Below are positions 1 through 64,000 of a stretch of 64,000 nucleotides of DNA, one piece after another. The stretch spans positions 3,038,001-3,102,000 of the forward strand of contig CP144172.1 in NCBI GenBank assembly GCA_039636865.1. Direction: 5' to 3'. The notes under the pieces are model-generated. The model saw only the letters and a program-made list of their open reading frames with translations, made no database searches and was not told where the DNA came from. Position 1 is the first letter of the stretch. Every line of letters starts with the position of its first letter. This DNA comes from Dermatophilaceae bacterium Sec6.4 (GTDB lineage: Bacteria; Actinomycetota; Actinomycetes; Actinomycetales; Dermatophilaceae). The position numbers were made by a program, and so were the translations under genes.

Positions 1-1582
1 GCGCCTGAGCGGCCACCGTGGTCGCATCCCACATGTGAACAGCACCCTCGTGCATTGCCGTGCCGGTGTCGATGGGATTGGCAGGCACGGAGACGAAGTA
101 CTCGGCGTAGCCCTGTTCGTCGATGGCGCGAAGCTCCTGCAGCAACTCATCGCCCTCCACGGTTTGATTGGCGAGCACCAGCACCCGCGACGCCGGAGAC
201 GTCGGCTCGGCGATATCGGCTGTGGAGATGTCACGGTCACGGAAACGCTTGGTCGCGAAGAAGATCACAACCACCAGCGCCCATGCGCCGAGACTCTCCA
301 CGAACTGCGACCGAGAGCTTGCATCCCAGGCCATCTGACCCAGAATCGCAAGGATGCCCACCGCAACCAGGATCGACAAGACGGGGAACAACCACATCTT
401 GACGGTCAGATCCTTGGACCCGGAGCGATACCGCAGCACGATCTGGGAGATGCAGATGAGGAGGTAGACGAACAAGATGATCGCGCCCGAGGAGTTCAAC
501 AGGAACAAGAACACCGTCTCGGGCGAGATAGCCGCAGCGATGACGCAGAGGAATCCGACGACGGAGGAGCTGAGGATCGCCATCATCGGAACACCCGCAC
601 CGTTGACCTTCATCATGCCCAGCGGCGCCTCACGCCTGGCTGCCAGCACGAAGAGCATCCGTGAGGAGGTGTAGAGGCCCGAATTGAGGCAGGACAATAC
701 GGCCGTCAGGACGACGGCATTCATGATGTCTCCGGCGGCGGGAATCTGCATCTGGGTGAACGCCGCGACGAAGGGCGAAGCGCCCAGGCTCTTGGAGTTC
801 CACGGGAGAATCAGGACGAGCAGCAGCATCGAACCCACGTAGAACACGGCAATGCGGAAGACCACCGAGTTGGTTGCTTTTTTGATGGCCCGGCCCGGGT
901 CATCGGACTCGGCGGCCGCAATGGTCGCTACCTCGGCACCGACCATCGAGAAGATCACCACGATGATGGCGGCAAAGATGGCGGACCCTCCGTGCGGGAG
1001 GAACCCCCCGTGTGCCGTCAGGTTACTGACGTCGAATCCGCCCTTTTTACCCGGCCAGAAACCGACGACGTACAGCACACCCATGACGATGAAGACGATG
1101 ATCGCCGCAACCTTGATACCGGCGAACCAGAACTCGAATTCACCGAACGAGCTGACCGAGACCAGGTTGGTCGCCGTCATCAGCGCCATCAGGATCAGGG
1201 AGAGCAACCAGAGAGGGACACCGGGTAGCCAGTACTGGATGACCTTGCCACCGGCGACGGCCTCAAAGCCGATCACAATGACCCAGAAGTACCAATACAA
1301 CCAGCCGACGGAGAAGCCTGCCCAACCGCCGAGGGCGTTGCGCGCGTAGTCCGCGAACGAACCCGTCGACGGGTTGGCGACCGCCATTTCTCCGAGCATA
1401 CGCATGACCAGAATGATGAGAATTCCAGCGCTGAGGTAACTCAGGAACGCACCTGGGCCTGCTTCGCCGATGACGACGCCCGATCCGACGAACAGCCCGG
1501 CACCGATAACGCCACCCATGGCGATCATTGTCAGGTGGCGTTGTTTGAGACCCTTTTTGAGTTCCACTGGTGGAGCTCCCAT
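1..1582 (-). CDS. Amino acid permease, APC superfamily (C-terminus beyond window)
   Basis: Cytoplasmic-membrane amino acid transporter of the APC superfamily, closest in look to the AnsP/GabP/CycA group. The frame is open from an ATG at 1582 to the window edge, 527 codons, so the end is missing. The N-terminus MGAPPVELKKGLKQRHLTM is followed by the Gly-rich first membrane segment IAMGGVIGAGLFVGSG, the substrate-binding signature of the family, and by about eleven further hydrophobic segments. From about residue 445 the protein becomes hydrophilic and contains SRVLVLANQTV, which suggests an extra cytoplasmic domain of the kind found on some actinobacterial GABA permeases. A GAGGAG ribosome-binding site lies just upstream of the ATG. 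Substrate cannot be told from sequence alone. Confidence 0.85.
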   Translation of the reverse strand, partial: MGAPPVELKKGLKQRHLTMIAMGGVIGAGLFVGSGVVIGEAGPGAFLSYLSAGILIILVMRMLGEMAVANPSTGSFADYARNALGGWAGFSVGWLYWYFWVIVIGFEAVAGGKVIQYWLPGVPLWLLSLILMALMTATNLVSVSSFGEFEFWFAGIKVAAIIVFIVMGVLYVVGFWPGKKGGFDVSNLTAHGGFLPHGGSAIFAAIIVVIFSMVGAEVATIAAAESDDPGRAIKKATNSVVFRIAVFYVGSMLLLVLILPWNSKSLGASPFVAAFTQMQIPAAGDIMNAVVLTAVLSCLNSGLYTSSRMLFVLAARREAPLGMMKVNGAGVPMMAILSSSVVGFLCVIAAAISPETVFLFLLNSSGAIILFVYLLICISQIVLRYRSGSKDLTVKMWLFPVLSILVAVGILAILGQMAWDASSRSQFVESLGAWALVVVIFFATKRFRDRDISTADIAEPTSPASRVLVLANQTVEGDELLQELRAIDEQGYAEYFVSVPANPIDTGTAMHEGAVHMWDATTVAAQA

Positions 1583-1882
1583 TGATACTTCTCCTCAGCA
1601 AGGTCGACCCTCTGGCGGGGTCGATTGGCGTCGATGCCTGAACACCGCGCGAGTCAACCCAACTGGGCGAATCAACACGCAGCACGCGCCGGACCCGTCG
1701 ATACGGAGCAGCACGCTCGACCCAGGATCGAGAGTGGGCCGTCGAGCATTTCGCTGTCGCTTATGGCGCACGAATTGCTTAAGAGGAACCCTGCGTTGGC
1801 TGAGTATTACCTGTCAATACAAACTGATGGGTAACTTTCGCCTGGGGGGATCAACGGACCATATCGTTACCTGCCGGAGACC
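1583..1882. other. Intergenic region between permease and ffh
   Basis: Three hundred bases with no convincing gene. It must hold the permease promoter, reading leftward. A 7-bp stem (1604-1610 with 1618-1624) would lie in the permease leader. An AT-richer stretch around 1785-1830 contains, on the minus strand, TTGACA followed by TAATAC, but the spacing is too short for a standard promoter pair, so I do not call one. Confidence 0.5.
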
Positions 1883-3517
1883 TCAGTCCTTGGTGCCGAG
1901 GAACTTCTCGAAGCCCTTCGGGATTTTGACCGGCTCGCTCGGCTCGTCGACAGGGGCGCCGAATGCGTTGCCGAAGGAACGTTCGCGGGCGTCGGAGGCC
2001 TTGCTCAGCGCCTCTTTCTCCTGCTGGGCGCGCTTGGCGGGATTGCCGCTCTTACCCTTCTTCACCTGCTGCTTGCCGCGCTTACCCCCGGCGGCGCCAC
2101 CCATGCCCGCCATTCCAGGCATGCCGGGTATCCCCCCGCCACGACGCATCTGGCGCATCATCTTCTGCGCCTGACCAAAACGCTCCAGAAGCTGGTTGAC
2201 CTCCGAAACGGTCACTCCGGATCCCTTGGCGATGCGGGCCCGACGAGAGCCGTTGATGACCTTGGGGTGGGTGCGCTCGAAACGGGTCATCGACTGCACC
2301 ATGGCCTCGACGCGGACGAACTCGTTCTCATCCAGCGCGGCGAGCTGGTCGCGCATACCCGACATGCCGGGCATCATGCCCATCAGAGCCTTGATGTTGC
2401 CCATCTTCTTGATGGCATTCATCTGCTCCAGGAAGTCTTCGAAGGTGAAGTCCTCCTCGTCCATGAACTTGCGCGCCATCTCACTGGCCTGACGCTGATC
2501 GAACGCCTTCTCGGCCTGCTCGATCAACGTCAGGACATCGCCCATGTCCAGAATCCGCGAGGCCATCCGGTCCGGATGGAAGACCTCGATGTCCTGCACG
2601 CCTTCACCCGTGGAGGAATACATGATCGGACGGCCGGTCACCGAGGCGACCGACAGTGCCGCGCCACCACGCGCGTCGCCATCGAGTTTGGACAGCACCA
2701 CACCGGTGAAATCAACACTTCGCTGGAAGGCCAACGCCGTCTCGATCGCGGCCTGACCGATCATCGCGTCGATGACGAAGAGCACCTCGTCGGGCTTGAT
2801 CGCCTCCCGGATGTCGGCGGCCTGCTGCATCAGTGCCTCATCGACCGCCAGCCGGCCGGCAGTGTCGACGATGACGACGTCGTACTGACGCACCCGCGCC
2901 TGGCCCACCCCGGCCTGGGCCACCCAGACGGGATCCCCGTAGGATGCCGTGCCGCTGCCGTCGCCCTCCGCGACTGCCCCGACACCACCGACGTTGCCCC
3001 GCTCGGGGGCGAAACACGGTACGCCCGCGCGCTCGGCGACGACCTCCAGCTGCGTCACAGCATTCGGGCGCTGCAGATCGGCCGCGACCAGTACCGGGAA
3101 GTGGCCTTCGTCGCGCAGTCGCCTGGCGAGCTTGCCCGCAAAGGTCGTCTTACCGGAGCCCTGCAACCCCGCCAGCATGATGACCGTCGGCGGGCGCTTG
3201 GCCAGCGACAGCGGTCGGGTCTGGCCACCGAGGATCTGCACGAGTTCCTCGTTGACGATCTTGACGATCTGCTGGCCCGGGTTCAGGGCCTTACTGACCT
3301 CGGCGCCGAGTGCGCGCTCGCGGACCTGGGAGGTGAACTGCCGCACGACCGTCGTCGCGACGTCGGCGTCCAGCAACGCCAGCCGGATGTCCCGGATAGT
3401 GGCGTTGATATCGGATTCGCTGAGCCGACCCTTGCCCTTGATGTTCTTGAAGGTGGCCGTCAAGCGGTCAGAAAGAGTGTTGAACACGCGCCCAAGGATA
3501 TCGGGCGCCGCCACCAC
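1883..3517 (-). CDS. ffh: Signal recognition particle protein Ffh
   Basis: GTPase subunit of the signal recognition particle; it binds signal peptides of nascent membrane proteins and docks with FtsY. It has an N-terminal four-helix bundle, the P-loop GLQGSGKTT (residues 117-125), DTAGRL (218-223), TKLDGD, and a C-terminal Met-rich M domain ending in a Gly/Met-rich and basic tail. An alternative GTG at 3487 gives the usual family start, xFNTLSDRL, and is at least as likely as the GTG at 3517. Between APERGN and GDPV (about residues 175-194) there is a Gly-rich stretch of some 16-18 residues that most family members lack. Its partner ftsY lies about 11 kb away on the same strand. Confidence 0.97.
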   Translation of the reverse strand: MVAAPDILGRVFNTLSDRLTATFKNIKGKGRLSESDINATIRDIRLALLDADVATTVVRQFTSQVRERALGAEVSKALNPGQQIVKIVNEELVQILGGQTRPLSLAKRPPTVIMLAGLQGSGKTTFAGKLARRLRDEGHFPVLVAADLQRPNAVTQLEVVAERAGVPCFAPERGNVGGVGAVAEGDGSGTASYGDPVWVAQAGVGQARVRQYDVVIVDTAGRLAVDEALMQQAADIREAIKPDEVLFVIDAMIGQAAIETALAFQRSVDFTGVVLSKLDGDARGGAALSVASVTGRPIMYSSTGEGVQDIEVFHPDRMASRILDMGDVLTLIEQAEKAFDQRQASEMARKFMDEEDFTFEDFLEQMNAIKKMGNIKALMGMMPGMSGMRDQLAALDENEFVRVEAMVQSMTRFERTHPKVINGSRRARIAKGSGVTVSEVNQLLERFGQAQKMMRQMRRGGGIPGMPGMAGMGGAAGGKRGKQQVKKGKSGNPAKRAQQEKEALSKASDARERSFGNAFGAPVDEPSEPVKIPKGFEKFLGTKD

Positions 3518-3534
3518 TGGCGGCGTGGTGGGTT

Positions 3535-7690
<4,156 letters not shown>

Positions 7691-7714
7691 GGGGGATGAC
7701 TATGAGCGACCTGC

Positions 7715-7741
7715 GTTTCGCCCGACCGCGCCCGTTGTTAC
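7715..7741 (-). promoter_or_regulatory. Possible GlnR-like site upstream of amt
   Basis: On the minus strand, GTAAC (7737-7741) is followed 17 bases later by GAAAC (7715-7719). GlnR sites of actinobacteria use GTnAC and GAAAC half sites in a regular spacing, and GlnR commonly controls amt-glnB-glnD. Only two half sites match and the one between them does not, so this is weak. Confidence 0.25.
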
Positions 7742-7768
7742 AACGATGTTGCGAGTGACGACCGGAGG

Positions 7769-8554
7769 TTAACGATCTGTTGCGAGCTCGTGCTCCTGGA
7801 TCAGAGCAGCCCGGCGCCACGGATCCCCGACCCCGGACGTCCAGGTCTCCGGTGGTGTGACGGTCGTCCGTGGCGCCCAGTGCACCGTGCTGGCTGACGA
7901 TGTGTCGATGGCTCCCGCAGCGTCCGCTTGCAGCATCGCTGCCAACCGGGCCAGCGCGTCGACGCCGGAACAGACGTCTGTTCCTTCGACCAGCACCGGC
8001 AGCTCATTGCGCGCTACCTGCGCCCACTCCTCGCGCCAGCTGCGGATCAGTTCCCAGGCCGCAGTGGTGATCGGCTCCCGGGTCATCGCCACCGCATATC
8101 CGAACCGCTTGATCGGGTCACTCGTGGCGTCGCTGCGCATGAAAGCCGGGGCCAGCACCGTGCGTAGTTTCTCCGGGTTGCCGATATCGATCCCATGCCT
8201 CCAGTACGCAGAGAACAAAGTACGCCGGATCGCGTCCGGGGCGTGAGCGACCACTCCTTCGGCATACGCCGACACCGCTGCGGTGGGGTTCGGTATCAGA
8301 TCAGGCGGATCGTCGAGTAACCCGTGCTGAGAAGCCGGTACTGCCTGCATACCCGCGAGCGCGGTCGTCATATCGCTCGATTCCGCGGGGGTCCGGCGAC
8401 GTCCACCGACCGGCAGACCGGACTCACCCTCGATCGCCCGCCATTCGATAGGGCGACCACCCAGCCGCAACCGATCTACCAGCTGGCTCGCCAGGTAGCA
8501 CCGCGCGCCACTGAAATCTGCGTAGACAACTGCTGCAACGACCATTGGGTTCAC
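7769..8554 (-). CDS. DsbA/FrnE-like thioredoxin-fold protein without CXXC
   Basis: 261-residue cytoplasmic protein with no signal peptide. The start, VVYADFSGARCYLASQLVDRL, matches the first strand and helix of DsbA-family proteins of the FrnE/2-hydroxychromene carboxylate isomerase type, where the usual text is close to SDxxCPWCYL. Here the CPWC-type motif is replaced by SGARC, so only one cysteine is left and thiol redox activity in the usual way is unlikely. The helical middle (residues about 75-190) and the end fit the same fold. It follows the amt operon on the same strand but upstream of it, separated by about 80 bases. Function unknown; the family call is by pattern only. Confidence 0.55.
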   Translation of the reverse strand: MNPMVVAAVVYADFSGARCYLASQLVDRLRLGGRPIEWRAIEGESGLPVGGRRRTPAESSDMTTALAGMQAVPASQHGLLDDPPDLIPNPTAAVSAYAEGVVAHAPDAIRRTLFSAYWRHGIDIGNPEKLRTVLAPAFMRSDATSDPIKRFGYAVAMTREPITTAAWELIRSWREEWAQVARNELPVLVEGTDVCSGVDALARLAAMLQADAAGAIDTSSASTVHWAPRTTVTPPETWTSGVGDPWRRAALIQEHELATDR

Positions 8555-8578
8555 CGTCGACCTTGTGTGCCTGCTCTG

Positions 8579-8620
8579 CTCGGGCCGCCTGTCACCTTCA
8601 TGGTGGCCCGAGTTGTTTTT
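8579..8620 (+). terminator. Hairpin with T-tract on the plus strand
   Basis: CTCGGGCC (8579-8586) pairs perfectly with GGCCCGAG (8605-8612), and TTGTTTTTA follows. The shape is that of an intrinsic terminator read rightward, although both flanking genes read leftward. On the minus strand it would lie just after the SufR-like gene and before the DsbA-like gene, but without a U-tract. Confidence 0.4.
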
Positions 8621-8661
8621 ACTAATTTATTGGATATATTACCCGATCCAGAAGGCTCGGC

Positions 8662-9339
8662 TCAGCCCGCCAGTCGGGCAATGCACAGGTTGGGCTCGAC
8701 GAAGGGCTCCAGGCTGTCCACCCGTACCGGCGCTGTGAGCTCGGCCAGGACCCCACGCATCAGCCCCAGATGGACTGCGCAGACAACATCGCGGTTGGCC
8801 TCTGCCGCCTCTCGGAAAGGACAGTGGTGCAACAGGATCAGCCGGGTATCGCTCGTGGTGACGGGCTCTGGAGCGAAGCCGTAATCGCTGAGGACCGCCG
8901 TCAGCGCGCTGACCGCAGCAGGAGCACTGCGGACGGCCCCATCAGCGCCCACCACCGAGCGACCCCACGCTTCTCCCGCTTCCAGTGCGGCGCCGGCGGG
9001 ATGATCGGATCGGGTGGCGATGTACTGCACCAGCAGTTGTGCCAACAACCCGTACCGACGTGCACTACGGGCGGTACCTTCGGAACTGCTCTTGTACAAC
9101 GCCCTCGGACGACCCGGGCCCGTGCGTGCTCCCGTTGTCCGCTCAACCAGCTGTTGTTCGATCAGCGCATCGAGATGAAAGCGAGCGGTGTTGGGATGAA
9201 GTCCGACGTGAGCGCAGATTGCCTTGATCCCGAGGGGTCCGTCGGCCTCCTGCAGCACGGCGAGCACCCGGCCACGACTGGCGCCGATGGCGGTGTTATC
9301 CGGCGGTTCGGTGGGGATCACGCTCGACATGGCATCCAT
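8662..9339 (-). CDS. Winged-helix regulator with cysteine-rich C-terminus (SufR-like)
   Basis: Transcription factor of the ArsR-like/COG2345 group. An N-terminal winged helix-turn-helix (IKAICAHVGLHPNTARFHLDALIEQ) is followed by PGRPRALYK, the usual wing. The C-terminal half has cysteines in LHHCPF, VCAVHLG and LCIARL, the places where SufR-type regulators bind an iron-sulfur cluster, so cluster or metal sensing is possible. I chose the ATG at 9339, which has TAGGA four bases upstream; a TTG at 9369 is less likely. It is divergent from the transporter gene at 9381 with only 41 bases between, and so probably controls that gene and itself. Confidence 0.75.
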   Translation of the reverse strand: MDAMSSVIPTEPPDNTAIGASRGRVLAVLQEADGPLGIKAICAHVGLHPNTARFHLDALIEQQLVERTTGARTGPGRPRALYKSSSEGTARSARRYGLLAQLLVQYIATRSDHPAGAALEAGEAWGRSVVGADGAVRSAPAAVSALTAVLSDYGFAPEPVTTSDTRLILLHHCPFREAAEANRDVVCAVHLGLMRGVLAELTAPVRVDSLEPFVEPNLCIARLAG

Positions 9340-9346
9340 GATCCTA

Positions 9347-9371
9347 TTTTTCACCGTCGAATGGTGCAAAA
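9347..9371. promoter_or_regulatory. Candidate operator in the divergent gap
   Basis: TTTTTCACC (9347-9355) and GGTGCAAAA (9363-9371) form an inverted repeat with eight of nine positions matching around a 7-base centre. It fills most of the 41-base gap between the SufR-like gene and the transporter, which is where an autoregulator's site is expected. Confidence 0.45.
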
Positions 9372-9380
9372 GCGGTCCGC

Positions 9381-10457
9381 GTGACGATCGACCCGGTACC
9401 GACGTTCAGCGCACGACACGCCGTTCGCGAGGCCGTACGGGGCATGCCCCCGGGCTACTTCGCACTGGTCATGGCAACCGGAATCGTCTCGATCGCCACC
9501 AAGGACCGCGGAATTGATGCCCTTTCGGGGGCGCTGCTGTGGCTGGGCATCCTGGAGTACGCCACCCTGGTCGTGTTGTATGTCTGGCGGGCAGTCGCCT
9601 TCCTGCCGGCGGTCCGAGCCGACCTCGCCGACCCGTCGCATGCTTTCGCCTACTTCACCTTCGTTGCAGCCACCGATGTCCTCGGCGCGCGGCTGGCCAG
9701 CAACAGTCACCAGGGCAGTGGCAGTGCCATCGTCCTGTTGTGTGTCGGCGGGTCGACCTGGGTGGTTCTGGGGTACCTCATTCCCTGGACCGCGGTCGTC
9801 GGCCACGCGCGGCGTCCACTGCTGCACTTTGCGAACGGCACCTGGTTCATCTGGGCCGTCGCGAGCCAATCCGTCGCCGTCCTCGCCGCTTCCCTGGAAC
9901 CATCCGTATCCAGCGGCCGTCGCGAGCTCGCCCTGATGGCGGTGTTCGCCTGGTCGGTCGGCACCTTTCTCTACGCAGCAGCTGGAATCTTCGTCGCGGC
10001 GCGCCTGCTGATCTACCCGGTCAGGCCGAAAGATCTGACCCCGCCGTACTGGGTGGCCATGGGAGCCACGGCCATCACGGTGGTGGCCGGCGCGCGTATC
10101 GCCGGGATGGCCGACGCGCCCATGGTCAGTGCCACCCGCGGTTTGGTCGCGGGGGCTTCGGTGCTCTTCTGGGCGTTCGGCACCTGGTTGATTCCGCCGT
10201 TGATCGCCGCGGGCGTATGGCGTCACATCGTCCACCGCGTTCCCCTTCGCTATGACGCGTCGTTGTGGAGCATGGTGTTTCCACTCGGCATGTACGCCGT
10301 TGGCGGGCGCTACCTGGGTCAGGTCGATCGGCTACCCGTCGTGGAGTTGATCGGTAACGGTGCCACGTGGGTGGCTCTTACCGTCTGGGCGATCACGGCA
10401 GTCGCCATGATGGGGCGCTTCCTGAGCATCATGGCGCGACCACGGAGTGGGAGATGA
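9381..10457 (+). CDS. TDT-family transporter (TehA/SLAC1-like)
   Basis: Membrane protein of the tellurite-resistance/dicarboxylate transporter family, 358 residues with about ten hydrophobic segments. The opening GYFALVMATGIVSIA is the family hallmark. Members include TehA, the malate permease Mae1 and SLAC1 anion channels; which anion is moved here is not visible. The start is a GTG at 9381, 41 bases from the divergent regulator. The gene is followed within a few bases by the DUF1737 gene on the same strand. Confidence 0.8.
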   Translation: MTIDPVPTFSARHAVREAVRGMPPGYFALVMATGIVSIATKDRGIDALSGALLWLGILEYATLVVLYVWRAVAFLPAVRADLADPSHAFAYFTFVAATDVLGARLASNSHQGSGSAIVLLCVGGSTWVVLGYLIPWTAVVGHARRPLLHFANGTWFIWAVASQSVAVLAASLEPSVSSGRRELALMAVFAWSVGTFLYAAAGIFVAARLLIYPVRPKDLTPPYWVAMGATAITVVAGARIAGMADAPMVSATRGLVAGASVLFWAFGTWLIPPLIAAGVWRHIVHRVPLRYDASLWSMVFPLGMYAVGGRYLGQVDRLPVVELIGNGATWVALTVWAITAVAMMGRFLSIMARPRSGR

Positions 10458-10464
10458 TGACCTC

Positions 10465-10659
10465 ATGAGTGATCCCCTGCGTTACCGACTGCTGACCGGC
10501 CCCGACGACCGCAGTTTCTGCGAGAAGGTCAGCGCCGCGCTGGAGGAGGGGTACGTACTGCACGGCTCGCCGTCGATCGCATTCGACGGAGGGCGGCTCA
10601 TCGCCGCGCAGGCCGTCATCCTGGCGAGCCCGACCGACGGCTGGGTGCACAACGCATGA
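10465..10659 (+). CDS. DUF1737 small protein
   Basis: 64-residue soluble protein. YRLLTGPDDRSFCEKVSAALEEGY followed by LHGSPSIAFDG is the DUF1737 pattern, a short domain of unknown function. I prefer the ATG at 10465 (MSDPLRYRLL) over a GTG at 10447; GGGAG lies upstream. Its stop overlaps the start of the rhodanese gene by four bases (ATGA), so the two are coupled and belong to the unit that continues to metZ. Confidence 0.8.
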   Translation: MSDPLRYRLLTGPDDRSFCEKVSAALEEGYVLHGSPSIAFDGGRLIAAQAVILASPTDGWVHNA

Positions 10660-11081
10660 GCGAGGGATACGCGGGCGATCTGACCCCGCAGCAAGCGTGG
10701 GCGCTGCTCACCGAACACGACGATGCGATGCTGGTCGATGTCCGCACCCGCGCCGAATGGGCCTATGTCGGCGTGCCTGACACCGCCGCCTTGGAACGGC
10801 CGACCGAACTGGTCGAGTGGGTGAACTTCCCTGAGGGCGCGGCCAATACCGGCTTTGTCAGCGAGTTACAGCAGACCGGCCTGCAGCGAGGCGACGGCCG
10901 ACCCCTCGTGTTCCTGTGCCGCAGCGGGGTCCGCTCGATCAGCGCGGCGCGGGCCGCAACCGCAGCAGGCCTCGGCCCGGCCTACAACGTACTGGACGGG
11001 TTCGAGGGCGGCCTGGACGCCGACGCACACCGCGGCACAGCGGGTTGGCGCGCTGCCGGACTACCGTGGAAGCAGAGCTGA
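10656..11081 (+). CDS. Rhodanese-like sulfurtransferase
   Basis: Single-domain rhodanese of 141 residues. The active-site loop LCRSGVRS contains the catalytic cysteine that carries persulfide; LVDVRTRAEW is the conserved N-terminal strand. It overlaps the DUF1737 gene and ends four bases before metZ. A rhodanese directly before metZ is a common actinobacterial order, which suggests delivery or handling of sulfide sulfur for homocysteine synthesis. The actual sulfur donor is not known. Confidence 0.9.
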   Translation: MSEGYAGDLTPQQAWALLTEHDDAMLVDVRTRAEWAYVGVPDTAALERPTELVEWVNFPEGAANTGFVSELQQTGLQRGDGRPLVFLCRSGVRSISAARAATAAGLGPAYNVLDGFEGGLDADAHRGTAGWRAAGLPWKQS

Positions 11082-11084
11082 GCA

Positions 11085-12308
11085 ATGAGTGATCCACGAC
11101 CGAAGTCGTCGCTGCCGGGCGGCCTGCGGCCCAGCACCTACGCCGTCCGCGGCGGCCACCAACGCAGCGATTTCGACGAGACGTCCGAGGCACTGTTCCT
11201 GACCCAGGGTTACGTCTACCACCGGGCGGCCGACGCGGAAGCGGCGTTCGCCGGCGATCTGGACCGCTTCGTCTACAGCCGGTACGGGAACCCGACCGTC
11301 GCGACTTTCGAGGAGCGACTGCGACTCATCGAGGACGCGCCGGCGTGTTTTGCGACGGCCACGGGCATGTCGGCGGTCTTCACCGCACTGGCGGCGCTGG
11401 TCAGGCAAGGCTCCCGAATCGTCTCCGCCCGTGCTCTTTTCGGGTCCACTATCGTCATCTTCGAGGAGATCCTCGCGGGGTGGGGCGTGCACACCGATTA
11501 CGTCGACGGGCACGATCTGGACCAGTGGGAGCAGGCCCTGGCCACCCCCGCCGACGTGGTGTTCTTTGAGACGCCCACCAACCCGATGCAGGACGTGATC
11601 GACATCGCCGCAGTCTGCGAGTTGGCCCATGCTGCGGGGGCCACGGTGATCGTCGACAACGTCTTCGCAACCCCCGTGCTGCAGAGACCGATGACGATGG
11701 GCGTGGACGTCGTGGTCTACTCCGCCACCAAACACATCGACGGGCAGGGTCGGGTGCTCGGCGGAGCCATCCTGGGCGGCACCGACTACATCGACGGCCC
11801 GGTCAAGAAGCTGATCCGCAACACGGGTCCGAGTATGTCCCCCTTCAATGCGTGGGTCCTGCTCAAGGGTCTGGAGACTCTGGACCTGCGGGTGCGCGCC
11901 GCCACGTCCAGTGCCTTGGAGCTGGCGCAGTGGCTGCAGAGTCAACCTCAGATCGCGTCGGTGCGGTATCCCTACCTGCCCTCACATCCGCAGTACGACC
12001 TGGCCCGGCGTCAGCAGGACGGCGGGGGCACGGTCGTGACCTTTACCCTCGCGAGCGGCAACGACCCCGCTGATGCAAAGGCCGCTGCGTTCGCTCTGCT
12101 GGACAATCTGGCGATTGTCGACATCTCCAACAACCTCGGCGACACCAAGTCGCTCATCACCCATCCGGCCACGACAACGCATCGCAAACTGGGGCCGGCG
12201 GGTAGAGCCAAAGTTGGCATCGGCGAGGCCACTGTGCGGTTCTCCGTCGGCTTGGAGCACGTGGAAGACCTACGTGACGATCTTGCGGCTGCCCTCGCGC
12301 ACGTCTGA
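11085..12308 (+). CDS. metZ: O-succinylhomoserine sulfhydrylase
   Basis: PLP enzyme that makes homocysteine from an activated homoserine and sulfide in methionine synthesis. The 407-residue protein shows the Cys/Met-metabolism PLP fold: RYGNPTV near the N-terminus, FETPTNPM, the DNVFATP strand and the lysine that binds PLP in SATKHIDGQGRVLGG. The HIDGQGRVLGG text is typical of MetZ rather than of cystathionine synthases, though acetyl- versus succinyl-homoserine preference cannot be told. It is the last gene of a unit with DUF1737 and rhodanese. Confidence 0.92.
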   Translation: MSDPRPKSSLPGGLRPSTYAVRGGHQRSDFDETSEALFLTQGYVYHRAADAEAAFAGDLDRFVYSRYGNPTVATFEERLRLIEDAPACFATATGMSAVFTALAALVRQGSRIVSARALFGSTIVIFEEILAGWGVHTDYVDGHDLDQWEQALATPADVVFFETPTNPMQDVIDIAAVCELAHAAGATVIVDNVFATPVLQRPMTMGVDVVVYSATKHIDGQGRVLGGAILGGTDYIDGPVKKLIRNTGPSMSPFNAWVLLKGLETLDLRVRAATSSALELAQWLQSQPQIASVRYPYLPSHPQYDLARRQQDGGGTVVTFTLASGNDPADAKAAAFALLDNLAIVDISNNLGDTKSLITHPATTTHRKLGPAGRAKVGIGEATVRFSVGLEHVEDLRDDLAAALAHV

Positions 12309-12340
12309 GAAACCGGGGGCGGCACCGCCGCGTCTGCCAG

Positions 12341-14623
12341 TCAGCGAGACGCACTGCGTCGCAGCAGTGACCGCATCCGGCCGCCGGGATCCTCGCCGAC
12401 AGCGATGACATCGATGCGCACTCCGATCACGGCATCCGGCAGTTCGCTGGCGGGATCGTCGAGCACATCCACGACAACGAAGCCGCTGGGTCCGATGTCG
12501 GCGTCAGTCAGCCGGATCTGGATGACAGCTTCGTGCGATGGCGGCAACTGATCCCCGCCGGCCGGAACCTCGGCCGCTGTTGTATCAGGAGTTGCGGTGT
12601 GCGGGTCCAGGATTGCGGTGGCCCGACGTTTTCCACCGATATGGACAGCGAGCGTACGGACCCGATCGGCGTCCTGTCCGGGATGTTCCTTGGCCCACCA
12701 CTGCGCCGCGGTGGGATCGATCTGCAGAGTCATCGCCAACAGTCGCGCTCCCGGCTGCGGTGAGCAGCGGATACCGATGCTTGCGTCGGATTTCCACGCC
12801 CTGGCCACCATCGCCCAGCTGCGGTGCCATCCCTTGAGCAACGCCACCCGGGGATCCGCGCCCGTGGTGATCTCTGCACCGATGCCGAGCGCCCCGAGGG
12901 GCTCGTCCAACGAGGTCAACAAGTGGTAACCGGCCACGGCGGGGCGTATCCGCACGCTGGCGGCGACATCCTGCACGGGCGCGCGCAGCAACGCAGGGCC
13001 AGCATCTTTCCACCACCGTGCGACGGACGTGAACAACGGGTCGGCGTCCCCTTCCACGGCGTTCATCGCCACATTCAACTGGGTGTGCAGCTGCCCGGCA
13101 ATGCCCTGCCGCCAGTGCGGCACCAGCCCGGAGTCGACGTCTGAACCACTGCGGTAGAACCACATCCACAACCGAGCACGCTGTACCTGCTCGTCGGTGA
13201 TCAACTCCGCGCCGCTCACCAACGCGGCAAGGGAGGTGTCCAGCAGCCGCCAGTAGGACGGCTGATCATCGGCGCGCATCGTGAACCCGCAGTGGCTCCA
13301 TTCAGACCAACCGGCCTGAATGGCGGGGGTGCCGTACGCGGGGTACTCGTTGCTCACACTTCCGCGGACCGTCACCACCAGATCCGTCAGGCTCCACAAT
13401 TGGTTCTTGCTCAGCATCTTGGACTGGGTGAACCGCAGGTGACGGTGGTGCCCGAAGCGTTCGGCGACGCGTTCGAAGGACCCCGTGGTGTCGTAGAGGT
13501 ACTGCTTGGGATGGTCCAGTAACAGCCAGCTCACCTCAGGGTGGCGTGCGGCGTACTCCGCAGTGCGTTCGAACCAGTCGGCGAGCGAGTCGAAATTCTC
13601 GTGGTTGCCGCCCAACGCATCACTGACAGCGTGGTTGAACACGGCCACGACGGGCCGGTCCGCCGGGAGTCCGATACGGCGGGCGGCCCACTCCCGCACG
13701 ACGAGACGCTCGGCCGCAGAGACGTAGGCGATTTCGTCGTCTTCACTGTCCGAGCGCCACCAGGAGGGGGTACCCAGGTTCCGGCGGGACCGCCAGGTCA
13801 CCAGTTCCGCGGCCGGGCCCAGGGCAGCGCGGTGCGGCCACAGCTGTTCTTCGAAGAAGGTACCGAGCGAGAGGGTCACCGCCTGGCGGTAGGACTGTTG
13901 CACGGATGCAGGGTCTATCCCCCGGTAGGCCTTCATCCCACCGGTGCTCTGCACGTGCAGAGTCGGCACACCGACCCGGCCGGCGGCGACCGAGGCCGGC
14001 GCCCACTGGGCGTAGTCCACGTGACTGGTGACGAAGGCGATCGGCGAAGTGTGCTCGACCAGCGCCTCCCAGATCCTGGTGCTGATCTCACTGTGCTGCC
14101 GCAGCGCGGTATGCGCGTCATCGCCGCGTAGCTGATCGGTCATCGCCGGCACCCCACGGATACGGGCGCCGGTGGCGTCCAGGATGGAGGCGAAGTGCGC
14201 CGGATCAATGCCTAGTTCGGCGGCGATGGGCAGCTTTTGCCCATCGACCACGAGGTGGGTTGCGCCATCTCGCACAGCGGGCAGGGCGACCCGCAGGTCG
14301 ACCACGTCGACCGCGCCCCACGAGCGCGCCATGTCCCGCAGCATGGCCGCGTCGTACCCGGTCCACACGCGTTTCTCCCACTGCGGCTCCGAGCCCACGA
14401 CGGCGATCACCCGGGCGCCGGTGTTGATCGACAACGACGACGCGAGGCTGAGCGAGCGCAGGCTGACCCTCAGATCCTGGGTCAGCAGCTCCACCAGAAT
14501 GTGCTCACCGCGCGCGGGAAGTCCGCTGAGCCGCACCCGCCAGAACGAGTCAGCGGAGCGCAGCACCGGCGCGAAACCCGGACCGAACTGTCCTGCGACG
14601 CTGCGTAGGTCAACCTGTGGCAT
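12341..14623 (-). CDS. Large GT-B-like protein of unknown function, coupled to ftsY
   Basis: 760-residue soluble protein that I do not recognise as a named family. The middle resembles GT-B glycosyltransferases or capsule-synthesis (KpsC/KpsS-like) proteins: VGVPTLHVQSTGGMKAYRG (about 218-236), RPVVAVFNHAVSD (323-335), SWLLLDHPKQYLYD (365-378) and, most telling, the acceptor/donor-type loop TVRGSVSNEYPAYGTPAIQAG (418-438). The last 250 residues look like a separate beta-rich domain. No signal peptide or membrane segment. Its ATG shares one base with the ftsY stop (TGATG), so translation is coupled. No other polysaccharide genes are nearby, which makes the setting odd. Glycosyltransferase activity is inference. 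Confidence 0.55.
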   Translation of the reverse strand: MPQVDLRSVAGQFGPGFAPVLRSADSFWRVRLSGLPARGEHILVELLTQDLRVSLRSLSLASSLSINTGARVIAVVGSEPQWEKRVWTGYDAAMLRDMARSWGAVDVVDLRVALPAVRDGATHLVVDGQKLPIAAELGIDPAHFASILDATGARIRGVPAMTDQLRGDDAHTALRQHSEISTRIWEALVEHTSPIAFVTSHVDYAQWAPASVAAGRVGVPTLHVQSTGGMKAYRGIDPASVQQSYRQAVTLSLGTFFEEQLWPHRAALGPAAELVTWRSRRNLGTPSWWRSDSEDDEIAYVSAAERLVVREWAARRIGLPADRPVVAVFNHAVSDALGGNHENFDSLADWFERTAEYAARHPEVSWLLLDHPKQYLYDTTGSFERVAERFGHHRHLRFTQSKMLSKNQLWSLTDLVVTVRGSVSNEYPAYGTPAIQAGWSEWSHCGFTMRADDQPSYWRLLDTSLAALVSGAELITDEQVQRARLWMWFYRSGSDVDSGLVPHWRQGIAGQLHTQLNVAMNAVEGDADPLFTSVARWWKDAGPALLRAPVQDVAASVRIRPAVAGYHLLTSLDEPLGALGIGAEITTGADPRVALLKGWHRSWAMVARAWKSDASIGIRCSPQPGARLLAMTLQIDPTAAQWWAKEHPGQDADRVRTLAVHIGGKRRATAILDPHTATPDTTAAEVPAGGDQLPPSHEAVIQIRLTDADIGPSGFVVVDVLDDPASELPDAVIGVRIDVIAVGEDPGGRMRSLLRRSASR

Positions 14624-15861
14624 CAGGCGAGAATCGCGTCCACGAATGCTGCGGGGTCGAACGGCGCGAGGTCATCGGGCCCTTCGCCCAGGCCCACCAG
14701 TTTGACCGGCACACCGAGTTGACGCTGGATCAGGACGACGATTCCACCCTTCGCGGTGCCGTCGAGTTTGGTGAGGACCACCCCGGTGATGTCAACGGCC
14801 TGAGCGAAGACCTCGGCCTGGCGTAGGCCGTTCTGGCCGGTTGTCGCATCCAGCACGAGTAGGCACTCGTCGATGGCGCTCTGCTTCTCCACGACCCGTT
14901 TCACCTTGGCCAGTTCGTCCATCAGGCCCACCTTGTTGTGCAGCCGTCCCGCGGTGTCGATGATCACCACGTCCGCTTCGGCATCTGCGGCGTCCTTCAC
15001 CGCATCGAAAGCAACTGCGGCCGGGTCGGCGCCATCGCGGTCGGCGCGCACCGTGGGCACCCCGACGCGTTCGCCCCAGGTCTGCAACTGATCAGCGGCT
15101 GCGGCCCGGAACGTGTCGGCGGCGGCAAGGACGACGTCCTTGTTCTCCGCGACCAGCACCCTGGCCAGCTTGCCGACCGAGGTGGTCTTGCCGGTGCCGT
15201 TGACGCCGACAACCATCACGCAGGCAGGCCGGTTACCGACCCGCGTCGCTGAAATCCGCCGATCCATCGTCGGGTCGACCAGAACGAGAAGCTCCTCGTG
15301 AAGCCATGCGTAGACCTGTTCCGGCGTCGCCTCCCCCGCTGCCCGTACCCGACGTTTGAGCGCATCGACCAGCTCGGTGCTTGCTTCCACCCCCAGGTCG
15401 GCACCGAGCAGAGTGTCTTCAACCTCCTCCCAGACCGACTCGTCCAGTTGACCGCCCGACAGGATCCCGAGCAGACCCTTGCCCATCGCGTTGTTGCTGG
15501 CTGCGAGCCGCGAGCGCAGTCGCGACATCCGATGACGCGCCGATTCCGGGGTCTCGATGGCGACATCGGCGGGCTCGAGGGGCACTTCGTCGGGCAACTG
15601 GGCGGGCACCGGTTGCGCAGGCACCGGCCGCGGCTGTACCACCGGGTCGACCGGCGGCTCTGCGGTCTTACTGGTGTCGATCCGAGCCGTACTACCGGCC
15701 TGGTAGGTATTTGCGCCGCGGACTTTCTCTTCGCGTGGCGCCGCAGCTGGTACCGAGGCCCGCCGTCGCGGTGCGCGACTGCGTAGAAACGCAACCGAGC
15801 CAACCAGCGCGAGGAGCACAACGGTGGTGATGACGGCGAGGATTTCCCAGAGACTGTCCAC
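14623..15861 (-). CDS. ftsY: SRP receptor FtsY
   Basis: GTPase that docks the signal recognition particle at the membrane. A single N-terminal hydrophobic segment (SLWEILAVITTVVLLALVG) anchors it, as in other actinobacteria, then a Pro/Ala/Arg-rich linker leads to the NG domain with GVNGTGKTTSVGKLA, DTFRAAA, DTAGRL and TKLDGTAKGG. I place the start at GTG 15861, directly before the membrane segment, giving 412 residues; an upstream reading to 15924 has no such support. The following gene on the strand, the GT-B-like protein, overlaps its stop codon. Confidence 0.95.
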   Translation of the reverse strand: MDSLWEILAVITTVVLLALVGSVAFLRSRAPRRRASVPAAAPREEKVRGANTYQAGSTARIDTSKTAEPPVDPVVQPRPVPAQPVPAQLPDEVPLEPADVAIETPESARHRMSRLRSRLAASNNAMGKGLLGILSGGQLDESVWEEVEDTLLGADLGVEASTELVDALKRRVRAAGEATPEQVYAWLHEELLVLVDPTMDRRISATRVGNRPACVMVVGVNGTGKTTSVGKLARVLVAENKDVVLAAADTFRAAAADQLQTWGERVGVPTVRADRDGADPAAVAFDAVKDAADAEADVVIIDTAGRLHNKVGLMDELAKVKRVVEKQSAIDECLLVLDATTGQNGLRQAEVFAQAVDITGVVLTKLDGTAKGGIVVLIQRQLGVPVKLVGLGEGPDDLAPFDPAAFVDAILA

Positions 15862-15939
15862 GCCACCATCTTCGCAAAGATCGAGTGCCGGATCGATCCG
15901 CCACGACGAAAGGATCGCCCCCAACGAGGGGGCGAGGAG

Positions 15940-16125
15940 TCAGGAGGTGCTGCCGGCCTCATCGGGCTGTTTGTCACGGTGCCGCTCGGTGACTTTGCTG
16001 AGCATCTGCTCGCCCCGCTCGGTCAGCAGTTCCCTACCTTCACGACGCGCAGGAATGGCGACCAGGGCCACGACCGCACCAGCGAGGACCACACACAGCA
16101 AGAGCGCACCAACAAGCCACAACAT
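15940..16125 (-). CDS. Small single-pass membrane protein
   Basis: 61 residues. The first 25 form one hydrophobic helix (LWLVGALLLCVVLAGAVVALVAI), followed by a charged cytoplasmic tail rich in Arg, Glu and Lys and ending QPDEAGSTS. It lies just upstream of ftsY on the same strand. No family recognised; it has the look of a small conserved actinobacterial membrane protein. Confidence 0.6.
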   Translation of the reverse strand: MLWLVGALLLCVVLAGAVVALVAIPARREGRELLTERGEQMLSKVTERHRDKQPDEAGSTS

Positions 16126-16237
16126 GCCCTCATTCTGCGGTAACGGGCTGTGAAAACCAGTTCACAACACGCGCTTCGCCTCGGGTAGAGCAGCCCCCGC
16201 AACAACAACCCAGGTCATCGGTGCGAGGCTGTCCGCC

Positions 16238-17461
16238 ATGAGTGTCCAAGATCACAGCAGCAGCGCCCCCGGTGGATTCGACACCGACCGGTTGGCGAGG
16301 CTCGAAGACCACCTTCGCGGGTACGTCGAGAGCGGCAAACTTCCGTGTTACCACCTGCGGATCGTCCGACACGGTGCGCTGGCCTACGACACGTTCGGTG
16401 GGATGCGCGACATCGAAGCCGGCGCGCCGAACAGCTCTGACACGCTTTACCGGATCTACTCGATGACCAAGCCCATCACGTCGGTCGCAGCCATGATGCT
16501 GGTCGAACGCGGGCTGCTGCGGTTGGACGACCCGGTCGCCACGTATCTCCCGGCGTACGCCGACCAGCGGGTCTACGTCGGTGGGCCGGCGGCCGCACCG
16601 GTCACCCGGCCCGCAGCCGGGCCGATGCGAATCCGCCATCTACTGAGCCACACCTCTGGGCTGACCTACGGCTTCCAGCGCGTGCACCCCACCGACGAGG
16701 CAATGCGCTCTGCCGGATTCGATATCGGCGTGCCGCCGGGGATGGACCTCGCGGCCGCCACCGACGCGATGGCCGGGCTGCCCCTGCGTTTCGAGCCCGG
16801 CACGAGCTGGAACTATTCGGTCTCGACCGATGTACTCGGTCGGGTCGTGGAAGTGGTGTCCGGAATGTCCCTCGGACAGTTCTTCAGTGCCGAGATCTTC
16901 GAACCGCTGGGTATGCACGAGACCGCGTTCCATGCGGTCGATACCGCCCGGTTGGCGCGGCTCTACCACGGCGTCCCGGGCAGTGGACCGACTCCGCTGG
17001 ACGCGCTCGGCAACGCCGCGCTGACGCCTGCGACCTACCAGTCCGGCGGTGGCGGGCTGGTGTCGAGCATGGGCGACTACACCCGGTTCGCCTCGATGCT
17101 GCTGGGTCGCGGGCAACTGGACGGGGTCCGGCTACTCGGAAACCGGACAGTCGACTTCATGGCCACCAATCATCTGCCAGGCGGCGCCGATCTCGGATCC
17201 TTCGGCATTCCGCTCTACGCCGAAACCCCTTTCGACGGAGTGGGATTCGGCCTCGGCTTCAGTGTCATGCTCAATCCCGCCGCGGCCGGCTACCCGACCT
17301 CGAAGGGCGAGTACGGCTGGGGAGGAATGGCCTCCACGGTGTTCTGGGTGGATCCAGCAGAGGAGCTGACCGTGGTCTTCATGACCCAGCAGATGCCGTC
17401 CAACGGGTATCCGTTGCGGACCGAGCTACGACAGCTGGTCTATGGAGCACTCACCGACTGA
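16238..17461 (+). CDS. Serine hydrolase of the beta-lactamase class C/esterase family
   Basis: 407-residue hydrolase with the penicillin-binding fold. Ser75 and Lys78 lie in SMTK, the SxxK catalytic motif; YSV in WNYSVSTDVLGR takes the place of the YxN motif, and GWGG near the end replaces the KTG box. This set is typical of EstB-like esterases and of the broad class C-like hydrolases rather than of true beta-lactamases. No signal peptide is seen, so a cytoplasmic esterase or amidase is likely. Its last 22 bases overlap the end of smc on the other strand. Confidence 0.85.
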   Translation: MSVQDHSSSAPGGFDTDRLARLEDHLRGYVESGKLPCYHLRIVRHGALAYDTFGGMRDIEAGAPNSSDTLYRIYSMTKPITSVAAMMLVERGLLRLDDPVATYLPAYADQRVYVGGPAAAPVTRPAAGPMRIRHLLSHTSGLTYGFQRVHPTDEAMRSAGFDIGVPPGMDLAAATDAMAGLPLRFEPGTSWNYSVSTDVLGRVVEVVSGMSLGQFFSAEIFEPLGMHETAFHAVDTARLARLYHGVPGSGPTPLDALGNAALTPATYQSGGGGLVSSMGDYTRFASMLLGRGQLDGVRLLGNRTVDFMATNHLPGGADLGSFGIPLYAETPFDGVGFGLGFSVMLNPAAAGYPTSKGEYGWGGMASTVFWVDPAEELTVVFMTQQMPSNGYPLRTELRQLVYGALTD

Positions 17462-20400
17462 GGTGCTTGCAGCGACGCAGGGGTGACATCTCGTAGCCGT
17501 TGCGAGACGACGGTGCTGATCCCGTCGCCCTTCATCGACACGCCGTACAACGCGTCGGCGACCTCCATGGTCCGTTTCTGGTGGGTGATGACGATCAGCT
17601 GGCTGGAATCGCGAAGGTCCTGGAACAGGGTGATCAACCGGCCCAGGTTGGCGTCGTCGAGCGCTGCCTCGACCTCGTCCATGATGTAGAACGGGCTCGG
17701 CCTGGCCTTGAAGATCGCCACCAGCAACGCGACGGCAACCAGCGAACGTTCCCCGCCGGACAGCAGTGACAGTCGTTTGATCTTCTTGCCCGGTGGGCGC
17801 GCCTCGACGTCGATACCCGTGGTCAACATGTTCGTCGGCTCCGTGAGCACGAGTCGGCCCTCTCCGCCGGGGAAAAGCCTTTCGAACACCCCCTCGAACT
17901 CGCGGGCGGTGTCTGCGAATGCTTCGGCGAAGACGCGCTGTACCCGCTCGTCGATCTCAGCCACGATGGCGAGCAGGTCTTTCTTGGAGCGTGTCAGGTC
18001 ATCCAGCTGCGTCGTGAGGAACGTATGCCGCTCCTCCAGGGCCGCGAACTCCTCCAGTGCGAGTGGATTGACCCTGCCCAACTGGGTCAGTTTGCGCTCG
18101 GCCACCCGCAACCGCTTCTCCTGGACCTCGCGAACGAACGCGGTCGGTTCCGGAACAGCCGCTGGGTCCGCTACATCGTCGACACCGGGGATGTGCGGTA
18201 TCGGCAGGTGCGGCCCGAACTCCTGGATCAACGTCTGCGGGTCGATACCGTGCTCGTCCACGGCCCTGATCTGCATGGCCTCGACCTTGAGGCGCTGCTC
18301 GGCACGTGCCATCTCCTCACGGTGCGCCGAATCGGTCAGAGCCCGCACCTGCTCCGCGTGAGTCACGACCCGTTCGCGCAGGACTTTGACGTCGGCTTCC
18401 AGATCTGCGCGCCGCCGCTGGGCCTCGTCGCGCCGGAGGAGGGCGACCTGCAACGCGCTGTCGGCCTTCGCGGCAAGTACCTCCGCGTCGTCCCTGACCT
18501 GGGTGGCGACCTGCGCCTCGCGTTGACGACGTTCCCGCCGCAGCTGCGCTTTGCGCCGGTTCTCGACCTCCGCGCGGGCGGCTGCCTCCAGTGACTCCGC
18601 TCGGCCCTCCAGCGCTCGGGCCTGTTCCTCGCGGCTTCGTAAGGTCAACCGATGTTCGGTCTCGCCCGAACGCGCGGCCGCGGCCACCGCGGCCAGCCGG
18701 GGTTGCTCATCGACGTCCGGCTCGCCCTCGGACGGTTGGGCGTGGGCCGCGTCGAGCCGCTCCTGCAAGGTCGCCAATTCGTCCTCGTTGCTGCTCAGGG
18801 CGGCCTGCGCGGCATCCACCGACCGGGCACTGCGCTCGCGTTCACCGCGCGCAGCCCGCAGGGCCTGACCGAGTTGTCCGAGCTGCTCGGCAACTGCCGC
18901 CATCCGCGCGTCGGACTCCCCCAACCGGTCCAGGGTCGCGTTCACCGCGAGTGTCAATGTGTCCATCGACGTCTGAGCCGCCTGGACCGCGAACCGGGCC
19001 GATTGCGAACGCGTTACCACCGCAGCGATGCGCTCTTTCGTGTCATCGACCGCTGACTGGATTTCCAGGGTGCTCGGCGCCGCTGCCGACCCGCCACGCA
19101 CGAAAGCCGCGGTGAACAGATCGCCCTGCGCGGTCACGGCCACCACCTCGGGGTTGTCGCGGGTGACGGCATCGGCGGCTGCTGCGTCCGGCACGATGAG
19201 CACCCCGGCCAGCAGTTCGCGCAGGACAGATTGCAGTGCGTCCGGCGCCGTGACGACATCGAGCGCCCAGACGGCCCCCGACCCGCTCTGCCCCAGCTGC
19301 CACCCGTCGTCGACACTGCGCTCGATCAGGATCCCCGCGCGGCCCGCGTCGGCGGCATGCAGTTCTCGCAGCGCACCTGCCGCGGCGTCGCGATCGGCGA
19401 CGACGACAGCGTCCGCTGCCCACCCCAGCGCTGCGGACACAGCCACCTCATGGCCGGACTGCACCCTCACCAGGGAGGCGACCGAGCCTCGTACGCCGTG
19501 TTCACGCGCGTCGGCCTCGTCACTCCTGCTGCTCCAGGTCAACAGGTGCGCTGCCCCGTCACCACGTCGCAGTCCCAGTTCGAGGGCCTCCAGGCGGGAG
19601 GTCAGTGCGGAGCGTTCCTGTTCGGCAGCGCGCTCATCGGAGACAGCCCGTTCCAGGGACGTCCGGGCCTGCGCCAATTGCGCCTGCGCCTGCTCGTGCT
19701 CGGCGTCCAGCCCCTGCTCGCCCTCTTCGTCATCGGCCAACCCGGACTCCAATGCCGCGAATTCCCGTTCTGCACGGGCCGCGCGGACCTCGATCTCCTG
19801 GGCGCCGGCAGCCAGCCGGCCGAGCTCCGATTGGGCGGCCTCGATCCGACTACGCCGGGCAGCGACCTGACCCTCCAGCTTGGCCAACCCTTCGCGACGG
19901 TCGGCAGCAGCACGCAGCAGCCGAGCCACGCGGTGCTGCTCATCCTGATAGGCCTGTTCGGCGGCCTCGCGAGTCGTGGTGACCACCTCGAGCTGCTCTC
20001 GCGCTTCCTGCGCCGAGGTCAGCAACGCCTGATGCTGCTCTCGCTCGCCGGCCGCCTGCGCGCGTAGTCGCTCCGGATCCCGCCCGGTGCCTTCCTGCTC
20101 CTGCTGATGCGCCTCGGCAAGGAGCCGGATCCGCTGATCGGCCAGGGTACGGGTGGCGCGGATCCGCTCGGCCAGCGATGTCAGCGCAAACCACTGGTCC
20201 TGTGCCGTGGTCAGCGCCGGCGCTGCCGCAGCGGCTGCTGCCTCGATCTCATTCAGACGGCCCTGGGCAGCCGAGAGGTCTGCAGTCGCTGCGCCCTGCC
20301 GTTCGCGCATCGCCTCCTCGTCGGCGACGTCCTGCTGCAAGGTATTCATCAGCCGCACCAGGTCGTCGGCGAGCAACCTCAGTCGGGCGTCCCGGACATC

Positions 20401-21060
20401 TGCCTGGATCGTGGCAGCGCGGCGGGCGGTCTGTGCCTGTCGGCCCAGCGGGCCGAGTTGTCGGCGTATCTCCGTGGTGAGGTCACCGACCCGGTGCAGG
20501 TTGGCCTCCATGGTCTCCAGCTTGCGCAGCGCGCGTTCCTTGCGCTTGCGGTGCTTCAGGACCCCGGCTGCCTCTTCGACGAACCCGCGCCGTTCCTCCG
20601 GGGTTGCGCGCAGGATGGCGTCCAGCTGCCCCTGCCCGACGATCACGTGCATCTCGCGACCGATACCGGAATCGGAGAGGAGTTCCTGCACATCCAGCAA
20701 CCGGCAGGTCGTGCCGTTGATGGCGTACTCCGAGCCCCCGCTGCGGAACATGGTGCGCCTGATCGTCACTTCGGTGTAGTCGATCGGCAGGGCAGCGTCG
20801 GTGTTGTCGATCGTCAGAGCCACTTCCGCGCGGCCCAATGGCGCGCGACCCGGCGTGCCGGCGAAGATGACGTCCTCCATCTTGCCCCCGCGCAGGCTCT
20901 TGACCCCCTGCTCCCCCATCACCCAGGCCAGGGCGTCCACCACATTGGACTTGCCCGAGCCGTTCGGACCCACAATGGCGGTGATACCCGGTTCGAGGCG
21001 TATCGAGGTCGACGACGCAAAGGACTTGAAGCCCTTGAGGGTCAGGCTCTTGACGAACAC
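17440..21060 (-). CDS. smc: Chromosome segregation ATPase SMC
   Basis: Structural maintenance of chromosomes protein, 1206 residues, the core of the bacterial condensin with ScpA and ScpB (not in this window). Walker A is GPNGSGKS (31-38), the ABC signature LSGGERSLVA and Walker B FYIMDEVEAALDD are near the C-terminus. Two long Glu/Ala/Gln/Arg-rich coiled coils flank a hinge around residues 510-650. The length is normal. It starts ATG at 21060, about 70 bases after the map gene's end region, on the same strand. Its 3' end overlaps the convergent serine hydrolase gene. Confidence 0.98.
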   Translation of the reverse strand: MFVKSLTLKGFKSFASSTSIRLEPGITAIVGPNGSGKSNVVDALAWVMGEQGVKSLRGGKMEDVIFAGTPGRAPLGRAEVALTIDNTDAALPIDYTEVTIRRTMFRSGGSEYAINGTTCRLLDVQELLSDSGIGREMHVIVGQGQLDAILRATPEERRGFVEEAAGVLKHRKRKERALRKLETMEANLHRVGDLTTEIRRQLGPLGRQAQTARRAATIQADVRDARLRLLADDLVRLMNTLQQDVADEEAMRERQGAATADLSAAQGRLNEIEAAAAAAAPALTTAQDQWFALTSLAERIRATRTLADQRIRLLAEAHQQEQEGTGRDPERLRAQAAGEREQHQALLTSAQEAREQLEVVTTTREAAEQAYQDEQHRVARLLRAAADRREGLAKLEGQVAARRSRIEAAQSELGRLAAGAQEIEVRAARAEREFAALESGLADDEEGEQGLDAEHEQAQAQLAQARTSLERAVSDERAAEQERSALTSRLEALELGLRRGDGAAHLLTWSSRSDEADAREHGVRGSVASLVRVQSGHEVAVSAALGWAADAVVVADRDAAAGALRELHAADAGRAGILIERSVDDGWQLGQSGSGAVWALDVVTAPDALQSVLRELLAGVLIVPDAAAADAVTRDNPEVVAVTAQGDLFTAAFVRGGSAAAPSTLEIQSAVDDTKERIAAVVTRSQSARFAVQAAQTSMDTLTLAVNATLDRLGESDARMAAVAEQLGQLGQALRAARGERERSARSVDAAQAALSSNEDELATLQERLDAAHAQPSEGEPDVDEQPRLAAVAAAARSGETEHRLTLRSREEQARALEGRAESLEAAARAEVENRRKAQLRRERRQREAQVATQVRDDAEVLAAKADSALQVALLRRDEAQRRRADLEADVKVLRERVVTHAEQVRALTDSAHREEMARAEQRLKVEAMQIRAVDEHGIDPQTLIQEFGPHLPIPHIPGVDDVADPAAVPEPTAFVREVQEKRLRVAERKLTQLGRVNPLALEEFAALEERHTFLTTQLDDLTRSKKDLLAIVAEIDERVQRVFAEAFADTAREFEGVFERLFPGGEGRLVLTEPTNMLTTGIDVEARPPGKKIKRLSLLSGGERSLVAVALLVAIFKARPSPFYIMDEVEAALDDANLGRLITLFQDLRDSSQLIVITHQKRTMEVADALYGVSMKGDGISTVVSQRLRDVTPASLQAPQSVSAP

Positions 21061-21130
21061 GAGCGGGTGACTCCTGCGGTGCTCGACGTGTGGGGAGCTA
21101 CGGACCTGATGATTCTACCGAGCGGGAGGA

Positions 21131-21898
21131 TCAGCCGCGGGCAGTGAAGACGATCGTCTCGTCGGCGGTGATGGCGATGGTGTGTTCGCTGTGCGCACCG
21201 CGCGAACCGTCGGCGCTACGCAGCGTCCAGCCGTCGGCGTCGGTGTAGATCTCGTCCGTGGTGTGCATGAACCACGGCTCGATGGCGATCACCAGACCGG
21301 GCTGCAGTTTCATGCCCCGCCCGGCGCGTCCGTCGTTGGGCACGTGCGGGTCGCCGTGCATCGTGCGCCCGACCCCGTGCCCGCCGAACTGGGTGTTCAC
21401 GGAGTAGCCACTGCTGTGGGCGACCTGCGCGATGGCCGCACTGATGTCACCCATCTTGTTTCCGGCGCGCGCGGCACCGATACCTGCGGTGAGGGCGCGC
21501 TCGGTGCAGTCGATGATCGCGAGATCCTCCTCGCGCGGTGTGCCCACGACGAGCGAGAGCGCCGAGTCCGACACCCAACCGTTGACCGACACTGCGAAAT
21601 CGACCGATAACAGATCCCCGTCGCGCAACCTGTAATTGTGCGGAAGGCCGTGCAGCACAGCGTCATTTACGCTCGTACAGAGGACCTTGCCGAACGGACT
21701 CGCCCCGAAGCTGGGGTGATAGTCGATGTAGCAGGATTCGGCGCCCGCGTCACGGATCATCTGGTGCGCGAGGGCATCGAGGTCGAGGATATTGACGCCG
21801 ACGTCGGCCGCGTCCTGCAGCGCAGTGAGCACCGAGGCCACGAACCTCCCCGCAGGGCGCATCTGTTCTATTTCGGCCGCTGACTTCAGTTCGATCAC
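21131..21898 (-). CDS. map: Methionine aminopeptidase, type I
   Basis: Removes the initiator methionine from new proteins. 255 residues, with the pita-bread fold signatures: the metal ligands are in LSVDFAVSVNGWVSDSAL (Asp pair), GHGVGRTMH (His), and AIEPW plus a late EHT (Glu). It begins directly MIELKSAAEIEQMRPAGRFV, without an N-terminal SH3-binding or zinc extension. It lies alone between the palindrome at 21941 and smc. Confidence 0.96.
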   Translation of the reverse strand: MIELKSAAEIEQMRPAGRFVASVLTALQDAADVGVNILDLDALAHQMIRDAGAESCYIDYHPSFGASPFGKVLCTSVNDAVLHGLPHNYRLRDGDLLSVDFAVSVNGWVSDSALSLVVGTPREEDLAIIDCTERALTAGIGAARAGNKMGDISAAIAQVAHSSGYSVNTQFGGHGVGRTMHGDPHVPNDGRAGRGMKLQPGLVIAIEPWFMHTTDEIYTDADGWTLRSADGSRGAHSEHTIAITADETIVFTARG

Positions 21899-21940
21899 GC
21901 CTCACACCGTATGCCGCGCCACTGAGGGTGCGCGTCGGCC

Positions 21941-21978
21941 CGTCCGCGTTCTGGTCTCCAGCGACCAGAACGCGGACG
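21941..21978. repeat. 16-bp perfect palindromic hairpin
   Basis: Positions 21941-21956 pair perfectly with 21963-21978 around a 6-base loop TCCAGC. The stem core is GACCAGAACGCGGAC. A related, shorter copy lies at 22006-22028 (GTCGCCGGCGACCACAACGCGGC), sharing CGACCA-AACGCGG in the same direction. The pair sits between the M3 peptidase gene's stop and map. It may serve as terminator of the peptidase unit or be one member of a dispersed palindromic family. Confidence 0.7.
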
Positions 21979-22005
21979 AAAAGCAGCCATCCCCGGCATG
22001 TTTGA

Positions 22006-22028
22006 GTCGCCGGCGACCACAACGCGGC
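22006..22028. repeat. Second, diverged copy of the intergenic palindrome
   Basis: Contains the perfect 12-base palindrome GTCGCCGGCGAC followed by CACAACGCGGC, which matches the right arm of the hairpin at 21963-21977 with one change. It is followed by CAAAAAT. Confidence 0.5.
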
Positions 22029-22043
22029 AAAAATAGCCGGGGT

Positions 22044-23981
22044 CTACTGCGCCAACCAGGCCTCGTAGGCATCGAAGGTATAGGGCCGACCGAGGAAGTC
22101 CGCGACGAGATCAGCCGCATCTTTGCTGCCACCGGCCGCGAGTACCCGGTCGCGGTAGCGCGCTGCCACGTGCGGCTCGAAGAGATCATCTGCGTCGAAC
22201 GCACTGAACATGTCTTTGGCGATCACGAGGGACCACATGTAGGTGTAGTAGCCGGAGCTGTAACCGTCCAGGTGCCCGAACGAGCAGTGGAAATGGGTGT
22301 CCTCGATATAGGGGAACACCGAGTACGCGGTCTGGGTCTCGCGTACTGCGGCCGTCAGATCCTCGGGTCGGTGCTGGTGGATGCCGGCCGACAGCGCCGC
22401 GTAGAACATCTGGGTCCGAGCAAGGTACCCCTTACCGAAATCGTCGGCGATCCGCATCCGGTTCACCAGATCAGCGGGGATGGTGCTGCCGTCCGCGTCG
22501 ACCGCGAACCGGGCCAGCACCGCTGCGTCCCAGGCCCATTCCTCCAGCATCTGACTGGGGGCCTCGACGAAGTCCCATTCGGTGGCGACGCCGGAGAACT
22601 GAACCCACTCCTGGTGCCCGCCGACGACGTGGTGGATGAGGTGACCGAACTCGTGGAAGAACGTGGTGACCTCGGAGTGCTCCATCAGACCGCGGCTGAA
22701 GTTGCAGACCAGGACGCCCTCGGGCAGTTGCGTGTCGAGCACGCCCTCGACGAGAACGAATTGCGCCGCGTGCTTGTATTTGCCCTCCCGTGGATGCAGA
22801 TCCAGGTAGATGCGCCCGATGCGGGTGGTGCCGCGCAGCACGTCGTACGCGCGGACGTCAGGCGCCCACACCGCCGCATCGGTCACCGGCTCCCAGGTCA
22901 GTCCGAACAGCTGACCGGTCACGTCCAGCAGCCCTTGCAGCACGGACTCAAAACCGAAGAAGGTGCGCACGAGCTGCGCGTCGACGTCGTACTGCTCACG
23001 GCGCACGGTCTCGCTGTAATACGGCAGGTCATAGGCGTAGAGGTCCGTCGCGTCCGGCGCGTCCTGCCGAAGTCGGTCCAGCAGGATCTGCTTGTCCCGC
23101 TGCGCAGCATCAGCGGACGCGGTCACGATCCGCTCGATGAACTCGTTGATCGCGGCGCCATTCCGGATCATCTTGTTCTCGGCGTTCAGGTCTGACCAGT
23201 CCGCATACCCCAGAAGGCCGGCGTGCTCGGCGCGCAGCGTCAGCAGGCGTTGCAGCACCTCGTCGTTGGCTGGCCACGCAATGTTGAGTCGCTCCCGGTT
23301 CAAGGCCTTGCGGGTAGCTGCAACGCTGCAGAACGTAGCGACCGGCACGGAGTCGGGGTAGTCGGTGGTGACCGTGATCGTCCCGTCCGCCTGCACGGGG
23401 TGGCCGGCCAGCCAGTCGGTGGGCATCCCCGCCAGCTCCTGCGGCGATACCTGGATCGAGCGGGTGCCCTCGCGGATGTTGCGGCCGAATTCCTGGCTGG
23501 CGCGCAGCTCCTGCTGGGCCAGCTCACGTAGCCGGTCCCTGGTCGTGACGTCGCGGTCCACGCCCGCCCGGCGGAAGTCACGCAGCTGGCGGGTCAGCAG
23601 TCGCTGCTGCAACTCATCCAGGCCCGCGACCCCGAGACGATCGAAGATCGCGAACAGATCGCCGTCCAGACCCAGATCGGTCACGAACGCGTCGACCTGC
23701 TGCATACCGGCGTCGGCCGCCTCGCGCACCGCCATGTCCGGGTTGGTCTCGGCGTAGACAGACGTGATGGCAGCGGCAGTGGAGATCTCGATATGAACGT
23801 CGTTCCACGCCCGCAGCACTGCAACCGCATCCGCTGGAGGGTCTGATTTCAGGGCTGCCACCAGGATGCGAGCCCGTTCCAGGCGACCGCGGGACTGCTC
23901 GATGATCCACTCCAGCGCCCCGTCAGCCGTCGGCAGGGTCAAGGGAAGGAGGTGTACCGGAGTCGATGATGTCTGCGTCAC
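22044..23981 (-). CDS. M3-family zinc oligopeptidase
   Basis: Cytoplasmic metallopeptidase of the thimet/oligopeptidase A family, 645 residues, close to the usual length. The zinc site is HEFGHLIHH (HExxH) with the downstream Glu in [14 protein letters not shown]. The C-terminal [17 protein letters not shown] is the M3 substrate-binding region with conserved Tyr residues. It degrades short peptides. The ATG end overlaps nothing, but mutM begins upstream and its stop overlaps this start by four bases, so the two are coupled. Confidence 0.93.
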
Positions 23982-24877
23982 GGTCCTAATCTACCGACGC
24001 GGTACCGCGGTCGGGGTTGGCACTGTGGGCAGCTGAACGACGACCTGTTCATGAACGACTCGCGGACCATCGTGGCCCCGCATCGCCGGCACGGCCGACC
24101 GACCCGCCCGTAGGCCTGCAGGGACCGCTCGAAATAGCCGCTGGCGCCATTGACGTTGACGTACAACGCATCGAAGCTCGTACCGCCCTGCGCCAGCGCA
24201 TTCGTCATGACCTGCGCAGCCTCATCGAGCACGAGACGCAAGGTTGCCAGCGGCAACCGGTCGGGCGCCCGCTCCCCGTGCAGCTGGGCACGCCACAAGG
24301 CTTCGTCGGCATAGATGTTGCCGATGCCCGAGACCAGCGACTGGTCCAGCAGTGCCCTCTTGAGCTGGGTACGCCGCCGCCGGATGGCCCGTGTGACGGC
24401 GCCGGCGTCGAACGAAGTTTCCAGCGGGTCGGGGGCAATGTGCGTGATCACGGACGGAACCAGCCTGACCTCACCGGATACGGCGCCCCCCATCTCATCG
24501 GGCACCAGGTCCACCAGCTGCAATCCGCCGAACGTGCGTTGATCGATGAAGCGGAGTTGCCGACCATCGTCCAGGTCGAAGATGGCGTGCGCGTGTTTCT
24601 CCCGCGGAGCATCCGCGGCTTCGACGAGCATCTGACCACTCATCCCGAGGTGGACGACCAGCGCCTGATCCTCGTGGGATCTCAGCCAGAGGTACTTTCC
24701 GCGGCGCGCTGCGTCGCGCACCTGAAAACCGGTCAACCGGGCAGCAAGATCCGCTGGCCCCGGGACGTGACGGCGGGCCACCCGCGCACCGAGTACCTGC
24801 ACCGCATCGAATCTGCGTCCGACGACATGTTCGGCCAGCCCGCGTCGGACGACCTCGACCTCGGGTAGCTCAGGCAC
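23978..24877 (-). CDS. mutM: Formamidopyrimidine-DNA glycosylase
   Basis: Base-excision repair glycosylase that removes 8-oxoguanine and formamidopyrimidines. The mature N-terminus [13 protein letters not shown] holds the catalytic Pro2 and Glu3. A C-terminal zinc finger (CRRCG...FSCPQCQ) is complete. 299 residues, normal. It follows rnc, overlapping its end by eight bases, as is usual in actinobacteria (rnc-mutM-smc region), and overlaps the peptidase gene downstream by four. Confidence 0.97.
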
Positions 24878-25619
24878 TGCTGGTGGCGCGATCCTTCAGC
24901 CGGCCCCAGGCTTCTTCCGCGGCCAGTTGCTCGGCGGACTTCTTGTTGCGCCCCACACCGGTCCCGACCGACTCATCGCCCACAACCACCGTCGCAGTGA
25001 AAACCTTGTCGTGATCGGGCCCGTCCTCCTGGACGACGTAACGCGGCGAGGCCAACCCCGCAGCCGCGCAGATCTCCTGTAGTGAGGTCTTCCAGTCAAG
25101 CCCGGCGCCGAGCTGCGCACTCTGCTCGATTCGCGCATCCATCAGAGCGTGTATCAGCCGACCGGCAGCCTCGACCCCGCCGCACAGGTAGACAGTTCCG
25201 AATACCGACTCCATCGTGTCGGCCAGGATCGATTCCTTGTCGCGTCCGCCGCTGCTGAGCTCCCCTTTGCCCAACCACACGAACGACCCGAGATCCAACT
25301 CCCGGGCAACCGCTGCAAGCGCACGTGAATTGACCACCGCCGCACGGAACTTCGCCAGCTGACCCTCCGGCAGGTCAGGGTGCGCCCGGTAGAGGTGGTC
25401 GGTTACCACCAAGCCCAAGATGGCATCGCCAAGGAACTCTTGACGCTCGTTATGGGGTATGCCGCCGTTCTCGTACGAGTACGAGCGGTGCACAAGCCCA
25501 CGTTCCAGAAGCGTCTCGTCGACCTGGATTCCGCTGGCCTGATCGAGAATTGCAGCGAGCTCCGCGACGGGCCGGCGCGCAGCGTCGTAACTACGCGCGG
25601 ACCGTCGGGAGTTGCTCAT
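24870..25619 (-). CDS. rnc: Ribonuclease III
   Basis: Double-strand-specific RNase that processes rRNA precursors and other structured RNAs. The signature [13 protein letters not shown] holds the catalytic acidic residues, with DTMESVFG as the second set, and a double-stranded RNA-binding domain fills the last 75 residues ([14 protein letters not shown] to the end). I place the start at ATG 25619 ([12 protein letters not shown]), 249 residues. The frame stays open further upstream through rpmF, but that part has no family similarity. A possible substrate, the tmRNA precursor with its 20-bp flanking stem, is elsewhere in this window. Confidence 0.96.
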
Positions 25620-25635
25620 CGAGGCGTTGTGGTGC

Positions 25636-25830
25636 TCAGACCTGGTGCTCGGCGCGCATTGCGTCGGGGTACTGGCGACCGTTGTAGCTGCCGCAGGCCG
25701 GGCAGGCCATGTGCGACTGCTTCGGCTCACTGCACACGGGGCAGCTGGAGACCGGCACGGGCGTGGCCTTCCAGTTTGCGCGTCGGGAGCGGGTGTTGGA
25801 GCGGGACATCTTCCGCTTCGGGACAGCCAC
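25636..25830 (-). CDS. rpmF: Ribosomal protein bL32
   Basis: 64-residue basic protein of the large subunit. [21 protein letters not shown] is the standard start, and two CxxC pairs (CPVC and CPAC) form the zinc ribbon. It lies two bases after the DUF177 gene and sixteen before rnc, the classic YceD-rpmF order. Confidence 0.98.
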
Positions 25831-25831
25831 G

Positions 25832-26404
25832 TCAGTTCCTCTTCTCGTCGGTGTCGGCAGGCGCCCCGGTCAGATCGACCAGTGCTGCCCACCGTGGGTC
25901 AAGCATTTCGTGATGGTGGTTCGGGTCGTCGCGCAGGTGAGCACCGCATTCGGAGCACAATCCCGGGCAGTCTTCCTGACACACCGGTTGGAACGGCAGT
26001 GAGGGCACCACTGCATCACGCAATACGGGCTCTAGGTCGGCAAAGTCGCCGTCCAGCTCGTACTGGTCTTCCTCGTCGTCGCCCAGCTCTTCGGCGTGCG
26101 CCTCGCGGTCGGTGTGTACGAACAGCTCCTGGAAATCCACGTCCACAGGGACGTGCACCTCATCCAGGCACCGCACGCACGCACCGATCGCCGTCGCCGT
26201 GACCGATCCGGACACCAGCACGCCCTCCATCACCGAATCCAGGCGCAGATCCAGGTGGATCGGCGCCGCGGTGGGAACGCTGACGACCTCGGTACCGAAG
26301 TCTTCCGGTGCTTCGATCCTGCGTTGGAGCGACATCGTTGAGCCGGGTCGCCGACTGAGTTCCCGGGTATCCAGGATCATCGGCGAACGGGGGTCAGGAT
26401 GCAT
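25832..26404 (-). CDS. DUF177 (YceD-like) protein
   Basis: 190-residue acidic protein of the YceD/DUF177 family, linked in many bacteria to rpmF and 23S rRNA accumulation. Features are [13 protein letters not shown] near the start, the CxxC-like ACVRCLDEV, a very acidic stretch ([21 protein letters not shown]), and the C-terminal metal-type cluster [13 protein letters not shown]. It starts at ATG 26404 and is co-transcribed with rpmF and rnc. Upstream, TTGGGC and TATCGT at 18-base spacing on the minus strand (within 26405-26505) could be its promoter. Confidence 0.9.
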
Positions 26405-26505
26405 GATGTCGGTATCTCACGGAAGATCGAAAAAGAACGGCCTTGTCAGAGCGACCAGACCAGAGGGAGACGATACCGGCTGGTGCGCCTGTTGCCCAAA
26501 ACGAT

Positions 26506-27006
26506 CTAGCGGCCGACTGTTCGCACCCGATCCAGCAGCGGGCCCAGGACCGCCGCCGGCACCATCGCCGACACGTCTGCGCCGTACCCGGCGATCTGTC
26601 GGATCAACGAGCTGGAGTAGTGGGCGAACGCCGGATTGCCGGGCAGGAACACCGTCTCCACCCCGGTCATCTCACGGTTCATGGTCGCCATCGGCAGCTC
26701 GTAGGCGTAATCCTGCCCGCTGCGGATCCCCTTCACCAGGACACCCGCGGCCAGGTCACGACAGACGTCCACGACCAGCCGGTCCGCGACTGCCACCGAG
26801 CGCACGCCGGGCAGGTCACTCGTGGCGGACTCGATCAGGGCCACCCGTTCGGCCGGGTCGAAGGTGCCACTCTTGGCGGGGTTGTAGAGCACGGCGACGA
26901 CGACTTCGTCGAACAAGGCGGCGGCGCGGGTCACGATGTCGAGGTGGCCGACGGTGAAGGGGTCGTACGAGCCGGGACAGACACAGCGACGAGGATCGGC
27001 GGACAT
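26506..27006 (-). CDS. coaD: Phosphopantetheine adenylyltransferase
   Basis: Fourth step of coenzyme A synthesis: 4'-phosphopantetheine plus ATP to dephospho-CoA. 166 residues. The nucleotidyltransferase motif GSYDPFTVGHLDIV includes the GH pair, and VKGIRSGQDYAYE and the late LIRQIAGYG match the family. It lies ten bases after rsmD on the same strand, the common rsmD-coaD pairing. Confidence 0.97.
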   Translation of the reverse strand: MSADPRRCVCPGSYDPFTVGHLDIVTRAAALFDEVVVAVLYNPAKSGTFDPAERVALIESATSDLPGVRSVAVADRLVVDVCRDLAAGVLVKGIRSGQDYAYELPMATMNREMTGVETVFLPGNPAFAHYSSSLIRQIAGYGADVSAMVPAAVLGPLLDRVRTVGR

Positions 27007-27015
27007 TGCCGCAGG

Positions 27016-27573
27016 CTACTCGCAGAACTCGGCGAACCAGAGGGTCGTTTCGCCGTAGGCCCGTGATTCCATCGCCCGCAGCCGGTCAGGCCACGCCGGG
27101 GCGCCGGATCGGCTACTTCGTTCCAGCACCACGACTGCCTCGATCTGTAACCACCCTCCCTGCACCAATGCGGCCAGGAGTTCTGCGATCTCAGCCTGTG
27201 GAATGGCGTACGGCGGGTCGATCAGCACCAGGTGCATCGCGTGCGGCGCCACGGCATCCACGACGCTGGCGGCGGCCGCGCATCGAACGGTTGCCGGCAG
27301 AGATAATTCGGCGACGTTACGACGAATGACCGCTGCGGCGCGCGGGTCTTTCTCGACCAGCAACGCCGTGCGGGCGCCGCGGGACAACGCCTCCAGACCG
27401 AGGGCTCCGGATCCTGCGTACAGATCGAGCACCGCAGCATGCTGCAGCGCACCCAGATGTGCGAGTCGACCGAAGAGCGCCTCCCGGACCCGGTCACTCG
27501 TGGGCCTGGTGCCCTCGCCGGGCGGCGTCGCAATACGTCGGCCCCGAGCGCTGCCCGCAATGATGCGCGGCAT
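27016..27573 (-). CDS. rsmD: 16S rRNA (guanine966-N2)-methyltransferase
   Basis: SAM-dependent RNA methyltransferase, 185 residues. MPRIIAGSARGR is the family start, DLYAGSGALGLEALSRGA the SAM site and LIDPPYAIP the catalytic DPPY motif. Its ATG shares one base with the recG stop (TGATG) and coaD follows, so recG-rsmD-coaD form one coupled run. Confidence 0.95.
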   Translation of the reverse strand: MPRIIAGSARGRRIATPPGEGTRPTSDRVREALFGRLAHLGALQHAAVLDLYAGSGALGLEALSRGARTALLVEKDPRAAAVIRRNVAELSLPATVRCAAAASVVDAVAPHAMHLVLIDPPYAIPQAEIAELLAALVQGGWLQIEAVVVLERSSRSGAPAWPDRLRAMESRAYGETTLWFAEFCE

Positions 27574-29819
27574 CAGCCCCGCTCCAAAAAGGCAGCTTGT
27601 TCATCGTCGAGCCGGGTGGCGACCAGTTGAGCCAGTCCCGGGTACGCCACCAGCTGCGGGTCGGTGGCAACGAGCTCGGCCGCGTCGGCGCGGGCAAGTT
27701 CGATCAGTTCGATGTCTTTGGGGTGGGAGATCCGTAACAGTCGCAGCCCGGAGCGATGCCCGCTCTGCCGGGCACCCAGGATGTCGCCCTCGGACCGCAG
27801 CGACAGGTCCAGCTCCGCGAGCTCGAAGCCGTCAGTGGTCGCCGCGACGGCGTCCAGGCGCGCCCTGGTGTCCTCGTTGTCGGTGCCGCTGACCAGCAGG
27901 CACAGACCGCCCGCGCTTCCCCGACCCACCCGACCGCGTAGCTGATGCAGCTGCGAGATGCCGAAACGATCCGCGTCCATCACCACCATTGCTGTTGCAT
28001 TGGGCACATCCACGCCCACCTCGATCACCGTGGTACTGACCACGACGTCGATCTCGCCGCGTCCGAACGTCTGCATCACGCCTTCCTTGACATCGGCGGG
28101 CAACCGGCCGTGCAGCAGCTCGATGCGCAACCCCGCGAGCGCAGGCTCGACGCGTAGATCGGCCACCATCTGATGTACGCCGATAGCCTCCGGTCGCTGC
28201 GCTCCGACCTCTGGGACGACGTCTGCGCCGTCGGACCCGACGTCGTCCCAGAGGTCGCCTTCGGCTCGCACCGCAGCCTCATCGATGTGCCCGCTGTCGT
28301 CGCCGCCCTCGTCTCCGATACGTGCGCACACGACGTAGGCCTGGTGACCGGCGCGCACCTCTTCCGCGACGCGCTCCCAGGTGCGTTGCAACCACGCCCG
28401 ATTCGTCGCCGGGACGACGTGCGAGACGATCGGGGCACGACCGCGGGGCAACTCACGCAGCACGGAGGTGTCCATATCGCCGAAGACCGTCATCGCCACG
28501 GTCCTCGGGATAGGGGTAGCCGTCATCACCAACACGTGTGGAGTATGAGAGGCCTTGCCGCGCAGCGCATCCCGCTGCTGGACCCCGAACCGGTGCTGCT
28601 CGTCGACCACCACCAACCCCAGCTCACCGAACATCACCGTGTCCTGCAGCAAGGCGTGCGTGCCGATCACTATGCCGGCCTGCCCACCCAGGATCTCGTG
28701 CAGCACCCCGGCACGCTGCGAACGGGTCATCGACCCGGTCAGCAGCGCCACCCGAGTTCCGTGTTCGGCGCCGCCGAGCATCCCGCCGAGCGCCAGGTCA
28801 CCCAACATCGCGCTGATCGAGCGGTGGTGCTGTTGTGCGAGAACCTCCGTCGGGGCCAGCAGGGCAGCCTGTGCGCCCGCATCGACGGTGGCGAGCATCG
28901 CCCGTAGCGCGACGATGGTCTTGCCCGAGCCGACCTCACCTTGCAGGAGGCGGTGCATCGGCGTCGTACGCGCCATATCGGCGCTGATCTGCTCGCCGAC
29001 CTCCCGCTGTCCTGCGGTGAGCTCAAAGGGCAGCCGCTCGTCGAAGGCGTCCAGCAGCCCCCCAGCGCGCGGAGCCCGGGCGGTCGCCTCGGTGGCGTCG
29101 TAGGCGGCCCGCCGTTGCGCCAGTACGGTCTGGATCACCAGGGCCTCGTCGTACCGCAACCGCCGTCGGCCCCGGCCCGCTTCACCGAGGGTGCGCGGAA
29201 GATGGATGGCGCGGTAGGCCGCGACCTGGCCCGCCAGCTCATGCCGCACCCGAATCGCCGCTGGCACCGGGTCCGCAGTGTCGTCGAGCTGGTCCAGCAC
29301 CAACCGGTAGGAGCGGGTCAGCTGCATATCGGTGACCCCCTTGATCGCCCGGTACAGCGGCACCAGGCCACCGTCGTAGATCGACGCCTCACCTCCGGGG
29401 TCGAGCAGCGAGTAGTCGGGGTGGGTCAGCTGCACGCTGGCCCCGTACCGTCCGAGCTGACCGCGGAACACGCCCCGTACCCCGGGCTGCAACCGCGCCT
29501 CATGCCCGTACTTGCTGAAGAAGACCAGCTCGGCATGAGCACCGTCGGCGTCCTCGATACGCACCTGAAGCATCTCGCCGCGACGCTGGCGCATCCGGCG
29601 GGTCGTGGAGCTGACCACCGTCGCGATGAGGACGGCCTGATCGCCCATCTCGAATTCGCCGAGGTGCCCGGAGGTCGTCGCATCGATGTATCGGCGCGGC
29701 AGGAAGTCCAGGAAGTCACCGACGGTGCGGATCTGACGTTCGGTGGCGAGTTTCTTCGCGGCGGCGCCCAGGACGTCGACCAGTTTCGTGGAGCGTTCGA
29801 TACCGCTGATGGCGACCAC
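27573..29819 (-). CDS. recG: ATP-dependent DNA helicase RecG
   Basis: Branch-migration helicase that regresses stalled forks. 748 residues: a wedge/OB domain (FLPRRYIDAT, then VQLTHPDYSL), the helicase core with GEVGSGKTIVALRAM, DEQHRFGVQQRD (DExH), VMTATPIPRT and STTVIEVGVDVPNA, and the RecG-type end AQLVATRLDDEQ. A GTG start at 29819. Between VVCARIGDEGG and VHQMVADLR there is an acidic, low-conservation linker of about 45 residues whose DNA contains a 19-bp perfect inverted repeat (see the separate entry). Confidence 0.96.
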   Translation of the reverse strand: MVAISGIERSTKLVDVLGAAAKKLATERQIRTVGDFLDFLPRRYIDATTSGHLGEFEMGDQAVLIATVVSSTTRRMRQRRGEMLQVRIEDADGAHAELVFFSKYGHEARLQPGVRGVFRGQLGRYGASVQLTHPDYSLLDPGGEASIYDGGLVPLYRAIKGVTDMQLTRSYRLVLDQLDDTADPVPAAIRVRHELAGQVAAYRAIHLPRTLGEAGRGRRRLRYDEALVIQTVLAQRRAAYDATEATARAPRAGGLLDAFDERLPFELTAGQREVGEQISADMARTTPMHRLLQGEVGSGKTIVALRAMLATVDAGAQAALLAPTEVLAQQHHRSISAMLGDLALGGMLGGAEHGTRVALLTGSMTRSQRAGVLHEILGGQAGIVIGTHALLQDTVMFGELGLVVVDEQHRFGVQQRDALRGKASHTPHVLVMTATPIPRTVAMTVFGDMDTSVLRELPRGRAPIVSHVVPATNRAWLQRTWERVAEEVRAGHQAYVVCARIGDEGGDDSGHIDEAAVRAEGDLWDDVGSDGADVVPEVGAQRPEAIGVHQMVADLRVEPALAGLRIELLHGRLPADVKEGVMQTFGRGEIDVVVSTTVIEVGVDVPNATAMVVMDADRFGISQLHQLRGRVGRGSAGGLCLLVSGTDNEDTRARLDAVAATTDGFELAELDLSLRSEGDILGARQSGHRSGLRLLRISHPKDIELIELARADAAELVATDPQLVAYPGLAQLVATRLDDEQAAFLERG
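28205..28257. repeat. 19-bp perfect inverted repeat inside recG
   Basis: 28205-28223 and 28239-28257 are exact inverted copies around a 15-base loop. They encode recG residues about 521-539 (DLWDDVGSDGADVVPEV), within a variable acidic linker between helicase motifs. Confidence 0.85.
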
Positions 29820-29823
29820 GGCT

Positions 29824-31374
29824 CTACTCGCACCCCAGGTCCAGCACGACGCCCGGCCGGCGACCGGGATAGGACGTCACATCGACCTGCGGATGGCAGT
29901 CGTGCAGGTATTCACCCAACGCCTCCAGAAGGCTCTCGGGGGCCTGCGCCCCGGCGATCAACGTCACGAGTTCGATGTCGCTGGTGATGGCGGCATCCAG
30001 CACCTCACGACAACGCTGAGTCAAGCGCCCCTGGTCGTCGGAGTCGCTCGACACCACCTGTGTGCCGACCTCAGCAGCCGCCTCGTCGCAGTTCGCACAC
30101 AGCGCAACGGTGTCAGCGCAGTCGCCCTCACCGAGAACAGACAGCACTGCCAGTGCGGCGATCAGCTGCCCCGGGTGCCGACTGCTGACGAGCCTGCTGC
30201 CCGGACGGTCCGCCATCGCGGCGCTCGCCAGGGCGTGCAGCTCGGGGGTGTCGACGAGGAGGAGGCAGTCCCCGGCTCCCTCGAGTGCGTCATGCAGAGC
30301 GACCTCATCAGGCGCGAGAAGAACTGAGGCGCAGGGGTCGGCCTCGCGCACCAGATCGACCAGTCCGGGCGAGGCCAGCGCGACAACCACCGGGGACCCA
30401 GTGCTCGTCGCGGGGACGACGACCGGCTTGCCGAGGTGTTCTGCGAACCGGGTGATCTGGAATCGTTCGGGCGCCCCGGCCGCCACGGCGGCGTTGACAC
30501 CGGCGGCCAGGTCGTCGAGATGGACGTGCACGCTGCACAGATCCGCCTCACCCGCCATCACCAGGCTGTCGCCCAGCTGCGACAACACGTCGGCGAGATG
30601 CTCCAGTCGCGCCGCATCGCCGTCTCGCAGCACGAACATCAACTCGTATGCGAGGCCGTGGCCGAGGCCGGACGACTGAGCACCCTCGCCGACCGGGCAC
30701 ACGCGCCCGGGTGGGGTGAGCCAGTCAGGGACCTGCGCGCTCAGCACTGTCCCCGGCTCGCGGTGGACCACATGCTGCAGCGCGCGCAGCACGAGCCAGT
30801 AGCCGACCGCACCCGCATCGACGACCCCCGCCTCCCGCAGCACCGGCAGCTGCTCACGGGTACGGGCGACAGCGTCCTGCGCCGATTGGACCACCAGGTC
30901 CACCATGTCGACCAACGATTCGCCGCGAGCGTGCGCCGCCGCCTGCGCTGCTGCATCTGCGACCGACAACATCGTGCCTTCGACAGGGGCCCGAACGCCG
31001 TCCCGGGCTCGACGGGCGGCCTCTGCCAGCACATCGGCCACATCGACAGCACGCAGCGGCGAACCACCCAGAGCAGTGACCACATCTGCCAACCCCCGCA
31101 CGAGTTGGCTGAGGATGACACCGGAGTTACCGCGCGCCGCAAGCAGGGTGGACCGCGCAAGTACTTCGACCGAGCTGAGCAGATCGCGGGGCGCCTCCGC
31201 GGCAAGACCGTCCACGGCGAGCTCCATCGTGATGCTCATATTGGTGCCCGTGTCACGATCGGGCACCGGGAAGACATTGAGCGCATTGATGGCGTCAGCA
31301 TGCATCGACATCGCCGCACGCGTGGTGATCACCCAGCGTCGCAACGCCAAGACATCGAGCTGTTCCAGCGACAT
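29824..31374 (-). CDS. DAK2-domain protein (FakA-like)
   Basis: 516-residue protein with an N-terminal DAK2 domain: DAINALNVFPVPDRDTGTNM, with Asp residues that bind Mg-ATP, and NSGVILSQLVRG. The C-terminal half (from about residue 320) matches the second domain seen in FakA-type fatty-acid kinases and in the proteins placed before recG across Gram-positive bacteria. FakA works with a separate fatty-acid-binding DegV protein, not seen here. It ends four bases before recG. Kinase activity is inferred from the family. Confidence 0.88.
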   Translation of the reverse strand: MSLEQLDVLALRRWVITTRAAMSMHADAINALNVFPVPDRDTGTNMSITMELAVDGLAAEAPRDLLSSVEVLARSTLLAARGNSGVILSQLVRGLADVVTALGGSPLRAVDVADVLAEAARRARDGVRAPVEGTMLSVADAAAQAAAHARGESLVDMVDLVVQSAQDAVARTREQLPVLREAGVVDAGAVGYWLVLRALQHVVHREPGTVLSAQVPDWLTPPGRVCPVGEGAQSSGLGHGLAYELMFVLRDGDAARLEHLADVLSQLGDSLVMAGEADLCSVHVHLDDLAAGVNAAVAAGAPERFQITRFAEHLGKPVVVPATSTGSPVVVALASPGLVDLVREADPCASVLLAPDEVALHDALEGAGDCLLLVDTPELHALASAAMADRPGSRLVSSRHPGQLIAALAVLSVLGEGDCADTVALCANCDEAAAEVGTQVVSSDSDDQGRLTQRCREVLDAAITSDIELVTLIAGAQAPESLLEALGEYLHDCHPQVDVTSYPGRRPGVVLDLGCE

Positions 31375-31564
31375 ACGAGGTGTTTTCCTTCGGCAGCATC
31401 GGCGGGCACAGGCTGCACGCAGGCTAGCAATTTGGGATGTGCCGCGCCGCTCAGATACGATCTGGCTGTTCGCGGACCTCTACGGTCCTGCCTGCACCTC
31501 GTGCAGAGCCTGACCTGCGTTCGCATAGTGATACTTCATCTTCGAGACACCAGTAGGAGACACC

Positions 31565-31759
31565 GTGGCTGCCACGTGCGACGTCTGCGGCAAGCGACCC
31601 GGCTTTGGCCACAGCATTTCCCACTCCCACCGCCGCACCAAGCGTCGTTGGAACCCCAACATCCAGCGGGTGCGCACCATGGGTGGTGAGTCGGGCAAGA
31701 CCCCGATGCGCAAGAACGTCTGCACCTCCTGCCTCAAGGCCGGCAAGGTCGTCCGCTGA
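31565..31759 (+). CDS. rpmB: Ribosomal protein bL28
   Basis: 64-residue large-subunit protein with a GTG start and TAGGAG upstream. It begins [28 protein letters not shown] and has a second CxxC near the end (CTSCLK), so it is the zinc-binding form. It is divergent from the DAK2 gene, transcribed alone, and closed by a strong terminator. Confidence 0.98.
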
Positions 31760-31774
31760 CGCAGCGCCATCATC

Positions 31775-31806
31775 AGAAAAGCCGGTCCTTCGGGACCGGC
31801 TTTTCT
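31775..31806 (+). terminator. Intrinsic terminator of rpmB
   Basis: A 14-bp stem from 31775-31788 and 31793-31806 closed by a TTCG tetraloop. The stem ends in AAAA/TTTT so it can act in both directions, also for thiL reading leftward. It begins 15 bases after the rpmB stop. Confidence 0.95.
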
Positions 31807-31831
31807 GTTGTTTACAACTCCTCGAACCCGC

Positions 31832-32809
31832 TCAGGCTGAGAAGTGGTCCCAGCCACCCGGCTGCACCGGGGTGCCGTCCACGCTCACGCCCGCGCCAGG
31901 CTCCACAACACCGATCCTCCGCCACGCCGAAGGTATCGCGGCTCTGGGCGGGAACGTGGCCAGCAGCGTGTGCTCCTCGCCGCCGTTGAGCACACAATCC
32001 AGGGCTGCGTCGCCGACCTGAACACGCAGGGCATCGACGTCTGCCTGCAGCGCAGGTATTTGTAGATCCAGTCGCACCCCGCTGGAGGTGGCGATTCGAC
32101 CGGCGTCGCGCAGCAGCCCGTCACTGATGTCGATCATGCTGGTTGCACCGGCAGCCGCGGCGGCAGGTCCTTGCGAATAGTCGACCTGTGGGCACAAATG
32201 GAAACGGACAAATTCTGAATCACGTGCAGCGGAGTCGCGCTGCAGCAGCAGTAGGCCGGCACCTGACCGCCCGAGCCCGTCGCTGACCGCCACCACATCC
32301 CCGACCTGCGCCCCGCTACGCAGTACCGGCGGACCGGTGAGCTCGCCCATTGCGGTGATCGAAACCATCCGCACCCCAGCAGGAGCCGAGGACAGGTCCC
32401 CGCCGAGCACTGCAACATCATGGTCGGCGCAGGCAGCCGCTATCGACGCGGACAATTCGCGTGCCCACCGGACCGGTGTTGCCGCGTCGGCGACGAGAGT
32501 CACGACGATCCCGGTACCCACTCCCCCCATTGCGGCAATGTCGGCAAGATTCTGAGCCACACACTTCGCGCCGACATCGGCGGCGCTGGACCATTCGTCG
32601 AGCCAGTCCCGGCCGACCACCATCGCGTCAGTCGTGACCAGCGTTGCTCCGGTGCGCACGGCCAGCAGGGCGGTGTCGTCACCCGGTCCGAGCAACTGGT
32701 GGCTCGCGGGAACCTCGGGCGGCGAGAGAATGTGGTGCAGTATCGCCGCCTCATCCAAATCGGCCAGCGTCGCGTCGGCGTGAACAGCGTGTCCCTCTCG
32801 CACCGTCAT
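31832..32809 (-). CDS. thiL: Thiamine-monophosphate kinase
   Basis: Phosphorylates thiamine monophosphate to the diphosphate. 325 residues from ATG 32809; the frame continues upstream but only the part from MTVREGH on resembles the family. GPGDDTALL, TTDAMVVGRDW, GGDLSSAP and DISDGLLRDAGRIA are the ThiL/AIR-synthase motifs for Mg-ATP and substrate. It stands divergent from the small Lrp-like gene with 86 bases between. Confidence 0.95.
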   Translation of the reverse strand: MTVREGHAVHADATLADLDEAAILHHILSPPEVPASHQLLGPGDDTALLAVRTGATLVTTDAMVVGRDWLDEWSSAADVGAKCVAQNLADIAAMGGVGTGIVVTLVADAATPVRWARELSASIAAACADHDVAVLGGDLSSAPAGVRMVSITAMGELTGPPVLRSGAQVGDVVAVSDGLGRSGAGLLLLQRDSAARDSEFVRFHLCPQVDYSQGPAAAAAGATSMIDISDGLLRDAGRIATSSGVRLDLQIPALQADVDALRVQVGDAALDCVLNGGEEHTLLATFPPRAAIPSAWRRIGVVEPGAGVSVDGTPVQPGGWDHFSA

Positions 32810-32895
32810 GATGCCTGCACGGTAGCGTCTGCCCCGGACCGGCACAGCCGCCGGTCTCGCCCTCGCCGGGCGCGGACCATCCGACGGAGGCACCC

Positions 32896-33126
32896 ATGGT
32901 TCAGGCATACATTCTCATTCAGGCAGATGTGGGCAAGGCACGCACAGTCGCTGCTGCGTGCGCGCAGCTGCCCGGTGTGCACGCCGCCGAAGACGTCACC
33001 GGGCCCTACGACGTCATCGTCCGGGCCGAGGCCGCAACCGTCGATGAGCTCGGCAAACTGGTCATCTCCAAGATCCAGAGCGTCGGCGGTATCACCCGCA
33101 CCGTGACCTGCACCGTGGTCGCCTGA
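32896..33126 (+). CDS. Stand-alone Lrp/AsnC ligand-binding (RAM) domain
   Basis: 76 residues: MVQAYILIQADVGKARTVA, then VTGPYDVIVRAEA and a final RTVTCTVV. This is the effector-binding half of Lrp/AsnC regulators without the DNA-binding half, a common small actinobacterial protein placed between thiL and the DUF3515 gene. It may bind small molecules as an oligomer; its role is unknown. Confidence 0.88.
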   Translation: MVQAYILIQADVGKARTVAAACAQLPGVHAAEDVTGPYDVIVRAEAATVDELGKLVISKIQSVGGITRTVTCTVVA

Positions 33127-33167
33127 TTCCTGCCCCCCTGACCACCCGAGGTCGCGCTGCGCTACTC

Positions 33168-33587
33168 ATGGCAGCCGGCGCGCTGTTGCTGTCGGGCTGT
33201 GGCGGCTCGGAGATGGTCAAGGCCGATGCGGCTCCGTCCGCCGGATCATCCGGTTGTGCTCGGGCAGCATCGAAGTGGCCCGCGACAGTGGCCCAGCAGA
33301 AGGTCCGACCGACCACGGCAAAATCAGACACTGTGCGCGCGTGGGGCGACCCGGCGATCATTGCCCGCTGCGGCGTTACCAGCCCCGGCCCCACGACCGA
33401 GGACTGCGTCAACGTGAACGGCGTCGACTGGGTCGGCAGCACGCTGTCCGACGGCTATCGCTTCGTGACCTATGGGCGCTCACCGGCCATCGAAGTCCTG
33501 ATTCCGAAGAAATACCAGACATGGCCCGTCGCCGCGTTCTCAGCTGCAGCCCAGGCCATCCCGCAGGGCCCCCGCCACTGCACCTAG
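33168..33587 (+). CDS. DUF3515 lipoprotein
   Basis: Secreted lipoprotein of the actinobacterial DUF3515 family. ALLLSGC is a lipobox with the lipidated cysteine; further cysteines lie in GSSGCA, IARCGVT, EDCVN and the final RHCT. From ATG 33168 the signal peptide has no basic residues. The same frame continues upstream without a stop through TTRGRAALL, giving a normal signal peptide if translation begins at a CTG (33138) or ATT (33126). The true start is therefore probably upstream, coupled to the Lrp-like gene that ends at 33126. Confidence 0.85.
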   Translation: MAAGALLLSGCGGSEMVKADAAPSAGSSGCARAASKWPATVAQQKVRPTTAKSDTVRAWGDPAIIARCGVTSPGPTTEDCVNVNGVDWVGSTLSDGYRFVTYGRSPAIEVLIPKKYQTWPVAAFSAAAQAIPQGPRHCT

Positions 33588-33654
33588 AACGTTCGGATGT
33601 GCTGTCTTTCCCTTGATGCGGTCGGCAGCAGTGCTGTTGTCTGCAGCAGGTCGC

Positions 33655-34788
33655 TCAGCGCAACCCGGTGCGTCGCTCCAGGGCGAGCTCGATCAGCTCG
33701 GTGATCAGGCTGGGATAGTCCACCCCGGCTGCCGCCCACACGGCCGGAAACATCGACTGCGGGGTGAATCCCGGCAGGGTGTTGATCTCGTTCAGCACGA
33801 TGGCACCGTCCGGGCAGTACCACCAGTCCACCCGCGCCAGGCCTTCACATCCGGCAGCCTCGAACGCCTGGACCGAGAGTTCGCGAATCTGGTCTGCGAC
33901 GGCGTCGGGTAGCTGCGCCGGGCAGCTGAGCCGCGCAGCATCGTCCAGATACTTGGCTTCGAAGTCGTAGAACGTATGCCGACCGGCGGCGACCTCGATC
34001 TCACCGATCAGGGATGCGCGTGGCGGCTGCGCACCCCTGCCCTCGAGCACCCCGCATTCCACCTCCCGGCCCTGCACGGCGGCTTCGACGAGCACCTTCG
34101 GGTCGTGCACGCGCGCAGCCTCGATGGCGGCGCGTAGCTCCTCGGGCGCCTCCACCCGGGTCACCCCCATGCTGGAGCCCGCCCGCGCAGGTTTGACGAA
34201 GACGGGCCACCCGAGCGAACTGGCAGCATCCAGACACAGCAACGCATCGCGTCGCCATTCCTTGTCGGTGATCACGGTGTAGGCACCGACGGGCAACCCC
34301 CGACCAGCGAAGATCACCTTCGCCAGGCCCTTGTCCATCATTACTGCGGACGCCGACACCCCGCAGCCCACGTACCGCACGTCGGCCAGCTCCAGCAGGC
34401 CCTGCAGGGTGCCGTCCTCCCCGAACGGACCGTGCAGCAGCGGAAATACGACGTCGACCTGCGCCAGCTCCCTGGGCGGCTCTCCCGGTTCCAGAACAAC
34501 GAGGGACCGTGAGCCCGGGTCGGTCGGCAGGGCAACAGCCTGCTCTCCCGACACCTGCGGCGTATGACCGGCCGACAACTTCAACGGCTCCGGATCATCG
34601 GGCATCAGCACCCAGCGACCGTCTTTGCGGATACCGATCGGCACAACGTCGAAACGATCGCGGTCGATGCTGGCCAACACGCTCGCAGCGGTCGCGCACG
34701 ACACCTCGTGCTCCGAGGATCGCCCGCCGAACACCAGCGCGACCACCGGTTTGCCCGATGCCGGGCGTTCCTCACGTGTTGTGTTCAT
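33655..34788 (-). CDS. ddl: D-alanine--D-alanine ligase
   Basis: ATP-grasp ligase that makes the D-Ala-D-Ala end of peptidoglycan precursors. 377 residues from ATG 34788. VALVFGGRSSEHEVSCATA is the N-terminal signature, KPARAGSSMGVTRV binds ATP, and EINTLPGFTPQSMFP holds the Mg ligands. An N-terminal extension of the frame to 35145 is antisense to the next gene and is not real. The gene is convergent with the DUF3515 gene and divergent from the PLP enzyme. Confidence 0.96.
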   Translation of the reverse strand: MNTTREERPASGKPVVALVFGGRSSEHEVSCATAASVLASIDRDRFDVVPIGIRKDGRWVLMPDDPEPLKLSAGHTPQVSGEQAVALPTDPGSRSLVVLEPGEPPRELAQVDVVFPLLHGPFGEDGTLQGLLELADVRYVGCGVSASAVMMDKGLAKVIFAGRGLPVGAYTVITDKEWRRDALLCLDAASSLGWPVFVKPARAGSSMGVTRVEAPEELRAAIEAARVHDPKVLVEAAVQGREVECGVLEGRGAQPPRASLIGEIEVAAGRHTFYDFEAKYLDDAARLSCPAQLPDAVADQIRELSVQAFEAAGCEGLARVDWWYCPDGAIVLNEINTLPGFTPQSMFPAVWAAAGVDYPSLITELIELALERRTGLR

Positions 34789-34854
34789 CGAGGTCACCGT
34801 AACGGTCCACCCCCCGGAATCGACGCGCCACGCGGTCGGTGCCACCCTGTCTGC

Positions 34855-35922
34855 GTGCCCATTGATCCCGGACAGCTGTCGCCCGCCACCCGCCTTGTCG
34901 GGCTCGGTCGCCCACCGCGTCGGCCCGGGGCATCGGTCAACCCCGCGCTGGAGCTGACCTCCACGTATGTCGCGGGCGGCGACGTGGTCTACGCCCGCAC
35001 CGGGAACCCGACCTGGTCGGCCTTCGAGGAAGTCCTCGGATCTCTGGAGGGAGGTCAGGCGCTCGCCTTCGCCAGCGGAATGGCGGCCGTGTCCGCAAGC
35101 ATGTCCCTCGTGCCGCACGGCAGCATCGTGGTCGCCCCGATCCACTCCTACAACGGCACCGGGTCACTGCTGGTCGAGGCCGCAGAGCAGGGCCGGTTCG
35201 AGGTGCGCCGGGTCGACGTATGCGCCACCGACGAGATACTGGCGGCAATGCGCGGAGCGCACCTCGTGTGGCTGGAGTCCCCCACCAACCCGATGCTCGA
35301 GGTCGCCGACCTACCGACGCTGCTGGCTGCGGCGCGTGACGCAGGCGCCATCAGCGTCGTTGACAACACGTTCGCGACTCCCCTGCTGCAGCAACCGATT
35401 GCAATGGGCGCGGACGTCGTCGTGCATTCGGCGACCAAATTCATCGCCGGGCACTCCGATGTGCTGCTCGGCGTCGCGGTCACCGACCGCGCAGATCTAC
35501 ACGGACACCTGTTGCGCCACCGCATCCTGCACGGCGCCATTCCCGGCCCGTTCGAAACATGGCTGGCCCTACGCGGCATCCGCACCCTGCAGGTGCGCCT
35601 GGACCGCTCCTGCGCTGGTGCGGCCGAGCTGGCATCCCGCCTGGTCGACCACCCGGCTGTATCGCGGGTTCGTTACCCGGGATTCGGCGGCATCGTCAGT
35701 ATCGAGGTAACCGGTGGCCCCGCACACGCGACCCGCGTCGAGGAGTCGGTGCAGGTCTGGCTACCCGCGACGAGCCTCGGCGGTGTGGAGTCGCTCATCG
35801 AACGACGCCGACGCATCCCGACCGAGCCGACCACCGTGCCGCAGGAGCTGTTACGCCTGTCGGTCGGTATGGAGGACGTGAGCGACCTCTGGAGGGACCT
35901 GGACGCGGCCCTGCGCTCCTAG
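34855..35922 (+). CDS. Trans-sulfuration-type PLP enzyme (cystathionine synthase/lyase family)
   Basis: 355-residue enzyme of the Cys/Met-metabolism PLP family, second in this window besides metZ. RTGNPTWSAFEE, LESPTNPMLEV, DNTFATPLLQQP, the PLP lysine in HSATKFIAGHSD and SLGGVESLIE near the end are typical of cystathionine gamma-synthase and gamma-lyase. It is shorter than usual (about 380), with a compact C-terminal part. The start is GTG 34855 by similarity; no good ribosome-binding site is seen. Which reaction it catalyses cannot be settled. Confidence 0.85.
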   Translation: MPIDPGQLSPATRLVGLGRPPRRPGASVNPALELTSTYVAGGDVVYARTGNPTWSAFEEVLGSLEGGQALAFASGMAAVSASMSLVPHGSIVVAPIHSYNGTGSLLVEAAEQGRFEVRRVDVCATDEILAAMRGAHLVWLESPTNPMLEVADLPTLLAAARDAGAISVVDNTFATPLLQQPIAMGADVVVHSATKFIAGHSDVLLGVAVTDRADLHGHLLRHRILHGAIPGPFETWLALRGIRTLQVRLDRSCAGAAELASRLVDHPAVSRVRYPGFGGIVSIEVTGGPAHATRVEESVQVWLPATSLGGVESLIERRRRIPTEPTTVPQELLRLSVGMEDVSDLWRDLDAALRS

Positions 35923-35946
35923 CTTCACGGCAATGTGGGCTGATTC

Positions 35947-36948
35947 TCAGGCCTTCTCGTCCTTGCGGGAGCGGGACATCAGGCTGGCCACGACCTCGCT
36001 CGGCGCACGCCCTTCGTGCACGACAGCGGCTACGTTCTCCACGATCGGCACATCCACGTCGACCGAGCGCGCCAGTTCCAGGATCGAGCGGCAGGACTTC
36101 ACGCCCTCAGCGGTCTGCTTCGACTCGGCGATGACCTCCGCCAGGCTCCTGCCAAGGCCAAGCTGGAACCCAAAGGTGCGATTGCGCGACTTGGGCGAGG
36201 TGCAGGTCGCTACCAGGTCGCCTACCCCGGCGAGGCCGAGGAAGGTCGCCGGGTCTGCAGTCAACGCGCTGCCGAGCCGGGCACTCTCCGCGAGACCGCG
36301 AGTCAGCAGGCTGGCCATGGTGTTCTCCCCCATCCCCATACCGCTGGCCATGCCGACCGCCAACGCAACGACGTTCTTCGTGGCGCCGGCGATCTCGGTG
36401 CCGATGACGTCTTTGCCGAGGTAGGGGCGGAAATAGCGTGTCGCGCAGGCCTCCGCGACGCGCGCGCGCATCCGGGCACTGGAGGACGCCACCAGGGCGG
36501 CAGCCGGTTGGCGCTCGGCGATCTCCAGCGCGAGGTTGGGACCTGAAACCACCACCACCCGTTCCGGCTCTACCCCACCGGCATCGACGATCACCTCGCT
36601 CATCCGAGCCATCGTGCCCAGTTCAATGCCTTTCATCAACGACACCACCGCAGCGTCCGACGGGATCGCGGACCGCCATTGGGCGAGATTGTCGCGCAGA
36701 CTCTGGGCAGGCACCGCGATCGCGACGATGTCGGCGCCTGCCATCGCTTCGGCAGCATCGGCGGTCACCGAGATCGAATTCGGCAGCAGCAGATGTGGCA
36801 GGTAGGCGGAGTTCGTTCGCGTGGCGATGATGTCCGCCACCACCTCGGGGCGACGCGCCCACATCGTGACCTCGTTGCCCGCGTCGGCGAGCACTGAGGC
36901 GAATGCCGTACCCCAACTACCGCTTCCCAGTACTGCGACCCGACTCAT
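35947..36948 (-). CDS. gpsA: Glycerol-3-phosphate dehydrogenase [NAD(P)+]
   Basis: Makes sn-glycerol 3-phosphate for phospholipids. 333 residues: VAVLGSGSWGTAFASVLADAGNEV binds the cofactor, and KNVVALAVGMASGMGMGENTMASL is the substrate-site helix with the catalytic Lys. It is convergent with the PLP gene and divergent from cofC. Confidence 0.96.
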   Translation of the reverse strand: MSRVAVLGSGSWGTAFASVLADAGNEVTMWARRPEVVADIIATRTNSAYLPHLLLPNSISVTADAAEAMAGADIVAIAVPAQSLRDNLAQWRSAIPSDAAVVSLMKGIELGTMARMSEVIVDAGGVEPERVVVVSGPNLALEIAERQPAAALVASSSARMRARVAEACATRYFRPYLGKDVIGTEIAGATKNVVALAVGMASGMGMGENTMASLLTRGLAESARLGSALTADPATFLGLAGVGDLVATCTSPKSRNRTFGFQLGLGRSLAEVIAESKQTAEGVKSCRSILELARSVDVDVPIVENVAAVVHEGRAPSEVVASLMSRSRKDEKA

Positions 36949-37075
36949 GAGTGACCACCTTTTCCGACGTCGCTACCGCGAGGATCGTAACGTTCTGCGG
37001 AAAACACCCACCTGTAACTACGCAGCCGCTGACGGCAGGGGTACGCCGCCTGACGAAGTCTGACACGATTCGGCC

Positions 37076-37750
37076 GTGACATCGGTGGGAAATTCAACAT
37101 GGCGGGTCATCGTGCCGGTCAAAGAACGCGATCACGCGAAGACCCGGCTGAGGCCTCCGACCGGCGTCGACCGTTCTCAACTTGCGATGGCATTCGCGCT
37201 GGACACCCTGAGCGCGGTGTTCGATGTCGTCGCGGCGTCCGGTGTCTTCGTGGTCACCGATGACCAGGGCGTCGCTGGGTTCGTCGCCGACCGCGGCGGT
37301 AACACCGTGCGCGATCCAGGACGCGGTCTGAACCCCGCCATCGCTGCGGGACTGAACGCGGCGAGCGATGCAGACCTCATGTCGGACCAGCCATGCCATC
37401 CAAGCCGTCCGTGCCATCCAGGAGCCGTCCTGCTGGGCGATGTACCCTGCCTGACCCCCGCTGACCTCACGGCAGCACTGCGGGCCTGCGCAGTGGCCGA
37501 ATCGTGCGTAGTCCCCGATGCGGACGGCACGGGCACCGTGCTGCTCACCCACCACGACCTGCGCCGTATCGTCCCGCGCTTCGGCGCAGGATCGGCAGCC
37601 CGGCACAGCCGTTGCGCTGCCACCCTCCCACTGGATCTGCCTCGGCTGCGCACCGACGTGGACAACGAAGCTGCGTTCGAGCAGGCCCGGGTATTGGGCG
37701 TCGGCCCGCACACAAGTGCCCTGCTCGGCGCCGCCACCTCGGTAAGCTGA
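37076..37750 (+). CDS. cofC: 2-phospho-L-lactate guanylyltransferase (F420 synthesis)
   Basis: Activates phospholactate (or phosphoenolpyruvate) with GTP in coenzyme F420 synthesis. 224 residues from GTG 37076: IVPVKERDHAKTRL is the nucleotide-binding start and LLGDVPCLTPADL the metal site. Before that site there is an unusual doubled CHP stretch (QPCHPSRPCHPG). CACGAT lies six bases before the GTG with no ribosome-binding site, so the mRNA may be leaderless. The small gene at 37755 follows within five bases. Other F420 genes are not in the window. Confidence 0.88.
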   Translation: MTSVGNSTWRVIVPVKERDHAKTRLRPPTGVDRSQLAMAFALDTLSAVFDVVAASGVFVVTDDQGVAGFVADRGGNTVRDPGRGLNPAIAAGLNAASDADLMSDQPCHPSRPCHPGAVLLGDVPCLTPADLTAALRACAVAESCVVPDADGTGTVLLTHHDLRRIVPRFGAGSAARHSRCAATLPLDLPRLRTDVDNEAAFEQARVLGVGPHTSALLGAATSVS

Positions 37751-37754
37751 TCGG

Positions 37755-37967
37755 ATGCAGGCGAGTGTGCACACCTTCGACTTCGACACTGCGCGTGGCT
37801 CGGTCATCACCGACAACGGGCGCGTCCTGCCCTTTGATGAATCTGTGTTCGTGGCGTCTCGGCTACGCCACCTCCGGGTGGGTCAGCGCGTCAGTATCGA
37901 GGTCGGAGCCGGAGACGTCACCCGCCTGTGGATCGTCGGAATAGGTGCTGCTCAGCACATTCGCTGA
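37755..37967 (+). CDS. Small cold-shock-domain-like protein
   Basis: 70 residues. TARGSVITDNGRVLPFDESVF followed by RVGQRVSIEVG has the strand pattern of a cold-shock/OB domain (compare GxGFI...VFVH...GQxVxFEV), but the usual aromatic RNA-binding residues are absent. It follows cofC after five bases, presumably in one transcript. I know it only as a conserved actinobacterial type; function unknown. Confidence 0.65.
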   Translation: MQASVHTFDFDTARGSVITDNGRVLPFDESVFVASRLRHLRVGQRVSIEVGAGDVTRLWIVGIGAAQHIR

Positions 37968-37990
37968 GCAGCATCCCCTCCGCAGTACTA

Positions 37991-38449
37991 CTAGCTCGTC
38001 GCCGTGACTTTTTTCTGAGCTGCTTTCGCGGTAACGCGCTTCTTTGCAACACCGTTCTTGGCGACGGCCTTGGTGGCGCGCGTCGACACCGGTTTGCGCG
38101 TCGTGGACACGGCAGCGCGGGTAGCTGTACCTGCTGCGGCCCGACCTCCGGCGTTGCCGGTCTTCGGAATCGTGCCCACGTCGGCGACGCCCGCTTTGAA
38201 AGCGGCACCCGGCTTGAACTTCGCCACCGAGGTGCGCTTGATCTTCACCGTTTCGCCGGTGCGCGGGTTGCGACCGGTACGAGCCGCCCGGCTGACCTTC
38301 TCAAATGTTCCGAAACCGGTGATCCCCACTTTTCGGCCGGCCGCTACTTCGCGAATGATGATGTCGAATACCCCCTCGACGGCGTCGCTGGCCGTTTTCT
38401 TGCTCCCTAGACGCGTCTCCAGACTCGCAACGAGTTCAGCTTTATTCAC
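37991..38449 (-). CDS. hup: HU-type DNA-binding protein with basic tail
   Basis: Nucleoid protein. The first 90 residues are a standard HU domain (NKAELVASLE, then GFGTFEKVSRAARTGRNPRTGE, the DNA-binding arm), and the last 60 are Ala/Lys/Arg/Thr-rich (for example KAVAKNGVAKKRVTAKAAQKK), as in mycobacterial HupB/Hlp. The start is GTG 38449 with AGGAAGG upstream; the frame runs on to 38527 without support. 152 residues. Its promoter has lost its natural upstream sequence to an insertion sequence. Confidence 0.95.
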   Translation of the reverse strand: MNKAELVASLETRLGSKKTASDAVEGVFDIIIREVAAGRKVGITGFGTFEKVSRAARTGRNPRTGETVKIKRTSVAKFKPGAAFKAGVADVGTIPKTGNAGGRAAAGTATRAAVSTTRKPVSTRATKAVAKNGVAKKRVTAKAAQKKVTATS

Positions 38450-38501
38450 GGCTGGCCTTCCTGATCCCCGCACTCGAACTGTTTCAGGCACGGCATGGCA
38501 T

Positions 38502-38519
38502 TCGGGCGGAACCGCCCGA
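38502..38519 (-). promoter_or_regulatory. Hairpin at the 5' end of the hup leader
   Basis: TCGGGCGG and CCGCCCGA form an 8-bp stem with a 2-base centre. With the promoter proposed at 38530-38558, this hairpin would lie at the very start of the hup mRNA, where it could protect the end or pause polymerase. Confidence 0.5.
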
Positions 38520-38529
38520 CACACCACTG

Positions 38530-38558
38530 ACCGTAAGGCCGCAGTGCCGGGCGATCAA
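38530..38558 (-). promoter_or_regulatory. hup: Likely hup promoter
   Basis: Reading leftward, TTGATC (38553-38558), 17-base spacer, TACGGT (38530-38535), about 80 bases before the GTG start. It is the best promoter match upstream of hup. Confidence 0.6.
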
Positions 38559-38559
38559 C

Positions 38560-38567
38560 CCTTAAGA
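38560..38567. repeat. Target-site duplication, left copy
   Basis: CCTTAAGA, identical to 40031-40038 on the other side of the insertion sequence. Confidence 0.95.
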
Positions 38568-38592
38568 GGCTCTTCGCACTTGAGGGTGGGGT
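38568..38592. repeat. Left terminal inverted repeat of the ISL3 element
   Basis: 25 bases, exact inverse of 40006-40030. Its last base is the last base of the transposase stop codon. Confidence 0.95.
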
Positions 38593-39908
38593 CATAGGTT
38601 GAGGCCTCCGCCGATCAGGAGCATTCGCAGGCGGTAGTTATCGCGGTTGGGGATGCCGCGGGCGACACGGCGGTGCAGCTCGATGAGGCCGTTGACAGCC
38701 TCAGTGCCGCCGTTGCTGGCCCGGTTGGTGTCGAAGTAGGCCAGGAACGCTTCTTTCCACCGTTTCAGTGTCGTGCCGAGGCGTTTGATCTCGGGGATCG
38801 GGCACGTCGCGAAGCAGCCCAGAATCCGCTGAGCGGTAGCCCGCCCGGTGGGTAGGTCTTTGTTTTTGTACGCGTCACGGACGAGTTGACTGGCTTGCCA
38901 GGCTAGGTAGACCTCCTCGTGGCGTTCATCGGCGGCGATCGCCCGTTGCAGGCGTGCTCGTTGCCGGTCGGTCAGGCGTTCTTGCCCGCACCGCAGGATC
39001 GTTTGGATCCCGTACAACGGGTCACCCCTGCGGCCCCGGTGGCCGGTGGTTTCCTGCTGGACACGACGCCTGACTTCATCGACGGCCTGGGTTGCGAGCT
39101 TCACAATGTGGAACGGATCCACCACAGCGATCGCGTCGTCGAGGTGGTCATCGATCGCGTTCTTGTACCCGTGGAACGGGTCCAACGTGGCAACCTGGAT
39201 ACCGTCGCGGAACGCTTCGCCACGCGCGGTGAGCCACCCTGTGTACACGGCGCCGGACCGGCCAGGGACCAAGTCCAATAACCGGGCGTTGGTGTGCCCG
39301 TTGGCATTTCGGGTCAGGTCGACCATCCCTGTGAAGAACTTCGGTCCATGTTTGCGCTCGGACACGTGGTGCCACACATGCTCATCGACCCCGAGCATGG
39401 TGACCCCCGCGAAGCGGGTTTCATCATCGGCAGCGGCCTGTAACAGCGGGCGGATCGAGTCCCACACGGTGTGCCACGTGGTGCCCATTTGCCGAGCCAA
39501 GCCACTGATACTCGCGTGCTCACGCCGTAGCTGCCCAATCGCCCACCAACACGCCCGCTCAGTCAACAACGCCCGCGGAACAGCGACCCGTTCGTCTTGC
39601 TCGGTGAAGGAGCTGACCGGGCAGGACGGTTCGGGGCAGATCCAGCGGTGTTTGGACCAGATCACCGTGACCGGGGCACCAGCAGAAGGGGTATCGATCA
39701 ACCGCACCGGCCGCCGGCCGTGACCGTGCGCGACAACACCGCACGAGGCGCAGCCCATCAACCCCGGCGGTGACTCCACCCTCACCGTTAGCGCACCACC
39801 AGGTCCACGCTCCACCCCGATCACCCGCAGCCCCGGCAGGCCGATCAGTAGGTCGCACCGGTCGCAGTAATCGTCCTCGTTCGGGCAGCACAACGTAGGG
39901 TCAGACAT
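38592..39908 (-). CDS. ISL3-family transposase
   Basis: 438 residues from ATG 39908 (MSDPTLCCPNEDD), which has AAGGA upstream; the frame could extend to 39983. The N-terminus has a zinc-ribbon-like set (CCPNEDDYCDRCD, then CASCG and CPEPSCPVSSF), then a helix-turn-helix (SGLARQMGTTWHTVWDSI) and the DDE-type catalytic core with VTMLGVDEHVW, ATLDPFHGYKNAID and VVDPFHIVKLA, ending with TNRASNGGTEAVNGLIELHRR. Nothing is missing, so the element is probably active. Confidence 0.96.
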   Translation of the reverse strand: MSDPTLCCPNEDDYCDRCDLLIGLPGLRVIGVERGPGGALTVRVESPPGLMGCASCGVVAHGHGRRPVRLIDTPSAGAPVTVIWSKHRWICPEPSCPVSSFTEQDERVAVPRALLTERACWWAIGQLRREHASISGLARQMGTTWHTVWDSIRPLLQAAADDETRFAGVTMLGVDEHVWHHVSERKHGPKFFTGMVDLTRNANGHTNARLLDLVPGRSGAVYTGWLTARGEAFRDGIQVATLDPFHGYKNAIDDHLDDAIAVVDPFHIVKLATQAVDEVRRRVQQETTGHRGRRGDPLYGIQTILRCGQERLTDRQRARLQRAIAADERHEEVYLAWQASQLVRDAYKNKDLPTGRATAQRILGCFATCPIPEIKRLGTTLKRWKEAFLAYFDTNRASNGGTEAVNGLIELHRRVARGIPNRDNYRLRMLLIGGGLNL

Positions 39909-40005
39909 GTCGAGGTCCTTGACATCAGAAGAGGTAAGAGTCCTCTGATTTTCAGGGGCCTCGACCCCACACCACCCCACCACCGGCTACCGGCGTGTCG
40001 CCCTC

Positions 40006-40030
40006 ACCCCACCCTCAAGTGCGAAGAGCC
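40006..40030. repeat. Right terminal inverted repeat of the ISL3 element
   Basis: 25 bases, exact inverse of 38568-38592, on the transposase promoter side. Confidence 0.95.
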
Positions 40031-40038
40031 CCTTAAGA
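40031..40038. repeat. Target-site duplication, right copy
   Basis: CCTTAAGA, matching 38560-38567. Confidence 0.95.
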
Positions 40039-40193
40039 CAGCTCAATATCGTCTACCGGCAACGGATTCGGGACATGCGAACCCGTTGCCGATGCGCCGA
40101 AGGAGCCTTGCAATCAACCTACGGCGGCGAAACATACTGTCTGTCAACATGCTTGCGACCTTTTGGCAGGTCAGAGTGTTGCCCGACAGCTGG

Positions 40194-40799
40194 TCAGGCT
40201 GACCGTACGACGGGCTCCACCACGGGTTTCCATGCCGGGCGGGCCTGTTCGAAATCGGCGACCAGCTGATCGTGTCGCAGGGTCAGACTGATGTCGTCGA
40301 GGCCCTCCAGCAGACGCCACCTCAGGTAGTCGTCGATCTCGAAGCTGAAGACATGCTCCCGGATAGAGACCGTCCGCTCGTGCAGGTCGACCGTGAGCTG
40401 CACCCCCGGCTCGGCGTCCAACAGCTTCCAGATCAGCTCGATGTCCTCTTGCTGAAGTTGCGCTGTCAGGAGCCCGGCCTTGCCCGAGTTGCCCCGGAAG
40501 ATGTCCGCGAACCGCGACGACAGAACAACCCGGAAGCCGTAGTCCATCAATGCCCACACGGCGTGCTCACGAGAGGAACCGGTGCCGAAGTCCGGACCGG
40601 CGACCAGCACCGAGCCTTGCGCATACGACGGGTTGTTCAGGATGAAGGTCGGGTCTCCCCGCCAGGCTGAGAACAGGCCGTCTTCAAATCCGGTCCGGGT
40701 CACCCGTTTGAGATAAACCGCCGGAATGATCTGGTCGGTATCGACATTGCCACGTCGCAGCGGCACCCCGGTGCCGGTGTGCCGGATGAAGGCGTCCAT
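40194..40799 (-). CDS. leuD: 3-isopropylmalate dehydratase small subunit
   Basis: Swivel-domain subunit of isopropylmalate isomerase in leucine synthesis. 201 residues: [21 protein letters not shown] at the start, then [18 protein letters not shown], the conserved substrate loop. It follows leuC after 19 bases and forms the functional dimer with it. The stretch after its stop holds the ISL3 element about 155 bases on. Confidence 0.97.
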
Positions 40800-40818
40800 C
40801 GGTTACGAGTCCTTCCTG

Positions 40819-42219
40819 TCAGACTGTTGTGAGATCGGACGGGCTGGACAATGTGCCACGTACTGCTGTTGCCGCCGCCACCAGCGGGCTGACCAGATGC
40901 GTGCGGCCACCCTTACCCTGACGACCTTCGAAGTTGCGGTTGGACGTCGATGCGGACCGCTCCCCGACGGCGAGCTGGTCGGGATTCATGCCCAGACACA
41001 TCGAGCACCCTGCCAGTCGCCATTCGGCACCGGCCCGCATGAACACCTGGTCCAGGCCCTCGGACTCAGCCTGCAGTCGAACCCGCGCAGACCCCGGGAC
41101 AACCAGCATTCGGACACCCGTCGCGACCTGTCGGCCATCAATGATCTGTGCTGCTGCGCGGAGATCTTCGATACGGCCGTTGGTGCACGAGCCGAGGAAC
41201 ACCGTCTGTACTGCAATCTCCCGAAGCGGGGTGCCCGGGACCAGGCCCATGTACTCGATGGCCCGTTCGGCGGCTGCGCGCTCACCCTCGTCCGGCATCT
41301 GCTCCGGGTCCGGCACTGTCCCGGAAAGGGGAAGCCCCTGACCGGGGTTGGTACCCCACGTCACGAAGGGAGCCAGGTCATCGGCGCACAGATCGACCAC
41401 GGCGTCGAACGTCGCGTCGTCATCGGTCATCAGCCCACGCCACGAATCGAGCGCAGCGTCCCAGTCGTCGCCCTTCGGCGCGTAGTCGCGGCCCTTGAGA
41501 TAGTCGAAGGTCACGTCGTCCGGCGCGATCATCCCGGCGCGGGCCCCAGCCTCGATCGACATATTGCAGATCGTCATGCGAGCCTCCATCGACAAGTCGC
41601 GGATCGCCGACCCGCGGTACTCGATGACGTAGCCCTGCCCACCACCGGTGCCGATCTTGGCGATCACCGCCAGGATCACATCTTTCGCGGTAACGCCGGG
41701 GCGCAAGGTCCCCTCGACATTGACAGCCATGGTGCGGAAGGGCTTCAGCGGCAAGGTCTGGGTAGCCAGCACATGCTCGACCTCGCTGGTGCCGATGCCG
41801 AACGCGAGCGCACCGAAAGCGCCGTGCGTCGAGGTGTGACTGTCACCGCAGACGATGGTCATACCGGGCTGCGTCAGACCGAGCTGCGGACCGATGATGT
41901 GCACGATGCCCTGCTCCGCGTCGCCCATCGGGAAGAGTCGCACGCCGAACTCTGCACAGTTGCGGCGCAATGTCTGCACCTGCGTGAGGCTGACCGGATC
42001 GAGGATAGGGCCCGGAGTCGTGGGGACGTTGTGGTCTTCGGTCGCCACGGTCAGGTCTGTTCGGCGGACCCCGCGCCCGGCGAGGCGTAACCCGTCGAAT
42101 GCCTGCGGGCTGGTGACCTCGTGCAAGAGGTGCAGGTCGATGTAGAGCAGATCGGGTTCTCCGTCCGCGCTGCGGACGACATGCTGTAGCCATACCTTCT
42201 CGGCCAGGGTGCTTCCCAC
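40819..42219 (-). CDS. leuC: 3-isopropylmalate dehydratase large subunit
   Basis: Aconitase-type catalytic subunit with a 4Fe-4S cluster. 466 residues; cluster ligands are the Cys of [13 protein letters not shown] and the pair in [33 protein letters not shown] is the other family signature. It is divergent from the IclR regulator gene, whose product (NdgR type) is known in streptomycetes to act on leuCD. Confidence 0.98.
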
Positions 42220-42277
42220 GGTTGGTTCTCCTCGCGCTGTGAGTGAGCAGCGTCTCGCCCCGATGTGCGCAATGGGC

Positions 42278-42306
42278 TTGCGTCTCGCTTGCTGAGACGA
42301 CAGTAT
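42278..42306 (+). promoter_or_regulatory. ndgR: ndgR promoter with operator-like inverted repeat
   Basis: TTGCGT (42278-42283), 17-base spacer, CAGTAT (42301-42306), then the ATG only six bases on, which suggests a leaderless mRNA. CGTCTC (42281-42286) and GAGACG (42294-42299) form an inverted repeat inside the promoter; CGTCTCG also occurs at 42251. These are reasonable sites for autoregulation and for control of leuC on the other strand. Confidence 0.5.
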
Positions 42307-42312
42307 CAGCGC

Positions 42313-43071
42313 ATGGACAATTCTAGCGGCGTCGGAGTCTTGGACAAGGCCGCGATCGTGCTCGCAGCACTAGAAGCAGGACCCTCGACCTTGGCCCAAC
42401 TGGTCAGCCACACAGGATTGGCTCGACCGACCGCCCACCGGCTCGCTGTCGCTCTCGAGCACCACCGGTTGGTCTCGCGCGATCTGCAGGGCCGGTTCGT
42501 GCTCGGCCCCCGCCTGAACGAGCTGGCCTCTGCTGCCGGTGAGGACAGGCTCCTCGCGGCAGCTGGACCTGTGCTCGGCGCGCTGCGCGATCACACCAGC
42601 GAGAGCGCGCAGCTTTTCCGACGCCAGGGCGACCAGCGCATCTGCGTGGCAGCCGCAGACCGCCCCGCTGGGCTACGGGACTCGATCCCGGTCGGCTCGA
42701 CGCTGACCATGCACGGCGGTTCCGCAGCGCAGGTACTCCTGGCATGGGAAGAGCCGGATCGTCTGCACCGTGGGTTGCAGAATGCCCAATTCACCGCAAC
42801 CACTCTGTCTGCCGTGCGACGGCGCGGTTGGGCGCAGAGCGTGAGCGAGCGCGAGCAGGGGGTCGCCTCCGTCTCTGCTCCCGTGCGAAGCCCCTCCGGT
42901 CGGGTCATCGCGGCCGTGTCGATCTCCGGGCCCATCGACCGGGTCTCGCGACAACCAGGTCGGCTGCACGCGGGCACCGTGGTGGCGGGCGCCAACAAGC
43001 TCACCGAAGTGCTCGCCCGGGCACATGCGGCCGGACAGGGCGGCGCGCGACGCTCGGAACAGTCGGCCTGA
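42313..43071 (+). CDS. ndgR: IclR-family regulator, NdgR type
   Basis: 252 residues from ATG 42313. The winged helix is at the N-terminus ([30 protein letters not shown]) and the IclR effector domain follows ([57 protein letters not shown]). The text is very close to the streptomycete amino-acid-dependent regulator NdgR, which controls leuCD and other amino acid genes. The divergent position to leuC supports the same job here. The start at 42265 is not favoured. Confidence 0.93.
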
Positions 43072-43097
43072 CCGCACCTACAGCCTGACCGCACATA

Positions 43098-43139
43098 CAG
43101 AAGAGCGACCCCCGGACAAAGCCGGGAGTCGCTCTTCTG
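43098..43139. terminator. Strong bidirectional hairpin between ndgR and the tRNA genes
   Basis: CAGAAGAGCGAC (43098-43109) pairs exactly with GTCGCTCTTCTG (43128-43139), with CCCGG/CCGGG continuing inside. It lies after ndgR and after tRNA-Glu on the other strand, so it probably ends both. A U-tract is lacking. Confidence 0.75.
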
Positions 43140-43150
43140 GCTACTTCACG

Positions 43151-43223
43151 TAGCCCCGACGGGATTCGAACCCGCGCTACCGCCTTGAGAGGGCGGCGTG
43201 CTAGGCCGCTACACAACGGGGCC
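43151..43223 (-). tRNA. tRNA-Glu (CTC)
   Basis: 73 bases. The acceptor arm GGCCCCG pairs with CGGGGCT (one G-T), the anticodon stem is CCGCC/GGCGG with loop CTCTCAA, so anticodon CTC, and the T-arm has GGTTCGAATCC. No CCA is encoded. Confidence 0.96.
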
Positions 43224-43224
43224 G

Positions 43225-43296
43225 CTGGGGTACAAGGACTCGAACCTAGACTAACTGGACCAGAACCAGTCGTGCTGCCAATTACACCATACCCCA
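43225..43296 (-). tRNA. tRNA-Gln (CTG)
   Basis: 72 bases, two bases upstream of tRNA-Glu in the same direction. Acceptor TGGGGTA/TACCCCA, anticodon stem ACTGG/CCAGT with loop TTCTGGT, anticodon CTG, T-arm GGTTCGAGTCC. The two tRNAs are probably one transcript. Confidence 0.96.
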
Positions 43297-43416
43297 TGGG
43301 GGTATCACCATCATGTCTCCCCAGTTGGCGGAGCAACGATCGTGAACCGAATGGAAACCTTACTGCCTACTGCAGATCGACCCAAATCGGCCACCGCTCA
43401 AAATGCGGCTCCCGCA

Positions 43417-43821
43417 CTACGAAGGCAGCGCGTAGCTCAATTCGTAGTGGTGCGCTCCTGATTCGTCCTGGCTGATGGTGAAGGTTCCGGCGATGCCCGC
43501 CAGATCAGCCAGACCCGAACCGGGAACCACCTCGATCACCTGCCGGAAGCCACTCTCGTCCATGATCCCGAAGTGCTGCAACGCAAAGCCACCCTCGCTC
43601 TCACCGATCTGCGCACTGACCATCTCGATGACCACATATCCCGCCCCGCCTGTGACCGGGTCCCCCGCTCCCAGCATCTGCCCGCGCGAGGTACCCACCA
43701 GGTCGCCGGTGAATGTCTTGTCGAAGAGCCAACGACCGACCCCCGGGGTGTCGTCGCCCTCCGCCGCCGTCATCGCGATGTCGAACTGACCCGTCGCCGT
43801 GTGGCGTTGCGCGCTATCCAT
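43417..43821 (-). CDS. DUF3224 protein
   Basis: 134 residues from ATG 43821 (MDSAQRHTATGQFDI); 43857 is an alternative. The sequence FTGDLVGTSRGQMLGAGD, then GYVVIEMVSAQIGESEGGFALQHFGIMD is typical of DUF3224, a small avidin-like beta-barrel family of unknown role. It follows gltX on the same strand after about 18 bases from the longer start. Confidence 0.85.
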   Translation of the reverse strand: MDSAQRHTATGQFDIAMTAAEGDDTPGVGRWLFDKTFTGDLVGTSRGQMLGAGDPVTGGAGYVVIEMVSAQIGESEGGFALQHFGIMDESGFRQVIEVVPGSGLADLAGIAGTFTISQDESGAHHYELSYALPS

Positions 43822-43875
43822 CCGGGCAGCATAGGACGTCTGCAGCCCGTCGACCATGGTCGAACGCTCAACTGG

Positions 43876-45372
43876 TCAGAGCGAGTCGCGCAGGCTCTGC
43901 AGCCGCGCCAGGACCGAGGCCTGGCCCAGGATCTGCATCGATTCGAACAATGGCGGCGAGATGCGTTGCCCCGACACTGCCGTCCGCAACGGACCGAAGG
44001 CCAGGCGCGGTTTCACACCGAGTCCATCCACGATCGCGGCCCGCAGATCCGCCTCGATCCGCTCGTGGTTCCAGTCGTTTCGCCCCAGTGTCTGCAGTGC
44101 ATCGATCGCGGCGTCAAGGACCTGTGCCGCGCCGTCCTTCAACCCGGCCCGGGCCTCCTCGGCAATGGGTAGATCCGCGTCGGGGGTGTAGAACGGCAGG
44201 ACCAGCGCGGTGGCCTCGGTCAGCAGGACGATCCGGGTCTGCACGAGCTCCGCAACCGCACGCAGGCGCGTCAGCTGCGGCTTGGTGGGGCTGCCGGACA
44301 GCACTCCGTCACGCTGTAGGAAGGGCAGCAGTCGTGCAGCGAACTCGTCCAGTTCCAATTCACGCACGTAGTGCCCATTGAGCCAGTTGAGCTTGTCGAG
44401 GTTGAAGACCGAGCCGGCCTTGTTGATCTTGTCCCAGGCAAACCCGTCGCTGAACTCATCGAACGTGAAGACCTCCCGCTCAGTACCGTCCGGTTCCAGA
44501 ATCGGCGGGTACCCCTGCAGCGCGAGGAAATTCACCAGCGCCTCGGGGAGGTACCCCTCGTCGCGGAACCACGTGAGCTTGGCCCACGGGCTCTTACGCT
44601 TGGAAATCTTCGCCTTCTTCTCATCACGCAGCAGCGGCATATGAGCGAACGCGGGCGGCGTCATACCGAGCCAGGTGTAGAGCAAGAGGTGTTTGGGGGT
44701 GCTGGAGATCCACTCCTGGCCGCGCACCACATGGCTGATGCCCATCTCGTGGTCGTCGACGACGACAGCAAGGTGGTAGGTGGGGAACCCGTCGGCCTTG
44801 ACGATGACCTGATCGTCGGGACGTGGCGCACTCGTCTGACCCATCACGAGGTCGTTCCACGACAGCTGTACGTCATCCGGGATGAACATCCGGACCACCG
44901 GCGTCTCGCTGTATCCCGGTAGCTCGGCACGCTCCTGTTGCGTCTTACCGTGACACATCCGGTCATAGCCGGTCGGCTGCTTGGTCTTCTGCTGCATCTC
45001 ACGCATCGCGGTGAGCCGCTCGGGCGAGCACCAGCACAGATAAGCATGGCCGTCCGCGAGCAAACGGTCGGCATAAGGCCGATAGGTGTCCAGCCGCTCG
45101 GACTGCCGGTAGGGGGCGCACGGACCACCGACATCCGGGCCCTCGTCCCAAGTCAGCCCCAGCCAGCGAAGGGTGTCGTAGAGCTGCTGCTCGCTGTCCT
45201 CCTGGAAGCGCGCGCGATCAGTGTCCTCGACACGCAACACGAAGGTTCCACCCTGCTGGCGAGCGAAAGCCAGGTCGAACATCGCCATATAGGCGGTGCC
45301 GACATGCGGATCTCCGGTCGGCGACGGGGCAACGCGCAGGCGGACGGGAAGGTCAGTGGAGAGCTCAGCCAT
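43876..45372 (-). CDS. gltX: Glutamyl-tRNA synthetase
   Basis: Charges tRNA-Glu; in bacteria without GlnRS it also charges tRNA-Gln, and both cognate tRNAs are encoded nearby. 498 residues from ATG 45372 (45381 also possible). The class I HIGH motif is PSPTGDPHVGTAYMA and the KMSKS motif is AKISKRKSP. The zinc-like CWCSPERL is present. TAAGCT on the minus strand just before the start may be a -10 element of a nearly leaderless mRNA. Confidence 0.97.
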   Translation of the reverse strand: MAELSTDLPVRLRVAPSPTGDPHVGTAYMAMFDLAFARQQGGTFVLRVEDTDRARFQEDSEQQLYDTLRWLGLTWDEGPDVGGPCAPYRQSERLDTYRPYADRLLADGHAYLCWCSPERLTAMREMQQKTKQPTGYDRMCHGKTQQERAELPGYSETPVVRMFIPDDVQLSWNDLVMGQTSAPRPDDQVIVKADGFPTYHLAVVVDDHEMGISHVVRGQEWISSTPKHLLLYTWLGMTPPAFAHMPLLRDEKKAKISKRKSPWAKLTWFRDEGYLPEALVNFLALQGYPPILEPDGTEREVFTFDEFSDGFAWDKINKAGSVFNLDKLNWLNGHYVRELELDEFAARLLPFLQRDGVLSGSPTKPQLTRLRAVAELVQTRIVLLTEATALVLPFYTPDADLPIAEEARAGLKDGAAQVLDAAIDALQTLGRNDWNHERIEADLRAAIVDGLGVKPRLAFGPLRTAVSGQRISPPLFESMQILGQASVLARLQSLRDSL

Positions 45373-45424
45373 GATGACCATTGAGCTTAGTGGCGGCGCA
45401 GGACCGCCATCGCCGGGCGTGCTG

Positions 45425-46006
45425 TTACCGCACGGTCAACGTCTGAGCCAGGGATTCCTGCAGCCAGGTGAAGAACTCGTAGTAGGCGGCGAAGAGCGTC
45501 TGCAGATCGGTGTCGCGGTCGAACCCGACCCGCTCGTGCAGCTTCTCCGCATCCTCATCGGACTGGATATCAAGTCGATCGGCCAGGATCAACCGGACGT
45601 CGCCGATCCCGATCATCAGACTTTTCGCCTGTTCGTGGTCCAGGTCCACCTTCGAGCCCTTGTCGAATGACAGCACTGCGATCGCGACCTGCAGATGCGC
45701 TGCCTTCGCTCGACGGATGTTGTTCTCGGCGAGCTCGCGAAAATCCGTCGCGACGTCATCGTCGTCGCGACTTGCCCGGGGAAGCAACCTGCGCAGCGCG
45801 GGGTCGCGCTGCGCGATCTCCTGCTGCGACGCCGGACTGCGGCCCAACCCGTCGAGCAGATCGCGCAACGGATCGCCAGAGCTGGGCGCCTCGTCCAGCG
45901 CCAGCAGGTCACGTGCCTGAACCAGAAGACCGACGACGATCTCGCGCTCCTGGGCGTCCATCCGAGCCAGGTACCGCTCCCCCTTGCGCCGGAATGCCTG
46001 CGCCAT
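45425..46006 (-). CDS. DUF2017 protein
   Basis: 193 residues from ATG 46006 ([20 protein letters not shown]). Conserved actinobacterial helical protein, always found after clpS. Features include EREIVVGLLVQARDLL, DPLRDLLDGL, FRELAENNIRRAKAAHL and a C-terminal YYEFFTWLQESL. The ATG shares one base with the clpS stop (TGATG). The link to clpS suggests a role in N-end-rule degradation, but no function is known. Confidence 0.92.
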   Translation of the reverse strand: MAQAFRRKGERYLARMDAQEREIVVGLLVQARDLLALDEAPSSGDPLRDLLDGLGRSPASQQEIAQRDPALRRLLPRASRDDDDVATDFRELAENNIRRAKAAHLQVAIAVLSFDKGSKVDLDHEQAKSLMIGIGDVRLILADRLDIQSDEDAEKLHERVGFDRDTDLQTLFAAYYEFFTWLQESLAQTLTVR

Positions 46007-46314
46007 CAATCGTCCTTGGCCAGGGTCGCCCACAGGCCATAGGTATGCATGGCTTCGGTGTCGGACTCCATTTTCTCGCGAGAACCCGAAGACACGACAG
46101 CGCGCCCCTCCTCGTGGACAGCCACCATGAGCTTCTCCGCCTTGGTCTCGGAGTAACCGAAGTGGGTACGAAAGACCCACGACACGTAGGACATCAGGTT
46201 CACCGGATCGTTCCAGACCACGGTGATCCACGGACGGTCGGCCTGTTGCATGGTGTCTGTGGCCAGACCACGATCAAGGCCCGGCAGGGCATGCTCAGGC
46301 GGCGCAACGGACAT
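46006..46314 (-). CDS. clpS: ClpS adaptor protein
   Basis: Adaptor that brings N-degron substrates to ClpAP/ClpCP. 102 residues from ATG 46314 with GGAGGT upstream. The core [27 protein letters not shown] carries the conserved NDP and the peptide-binding loop; [17 protein letters not shown] is the Clp-contacting helix. It is coupled to the DUF2017 gene and divergent from pncB across 40 bases. Confidence 0.97.
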
Positions 46315-46354
46315 ACCTCCAGGGTAGGCGACCAACTCACCTAGACTCGCCCGC

Positions 46355-47653
46355 GTGAACGGATCGCGGGCCCTGCTCACCGACCACTACGAGCTGACGA
46401 TGGTGCAGGCCGCCCTGGCCAGCGGGGCAGCCCACCGACGCAGCGTGTTCGAAGTTTTTGCACGGCGACTGCCGGACGGACGTCGTTACGGCGTGCTGGC
46501 CGGTACCGGGCGACTTTTGGATGCACTGGTCGACTTCCGCTTCGGCGACGCCGAGCTGGCAGCCCTGAGTCAGCACGCAGTGGTCGATCGCGCGACCATC
46601 GACTGGCTCGCGGACTACCGCTTCGGCGGAACGATCACCGGATACGGCGAGGGGGAGGTCTACTTTCCCGGATCGCCGGTACTCGTGGTCGAGGCCTCCT
46701 TTGCCGAGGGAGTGCTCCTGGAGACTCTCGCCTTGTCGATTCTCAATCACGACAGCGCTATCGCGGCTGCGGCCTCCCGGATGACGGCGGCCTCAGACGG
46801 TCGTCCGTGCATTGAAATGGGGTCGCGGCGCACTCATGAGGAGGCCGCCGTCGCCGCGGCGCGCGCTGCCTACATTGCCGGATTCACAGCCACCTCGAAT
46901 CTTGCAGCCGGGCAGCGGTACGGCGTGCCGACGACGGGCACAGCAGCACATGCATTCACGCTGCTGTACGACACGGAGCGAGCGGCATTCCAAGCGCAGG
47001 TCTCCAGTTTCGGTGCCGGGACCACACTGCTGGTCGACACGTACGACATCGCTGAAGGGGTCCGTACGGCTGTCGAGGTAGCCGGGCGCGAACTGGGGGC
47101 GGTCCGTATCGACTCCGGCGACCTGCTTGCCAACGCCAGGGCCGTCCGCGAGCAACTGGACAGGCTCGGGGCCCACGCGACCCGGATCGTCGTCACGTCC
47201 GATCTGGACGAATTTGCGATCTCGACGCTGGCGTCGGCCCCGGTCGACTCCTACGGTGTCGGCACCAGCCTGGTGACCGGCTCCGGAGCTGCGACCGCCG
47301 GAATGGTCTACAAGCTGGTCGCCCGCGAAGACGAACAGGGTGTCCTCCTCGGTGTCGCCAAAAAATCCAAGGACAAAGCATCGATCGCGGGACGTAAGTA
47401 CGCGGTGCGTCGGCTGGGCGCCGACGGCCGCGCTGAGGCGGAGGTCATCGGTCTCGGCGCCCAACCGGCCCTACGCGGCCAGGACCGCGCTCTCATGGTC
47501 GAGATGGTCATCGACGGCGAACGAGTCAACCACGATGACGAACGGACCGCGCGTGCCCGACACCATTCCTCTCGCGCCCAACTACCGGCATCCGCGGCGC
47601 AGCTCTCCCGCGGTGAACCCGTGATCCCTACCGTCTACGAGCAGGTCCGATGA
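46355..47653 (+). CDS. pncB: Nicotinate phosphoribosyltransferase
   Basis: Makes nicotinate mononucleotide from nicotinate in NAD salvage. 432 residues from GTG 46355: [18 protein letters not shown] at the start, [28 protein letters not shown] and RIDSGDL are the substrate and PRPP sites. TAGACT lies seven bases before the GTG and there is no ribosome-binding site, so the mRNA is probably leaderless. Its stop overlaps the pncA start by four bases. Confidence 0.96.
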
Positions 47654-48228
47654 CTGCTGCCATGCCGCGACGCGCCCTGATCGTCGTCGATGTCCAGAAC
47701 GACTTCTGCGAAGGTGGATCGCTGGCTGTTCAGGGAGGCGCGCAGGTCGCTGCGCGGACCGCGACCTACATCAGCATGCACCGTGGCGACTATGCGGCCG
47801 TCGTCGCAACGGCCGACTGGCACATCGACCCGGGTACCCACTGGTCTGACACGCCTGATTTCCAGGTCAGTTGGCCAGTGCACTGCGAAGTCGGCACCCT
47901 CGGCGCTGACTTCCACCCAGCGTTGGCCGCCGCATTGCAGGGTGTCGATGCAATATTCCGCAAGGGTCGTTTCAATGCCGCCTACAGCGGGTTCGAAGGC
48001 GTCGACGACTCCGGAGCCGGCCTGGTCACCTGGTTACAGCAGCACGACATAACCGACGTGGATATCTGCGGACTGGCCACCGACTACTGTGTGCGGGCAA
48101 CAGCCCTGGACGCCCGAAGGCAGGGCCTACAGACCACTGTGCTGACGGATCTTGTCGCCGGGGTGGCTCCCCTCAGCACCAGTGCAGCATTTGAGGACTT
48201 CGCGGCAGCGGGTGTGCGTACCCGCTGA
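47650..48228 (+). CDS. pncA: Nicotinamidase
   Basis: Converts nicotinamide to nicotinate, which pncB then uses. 192 residues. The catalytic triad is Asp in ALIVVDVQNDFCEGG, Lys in AIFRKGRF and Cys in VDICGLATDYCVRAT. The metal site ATADWHIDPGTHW is intact. Homologues activate the drug pyrazinamide. Overlap with pncB (ATGA) marks one operon. Confidence 0.97.
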   Translation: MTAAMPRRALIVVDVQNDFCEGGSLAVQGGAQVAARTATYISMHRGDYAAVVATADWHIDPGTHWSDTPDFQVSWPVHCEVGTLGADFHPALAAALQGVDAIFRKGRFNAAYSGFEGVDDSGAGLVTWLQQHDITDVDICGLATDYCVRATALDARRQGLQTTVLTDLVAGVAPLSTSAAFEDFAAAGVRTR

Positions 48229-48233
48229 AACTT

Positions 48234-49109
48234 CTACCGGGTGATGACCAGGGTCGACTTGGAATGACCGAGCAGGTCTCGGGCGACCTGCCCCAGCCGC
48301 AGGCCGTCGAACCCACCGGAACCCCGCGCACCCACCACCATCAGATCGGTTGACCCGGAGTGTTCGGCCAGCACCCGTGACGGGTTGCCCCGCATGATCT
48401 CGACGCTGACCTGAACGTCGGCATGCGATGCGCGCTGTGTCTCGATCCACCGTCGCACCCGCTGTTCGCAACTGGCGGCATAGTCCGCCCATTCCGATTT
48501 GCGCAGATGCGGATCCTGGGAGTCACGCGGCTGCCACGCGTGCACCACGACCAGTGCGCTGCCCGTGCGTTGCGCCTCGTCGAAAGCCCACCCGAGCGGG
48601 CTCGGAACATCCTCAGCCATGTGCAGCCCCACGGTGATCCGCTGGTGAGCCGGTTTCGCAGAACCGCCTCTCACCACGACGACAGGTGCCGCTGAGTGAC
48701 TGGCGACCTGGGCTGCTGTCTGCCCGATGGCGGAGAAGCCGAGGTGCGAGTCGCCCTGAGCGCCGAGCACGACCAGATCTGCTGCTGCACTCGCCCGCAC
48801 CAGAAGCTTGGCGGGGTAGTCCTCCGACTGGACGGTTTCGACCTGCACCCGTGAGTCGACTGCGTGAATATGTGCGGCTACCCGGTCCAACATGCGCTTG
48901 TTGCTGAGCCGGATGGACTCCGACTCTGCGCCCATCCCGAAGGCGAATCCCGGTCGATCCGGACTGAATCCATGCAATACCCGCAACTTCGAGCCTCGCG
49001 CAGCGGCAGCCCGCGTCGCCCAGTCCACCGCTGCTGTCAAGGCACCGGTGGAGTCGACCCCCACGATGATCTGCGACGTGCTTTCGCGTTCAGACTCTGT
49101 GATCTGCAC
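48234..49109 (-). CDS. Universal stress protein, two USP domains
   Basis: 291 residues from GTG 49109, which has GGAGG five bases upstream; the frame runs to 49379 without support. Two USP domains in tandem: the first begins SQIIVGVDSTGALTAAVDWA and has GAQGDSHLGFSAIGQTAAQV, the second ends VVGARGSGGFDGLRLGQVARDLLGHSKSTLVITR. The G-2x-G-9x-G(S/T) ATP-binding pattern is present in both, best in the second. In mycobacteria such tandem proteins belong to the dormancy response. It is convergent with pncA. Confidence 0.93.
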   Translation of the reverse strand: MQITESERESTSQIIVGVDSTGALTAAVDWATRAAAARGSKLRVLHGFSPDRPGFAFGMGAESESIRLSNKRMLDRVAAHIHAVDSRVQVETVQSEDYPAKLLVRASAAADLVVLGAQGDSHLGFSAIGQTAAQVASHSAAPVVVVRGGSAKPAHQRITVGLHMAEDVPSPLGWAFDEAQRTGSALVVVHAWQPRDSQDPHLRKSEWADYAASCEQRVRRWIETQRASHADVQVSVEIMRGNPSRVLAEHSGSTDLMVVGARGSGGFDGLRLGQVARDLLGHSKSTLVITR

Positions 49110-49263
49110 GATGACCTCCAAGGATGCCTCGTCGACGCGCGACCCTGCACGTCGATCGTGGGCCGGACGATGCCCAATTGCGTAGATACGAGCATAGATC
49201 GTGTCGCGACCGAGATTCGGACCGCCGCGGCCGCATTTTCCCGACCGCAATAACGTTGGCTGT

Positions 49264-50076
49264 ATGACGGTCGCGGTGAAACAGGAATCGCTTTTCGCGG
49301 GTCTCTTCGATGATGCGTCGGCATTGCTCGGCGCGACTCTGCAGCAGGCTCTGGAAGGGCGCGCCGCTCGGCTCGGCACGCCCGATGCCTCCTATGTCGG
49401 ATCGATGTTGCTACCACCATCCGTGGTGCGAGAGGCCCTCAGCGAGAAGGGCTCGTTACGCATCACGATCGTCGCCGGTCTGCACGACGACATCACGCAG
49501 GTGCTGAATCTTGCGGAGACGGTCAGTGCCCATCGCCGTCACGAACTCGTCGGGTTGCACGTACCTCATTCGGCGAGCTGGCGAGAGGCCCTAAATCTTC
49601 TTGTGCCGGTGGTCGTTCGGTTGCCCGTCGGCGGAGCCGGCCTGGGGATGTTGGACGAACTCGTCGGAAGCGGGCCGATGATCCGCGCGGGTATCCGCAG
49701 CAGTGGACCGAACGCAGCAGACAACGAGGAACTGGCGGCGTTCGTCGTGGGCTGCGCGCAACGCTCGATCGCCTTTCAACTGGCGGGTGGTCTGGGTGGG
49801 TGTGTCACCGGAGAGGCCGGGCGCAGCGGACCGGGCATCCTCAATATGTTGCTCGCCACAAAGCTGGCCCTGCGGGACCGCAGCGTCGAAGATGTGACCG
49901 CGGTGCTACGGCAGCCTGAGCCGGAGCTTGTGCTGTCCCACGTTCGCGCCATTACCGAGGACAAGGTGCTGCAGATCCGACGCATCTTCCGATCTGTCAG
50001 TTACCGGGACGTGCGCACTGCGGTAGGCGATCTCGCAGCCCACTCGCTGATCTCCACAGCCGGTCAGCGCGTCTGA
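49264..50076 (+). CDS. Conserved actinobacterial protein of unknown function
   Basis: 270 residues from ATG 49264. No named family that I can give. Landmarks are LFDDASALLG near the N-terminus, a middle VVVRLPVGGAGLGMLDELV, AGIRSSGPNAADNEELAAFVVGCAQRSIAFQLAGGL and HSLISTAG at the end. The pattern (FDDAA, K/RxGG region, FxxAGGLHH-like stretch, then GxLNxLLA) resembles a family of alpha/beta-barrel-like hypothetical proteins of actinobacteria. TAACGT lies seven bases before the ATG, suggesting a leaderless mRNA. Its last 13 bases overlap the RDD gene on the other strand. Confidence 0.6.
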   Translation: MTVAVKQESLFAGLFDDASALLGATLQQALEGRAARLGTPDASYVGSMLLPPSVVREALSEKGSLRITIVAGLHDDITQVLNLAETVSAHRRHELVGLHVPHSASWREALNLLVPVVVRLPVGGAGLGMLDELVGSGPMIRAGIRSSGPNAADNEELAAFVVGCAQRSIAFQLAGGLGGCVTGEAGRSGPGILNMLLATKLALRDRSVEDVTAVLRQPEPELVLSHVRAITEDKVLQIRRIFRSVSYRDVRTAVGDLAAHSLISTAGQRV

Positions 50077-50846
50077 CTACCTCGGGTCCGCACCACGCAG
50101 GTTTGCGCTGCGAGGTCGTGGATGGCTCTCCGCCCCGCATCGCGAAGCGGCCAGAGGTAATTCACGAATCCGAAAAGGAACGCGAGTGCGCCCAGCGCAG
50201 CGACTGGCGCCAACACCACGTTGGCGCATTTCACCAGAAAACGGACAGCTGCGGAACGCAGACTCGGACAACCCGCCGACTCTGCCGGCCGGACGCGCGT
50301 TCCGGCGACGATCTTTCCGAGGGTCTGACCGCGCCACGCTGTCATGCCGATCTCATAAACGCCGTAAACCCCGATATTGGCGACCACGATCTGCCACGGC
50401 AGTGTCGCCACGTTCTGCGGAATCGAGGGCATCGGCCCGGAGAAACCCCAGTCCGACAGGAAGTTCTGGTAGCGCCGGGCCCACTCCAGCGTCCATGGCA
50501 GCGCCACGAGTGCAGCCACCATCGAGGTCAGCAGGTAGTCGATCACCAACCCGCCGGCACGCTGCCACCAGCCGGCCAGTCTGCTGCCGTCGGCCGTCGT
50601 CGCAGTCTTCGAGCCCGCTCCAGCGGGTTGCCCCGCCTGCCACTGATTATTGTTCCCAGCGGGCCCGCGGCCGGTTCTCACGCCGTCGTGGGAAGGGTCC
50701 GACACGTGCGGTGCCGCCAGTTCGGACTTGTCCAGCCCCGGTTTGATCTTCGGTATCTGCTGGGGCGACCACACGATCCCGTCCCAGTAGCGAAGCTGAT
50801 CGGGGTCCTGTGGATCCACGTACCAACCGGACGGACGCTGCGTCAT
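50064..50846 (-). CDS. RDD-family membrane protein with DUF2510
   Basis: 260 residues. The N-terminus PSGWYVDPQDPDQLRYWDGIVW is a DUF2510 motif (a short Trp-rich cytoplasmic domain). After a Gly/Ala/Gln-rich linker, the RDD domain begins at SRLAGWWQRAGGLVIDYLL with three membrane segments and TLGKIVAGTRVRP. RDD proteins are poorly known; some affect Na+/H+ transport. It ends converging on the unknown gene at 49264. Confidence 0.9.
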   Translation of the reverse strand: MTQRPSGWYVDPQDPDQLRYWDGIVWSPQQIPKIKPGLDKSELAAPHVSDPSHDGVRTGRGPAGNNNQWQAGQPAGAGSKTATTADGSRLAGWWQRAGGLVIDYLLTSMVAALVALPWTLEWARRYQNFLSDWGFSGPMPSIPQNVATLPWQIVVANIGVYGVYEIGMTAWRGQTLGKIVAGTRVRPAESAGCPSLRSAAVRFLVKCANVVLAPVAALGALAFLFGFVNYLWPLRDAGRRAIHDLAAQTCVVRTRGSQTR

Positions 50847-50876
50847 GGCCAGATTCTCTCATCGTCGCGAAGTTGC

Positions 50877-52622
50877 TCAGCGCCGACCGACGAACCACCG
50901 TCGCAGCGTGTCGATCCGAGCACCCACCTGATCGTTGGAAGCGCGATCGAGCGCCGGACCACCGCACACCCGCCGCAGCTCGGTATGCAACTGGGCGTGC
51001 GGCTCACCGGACTTGCGCGCGTACGCCGCTACCAGCGAGTTCAGTTCCTTGCGCCGAGCAGCCAGCGCCCGGTGCTCGGCTACCGGCGCGCCGGTGGCAC
51101 GGGGCGCTGAGTCCACCTGCTTCTGCTGCCGTTCACGCAGGAGTTGGGTGACCTGCTCCGGCTCGAGCAAACCCGGTAGGCCGAGGTATTCCTGCTCATC
51201 GGCGCTCCCGGTCGCGGAGTTCAACCCGAACTGCTGGGCGTCGAACAGCACGTGGTCGAACTGGGCATCGGATTCGAGCGCCTCGAACGACCCCTGTTCC
51301 CCCGTGATCGACTCCGTTGCGTTGGCCGCTGCCAGCAGATCCTCCTCCGGCGCCCACAGGGCTTCCTCCTCCGATGAGCGCGGCCGATCCAGCGCGTGGT
51401 CCCGATCGATCTCCATCGCGGCTGCGTGCGTCAGCACAGGCGCCACGCTGGGCAGGAAGATACTCGCTGTCTCACCGCGCCGCCGAGCTCGAACGAATCG
51501 TCCGACGGCCTGTGCGAAGTAGAGCGGGGTGGCGGCTGAGGTCGCGTAGACACCAACACACATCCGTGGCACGTCGACACCCTCGGACACCATTCGCACG
51601 GCGACCATCCAGCGCTGACCGCCCTCTGCGAACTTCTCGATTCTGCTGGAGGCACCTGCGTCGTCGGACAGCACGACGACCGGGTCCTCGCCACTGATCT
51701 GCCCCAGCACTTTCGCGTACGCCCGGGCATTGGCCTGGTCGGAGGCGATCACCAGTCCACCGGCATCGGGCACGTGCCGACGCACCTGCGTCAGCCGGGT
51801 GTTCGCTGCCTGCAGGACCGAGGGGATCCAGTCACCGCTCGGGTCCAGAGCCGTCCGCCAGGCAGCTGCCGTCAGGTCTTTGGTCAACGGTTCCCCGAGC
51901 CGTGCGGCGATCTCGTCTCCGGCCCGGGTGCGCCAGCGCATCGCCCCGCCGTAGGCCATGAAGATCACGGGGCGCACGACACCGTCCCGCAGCGCCTGTG
52001 CGTAACCGTAGGAGTAGTCGCTCGAAGATCGGCGGATACCGTCTGCGCCGGCGTCATACCGCACGAACGGGATCGGACTGGTGTCGGAACGAAACGGCGT
52101 GCCGGTCAGCGAAACACGGCGGACAGCCGGTTCGAACGCCTCCCGGATCGCATCACCCCACGACTTGTTGTCGCCCCCATGGTGGATCTCGTCAAGAATC
52201 ACGAGAGTGCGGTGCGCCTGGGTGCGAGCGCGATGCAACGCCGGCTTGCTGGCCACCCCTGCATAGGTGACCGCGATTCCGTGGTAGCTGCTCGCATGCT
52301 CCTGTTGAGCGTTGGTGAAGCGTGGGTCGATCTGAATGCCGACACGTCCGGCGGCATCGGCCCACTGGGTCTTCAGATGCTCGGTGGGCGCCACGATGGT
52401 CAGATGGGTCACTATGCCGCGGTCGAGCAGCTCGGTGGCCAACCGCAGCGCGTAGGTGGTCTTGCCTGCGCCAGGCGTAGCAACAGCTAGGAAATCTCGG
52501 CGTTCTTCGGCGAAATAAATGTCGAGTGCTGCGGCCTGCCAGGCGCGCAACTTCTGCGCGGTTCCCCAGGCGGCGCGTTCCGGAAAGGCCGGTGAAAGGT
52601 GCGACGCGGCTGAGGTACTCAT
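50877..52622 (-). CDS. DEAD/DEAH-box superfamily 2 helicase
   Basis: 581 residues. Motif I is VATPGAGKTTYALRLA, motif II LDEIHHGGDNKSWG (DExH type), motif III SLTGTPFRS, and the C-terminal half ends the core with RMVSEGVDVPRMCVGVYATSA and QAVGRFVRARRRGE (motif VI). XPB-like arrangement without other domains. A polar, Gln/Glu-rich C-terminal region follows. Common in actinobacteria; substrate unknown, DNA repair or RNA work both possible. Confidence 0.9.
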   Translation of the reverse strand: MSTSAASHLSPAFPERAAWGTAQKLRAWQAAALDIYFAEERRDFLAVATPGAGKTTYALRLATELLDRGIVTHLTIVAPTEHLKTQWADAAGRVGIQIDPRFTNAQQEHASSYHGIAVTYAGVASKPALHRARTQAHRTLVILDEIHHGGDNKSWGDAIREAFEPAVRRVSLTGTPFRSDTSPIPFVRYDAGADGIRRSSSDYSYGYAQALRDGVVRPVIFMAYGGAMRWRTRAGDEIAARLGEPLTKDLTAAAWRTALDPSGDWIPSVLQAANTRLTQVRRHVPDAGGLVIASDQANARAYAKVLGQISGEDPVVVLSDDAGASSRIEKFAEGGQRWMVAVRMVSEGVDVPRMCVGVYATSAATPLYFAQAVGRFVRARRRGETASIFLPSVAPVLTHAAAMEIDRDHALDRPRSSEEEALWAPEEDLLAAANATESITGEQGSFEALESDAQFDHVLFDAQQFGLNSATGSADEQEYLGLPGLLEPEQVTQLLRERQQKQVDSAPRATGAPVAEHRALAARRKELNSLVAAYARKSGEPHAQLHTELRRVCGGPALDRASNDQVGARIDTLRRWFVGRR

Positions 52623-52687
52623 AGGTCTGCAACCCTAACCAGCCGCTCTGACACCTCCCACCCGACTCTCGTCAGCTCGGTGAAAAG

Positions 52688-53032
52688 TCAGTCGTCGCGC
52701 GACTCCTGCTGGGAGTGCTCGGCGTTTTCGCCGTCCACCGGACCCCAACCGCTGTGACTTCGTCCGCTCGTATCGGCAGAGCCACCGCCCTGGCTGTGCG
52801 ACCCGTCGGCATTCATTCCCTGCGGATGACCGCGATCGACCTGGCCGGCCTCGTGACCGCCGGTGTCGGTAGGCGCATACCCGGAGTGAAAACCGTCTTT
52901 CTGGGAGGATTTGCCTCCGCCCTCGCTCTGCTCGCCCGACGCAGCCATCCCACCCGGCTCGTCGTTACGTCCGTCTGCGGGCTGGACGTGGTCACGTTCG
53001 TCGTGGCTGGGCGTGTCTGTGGGTTCGGTCAT
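52688..53032 (-). CDS. Low-complexity hydrophilic protein
   Basis: 114 residues from ATG 53032 with GGAGGATCTTG directly upstream. Almost no hydrophobic residues: rich in Gly, Ser, Asp, His, Glu and Gln (EPTDTPSHDERDHVQPAD, then repeated GG, SHSQGG, SHSGWG). Likely intrinsically disordered, reminiscent of desiccation- or stress-related hydrophilic proteins. No family known to me. The good ribosome-binding site is the main reason to accept it. Confidence 0.55.
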   Translation of the reverse strand: MTEPTDTPSHDERDHVQPADGRNDEPGGMAASGEQSEGGGKSSQKDGFHSGYAPTDTGGHEAGQVDRGHPQGMNADGSHSQGGGSADTSGRSHSGWGPVDGENAEHSQQESRDD

Positions 53033-53123
53033 CAAGATCCTCCGGAGCATCGGCGGGCCCAGGGGGAGCCCACCACTGCTTGTACCGTCGCCCCTGGCTG
53101 CTCGGCTGTCAATGAGCGGACCG

Positions 53124-53444
53124 TCAGTTACTGCCGTCCCCACCGTCCTGTGGCGCACGAAGGCCGTCATAGATTTCCTTGCACGTCGGACATACCGGGA
53201 ATTTCTGCGGATCCCGACCGGGTGTCCAGACCTTTCCGCACAGCGCCGTGACGGGGTCTCCCGACATTGCGCTCTCCAGGATCTTCTCCTTGCGAACGTA
53301 GTGCGAGAACCGCTCGTGGTCGCCGGGCTCCTGCTCTTGAGCGCGGACGTCCTCGCGCTCGAGTACCGAGGTGGAGGTGCGGGGGCCGCTCGGCTGTTCC
53401 TGGGGACTCGGCGGCACATCGGGGCTGTCAAGGGGCGGCGTCAT
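53124..53444 (-). CDS. DUF3039 protein
   Basis: 106 residues. After a variable Pro/Ser-rich start, STSVLEREDVRAQEQEPGDHERFSHYVRKEKI and ALCGKVWTPGRDPQKFPVCPTCKEIYD are the DUF3039 pattern. The Cys of ALCGK with CPTC makes a small zinc-ribbon likely. Conserved in actinobacteria, function unknown. Confidence 0.93.
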   Translation of the reverse strand: MTPPLDSPDVPPSPQEQPSGPRTSTSVLEREDVRAQEQEPGDHERFSHYVRKEKILESAMSGDPVTALCGKVWTPGRDPQKFPVCPTCKEIYDGLRAPQDGGDGSN

Positions 53445-53506
53445 GGTGCCATCTTAGATTCCGGCGCCATCGGCCGGCCACTGGTTGCTGCTTTGTCGCC
53501 GCTGGC

Positions 53507-54091
53507 TCAGTTGAGCGAGGGGTCGGGTGGGTAGGAGGACAGGAACCGCAACATCCCACGCTGCCGCTGCAGGACCGAGGACCAGAGCTGGGTGGGTTCG
53601 AGGGTGAACGCATCGTCGGCCTCGGCCTCGACGACGAACCAGGAACCGCCATCGATCTCGCCCTCCAGCTGGCCGGCACCCCAACCCGCGTACCCGGCGA
53701 AGATGCGAATCCCCGCGACCTCGGGCACCACCACCAGCGGTGGCGCGTCGAGATCGACCAGGCCGACAGCACCGAACAGCCTCTTGATGCCGACGGACTC
53801 GCTGATTCCGGGCATCCGGACCAGGCCGAGGGCAGTGTCCAACGAGACCGGCCCACCCTGGAACACCTGCGCCGGGGCATTCACATGTTCCTGCCAGCCG
53901 GGCAGCACCGAGTCGACTTCTGCCGACAACGGATGGTTCAGGACGAGCCCGTGGGCCCCTTCGTCGTCATGATGAAGCACAAGGACGACGCTGCGTTCGA
54001 AAACGTCAGCGTCATCCTCATCGCCGCTCTCTGCGGCGGATGTGCGCCCGCTCGGGGCAGCGACCAAAAGCCGACCGGTCAGATCGTCCAT
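53507..54091 (-). CDS. YqgE/AlgH-family protein
   Basis: 194 residues. LTGRLLVAAPS at the start, VLVLHHDDEGAHGLVLNHPL and VFQGGPVSLDTALGL are the DUF179 signatures; GYAGWGAGQLEGEI is the central loop. A conserved single-domain protein whose role is not settled. It lies 34 bases after the RNA helicase stop on the same strand. Confidence 0.94.
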   Translation of the reverse strand: MDDLTGRLLVAAPSGRTSAAESGDEDDADVFERSVVLVLHHDDEGAHGLVLNHPLSAEVDSVLPGWQEHVNAPAQVFQGGPVSLDTALGLVRMPGISESVGIKRLFGAVGLVDLDAPPLVVVPEVAGIRIFAGYAGWGAGQLEGEIDGGSWFVVEAEADDAFTLEPTQLWSSVLQRQRGMLRFLSSYPPDPSLN

Positions 54092-54125
54092 GAGGTCATT
54101 CTGCCCCGTGCGCAGCTGCTATCTC

Positions 54126-56600
54126 TCAATCGCGCGGGCGGCCACGGTTTGCTCCATCGAATCGGCGGGCCGATCCGGACGGTCCGCCGCGGTAGTTACC
54201 GGGTCGGCCACCTCGACGAGCACCGCCACCGCCGCTACCACCACGGCCCTGTTCGCGCTTGGGCGTGAGGATGCGGTGCAGATCCTGGTCTGAGATCGGC
54301 CGGTCCTCGGGCGTGCGACCGCCCGCTGCACGAATGACCTCATCGCCCGGCCGGGCGCGCTGCAGGCCACCCTCGACACCGGCCTGCTCGAGCAACCGCG
54401 TCACGGCCTTGCGCTGATGCGGCAGGGCCAGGGTCACCACAGTGCCGGCCTCTCCCGCACGGGCCGTGCGACCTGCGCGGTGCAGGTAGTCCTTGTGGTC
54501 TGCGGGCGGATCGACCTGCAACACCACGCCGACATCATCGACGTGGATCCCACGTGCTGCGACGTCTGTGGCGACCAGCACGGGGATACGGCCGTCTTTG
54601 AAGGCGCTGAGCACCTTGTTGCGTTGTCCCTGGTTGAGACCACCATGCAGTGCCGCCGCCAGAACGCCCTGCTCGCGTAGTTCGCTCGCGATGCGGTCGG
54701 CTCCCAGCTTGGTCCGGGAGAAGATCACGGTGCGGCCCTCACGGTTGGCGACCTCCGCCGTGACGATCTTCTTGTCGCGCGGCTCGATCAGCAGCGCGTG
54801 GTGCGCCATCGTCGAAATGCTGACAGTGCCGTCGTCGGTGGAGTGGGTGACGGGATCGATGAGGTAGCGCTTCACCACTGTGTCGATACCGCGGTCCAGC
54901 GTCGCGGAGAAGAGCAGTCGTTGTCCGCCGGCGGGCACCGTGTCCAGAATGGTGGTGATGTCCTCCAGGAAGCCCATCTCCGCCATGTGATCGGCCTCGT
55001 CCAGGATCGCGATCTCCACGCGGGACAGATCAGCAGCGCCACGGTTGATCAGGTCCATCAACCGGCCGGGGGTCGCGATCAGCAGGTCGACACCGCGGGC
55101 CAGGGCCTGCAGCTGGGGCTCGTACGGCATACCGCCGGCCACCAACTTGTGGTGCAGGCCGATGGCGTGCACCAACGGCTGCAAGGCATCGCTGACCTGC
55201 ATCGCAAGCTCGCGGGTCGGCACCAGCACCACTGCACGCGGACACTGCGGGCGGGCCTTACCGCCCTGGGCCAGCCGGGTCAACGTGGGCAGCCCGAAGG
55301 CAAGCGTCTTACCCGAGCCGGTGCGACCGCGGCCGAGCACATCCCGACCGGCGAGAGCGTCGGGAATCGTGGCGGCCTGAATCGGGAACGGCGAGGTGAT
55401 GCCGTCGCGGGCCAGTCGCCGCACCAGGACATCCGGCAGCAGCAGATCGGCGAAACCGTTGCTGTCATCGGTGGTCTCGCTGCTGGCACTGTCGTCAGAC
55501 ATAGGAGTCCCTATCGCGGCAACACCCTGATCGACGCGTGCGTTGTCAGCACCGTCCTGATCTGCCACGGCATCGACCACAGGCTGCTCAACCTGCGTCT
55601 CGTCCCGCGGTGTCTCCACTCGCGATCCCCGGTCGGAATCACGGGACGTGTCCTGGCGCGGGTAGGTGCGGTCGGTGTTACTGCTGTTGTTGTAAACGGG
55701 GCGGTCCTCACGGTTGTTGTAGGAGCGACGCTCGCCACCGCGGTCATCGCGGGCCGGACGGTCGTCACGGTTGTAGGACGGGCGCGAATCGCGGTTGTCC
55801 TTGTTGTAGGACGGGCGACTGTCGCGGTTGTCCTTGTTGTAGGACGGGCGACTGTCGCGGTTGTCCCGGTTGTAGGACGGGCGACTGTCGCGGTTGTCCT
55901 TGTTGTAGGACGGGCGACTGTCGCGGTTGTCCCGGTTGTAGGCAGGACGGTCATCACGGTTGTAGGACGGGCGACTGTCGCGGTTGTCCCGGTTGTAGGA
56001 CGGGCGACTGTCGCGGTTGTCCCGGTTGTAGGACGGACGGTCGTCACGGTTGTACGACGGGCGCGAATCGCGGTTGTCCTTGTTGTAGGACGGGCGACTG
56101 TCGCGGTTGTCCCGGTTGTAGGACGGGCGACTGTCGCGGTTGTCCCGGTTGTAGGACGGACGGTCGTCACGGTTGTACGACGGGCGCGAATCGCGGTTGT
56201 CCTTGCTGTAGGACGGGCGACTGTCGCGGTTGTCCCTGTTGTAGGCGGGGCGGTCCTCACGGTTGAACGACGGGCGGCTGTCGCGGTTGTCCCTGTTGTA
56301 GGCGGGGCGGTCCTCACGGTTACCGGAGGAACGACGCTCCCCACCGCGATCATCACGGGAGTCCCGGCTGAACGACGGGCGGCTGTCCCGGTTGTACGAA
56401 GGGCGGGAATCGCGGTTGTTGTAGCTGCGAACGCCGCCTGGTCCGCCCTGGCCGCCTTGCCGACGATCAGACGTGCGGGGCGCATCGGAGCCGCGGCTGC
56501 TCGGACCGTCGGAGCGGCGAGCAGGAGCGCGCTGCGCTTCCTGCTTCTGGGCCCTGCTCCAGCGCGGCTTCTTGTCGTCAGGCTTCTTGGGTGGGGTCAT
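54126..56600 (-). CDS. DEAD-box RNA helicase with long RGD/Tyr repeat domain
   Basis: 824 residues from ATG 56600 with GAGAGG upstream. Residues 1-60 are basic and polar. Residues about 62-303 are a tandem repeat domain built on the 11-mer DNRDSRPSYNR and an 8-mer DDRPSYNR. The helicase core starts near 385: Q motif with SPFPIQAATIPDAL, GRGRTGSGKT (motif I), ILDEADHMAEMGF (DEAD), FSATLD, and HRAGRTARAGEAG (motif VI). A second Arg/Gly-rich tail (GRGGSGGGGARRGGRPGNYRGG) ends the protein. Such helicases unwind RNA in ribosome assembly and mRNA turnover. Both low-complexity ends suggest RNA binding or phase separation. Alternative upstream extension to 56852 is not supported. Confidence 0.93.
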   Translation of the reverse strand: MTPPKKPDDKKPRWSRAQKQEAQRAPARRSDGPSSRGSDAPRTSDRRQGGQGGPGGVRSYNNRDSRPSYNRDSRPSFSRDSRDDRGGERRSSGNREDRPAYNRDNRDSRPSFNREDRPAYNRDNRDSRPSYSKDNRDSRPSYNRDDRPSYNRDNRDSRPSYNRDNRDSRPSYNKDNRDSRPSYNRDDRPSYNRDNRDSRPSYNRDNRDSRPSYNRDDRPAYNRDNRDSRPSYNKDNRDSRPSYNRDNRDSRPSYNKDNRDSRPSYNKDNRDSRPSYNRDDRPARDDRGGERRSYNNREDRPVYNNSSNTDRTYPRQDTSRDSDRGSRVETPRDETQVEQPVVDAVADQDGADNARVDQGVAAIGTPMSDDSASSETTDDSNGFADLLLPDVLVRRLARDGITSPFPIQAATIPDALAGRDVLGRGRTGSGKTLAFGLPTLTRLAQGGKARPQCPRAVVLVPTRELAMQVSDALQPLVHAIGLHHKLVAGGMPYEPQLQALARGVDLLIATPGRLMDLINRGAADLSRVEIAILDEADHMAEMGFLEDITTILDTVPAGGQRLLFSATLDRGIDTVVKRYLIDPVTHSTDDGTVSISTMAHHALLIEPRDKKIVTAEVANREGRTVIFSRTKLGADRIASELREQGVLAAALHGGLNQGQRNKVLSAFKDGRIPVLVATDVAARGIHVDDVGVVLQVDPPADHKDYLHRAGRTARAGEAGTVVTLALPHQRKAVTRLLEQAGVEGGLQRARPGDEVIRAAGGRTPEDRPISDQDLHRILTPKREQGRGGSGGGGARRGGRPGNYRGGPSGSARRFDGANRGRPRD
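55692..56417 (-). repeat. Coding tandem repeat array in the RNA helicase
   Basis: About 726 bases encoding helicase residues 62-303. The 33-base unit for DNRDSRPSYNR occurs 13 times (some with K for R, or F for Y), interrupted by about six 24-base units for D/EDRPxYNR. Adjacent copies are nearly identical at the DNA level, so copy number probably varies between strains. Confidence 0.95.
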
Positions 56601-57007
56601 GGTGTTGCCTCTCAGATATGGGCGCGCACAAAACCCCAAAGGGAAACGACAGCGACAGGTCTCGATGGACCCGTGCTGACGAAAACGAGGTACGCATAGC
56701 GCCGTCGAAGATCTCGGCGCCCATACATGAGGAGCCGGTCCGCTGCTGATTGCAGGAGTAGGTGGACCGGTCAAAGAAGAGAACGCAAGATCGCGTGAAT
56801 ACAACTTGAGAGTAGCGGCAGTCAGGCCTACCCACGAATCACACCGGCGCAATCACGTCCCAAACGGCCCCGAAGTGACTGATCTCACCGATGCAGGTCC
56901 TCTCCCACTCCTATGGGGGCCCTTCACCCCTCGGACCCGGCATCGGCCGGCTGGGTTCACGCAGCACCTGCTCCCGACGGAGCGTTGTGCCATAGCGTTG
57001 TGCAGCG
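56601..57007. other. Gene-free stretch: helicase leader and TetR promoter
   Basis: 407 bases without a supported gene. On the minus strand it would be the leader of the RNA helicase, with two hairpins: GCGCCG/CGGCGC (56699-56704 with 56715-56720) and CCGGTCC/GGACCGG (56735-56741 with 56764-56770). On the plus strand, just before the TetR gene, AGCGTTGTGC is repeated directly at 56981-56990 and 56994-57003; TAGCGT (56993-56998) may be the -10 element of a leaderless mRNA. Confidence 0.6.
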
Positions 57008-57664
57008 ATGACCGACACACGCACGAAGCTATTGACCGCCACCGATGCCGTGCTGCGCGAGGACGGGCTGGCTGCTGTGTCGGCGCGGTCGGTCGCCACC
57101 CGGGCGGGGGTCAACCAGGCGTTGGTCTTCTACCACTTCGGCACCGTCACAGATCTCATCGATGCTTCCTGCCGGACAGCACTGGACGCCCGGGTTGCCG
57201 TGTACTCCGACCGATTCGATGCCGTGCACACCCTGGAGGCACTCCTCGTCGTGGCGCGCGAACTGAACACCACGGAGCGCCGCGGCGGGAATGTCGGGTC
57301 GATGGCGCAGATCCTGGCCGCCGGTCAACACAACGAAATCATCGCCGGCACCGCGCGCTACTGCCTCGGGCAGTGGTCCGCTCAGGTCGAGCGCGTTCTG
57401 CGCAGAGTCCTGTCCGGACATCCCCTCGCTGATGTCGTCGACATCGACGGCCTGGCGAATGCGGTGACCTGCGGCTTCATCGGGGTGCAGCTCATGCAGG
57501 GTGTCACCAGCGAAGCCGGCGACTCTGCGCTTGCGAGCCTCGATCAGCTCGCGGGGCTGATAGGCGTCCTGGATGACCTGGGACCGGTAGCACGACGGGC
57601 GGTCACCACCGGATTACTCCGACGGGAGGCCCGTCGCCGCGCTCACCGGGCTCAGACGACCTGA
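57008..57664 (+). CDS. TetR-family regulator
   Basis: 218 residues. The helix-turn-helix is AVSARSVATRAGVNQALVFYHFGTVTDLI (about 25-53). The C-terminal ligand domain is helical, with CLGQWSAQVERVLRR and DIDGLANAVTCGFIGVQLM. Its target and inducer are unknown; the divergent RNA helicase or the gene itself are the nearest candidates. The last 13 bases overlap the malic enzyme gene on the other strand. Its mRNA may be leaderless. Confidence 0.9.
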   Translation: MTDTRTKLLTATDAVLREDGLAAVSARSVATRAGVNQALVFYHFGTVTDLIDASCRTALDARVAVYSDRFDAVHTLEALLVVARELNTTERRGGNVGSMAQILAAGQHNEIIAGTARYCLGQWSAQVERVLRRVLSGHPLADVVDIDGLANAVTCGFIGVQLMQGVTSEAGDSALASLDQLAGLIGVLDDLGPVARRAVTTGLLRREARRRAHRAQTT

Positions 57665-59088
57665 CCCCGCGCTGCCGCCTCGTCCGCGCCCTTACCCCCC
57701 GCTGCATCCACCACGGCCTTGGCTACGACTGATGCGATTCCGGGGTGGAAGACGCTTGGGATGATGTAGGCAGCGTTCAGCTCTTCTGGTTTGACCACGT
57801 CGGCAAGTGCCATGGCTGCCGCAAGCATGATGTCGAGCGTGATGTCGGTTGCCTGCGCATCCAACAGACCACGGAACACGCCCGGGAAGACGAGCACGTT
57901 GTTGATCTGGTTGGCGAAGTCGCTACGGCCCGTGGCGACCACCGTTGCGTGCTCTGCTGCATCGCCCGGATCGACCTCTGGCTTGGGGTTTGCGAGCGCG
58001 AAGACCACGGCGCCGTCGGCCATCGTGGCGATATCGTCGCCCGTCAGCAGATCCGGAGCGGAGACGCCGATGAAAACATCGGCGCCGCGCACCGCGTCCT
58101 TCAATGTGCCGGTGACGCCTCGTGGGTTGGTGTGCTGTGCCACCCAAGCGAGCGTCGAGGAGCTGTCGCCGACGATGTCGGCCCGGTCACAGTGGACGAT
58201 TCCGTCGATATCGGCGAGCACCAGGTCGCGCGCACCGGCGTGCAGCATCAACTTGGTGATCGCGGTGCCGGCGGCTCCGGCACCACTCTGCACGATGCGC
58301 ACATCAGCAAGGTTTTTGCCCACGACCCGCAAGGCGTTTCGTAGGGCCGCGAGTACGACGATCGCCGTACCGTGCTGATCGTCGTGGAAGACCGGGATGT
58401 CCAGTTCTTCGCGCAACCTCGCCTCGATGCTGAAACAACGCGGAGCCGAGATGTCCTCGAGGTTGATACCGGCGAACACTGGAGCAATCGCCTTGACGGT
58501 ACGGACGATCTCGTCCTCATCGGTGGTGTCCAGGCAGATCGGGAAGGCGTCGATGTCGGCGAATCGCTTGAACAGGGCAGCCTTGCCCTCCATGACCGGC
58601 ATGGCGGCGAGGGGGCCGATATTGCCCAGACCGAGAACCGCCGTACCGTCGGTAACGACCGCCACCGTGTTTCGTTTGATTGTCAGCCGCCGAGCGTCTT
58701 CGGGATTCTCCGCGATGGCCATGCAGACCCGAGCCACACCCGGGGTGTATACCATCGACAAGTCGTCACGGTTGCGAATCGGCACCTTGGACTCGATCTT
58801 CAATTTGCCACCCAGGTGGGCAAGGAAGACCCGGTCGCTGACCTTGCGGACCTCAACCCCTTCCACCGCGCGCATGGCGTCGACCAGCTCACCGGCATGG
58901 TCGGCGTCACGAGCCGCTGCGGTGACGTCCACCTGCATGCGGGCGGTGTCCGAAGAACTGATGTCGAAGGCGGTGACCAGTCCGCCCGCACGCTCGACGG
59001 CGCCGGTCAGCTCGCTGACCGCAGTGGGGCGGCCCGGAAGTTCCAGGCGCACGATGATGGAGTTCGAAACCGAAGGCATGAGGGGCAT
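57652..59088 (-). CDS. Malic enzyme with N-terminal ACT domain
   Basis: Oxidative decarboxylation of malate to pyruvate. 478 residues from ATG 59088 (59079 also possible), AGG five bases upstream. The first 85 residues form an ACT domain (SIIVRLELPGRPTAVSELTGAVERAGG), which in this type probably binds a regulatory ligand. The core has MVYTPGVARVCMAIAENP, KRNTVAVVTDGTAVLGLGNIGP, the metal/catalytic region VFHDDQHGTAIVVLAAL and the cofactor site SGAGAAGTAITKL. The frame extends through the tmRNA gene to 59430, which is not real coding. Confidence 0.94.
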   Translation of the reverse strand: MPLMPSVSNSIIVRLELPGRPTAVSELTGAVERAGGLVTAFDISSSDTARMQVDVTAAARDADHAGELVDAMRAVEGVEVRKVSDRVFLAHLGGKLKIESKVPIRNRDDLSMVYTPGVARVCMAIAENPEDARRLTIKRNTVAVVTDGTAVLGLGNIGPLAAMPVMEGKAALFKRFADIDAFPICLDTTDEDEIVRTVKAIAPVFAGINLEDISAPRCFSIEARLREELDIPVFHDDQHGTAIVVLAALRNALRVVGKNLADVRIVQSGAGAAGTAITKLMLHAGARDLVLADIDGIVHCDRADIVGDSSSTLAWVAQHTNPRGVTGTLKDAVRGADVFIGVSAPDLLTGDDIATMADGAVVFALANPKPEVDPGDAAEHATVVATGRSDFANQINNVLVFPGVFRGLLDAQATDITLDIMLAAAMALADVVKPEELNAAYIIPSVFHPGIASVVAKAVVDAAGGKGADEAAARGQVV

Positions 59089-59202
59089 GGGACCTATTGT
59101 GCTGCCCGACACGAGGTGCCGCAGGCAACATTTGGAGGTTCGCCGGTAACTGCGGGGCGGATATATCTTTCCGCGTGGAAAATGCGGCCGCCGAAGGGTG
59201 TT

Positions 59203-59222
59203 ACTCAACAGTGTGACGTGCC
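59203..59222. repeat. Inverted repeat flanking ssrA, 3'-side arm
   Basis: 20 bases, exact inverse of 59601-59620. It starts five bases beyond the 3' end of the mature tmRNA. Confidence 0.95.
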
Positions 59223-59227
59223 GGGAG

Positions 59228-59592
59228 TGGAGGTGGCGGGAATCGAACCCGCGTCCGCTAAACGCGCTCCAGGGCTTCTCCGGGTGCAGTGCGCTAAGGA
59301 TTTTCTCGGCCCCAGGACTCGCACGCACGCGTTCCCTGACAGGCCCAGCCGAGTAAGAGTCCCGCGTCGCCCCTCGGCGTGACGACACAGCAAGTCCTCT
59401 AGCTGACGCCAGACACTGAGTCGAGAACAAGCTCAGGCTGACGGACTTCTACGCTCGCTTAGGCAGCGAGGGCGAAGTCGGTGCGCTTGGAATCGGCACC
59501 TATTGGTTTTGCACAGATCGTTAACGAGATAACTGTGCATCCTCGACCCGCTTCCCCTGAAATGTCGGTCAACGTCGAAACCGATCACCCCC
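59228..59592 (-). ncRNA. ssrA: Transfer-messenger RNA (tmRNA)
   Basis: 365 bases. The tRNA-like ends pair GGGGGTG (59586-59592) with CACCTCC next to the 3' end, and the T-arm has GGGTTCGATTCCC. GGTTTCGACGTTGACCG follows the 5' end, as in other actinobacterial tmRNAs. The tag frame at 59459-59497, read leftward, encodes ADSKRTDFALAA and a TAA stop, with TAGGT right before the resume GCC codon as in other tmRNAs. It rescues stalled ribosomes with SmpB (not in the window). The final CCA is not encoded. A 20-bp inverted repeat flanks the gene. Confidence 0.96.
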
Positions 59593-59600
59593 AGGTTGCG

Positions 59601-59620
59601 GGCACGTCACACTGTTGAGT
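59601..59620. repeat. Inverted repeat flanking ssrA, 5'-side arm
   Basis: 20 bases, exact inverse of 59203-59222, ending eight bases before the mature 5' end of tmRNA. Confidence 0.95.
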
Positions 59621-59704
59621 TGTCGCCGACCCGTGGGCCGACGTGTTCATCGTAATCGTCAACGGCGACACGAGCCACCGCATTCCGCCTCAGCTGGACA
59701 GTCC

Positions 59705-60979
59705 CTACCCGTACAACGGGCGAAGCGGGTACTCCGCGGTGCCGTCGCGGCCGACTTTCTGGCCGAGCACCTGGTGCAATTGGATGTTGTTGCGGGTGAA
59801 TCCCAACGCGGAACCCGCCAGGTACAACCCCCAGATCTTGGCGATGGGTAGGCCGGCATCAGCAACGCACTCGTCCCAGTTGTCCTCCAGGTTCTGGGCC
59901 CACTGCGTACAGGTACGCGCGTAATGCTCGCGTAGATCCTCCACATGCCGAACCTCGAACCCCTGCGCCTGCATCGCTGACGCGATCGTGCCGACCGGTA
60001 CGAGTTCGCCGTCCGGAAAGACATACCGGTTGATGAAACCGCCCTTGGTCAGCGAGGGCTTCTTCGTGTCCGTGCGGGTGATGCAGTGGTTCAGCAACCG
60101 GCCGCCAGGGCGCAGCTTGGAGTGCAGGAACTGGAAATACGCGGGGTAGTTCTTCGCACCGATGTGTTCGGTGAGGCCGATCGAGCTCACGGCGTCGAAG
60201 TCGCCCTCGGTCACGTCGCGGTAGTCGCAGAACCGCACCTCGGCGCGGTCGTCCAGGCGCATCTCCTTGATCTTCTGACCCGCCCAGCTCGCCTGGTTCT
60301 GCGACAGGGTGACACCGAGCGCGGTGACGCCGTAGTGCTCGACGGCATGTCGGACCATGCCGCCCCAACCGCACCCGACATCCAGCAGTCGTTGGCCGGG
60401 CTGCAGGTCCAGCTTGCGGCAGACCAGATCGTGCTTGTTGGCCTGCGCCTCCTCCAGGCTTGCATCTGCAGTCGGGTACGCAGCACAGGTGTAGGTCATC
60501 GACGGGCCGAGCACGAGCTCGTAGAACTCGTTACTGACGTCGTAGTGGTAGCGGATGGCGTCTGCGTCCCGCTTTCGCGAGTGCCGCAGTCCCTCCAGTC
60601 CGCGACGCCACTGCGGCGGCTGCTCCTGCTCCGGAAGGGGCGGGATCTGTAGGTTCTTGATCCCGAGACCCCGGGCGATACGCGCCACCTTGGCGAACTG
60701 CGGACGCTTGATCTCGAAGTCGGTCATGAACAGGTTCAGGAACTCGTAGGGGTTACCCGGCGGAATGCCATCGAATTCCAGGTCACCGGACAGATAGGCC
60801 CGAACCAACCCCAACTCCCCTGGAGAGGTGACCATGTACCGAAGGGCCCGCTCGTTGAGTAGCTCCATAGCGAACGGAGCGTTCGGATTTCCGCCCGTCG
60901 AGCCGTCGTAGGCCGTAACGCGTAACGGCAGCTCAGTGCCGAACAGCTCGTCGAAAACCGCACCGATCGTCATCTTCAT
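59705..60979 (-). CDS. tmsB: SAM-dependent fatty-acyl methyltransferase (TmsB-like)
   Basis: 424-residue enzyme of the cyclopropane-fatty-acid-synthase family, acting on acyl chains of membrane lipids. RYHYDVSNEFYELVLGPSMTYTCA is the family start of the catalytic domain, LLDVGCGWGGMVRHA binds SAM, and SIGLTEHIGAKNYPAYF is the active-site region. An N-terminal domain of about 140 residues precedes it. Paired with the flavoprotein downstream in sequence (upstream in transcription), it matches the two-gene system that makes 10-methylene and then 10-methyl-branched fatty acids. The ATG overlaps the flavoprotein stop by four bases. Confidence 0.82.
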   Translation of the reverse strand: MKMTIGAVFDELFGTELPLRVTAYDGSTGGNPNAPFAMELLNERALRYMVTSPGELGLVRAYLSGDLEFDGIPPGNPYEFLNLFMTDFEIKRPQFAKVARIARGLGIKNLQIPPLPEQEQPPQWRRGLEGLRHSRKRDADAIRYHYDVSNEFYELVLGPSMTYTCAAYPTADASLEEAQANKHDLVCRKLDLQPGQRLLDVGCGWGGMVRHAVEHYGVTALGVTLSQNQASWAGQKIKEMRLDDRAEVRFCDYRDVTEGDFDAVSSIGLTEHIGAKNYPAYFQFLHSKLRPGGRLLNHCITRTDTKKPSLTKGGFINRYVFPDGELVPVGTIASAMQAQGFEVRHVEDLREHYARTCTQWAQNLEDNWDECVADAGLPIAKIWGLYLAGSALGFTRNNIQLHQVLGQKVGRDGTAEYPLRPLYG

Positions 60980-62412
60980 CGACGCTTCACCGCCTTCGTG
61001 TAGAGGTCGGGCAGGCGCCCGTCCGGGTCGTACGTGCTCTTGATCTGCTGATAGTGGGCCCCGCCGTACATCGCCCAGAACTCATCCTGGCCGTAGTAGG
61101 CATCGCTGTAGAGGGATTTGTGACCACCGAGGGACTGCACGACGCGCTCGATCGAACGGTTGACATCACCATCCAACGCACCCTCCTCGATCGCCACCGT
61201 CGACCAGAAGCCGACATTCACGTAGGTCTCGCCCCGCCGCATTGGGTAGAGCGGCCATGGCTGGCCGGCCCGCGTATCGTCCTCAGACTCGCGAAGCCGC
61301 ATGGGACACAACCAGATCGGCTCGATCGGTACCTCGCGCAGGAACCACTCGAGAAACTTCTCGGTCTGAGCGAGTGGCAGCTCCACGTCCTGCACGACAC
61401 GCTCTCGTGGCGCCTTGCCCCTGCGCGCATCGATGGAGGCCATCACGCCATATCTGGTTTCGAACCGGATGATCCTGGAGTAGACGTCGCTGCGTAGATA
61501 GCGTCGTGGAACCAACCGCCGTAGCCAGGGTTTCTGAAGTCCGAGGGCGCGGTTGCACCAGAACCAGTCGGTGTCCCAGCGCCAGATGTAGTCCAGCGTG
61601 CTGACGTAGTCCTCGTCGCGCGTCTGGATCGAGCGGTAGTAGATCTGCTGGCCGGTGTAGTCGGAGGTGTACGGGGCCCGTGCCCTGAAACTACCCAGCA
61701 CGAGGTAGCTCTCTCGCGGTCCGAAGACCACTCCGTCCAGAAAGTCCACCTTCTCGCCGCCGTAGTCGCGGTGTTCGACGATCGAGTCCATGACCGACAG
61801 CAGTTGCTGCACATCCTCGAAATGCAGATGCCGTAGATGAACGTACGGCTCGATCGGGTCGAGCGCGATCTTCAACCGCACCGCGTATCCCAAGGATCCG
61901 TAGGAGTTGGGGAACGCCGCGAAAAGATCAGCATGCGGACCCTGCGGCGTCGCGGTGACGATTTCACCGGCACCGGTCAGGATGTCCATCTCCAGGACCG
62001 ACTCGTGCGGCAACCCGTTGCGAAAAGAGCTGGACTCAATACCGAGGCCCGTCACCGCACCGCCCAGCGTGATGCTGCGCAACTGCGGGACGACATACGG
62101 CATCAGCCCGTGTGGAAGCGTGGCGTCGCACAGATCTTCGTAGGTCGTCATCCCCTGGACCTCAGCGGTGCGCGCTTGTTGATCGATGCTGATGACCCCG
62201 TTGAGCTCGGCGACATTCAGACCGGGGCCGCTGATCTCACTACGCGTGCGGAACAAGTTGGAGGTCTTCTTGGCCAGCCGCACCGGAGCGCCGGGCGCCA
62301 AGCGCCGAAGCTGCGCAACAAGATCCTGCACTGCGTCGTCGTGTCGTTGCCGACCGATCGGTCCTGCTACCAACGGTGATGCCTCGCTCTCCCAAAAGCA
62401 GGAATGTGCCAT
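60976..62412 (-). CDS. tmsA: FAD-binding oxidoreductase (TmsA-like)
   Basis: 478 residues. FAD-binding type 4 (PCMH) fold: GPGLNVAELNGVISIDQQARTAEVQGMTTYEDL, then ITLGGAVTGLGIESSSFRNGLPHESVLEMDILTG. Flavoproteins of this group reduce the methylene branch left by the methyltransferase, giving the saturated 10-methyl chain. Overlap of stop and start with tmsB fixes a two-gene operon, oxidoreductase first. 10-methyl acids are known membrane markers in many actinobacteria, so the assignment is plausible, but product identity is inferred. Confidence 0.82.
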   Translation of the reverse strand: MAHSCFWESEASPLVAGPIGRQRHDDAVQDLVAQLRRLAPGAPVRLAKKTSNLFRTRSEISGPGLNVAELNGVISIDQQARTAEVQGMTTYEDLCDATLPHGLMPYVVPQLRSITLGGAVTGLGIESSSFRNGLPHESVLEMDILTGAGEIVTATPQGPHADLFAAFPNSYGSLGYAVRLKIALDPIEPYVHLRHLHFEDVQQLLSVMDSIVEHRDYGGEKVDFLDGVVFGPRESYLVLGSFRARAPYTSDYTGQQIYYRSIQTRDEDYVSTLDYIWRWDTDWFWCNRALGLQKPWLRRLVPRRYLRSDVYSRIIRFETRYGVMASIDARRGKAPRERVVQDVELPLAQTEKFLEWFLREVPIEPIWLCPMRLRESEDDTRAGQPWPLYPMRRGETYVNVGFWSTVAIEEGALDGDVNRSIERVVQSLGGHKSLYSDAYYGQDEFWAMYGGAHYQQIKSTYDPDGRLPDLYTKAVKRR

Positions 62413-62535
62413 ACAGCGACGGCAAGACTAGTGGTTCGGTAGTTATATCGCATCTCTAAGTAAAATGTCGGCGGCCTCATCGGGCCCGATGTGAGCCTTC
62501 CCACACTCCCCCAGGTTGCACCATGTCCCCCTCAG

Positions 62536-62565
62536 TGTTTCGATGGTACGAAACAGTTCTGTTTC
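62536..62565. promoter_or_regulatory. Overlapping palindromic operators before the TetR gene
   Basis: TGTTTCG (62536-62542) and CGAAACA (62549-62555) form one perfect inverted repeat with a 6-base centre; GAAACAG (62550-62556) and CTGTTTC (62559-62565) form a second with a 2-base centre. Three half sites thus share one motif. It lies 25 bases before the TetR start, in the divergent gap with tmsA. Confidence 0.6.
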
Positions 62566-62589
62566 ATCGACACCGAAGGGAGGGCTGTT

Positions 62590-63234
62590 GTGAACGCTGC
62601 ATCGTCGGCTGGGCCCGTAGTGGTTCCGACTGCCCGGCCCCGTGTCGAAGGGGACCGCGAACAGGAAATTCTGGCGGGCGCCATCGTGGTGCTTTTGGAC
62701 GTGGGATACGACCTGCTCACCTTCGACGCCGTGGCTGCACAGGCCCGAGCCAGCAAAGCAACCCTCTATCGACGGTGGAAGACGAAAGCAGATCTCGTCG
62801 TCGCTGCCATCGACGCTGCGGCATGCTCGGAGACAGCCGTCAACCCGCCCGACACCGGCTGCCTCACATCTGACCTGCTCGCAATCTTCGCCGACCCCGC
62901 CATCGACTCGACAGAAATCTCCGAAGTCATGGCAGCCATCTTTCCCGCGCTGCACCGCGATGCCGAGTTCACTGCGGTGTTCACCGAGAAGTTCTTCGCG
63001 CCGCGTCAGCTCGGACTGCGTACCGTCCTACAGCGGGCCCAGGCCCGTGGGGAGGTCGGCCCCGGCGCCGACCTCGACCTCTTCGCGGCCATTCTGCCGG
63101 CGATGAAATTCCACGACGTCGTCGTGCGCAACGAACCTCGCACCGCAGGACGGATGCGTCAGATCATCGAAGAAATCTTGCTCCCTGCCTGCGTCGCCAG
63201 TCGCGTCGCAACAGATGCCGGTGGTGGCGCCTAA
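62590..63234 (+). CDS. TetR-family regulator next to drug exporter
   Basis: 214 residues from GTG 62590 with GGAGGG upstream. The helix-turn-helix is LTFDAVAAQARASKATLYRRWKTKADLV. The C-terminal domain has FPALHRDAEFTAVFTEKFFAPRQ and RMRQIIEEILLP, as in TetR proteins that control exporters. It precedes the DHA2 exporter on the same strand by 83 bases, so regulation of that gene is likely; the divergent tmsAB operon is a second possible target. Confidence 0.92.
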   Translation: MNAASSAGPVVVPTARPRVEGDREQEILAGAIVVLLDVGYDLLTFDAVAAQARASKATLYRRWKTKADLVVAAIDAAACSETAVNPPDTGCLTSDLLAIFADPAIDSTEISEVMAAIFPALHRDAEFTAVFTEKFFAPRQLGLRTVLQRAQARGEVGPGADLDLFAAILPAMKFHDVVVRNEPRTAGRMRQIIEEILLPACVASRVATDAGGGA

Positions 63235-63317
63235 CCTGCGCACCCGTCCACCAACACAAGGCCGACCCTCAGCCTTTTTTCAGCCCACAGCAGTTGCTTC
63301 ATCCCTCAAGGAGAACC

Positions 63318-64000
63318 ATGTCCGCCGCCACCGCCGAATCGGTCGAAGTGACCGAACCGCCGCCCAAGACCCGCCACCTCGGGGTCGCGCTCATCGTCAT
63401 TGCATTTGCGCAGCTGATGATCGTGCTCGACGCCACCATTGTGAACATCGCGCTGCCCCGTATCCAGTCTGATGCCTCCATCGGGCTGACCCAGGCCGAT
63501 CAGGTCCAGTGGGTCGTCACGTCCTACGCTCTCGCGCTGGGCAGCCTGCTGCTGCTCGGCGGGCGCCTCGGAGATCTCTTCGGTCGCCGCAAGATGTTCG
63601 TCGCCGGTATCGCGATCTTCTCGGTCGCATCGCTGCTGGGCGGCCTGGCTCCGACCGGCATTCTGCTGATTTCGGCACGAGTGCTGCAGGGAGTGGGTGC
63701 GGCGCTGGCCCAGCCTGCGGCGCTGGCTCTGATCAACACCACATTCCCCGTCGGCAAGGAACGCAACCGTGCGATGGCCGTGTACGCGGCGATGTCCGGT
63801 ATGGGTGCTGCCATCGGCCTGATCCTGGGCGGCTTTTTGACCCAGGCCCTCGGCTGGGAGTGGACCTTCTTCATCAACGTGCCGATCGGCGTCGGTGTCG
63901 CGCTGGCAGCGCCACGCGTACTGGTGGAATCTGAAGGCAGCGACGCGCGACTGGACATCCCCGGCGCCGTGACTGCGACCCTGGGGCTGTTCGGGATCGT
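63318..64000 (+). CDS. MFS drug exporter, DHA2 (EmrB/QacA) family, partial
   Basis: Proton-driven multidrug exporter. The start is ATG 63318 with AAGGAG upstream and the frame is open to the window edge (227 codons). The first membrane segment has QLMIVLDATIVNIALPRI, motif D1 of 14-segment exporters; GGRLGDLFGRRKMF is motif A; RVLQGVGAALAQPAALALI is motif B and GMGAAIGLILGGFLTQALGWEWTFFINVPIG is motif C. About half of the protein lies beyond the window. Confidence 0.95.
   Translation, partial: MSAATAESVEVTEPPPKTRHLGVALIVIAFAQLMIVLDATIVNIALPRIQSDASIGLTQADQVQWVVTSYALALGSLLLLGGRLGDLFGRRKMFVAGIAIFSVASLLGGLAPTGILLISARVLQGVGAALAQPAALALINTTFPVGKERNRAMAVYAAMSGMGAAIGLILGGFLTQALGWEWTFFINVPIGVGVALAAPRVLVESEGSDARLDIPGAVTATLGLFGI

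Follow-up and report, generated by a model that had tools for sequence, protein, structure and literature searches.

The RNA that rescues stuck ribosomes, tmRNA, is encoded by ssrA, and in the stretch of DNA analysed here this gene is bracketed by two sequences that are exact inverse copies of each other. The stretch, hereafter the window, comprises 64,000 nucleotides of contig CP144172.1 from the Dermatophilaceae bacterium Sec6.4. An earlier note, made from its letters alone, had likened the repeat to the processing stalks of rRNA precursors that are cut by RNase III. This locus raises the question of whether the repeat is a conserved RNA helix and, if so, what part it might play in the maturation of the tmRNA precursor.

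The inverted repeat around ssrA

A check of the letters confirmed both the perfect 20-bp repeat and its spacing (Table 1). The arms lie 8 nt from the mature 5' end and 5 nt from the mature 3' end, the latter gap being counted from the discriminator base at 59228 (it is 2 nt from the last base of the CCA position, 59225), and the base beyond the repeat is unpaired on both sides. The mature RNA was delimited by ARAGORN (59227-59592, minus strand) and by a match to Rfam RF00023 (59225-59592, 154.5 bits), which is the sole tmRNA match above the cut-off in the 3.79-Mb genome. The 3' CCA is not encoded (ACTC at 59225-59228, minus strand) in this genome and in two congeners, while many relatives encode it.

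Table 1. Coordinates of the features discussed, with the grounds for each assignment (positions are those of the window).
Feature	Position	Strand	Basis
rnc, RNase III, candidate enzyme	24870..25892	-	PF14622, PF00636 and PF00035 above cut-offs
3' arm of the stalk (in the RNA, downstream of tmRNA); ACTCAACAGTGTGACGTGCC on the + strand	59203..59222	-	complementarity, uniqueness, covariation
3' spacer, discriminator base to stalk	59223..59227	-	sequence
ssrA, mature tmRNA, tag ADSKRTDFALAA	59225..59592	-	ARAGORN and Rfam RF00023
Unpaired 5' spacer, 8 nt, stalk to RNase P site	59593..59600	-	sequence
5' arm of the stalk (in the RNA, upstream of tmRNA)	59601..59620	-	exact complement of 59203-59222; covaries with the 3' flank in the family
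boxC-like motif GACAACTCAACAG, common to 16S rRNA leaders; its 3' part is the stalk foot	59612..59624	-	exact pattern GANAACTSNACAGNGTG
-10-like hexamer TANNNT (TACGAT), 25 nt upstream of the motif	59649..59654	-	recurrence of GTTG-N3-10-TANNNT
ECF (SigR/SigH-type) promoter-like GGAAT-N18-GTTG	59660..59686	-	class-wide recurrence

The gap-free helix score of the window is 51, against a maximum of 40 and a 99.9% point of 37.0 among 6090 shuffled flank pairs drawn from 203 genomes. The minimum-free-energy structure predicted for the 458-nt precursor has the arms paired beside the acceptor stem, from which an internal loop separates them; the predicted probability of pairing with the partner is 1.0 for 17 of the 20 arm bases and 0.94, 0.87 and 0.73 for the remaining three. 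Pairing in the precursor, as the earlier note had proposed, is borne out by this model, and the note was also right that rnc is intact in the window, its product carrying RNase III and dsRNA-binding domains.

Because ssrA is a common integration site, the arms might be taken for the ends of a mobile element or the remnant of an att site. Yet the repeat is inverted, not direct, and a genome-wide search for the arm at up to three mismatches returned two sites only, which are the two stalk arms; the copies elsewhere by which the note would have recognised a mobile repeat did not appear. A search of phage sequences yielded 27 records with short matches only, none covering 80% of the query, and the 15 matches listed all fall in the tRNA-like 3' end. 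The paired manner in which the letters of the arms vary between genomes (see below) rules this origin out, and we attach practically no weight to it.

An rRNA leader motif at the foot of the stalk

At its base, the helix contains a motif of rRNA leaders, A(N)AACTCAACAG(Y)GTG from the boxC region, and the 5' arm in the window starts within A(C)AACTCAACAG (the ACAACTCAACAG motif). The exact pattern GANAACTSNACAGNGTG occurs at three sites in the 3.79-Mb genome, namely the two 16S leaders and ssrA, and at none in the reversed control; allowing one mismatch brings in a single further site, along with one in the control. Both 16S leaders read GATAACTCAACAGCGTG about 100 nt before 16S, and many other members of the class have CTTGAGAACTCAACAG(C/T)GTG before 16S, some genomes being without a good match. 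Judging by its letters, a boxC/NusA-type sequence like that of the same genome's rRNA leaders is present at ssrA. The likeness to an rRNA stalk is backed here on grounds beyond those of the earlier note. The boxC RNA that Beuth crystallised with NusA reportedly reads GAACUCAAUAG, a string that had no match in the literature searched.

For comparison with other genomes, families were given anonymous labels (f1, f2, etc.), f1 being that of the window, Dermatophilaceae s.l. A scan for the motif together with the tmRNA start retrieved 58 records, from Knoellia, Janibacter, Ornithinimicrobium, Phycicoccus, Serinicoccus and their kin and from MAGs of Actinomycetales or Actinomycetota; the five genera named are taken here to belong to this one family. 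At the E-value set, tmRNA matches were obtained in 58/58 genomes of the relatives set (57 of the 58 matches exceeding the cut-off), 77/79 of the family set, 114/119 of the order set and 37/38 of the class set, and the ends of the tmRNA were finally parsed at 203 of 219 loci. The 16 loci dropped belong to f8 (five), f3 (three), f1 (the second copy of G067), f6 (the second copy of G128) and, with one each, f27, f28, f29, f38, f40 and f43. Matches in G086, G127, G178 and G047 (at a contig start) and six of 36 phylum-wide matches fell outside the sample, and G035 gave no full tmRNA match.

Across 60 f1 genomes, the exact pattern had 117 matches in 55 genomes and none in the reversed control. By their coordinates, 15 of these lie at ssrA; 101 read GA(G/T)AACTCAACAG(C/T)GTG, and a single match (G200:C27:54362) is a different sequence that is not at the ssrA of its genome. 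Nine of the 60 genomes were also searched for 16S, and their 20 matches comprise 14 before 16S, four before ssrA and two in G029 that could not be assigned because the contig bearing its 16S is cut upstream. The leader motif is kept in 79/81 parsed f1 genomes, and its 12-nt core (at least 10 of 12 positions) precedes ssrA in 78/81 f1 genomes and in 167/203 overall, as compared with about 4% in shuffles. Eight of the 33 stalk-less families, namely f4, f6, f7, f22, f25, f30, f32 and f34, have this motif in weak form or not at all (under half of their genomes match it at 10 or more of the 12 positions); in most stalk-less families, it adjoins the mature 5' end of the tmRNA (e.g., loci L005, L036 and L047). 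Motif and stalk are separable, given that many families possess only the former. The U-rich boxA half, which reads CTTGAGAACT in many 16S leaders and TTTTTTGATAACT in those of the window genome, is degenerate before ssrA in f1 (the two positions preceding the G have T at frequencies of 0.56 and 0.58), making binding of NusB/NusE doubtful; some stalk-less families keep the TTG of this half before ssrA.

The match to rRNA leaders might be incidental, and the motif a leader signal of another kind, such as a determinant for RNase P or part of a promoter or start site. Its position next to the mature 5' end in many stalk-less families, where RNase P reads the leader, would suit such a role, as would the short distance, about 10 nt or less, that separates its start from a -10-like hexamer in several f1 genomes. 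Nevertheless, its sequence is unchanged at distances of 15-57 nt from the mature end and of anything between 6 and 54 nt from the promoter-like element, and all matches to the 17-nt extended pattern, GTG included, that could be placed are in 16S or ssrA leaders, except for one in 60 genomes. We consider this explanation improbable.

Promoter-like elements lie further upstream, although a generic sigma-70 scan found no promoter. In Streptomyces, ssrA is under SigR control, and the GGAAT-N18-GTTG form seen in the window is presumably the consensus of SigR/SigH-type stress promoters. GGAAT-N17-19-GTTG was found in 77/203 upstream regions (0.13 expected in shuffles) and the looser GGAA-N17-21-GTT in 136/203 (5.9 expected), while GTTG-N3-10-TANNNT precedes the motif in 35/79 f1 genomes (1.2 expected) and 67/187 overall (3.3 expected). 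As these elements are upstream of the 5' arm, the arm should be part of the RNA. A transcription start inside the arm, which the earlier note had named as a possible objection, is disfavoured by the conserved GGAAT-N18-GTTG and by TACGAT, both of which lie upstream of the arm, the start site itself being a prediction.

Paired changes in related genomes

The earlier note had proposed a comparison of the ssrA flanks of related genomes, and complementarity was found to be kept there through paired changes. A plain search of 60-nt flanks exceeded the 99.9% point of the null in only 45/81 f1 and 2/7 f19 genomes, and the partner tests anchored on the motif were devised after this result had been seen. 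In these tests, the 5' arms of 79 f1 genomes had a mean score of 38.7 with their own 3' flank versus 23.2 with other f1 flanks, the own partner having a median rank fraction of 0.038; the 79 stalk-less genomes used as a control (motif less than 8 nt from the mature end) gave 16.5 with own and 16.2 with foreign flanks, and a rank of 0.526. In only 18/79 genomes does the own flank outscore every other f1 flank, because the arms have much sequence in common (CAGYGTGACGTG in many). Two further nulls were used, with the outcome for f1, f19, f5 and f12 in this order. The own 3' flank beat all of the 105 flanks from stalk-less families in 73/79, 5/7, 0/2 and 0/8 genomes, and reached p ≤ 0.01 against them in 74/79, 7/7, 2/2 and 0/8; with shuffled own flanks as the null, p ≤ 0.01 was reached in 71/79, 6/7, 2/2 and 0/8. 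In f12, p ≤ 0.05 against the stalk-less flanks was seen in just 3/8 genomes, and at most a short helix of 9-10 bp directly follows the 3' end in 4/8; the evidence for a helix in this family is only suggestive.

All four Watson-Crick pairs occur in each of eight stem columns (+1, +3 and +5 to +10, counted from the motif onwards), with 93-100% of cells paired; at column +6, for instance, CG occurs 45 times, GC 19, AT 7 and TA 6. This table is biased towards pairing because it was built from the best helix of each genome in the 45-nt 3' flank, and the partner tests are its control. The flanking repeat is a conserved RNA helix, and the pairing of the stalk is conserved by compensatory change.

The dimensions of the stalk vary within f1. 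In the 79 genomes, the gap-free helix has a median length of 17 bp (range 8-25; 20 bp in the window), the 5' spacer a median of 8 nt (4-46) and the 3' offset, searched within 45 nt, a median of 6 nt (1-28). In G012, G207 and f19, inspection by eye revealed hairpins inserted in the 5' spacer with the stem retained. In G208, two hairpins were seen by eye between the 3' end of the tmRNA and the 3' arm, which is kept about 56 nt downstream; this genome appeared stalk-less in the plain flank search and in the foreign-flank test (p 0.086), and is absent from the list of p > 0.01 when 90 nt are searched. G067 has a further ssrA copy close to the end of a contig; this copy keeps the motif and the stalk and differs in its first acceptor base. 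Both genomes sampled from one genus of f1, G029 and G218, have neither motif nor stalk, and their upstream sequence looks unrelated. The joint absence of the two elements would count in favour of a shared module.

With motifs that lack a stalk being widespread in the class, the stalk itself looks lineage-specific. Of 26 further loci from across the phylum, four are cut by contig ends and three have an Rfam match that starts inside the gene; no clear stalk was found at the others (best gap-free score 26). A 16S tree of 32 genomes, with 29 inner branches of which 13 are well supported, forces at least three changes of the stalk, and its resolution is too poor to tell a single gain followed by losses from several gains.

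A candidate rRNA-type route for pre-tmRNA

The helix, its covariation and spread through most of the f1 genomes sampled, the match to rRNA leaders and the upstream promoter-like elements together point to a precursor that probably makes use of the NusA/RNase III module of rRNA, a reading that we hold with moderate confidence. In the ssrA precursor, the paired arms would lengthen the acceptor stem beyond an internal loop of 8/5 nt, as in an rRNA-type processing stalk. NusA riding on RNA polymerase may bind the nascent A(C)AACTCAACAG leader and keep it near the RNA exit until the 3' arm emerges about 390 nt later and pairs with the 5' arm; since the motif of the window species is partly base-paired, any binding by NusA would have to precede closure of the stem. 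RNase III would next cut both strands of the helix to release a pre-tmRNA with a short leader and a short trailer, and RNase P would then form the mature 5' end, with exonucleases presumably trimming the 3' end before CCA is added. The rRNA-like design is well supported by the comparisons above, while the enzymes remain putative. The shared leader sequence suggests that tmRNA and rRNA precursors are made and trimmed by a common machinery.

We infer NusA-assisted pairing and RNase III cleavage from the layout of the ssrA leader, which is that of the Mycobacterium tuberculosis rrn operon: a boxC-type motif and a helix closed by a distant 3' arm. In that operon, boxC is described as binding NusA and as forming part of the RNase III duplex that frees pre-16S, with NusA possibly offering the upstream strand to its downstream partner (PMC6614801). 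The M. tuberculosis NusA-boxC complex (Beuth 2005, cited in PMC6614801) likewise involves a linear boxC at the foot of an RNase III duplex, whereas the ssrA motif sits in a non-ribosomal RNA and is a candidate NusA site. Like the 16S and 23S stalks of bacteria, the ssrA stalk consists of complementary flanks around a structured stable RNA, and the 16S leader of the window genome has the same motif, AACTCAACAG(C/T)GTG, its boxC region being predicted to form a duplex with the spacer that follows 16S. In contrast to the rRNA stalks, that of ssrA encloses a tmRNA of 0.37 kb whose 5' end is expected from RNase P, the U-rich boxA half is degenerate, and the RNase III cut is predicted. In another actinobacterium, Propionibacterium acnes, staggered cuts have been mapped in the 16S and 23S stalks, and the section of that paper devoted to these stalks does not mention one for tmRNA (PMC3848588).

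The stalk could also be a structural clamp that RNase III leaves uncut, joining the ends for the tRNA-like fold and blocking exonucleases, with RNase P and a single-strand endonuclease finishing the RNA. RNase III needs a helix of about two turns. Some gap-free helices measure just 8-12 bp, perhaps too little for RNase III to cut efficiently; moreover, the f1 helix ends at least 4 nt before the mature 5' end, leaving the RNase P site single-stranded, and stalk-less relatives have intact tmRNA genes. A mere clamp is less easily reconciled with the 20 perfect bp of the window and the median of 17 and maximum of 25 bp in f1, close to what RNase III would take, or with an rRNA-leader motif at the stalk foot, which points to the rRNA route. 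It is unlikely in our view, albeit the most serious competitor. With boxA and boxC being antitermination elements in rRNA, a role in transcription, as a terminator or antiterminator instead of a processing element, may come to mind as well. Against it speak the distance of about 380 nt between the arms, a scan of 59050-59800 in which no T-tract hairpin of the terminator type appeared, and the separate GC hairpin that several relatives show, by eye, after the stalk; such a device is very improbable.

The involvement of RNase III is less novel than the earlier note had assumed when it set an RNase III stalk apart from known tmRNA maturation. We know of no description of a conserved flank-to-flank stalk for p10Sa, the pre-tmRNA of Escherichia coli. 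Processing of p10Sa has been ascribed to RNase III or RNase E together with RNase P and exonucleases, RNase III being likewise a candidate endonuclease at the 3' end: one review gives 'RNase III or E' as the enzyme of the 3' cut (PMC3968760), and the title of a 1990 study, as cited in PMC3386247, refers to the action of RNase III with Mn2+ on the precursor of 10Sa RNA. In PMC3386247 itself, tmRNA of Staphylococcus aureus co-purified with RNase III, with no claim as to maturation, and RNase III is said to be involved in the maturation of Bacillus subtilis scRNA, or 4.5S RNA (PMC3386247). This scRNA is likewise a small stable RNA matured with RNase III and, unlike tmRNA, is not tRNA-like. Other RNAs outside the rRNA operons are also subject to Nus-factor signals, as with boxA-regulated suhB. 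In B. subtilis, the scRNA precursor has a flanking stem. What is new here is the boxC-type rRNA leader motif at the foot of a conserved tmRNA stalk; among the matches listed by our searches, mostly from non-subscription literature, no title or abstract opening dealt with a stalk in the tmRNA flanks or with boxC before ssrA.

A broader conjecture, which we advance tentatively and which may well fail, is that throughout the Actinomycetes ssrA is transcribed by an RNA polymerase modified in the rRNA style by NusA and boxC, the RNase III stalk having been added in the window's family and f19 (probably also in f5 and perhaps in f12), so that ribosomes and their rescue RNA would be co-produced and co-processed. 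If the rRNA route applies, tmRNA maturation in these bacteria would follow the sequence of NusA-held leader, long-range stalk and RNase III, and the supply of the ribosome-rescue RNA would be tied to rRNA synthesis. The locus would also offer a natural model of about 460 nt for the way in which the transcription machinery unites distant precursor ends, a matter hard to address on the 1.5-kb 16S precursor. In much of the class, boxC-type signals would then extend past rRNA to non-coding RNA genes, a kind of gene left out of the boxA survey of non-rRNA genes, which dealt with boxA and genes of known function (Baniulyte 2017, PMC5725501). Weighing against the rRNA route, the level of ssrA in Streptomyces venezuelae goes up on deletion of rnc, and ssrA was not identified in the RNase III induction experiments (PMC12096830).

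Apart from ssrA and rnc, the window contains an ORF for a DEAD-box helicase (54126-56852) whose N-terminal half includes a long run of near-repeated units of the RDNRDSRPSYN type, at about 55600-56400 on the minus strand.
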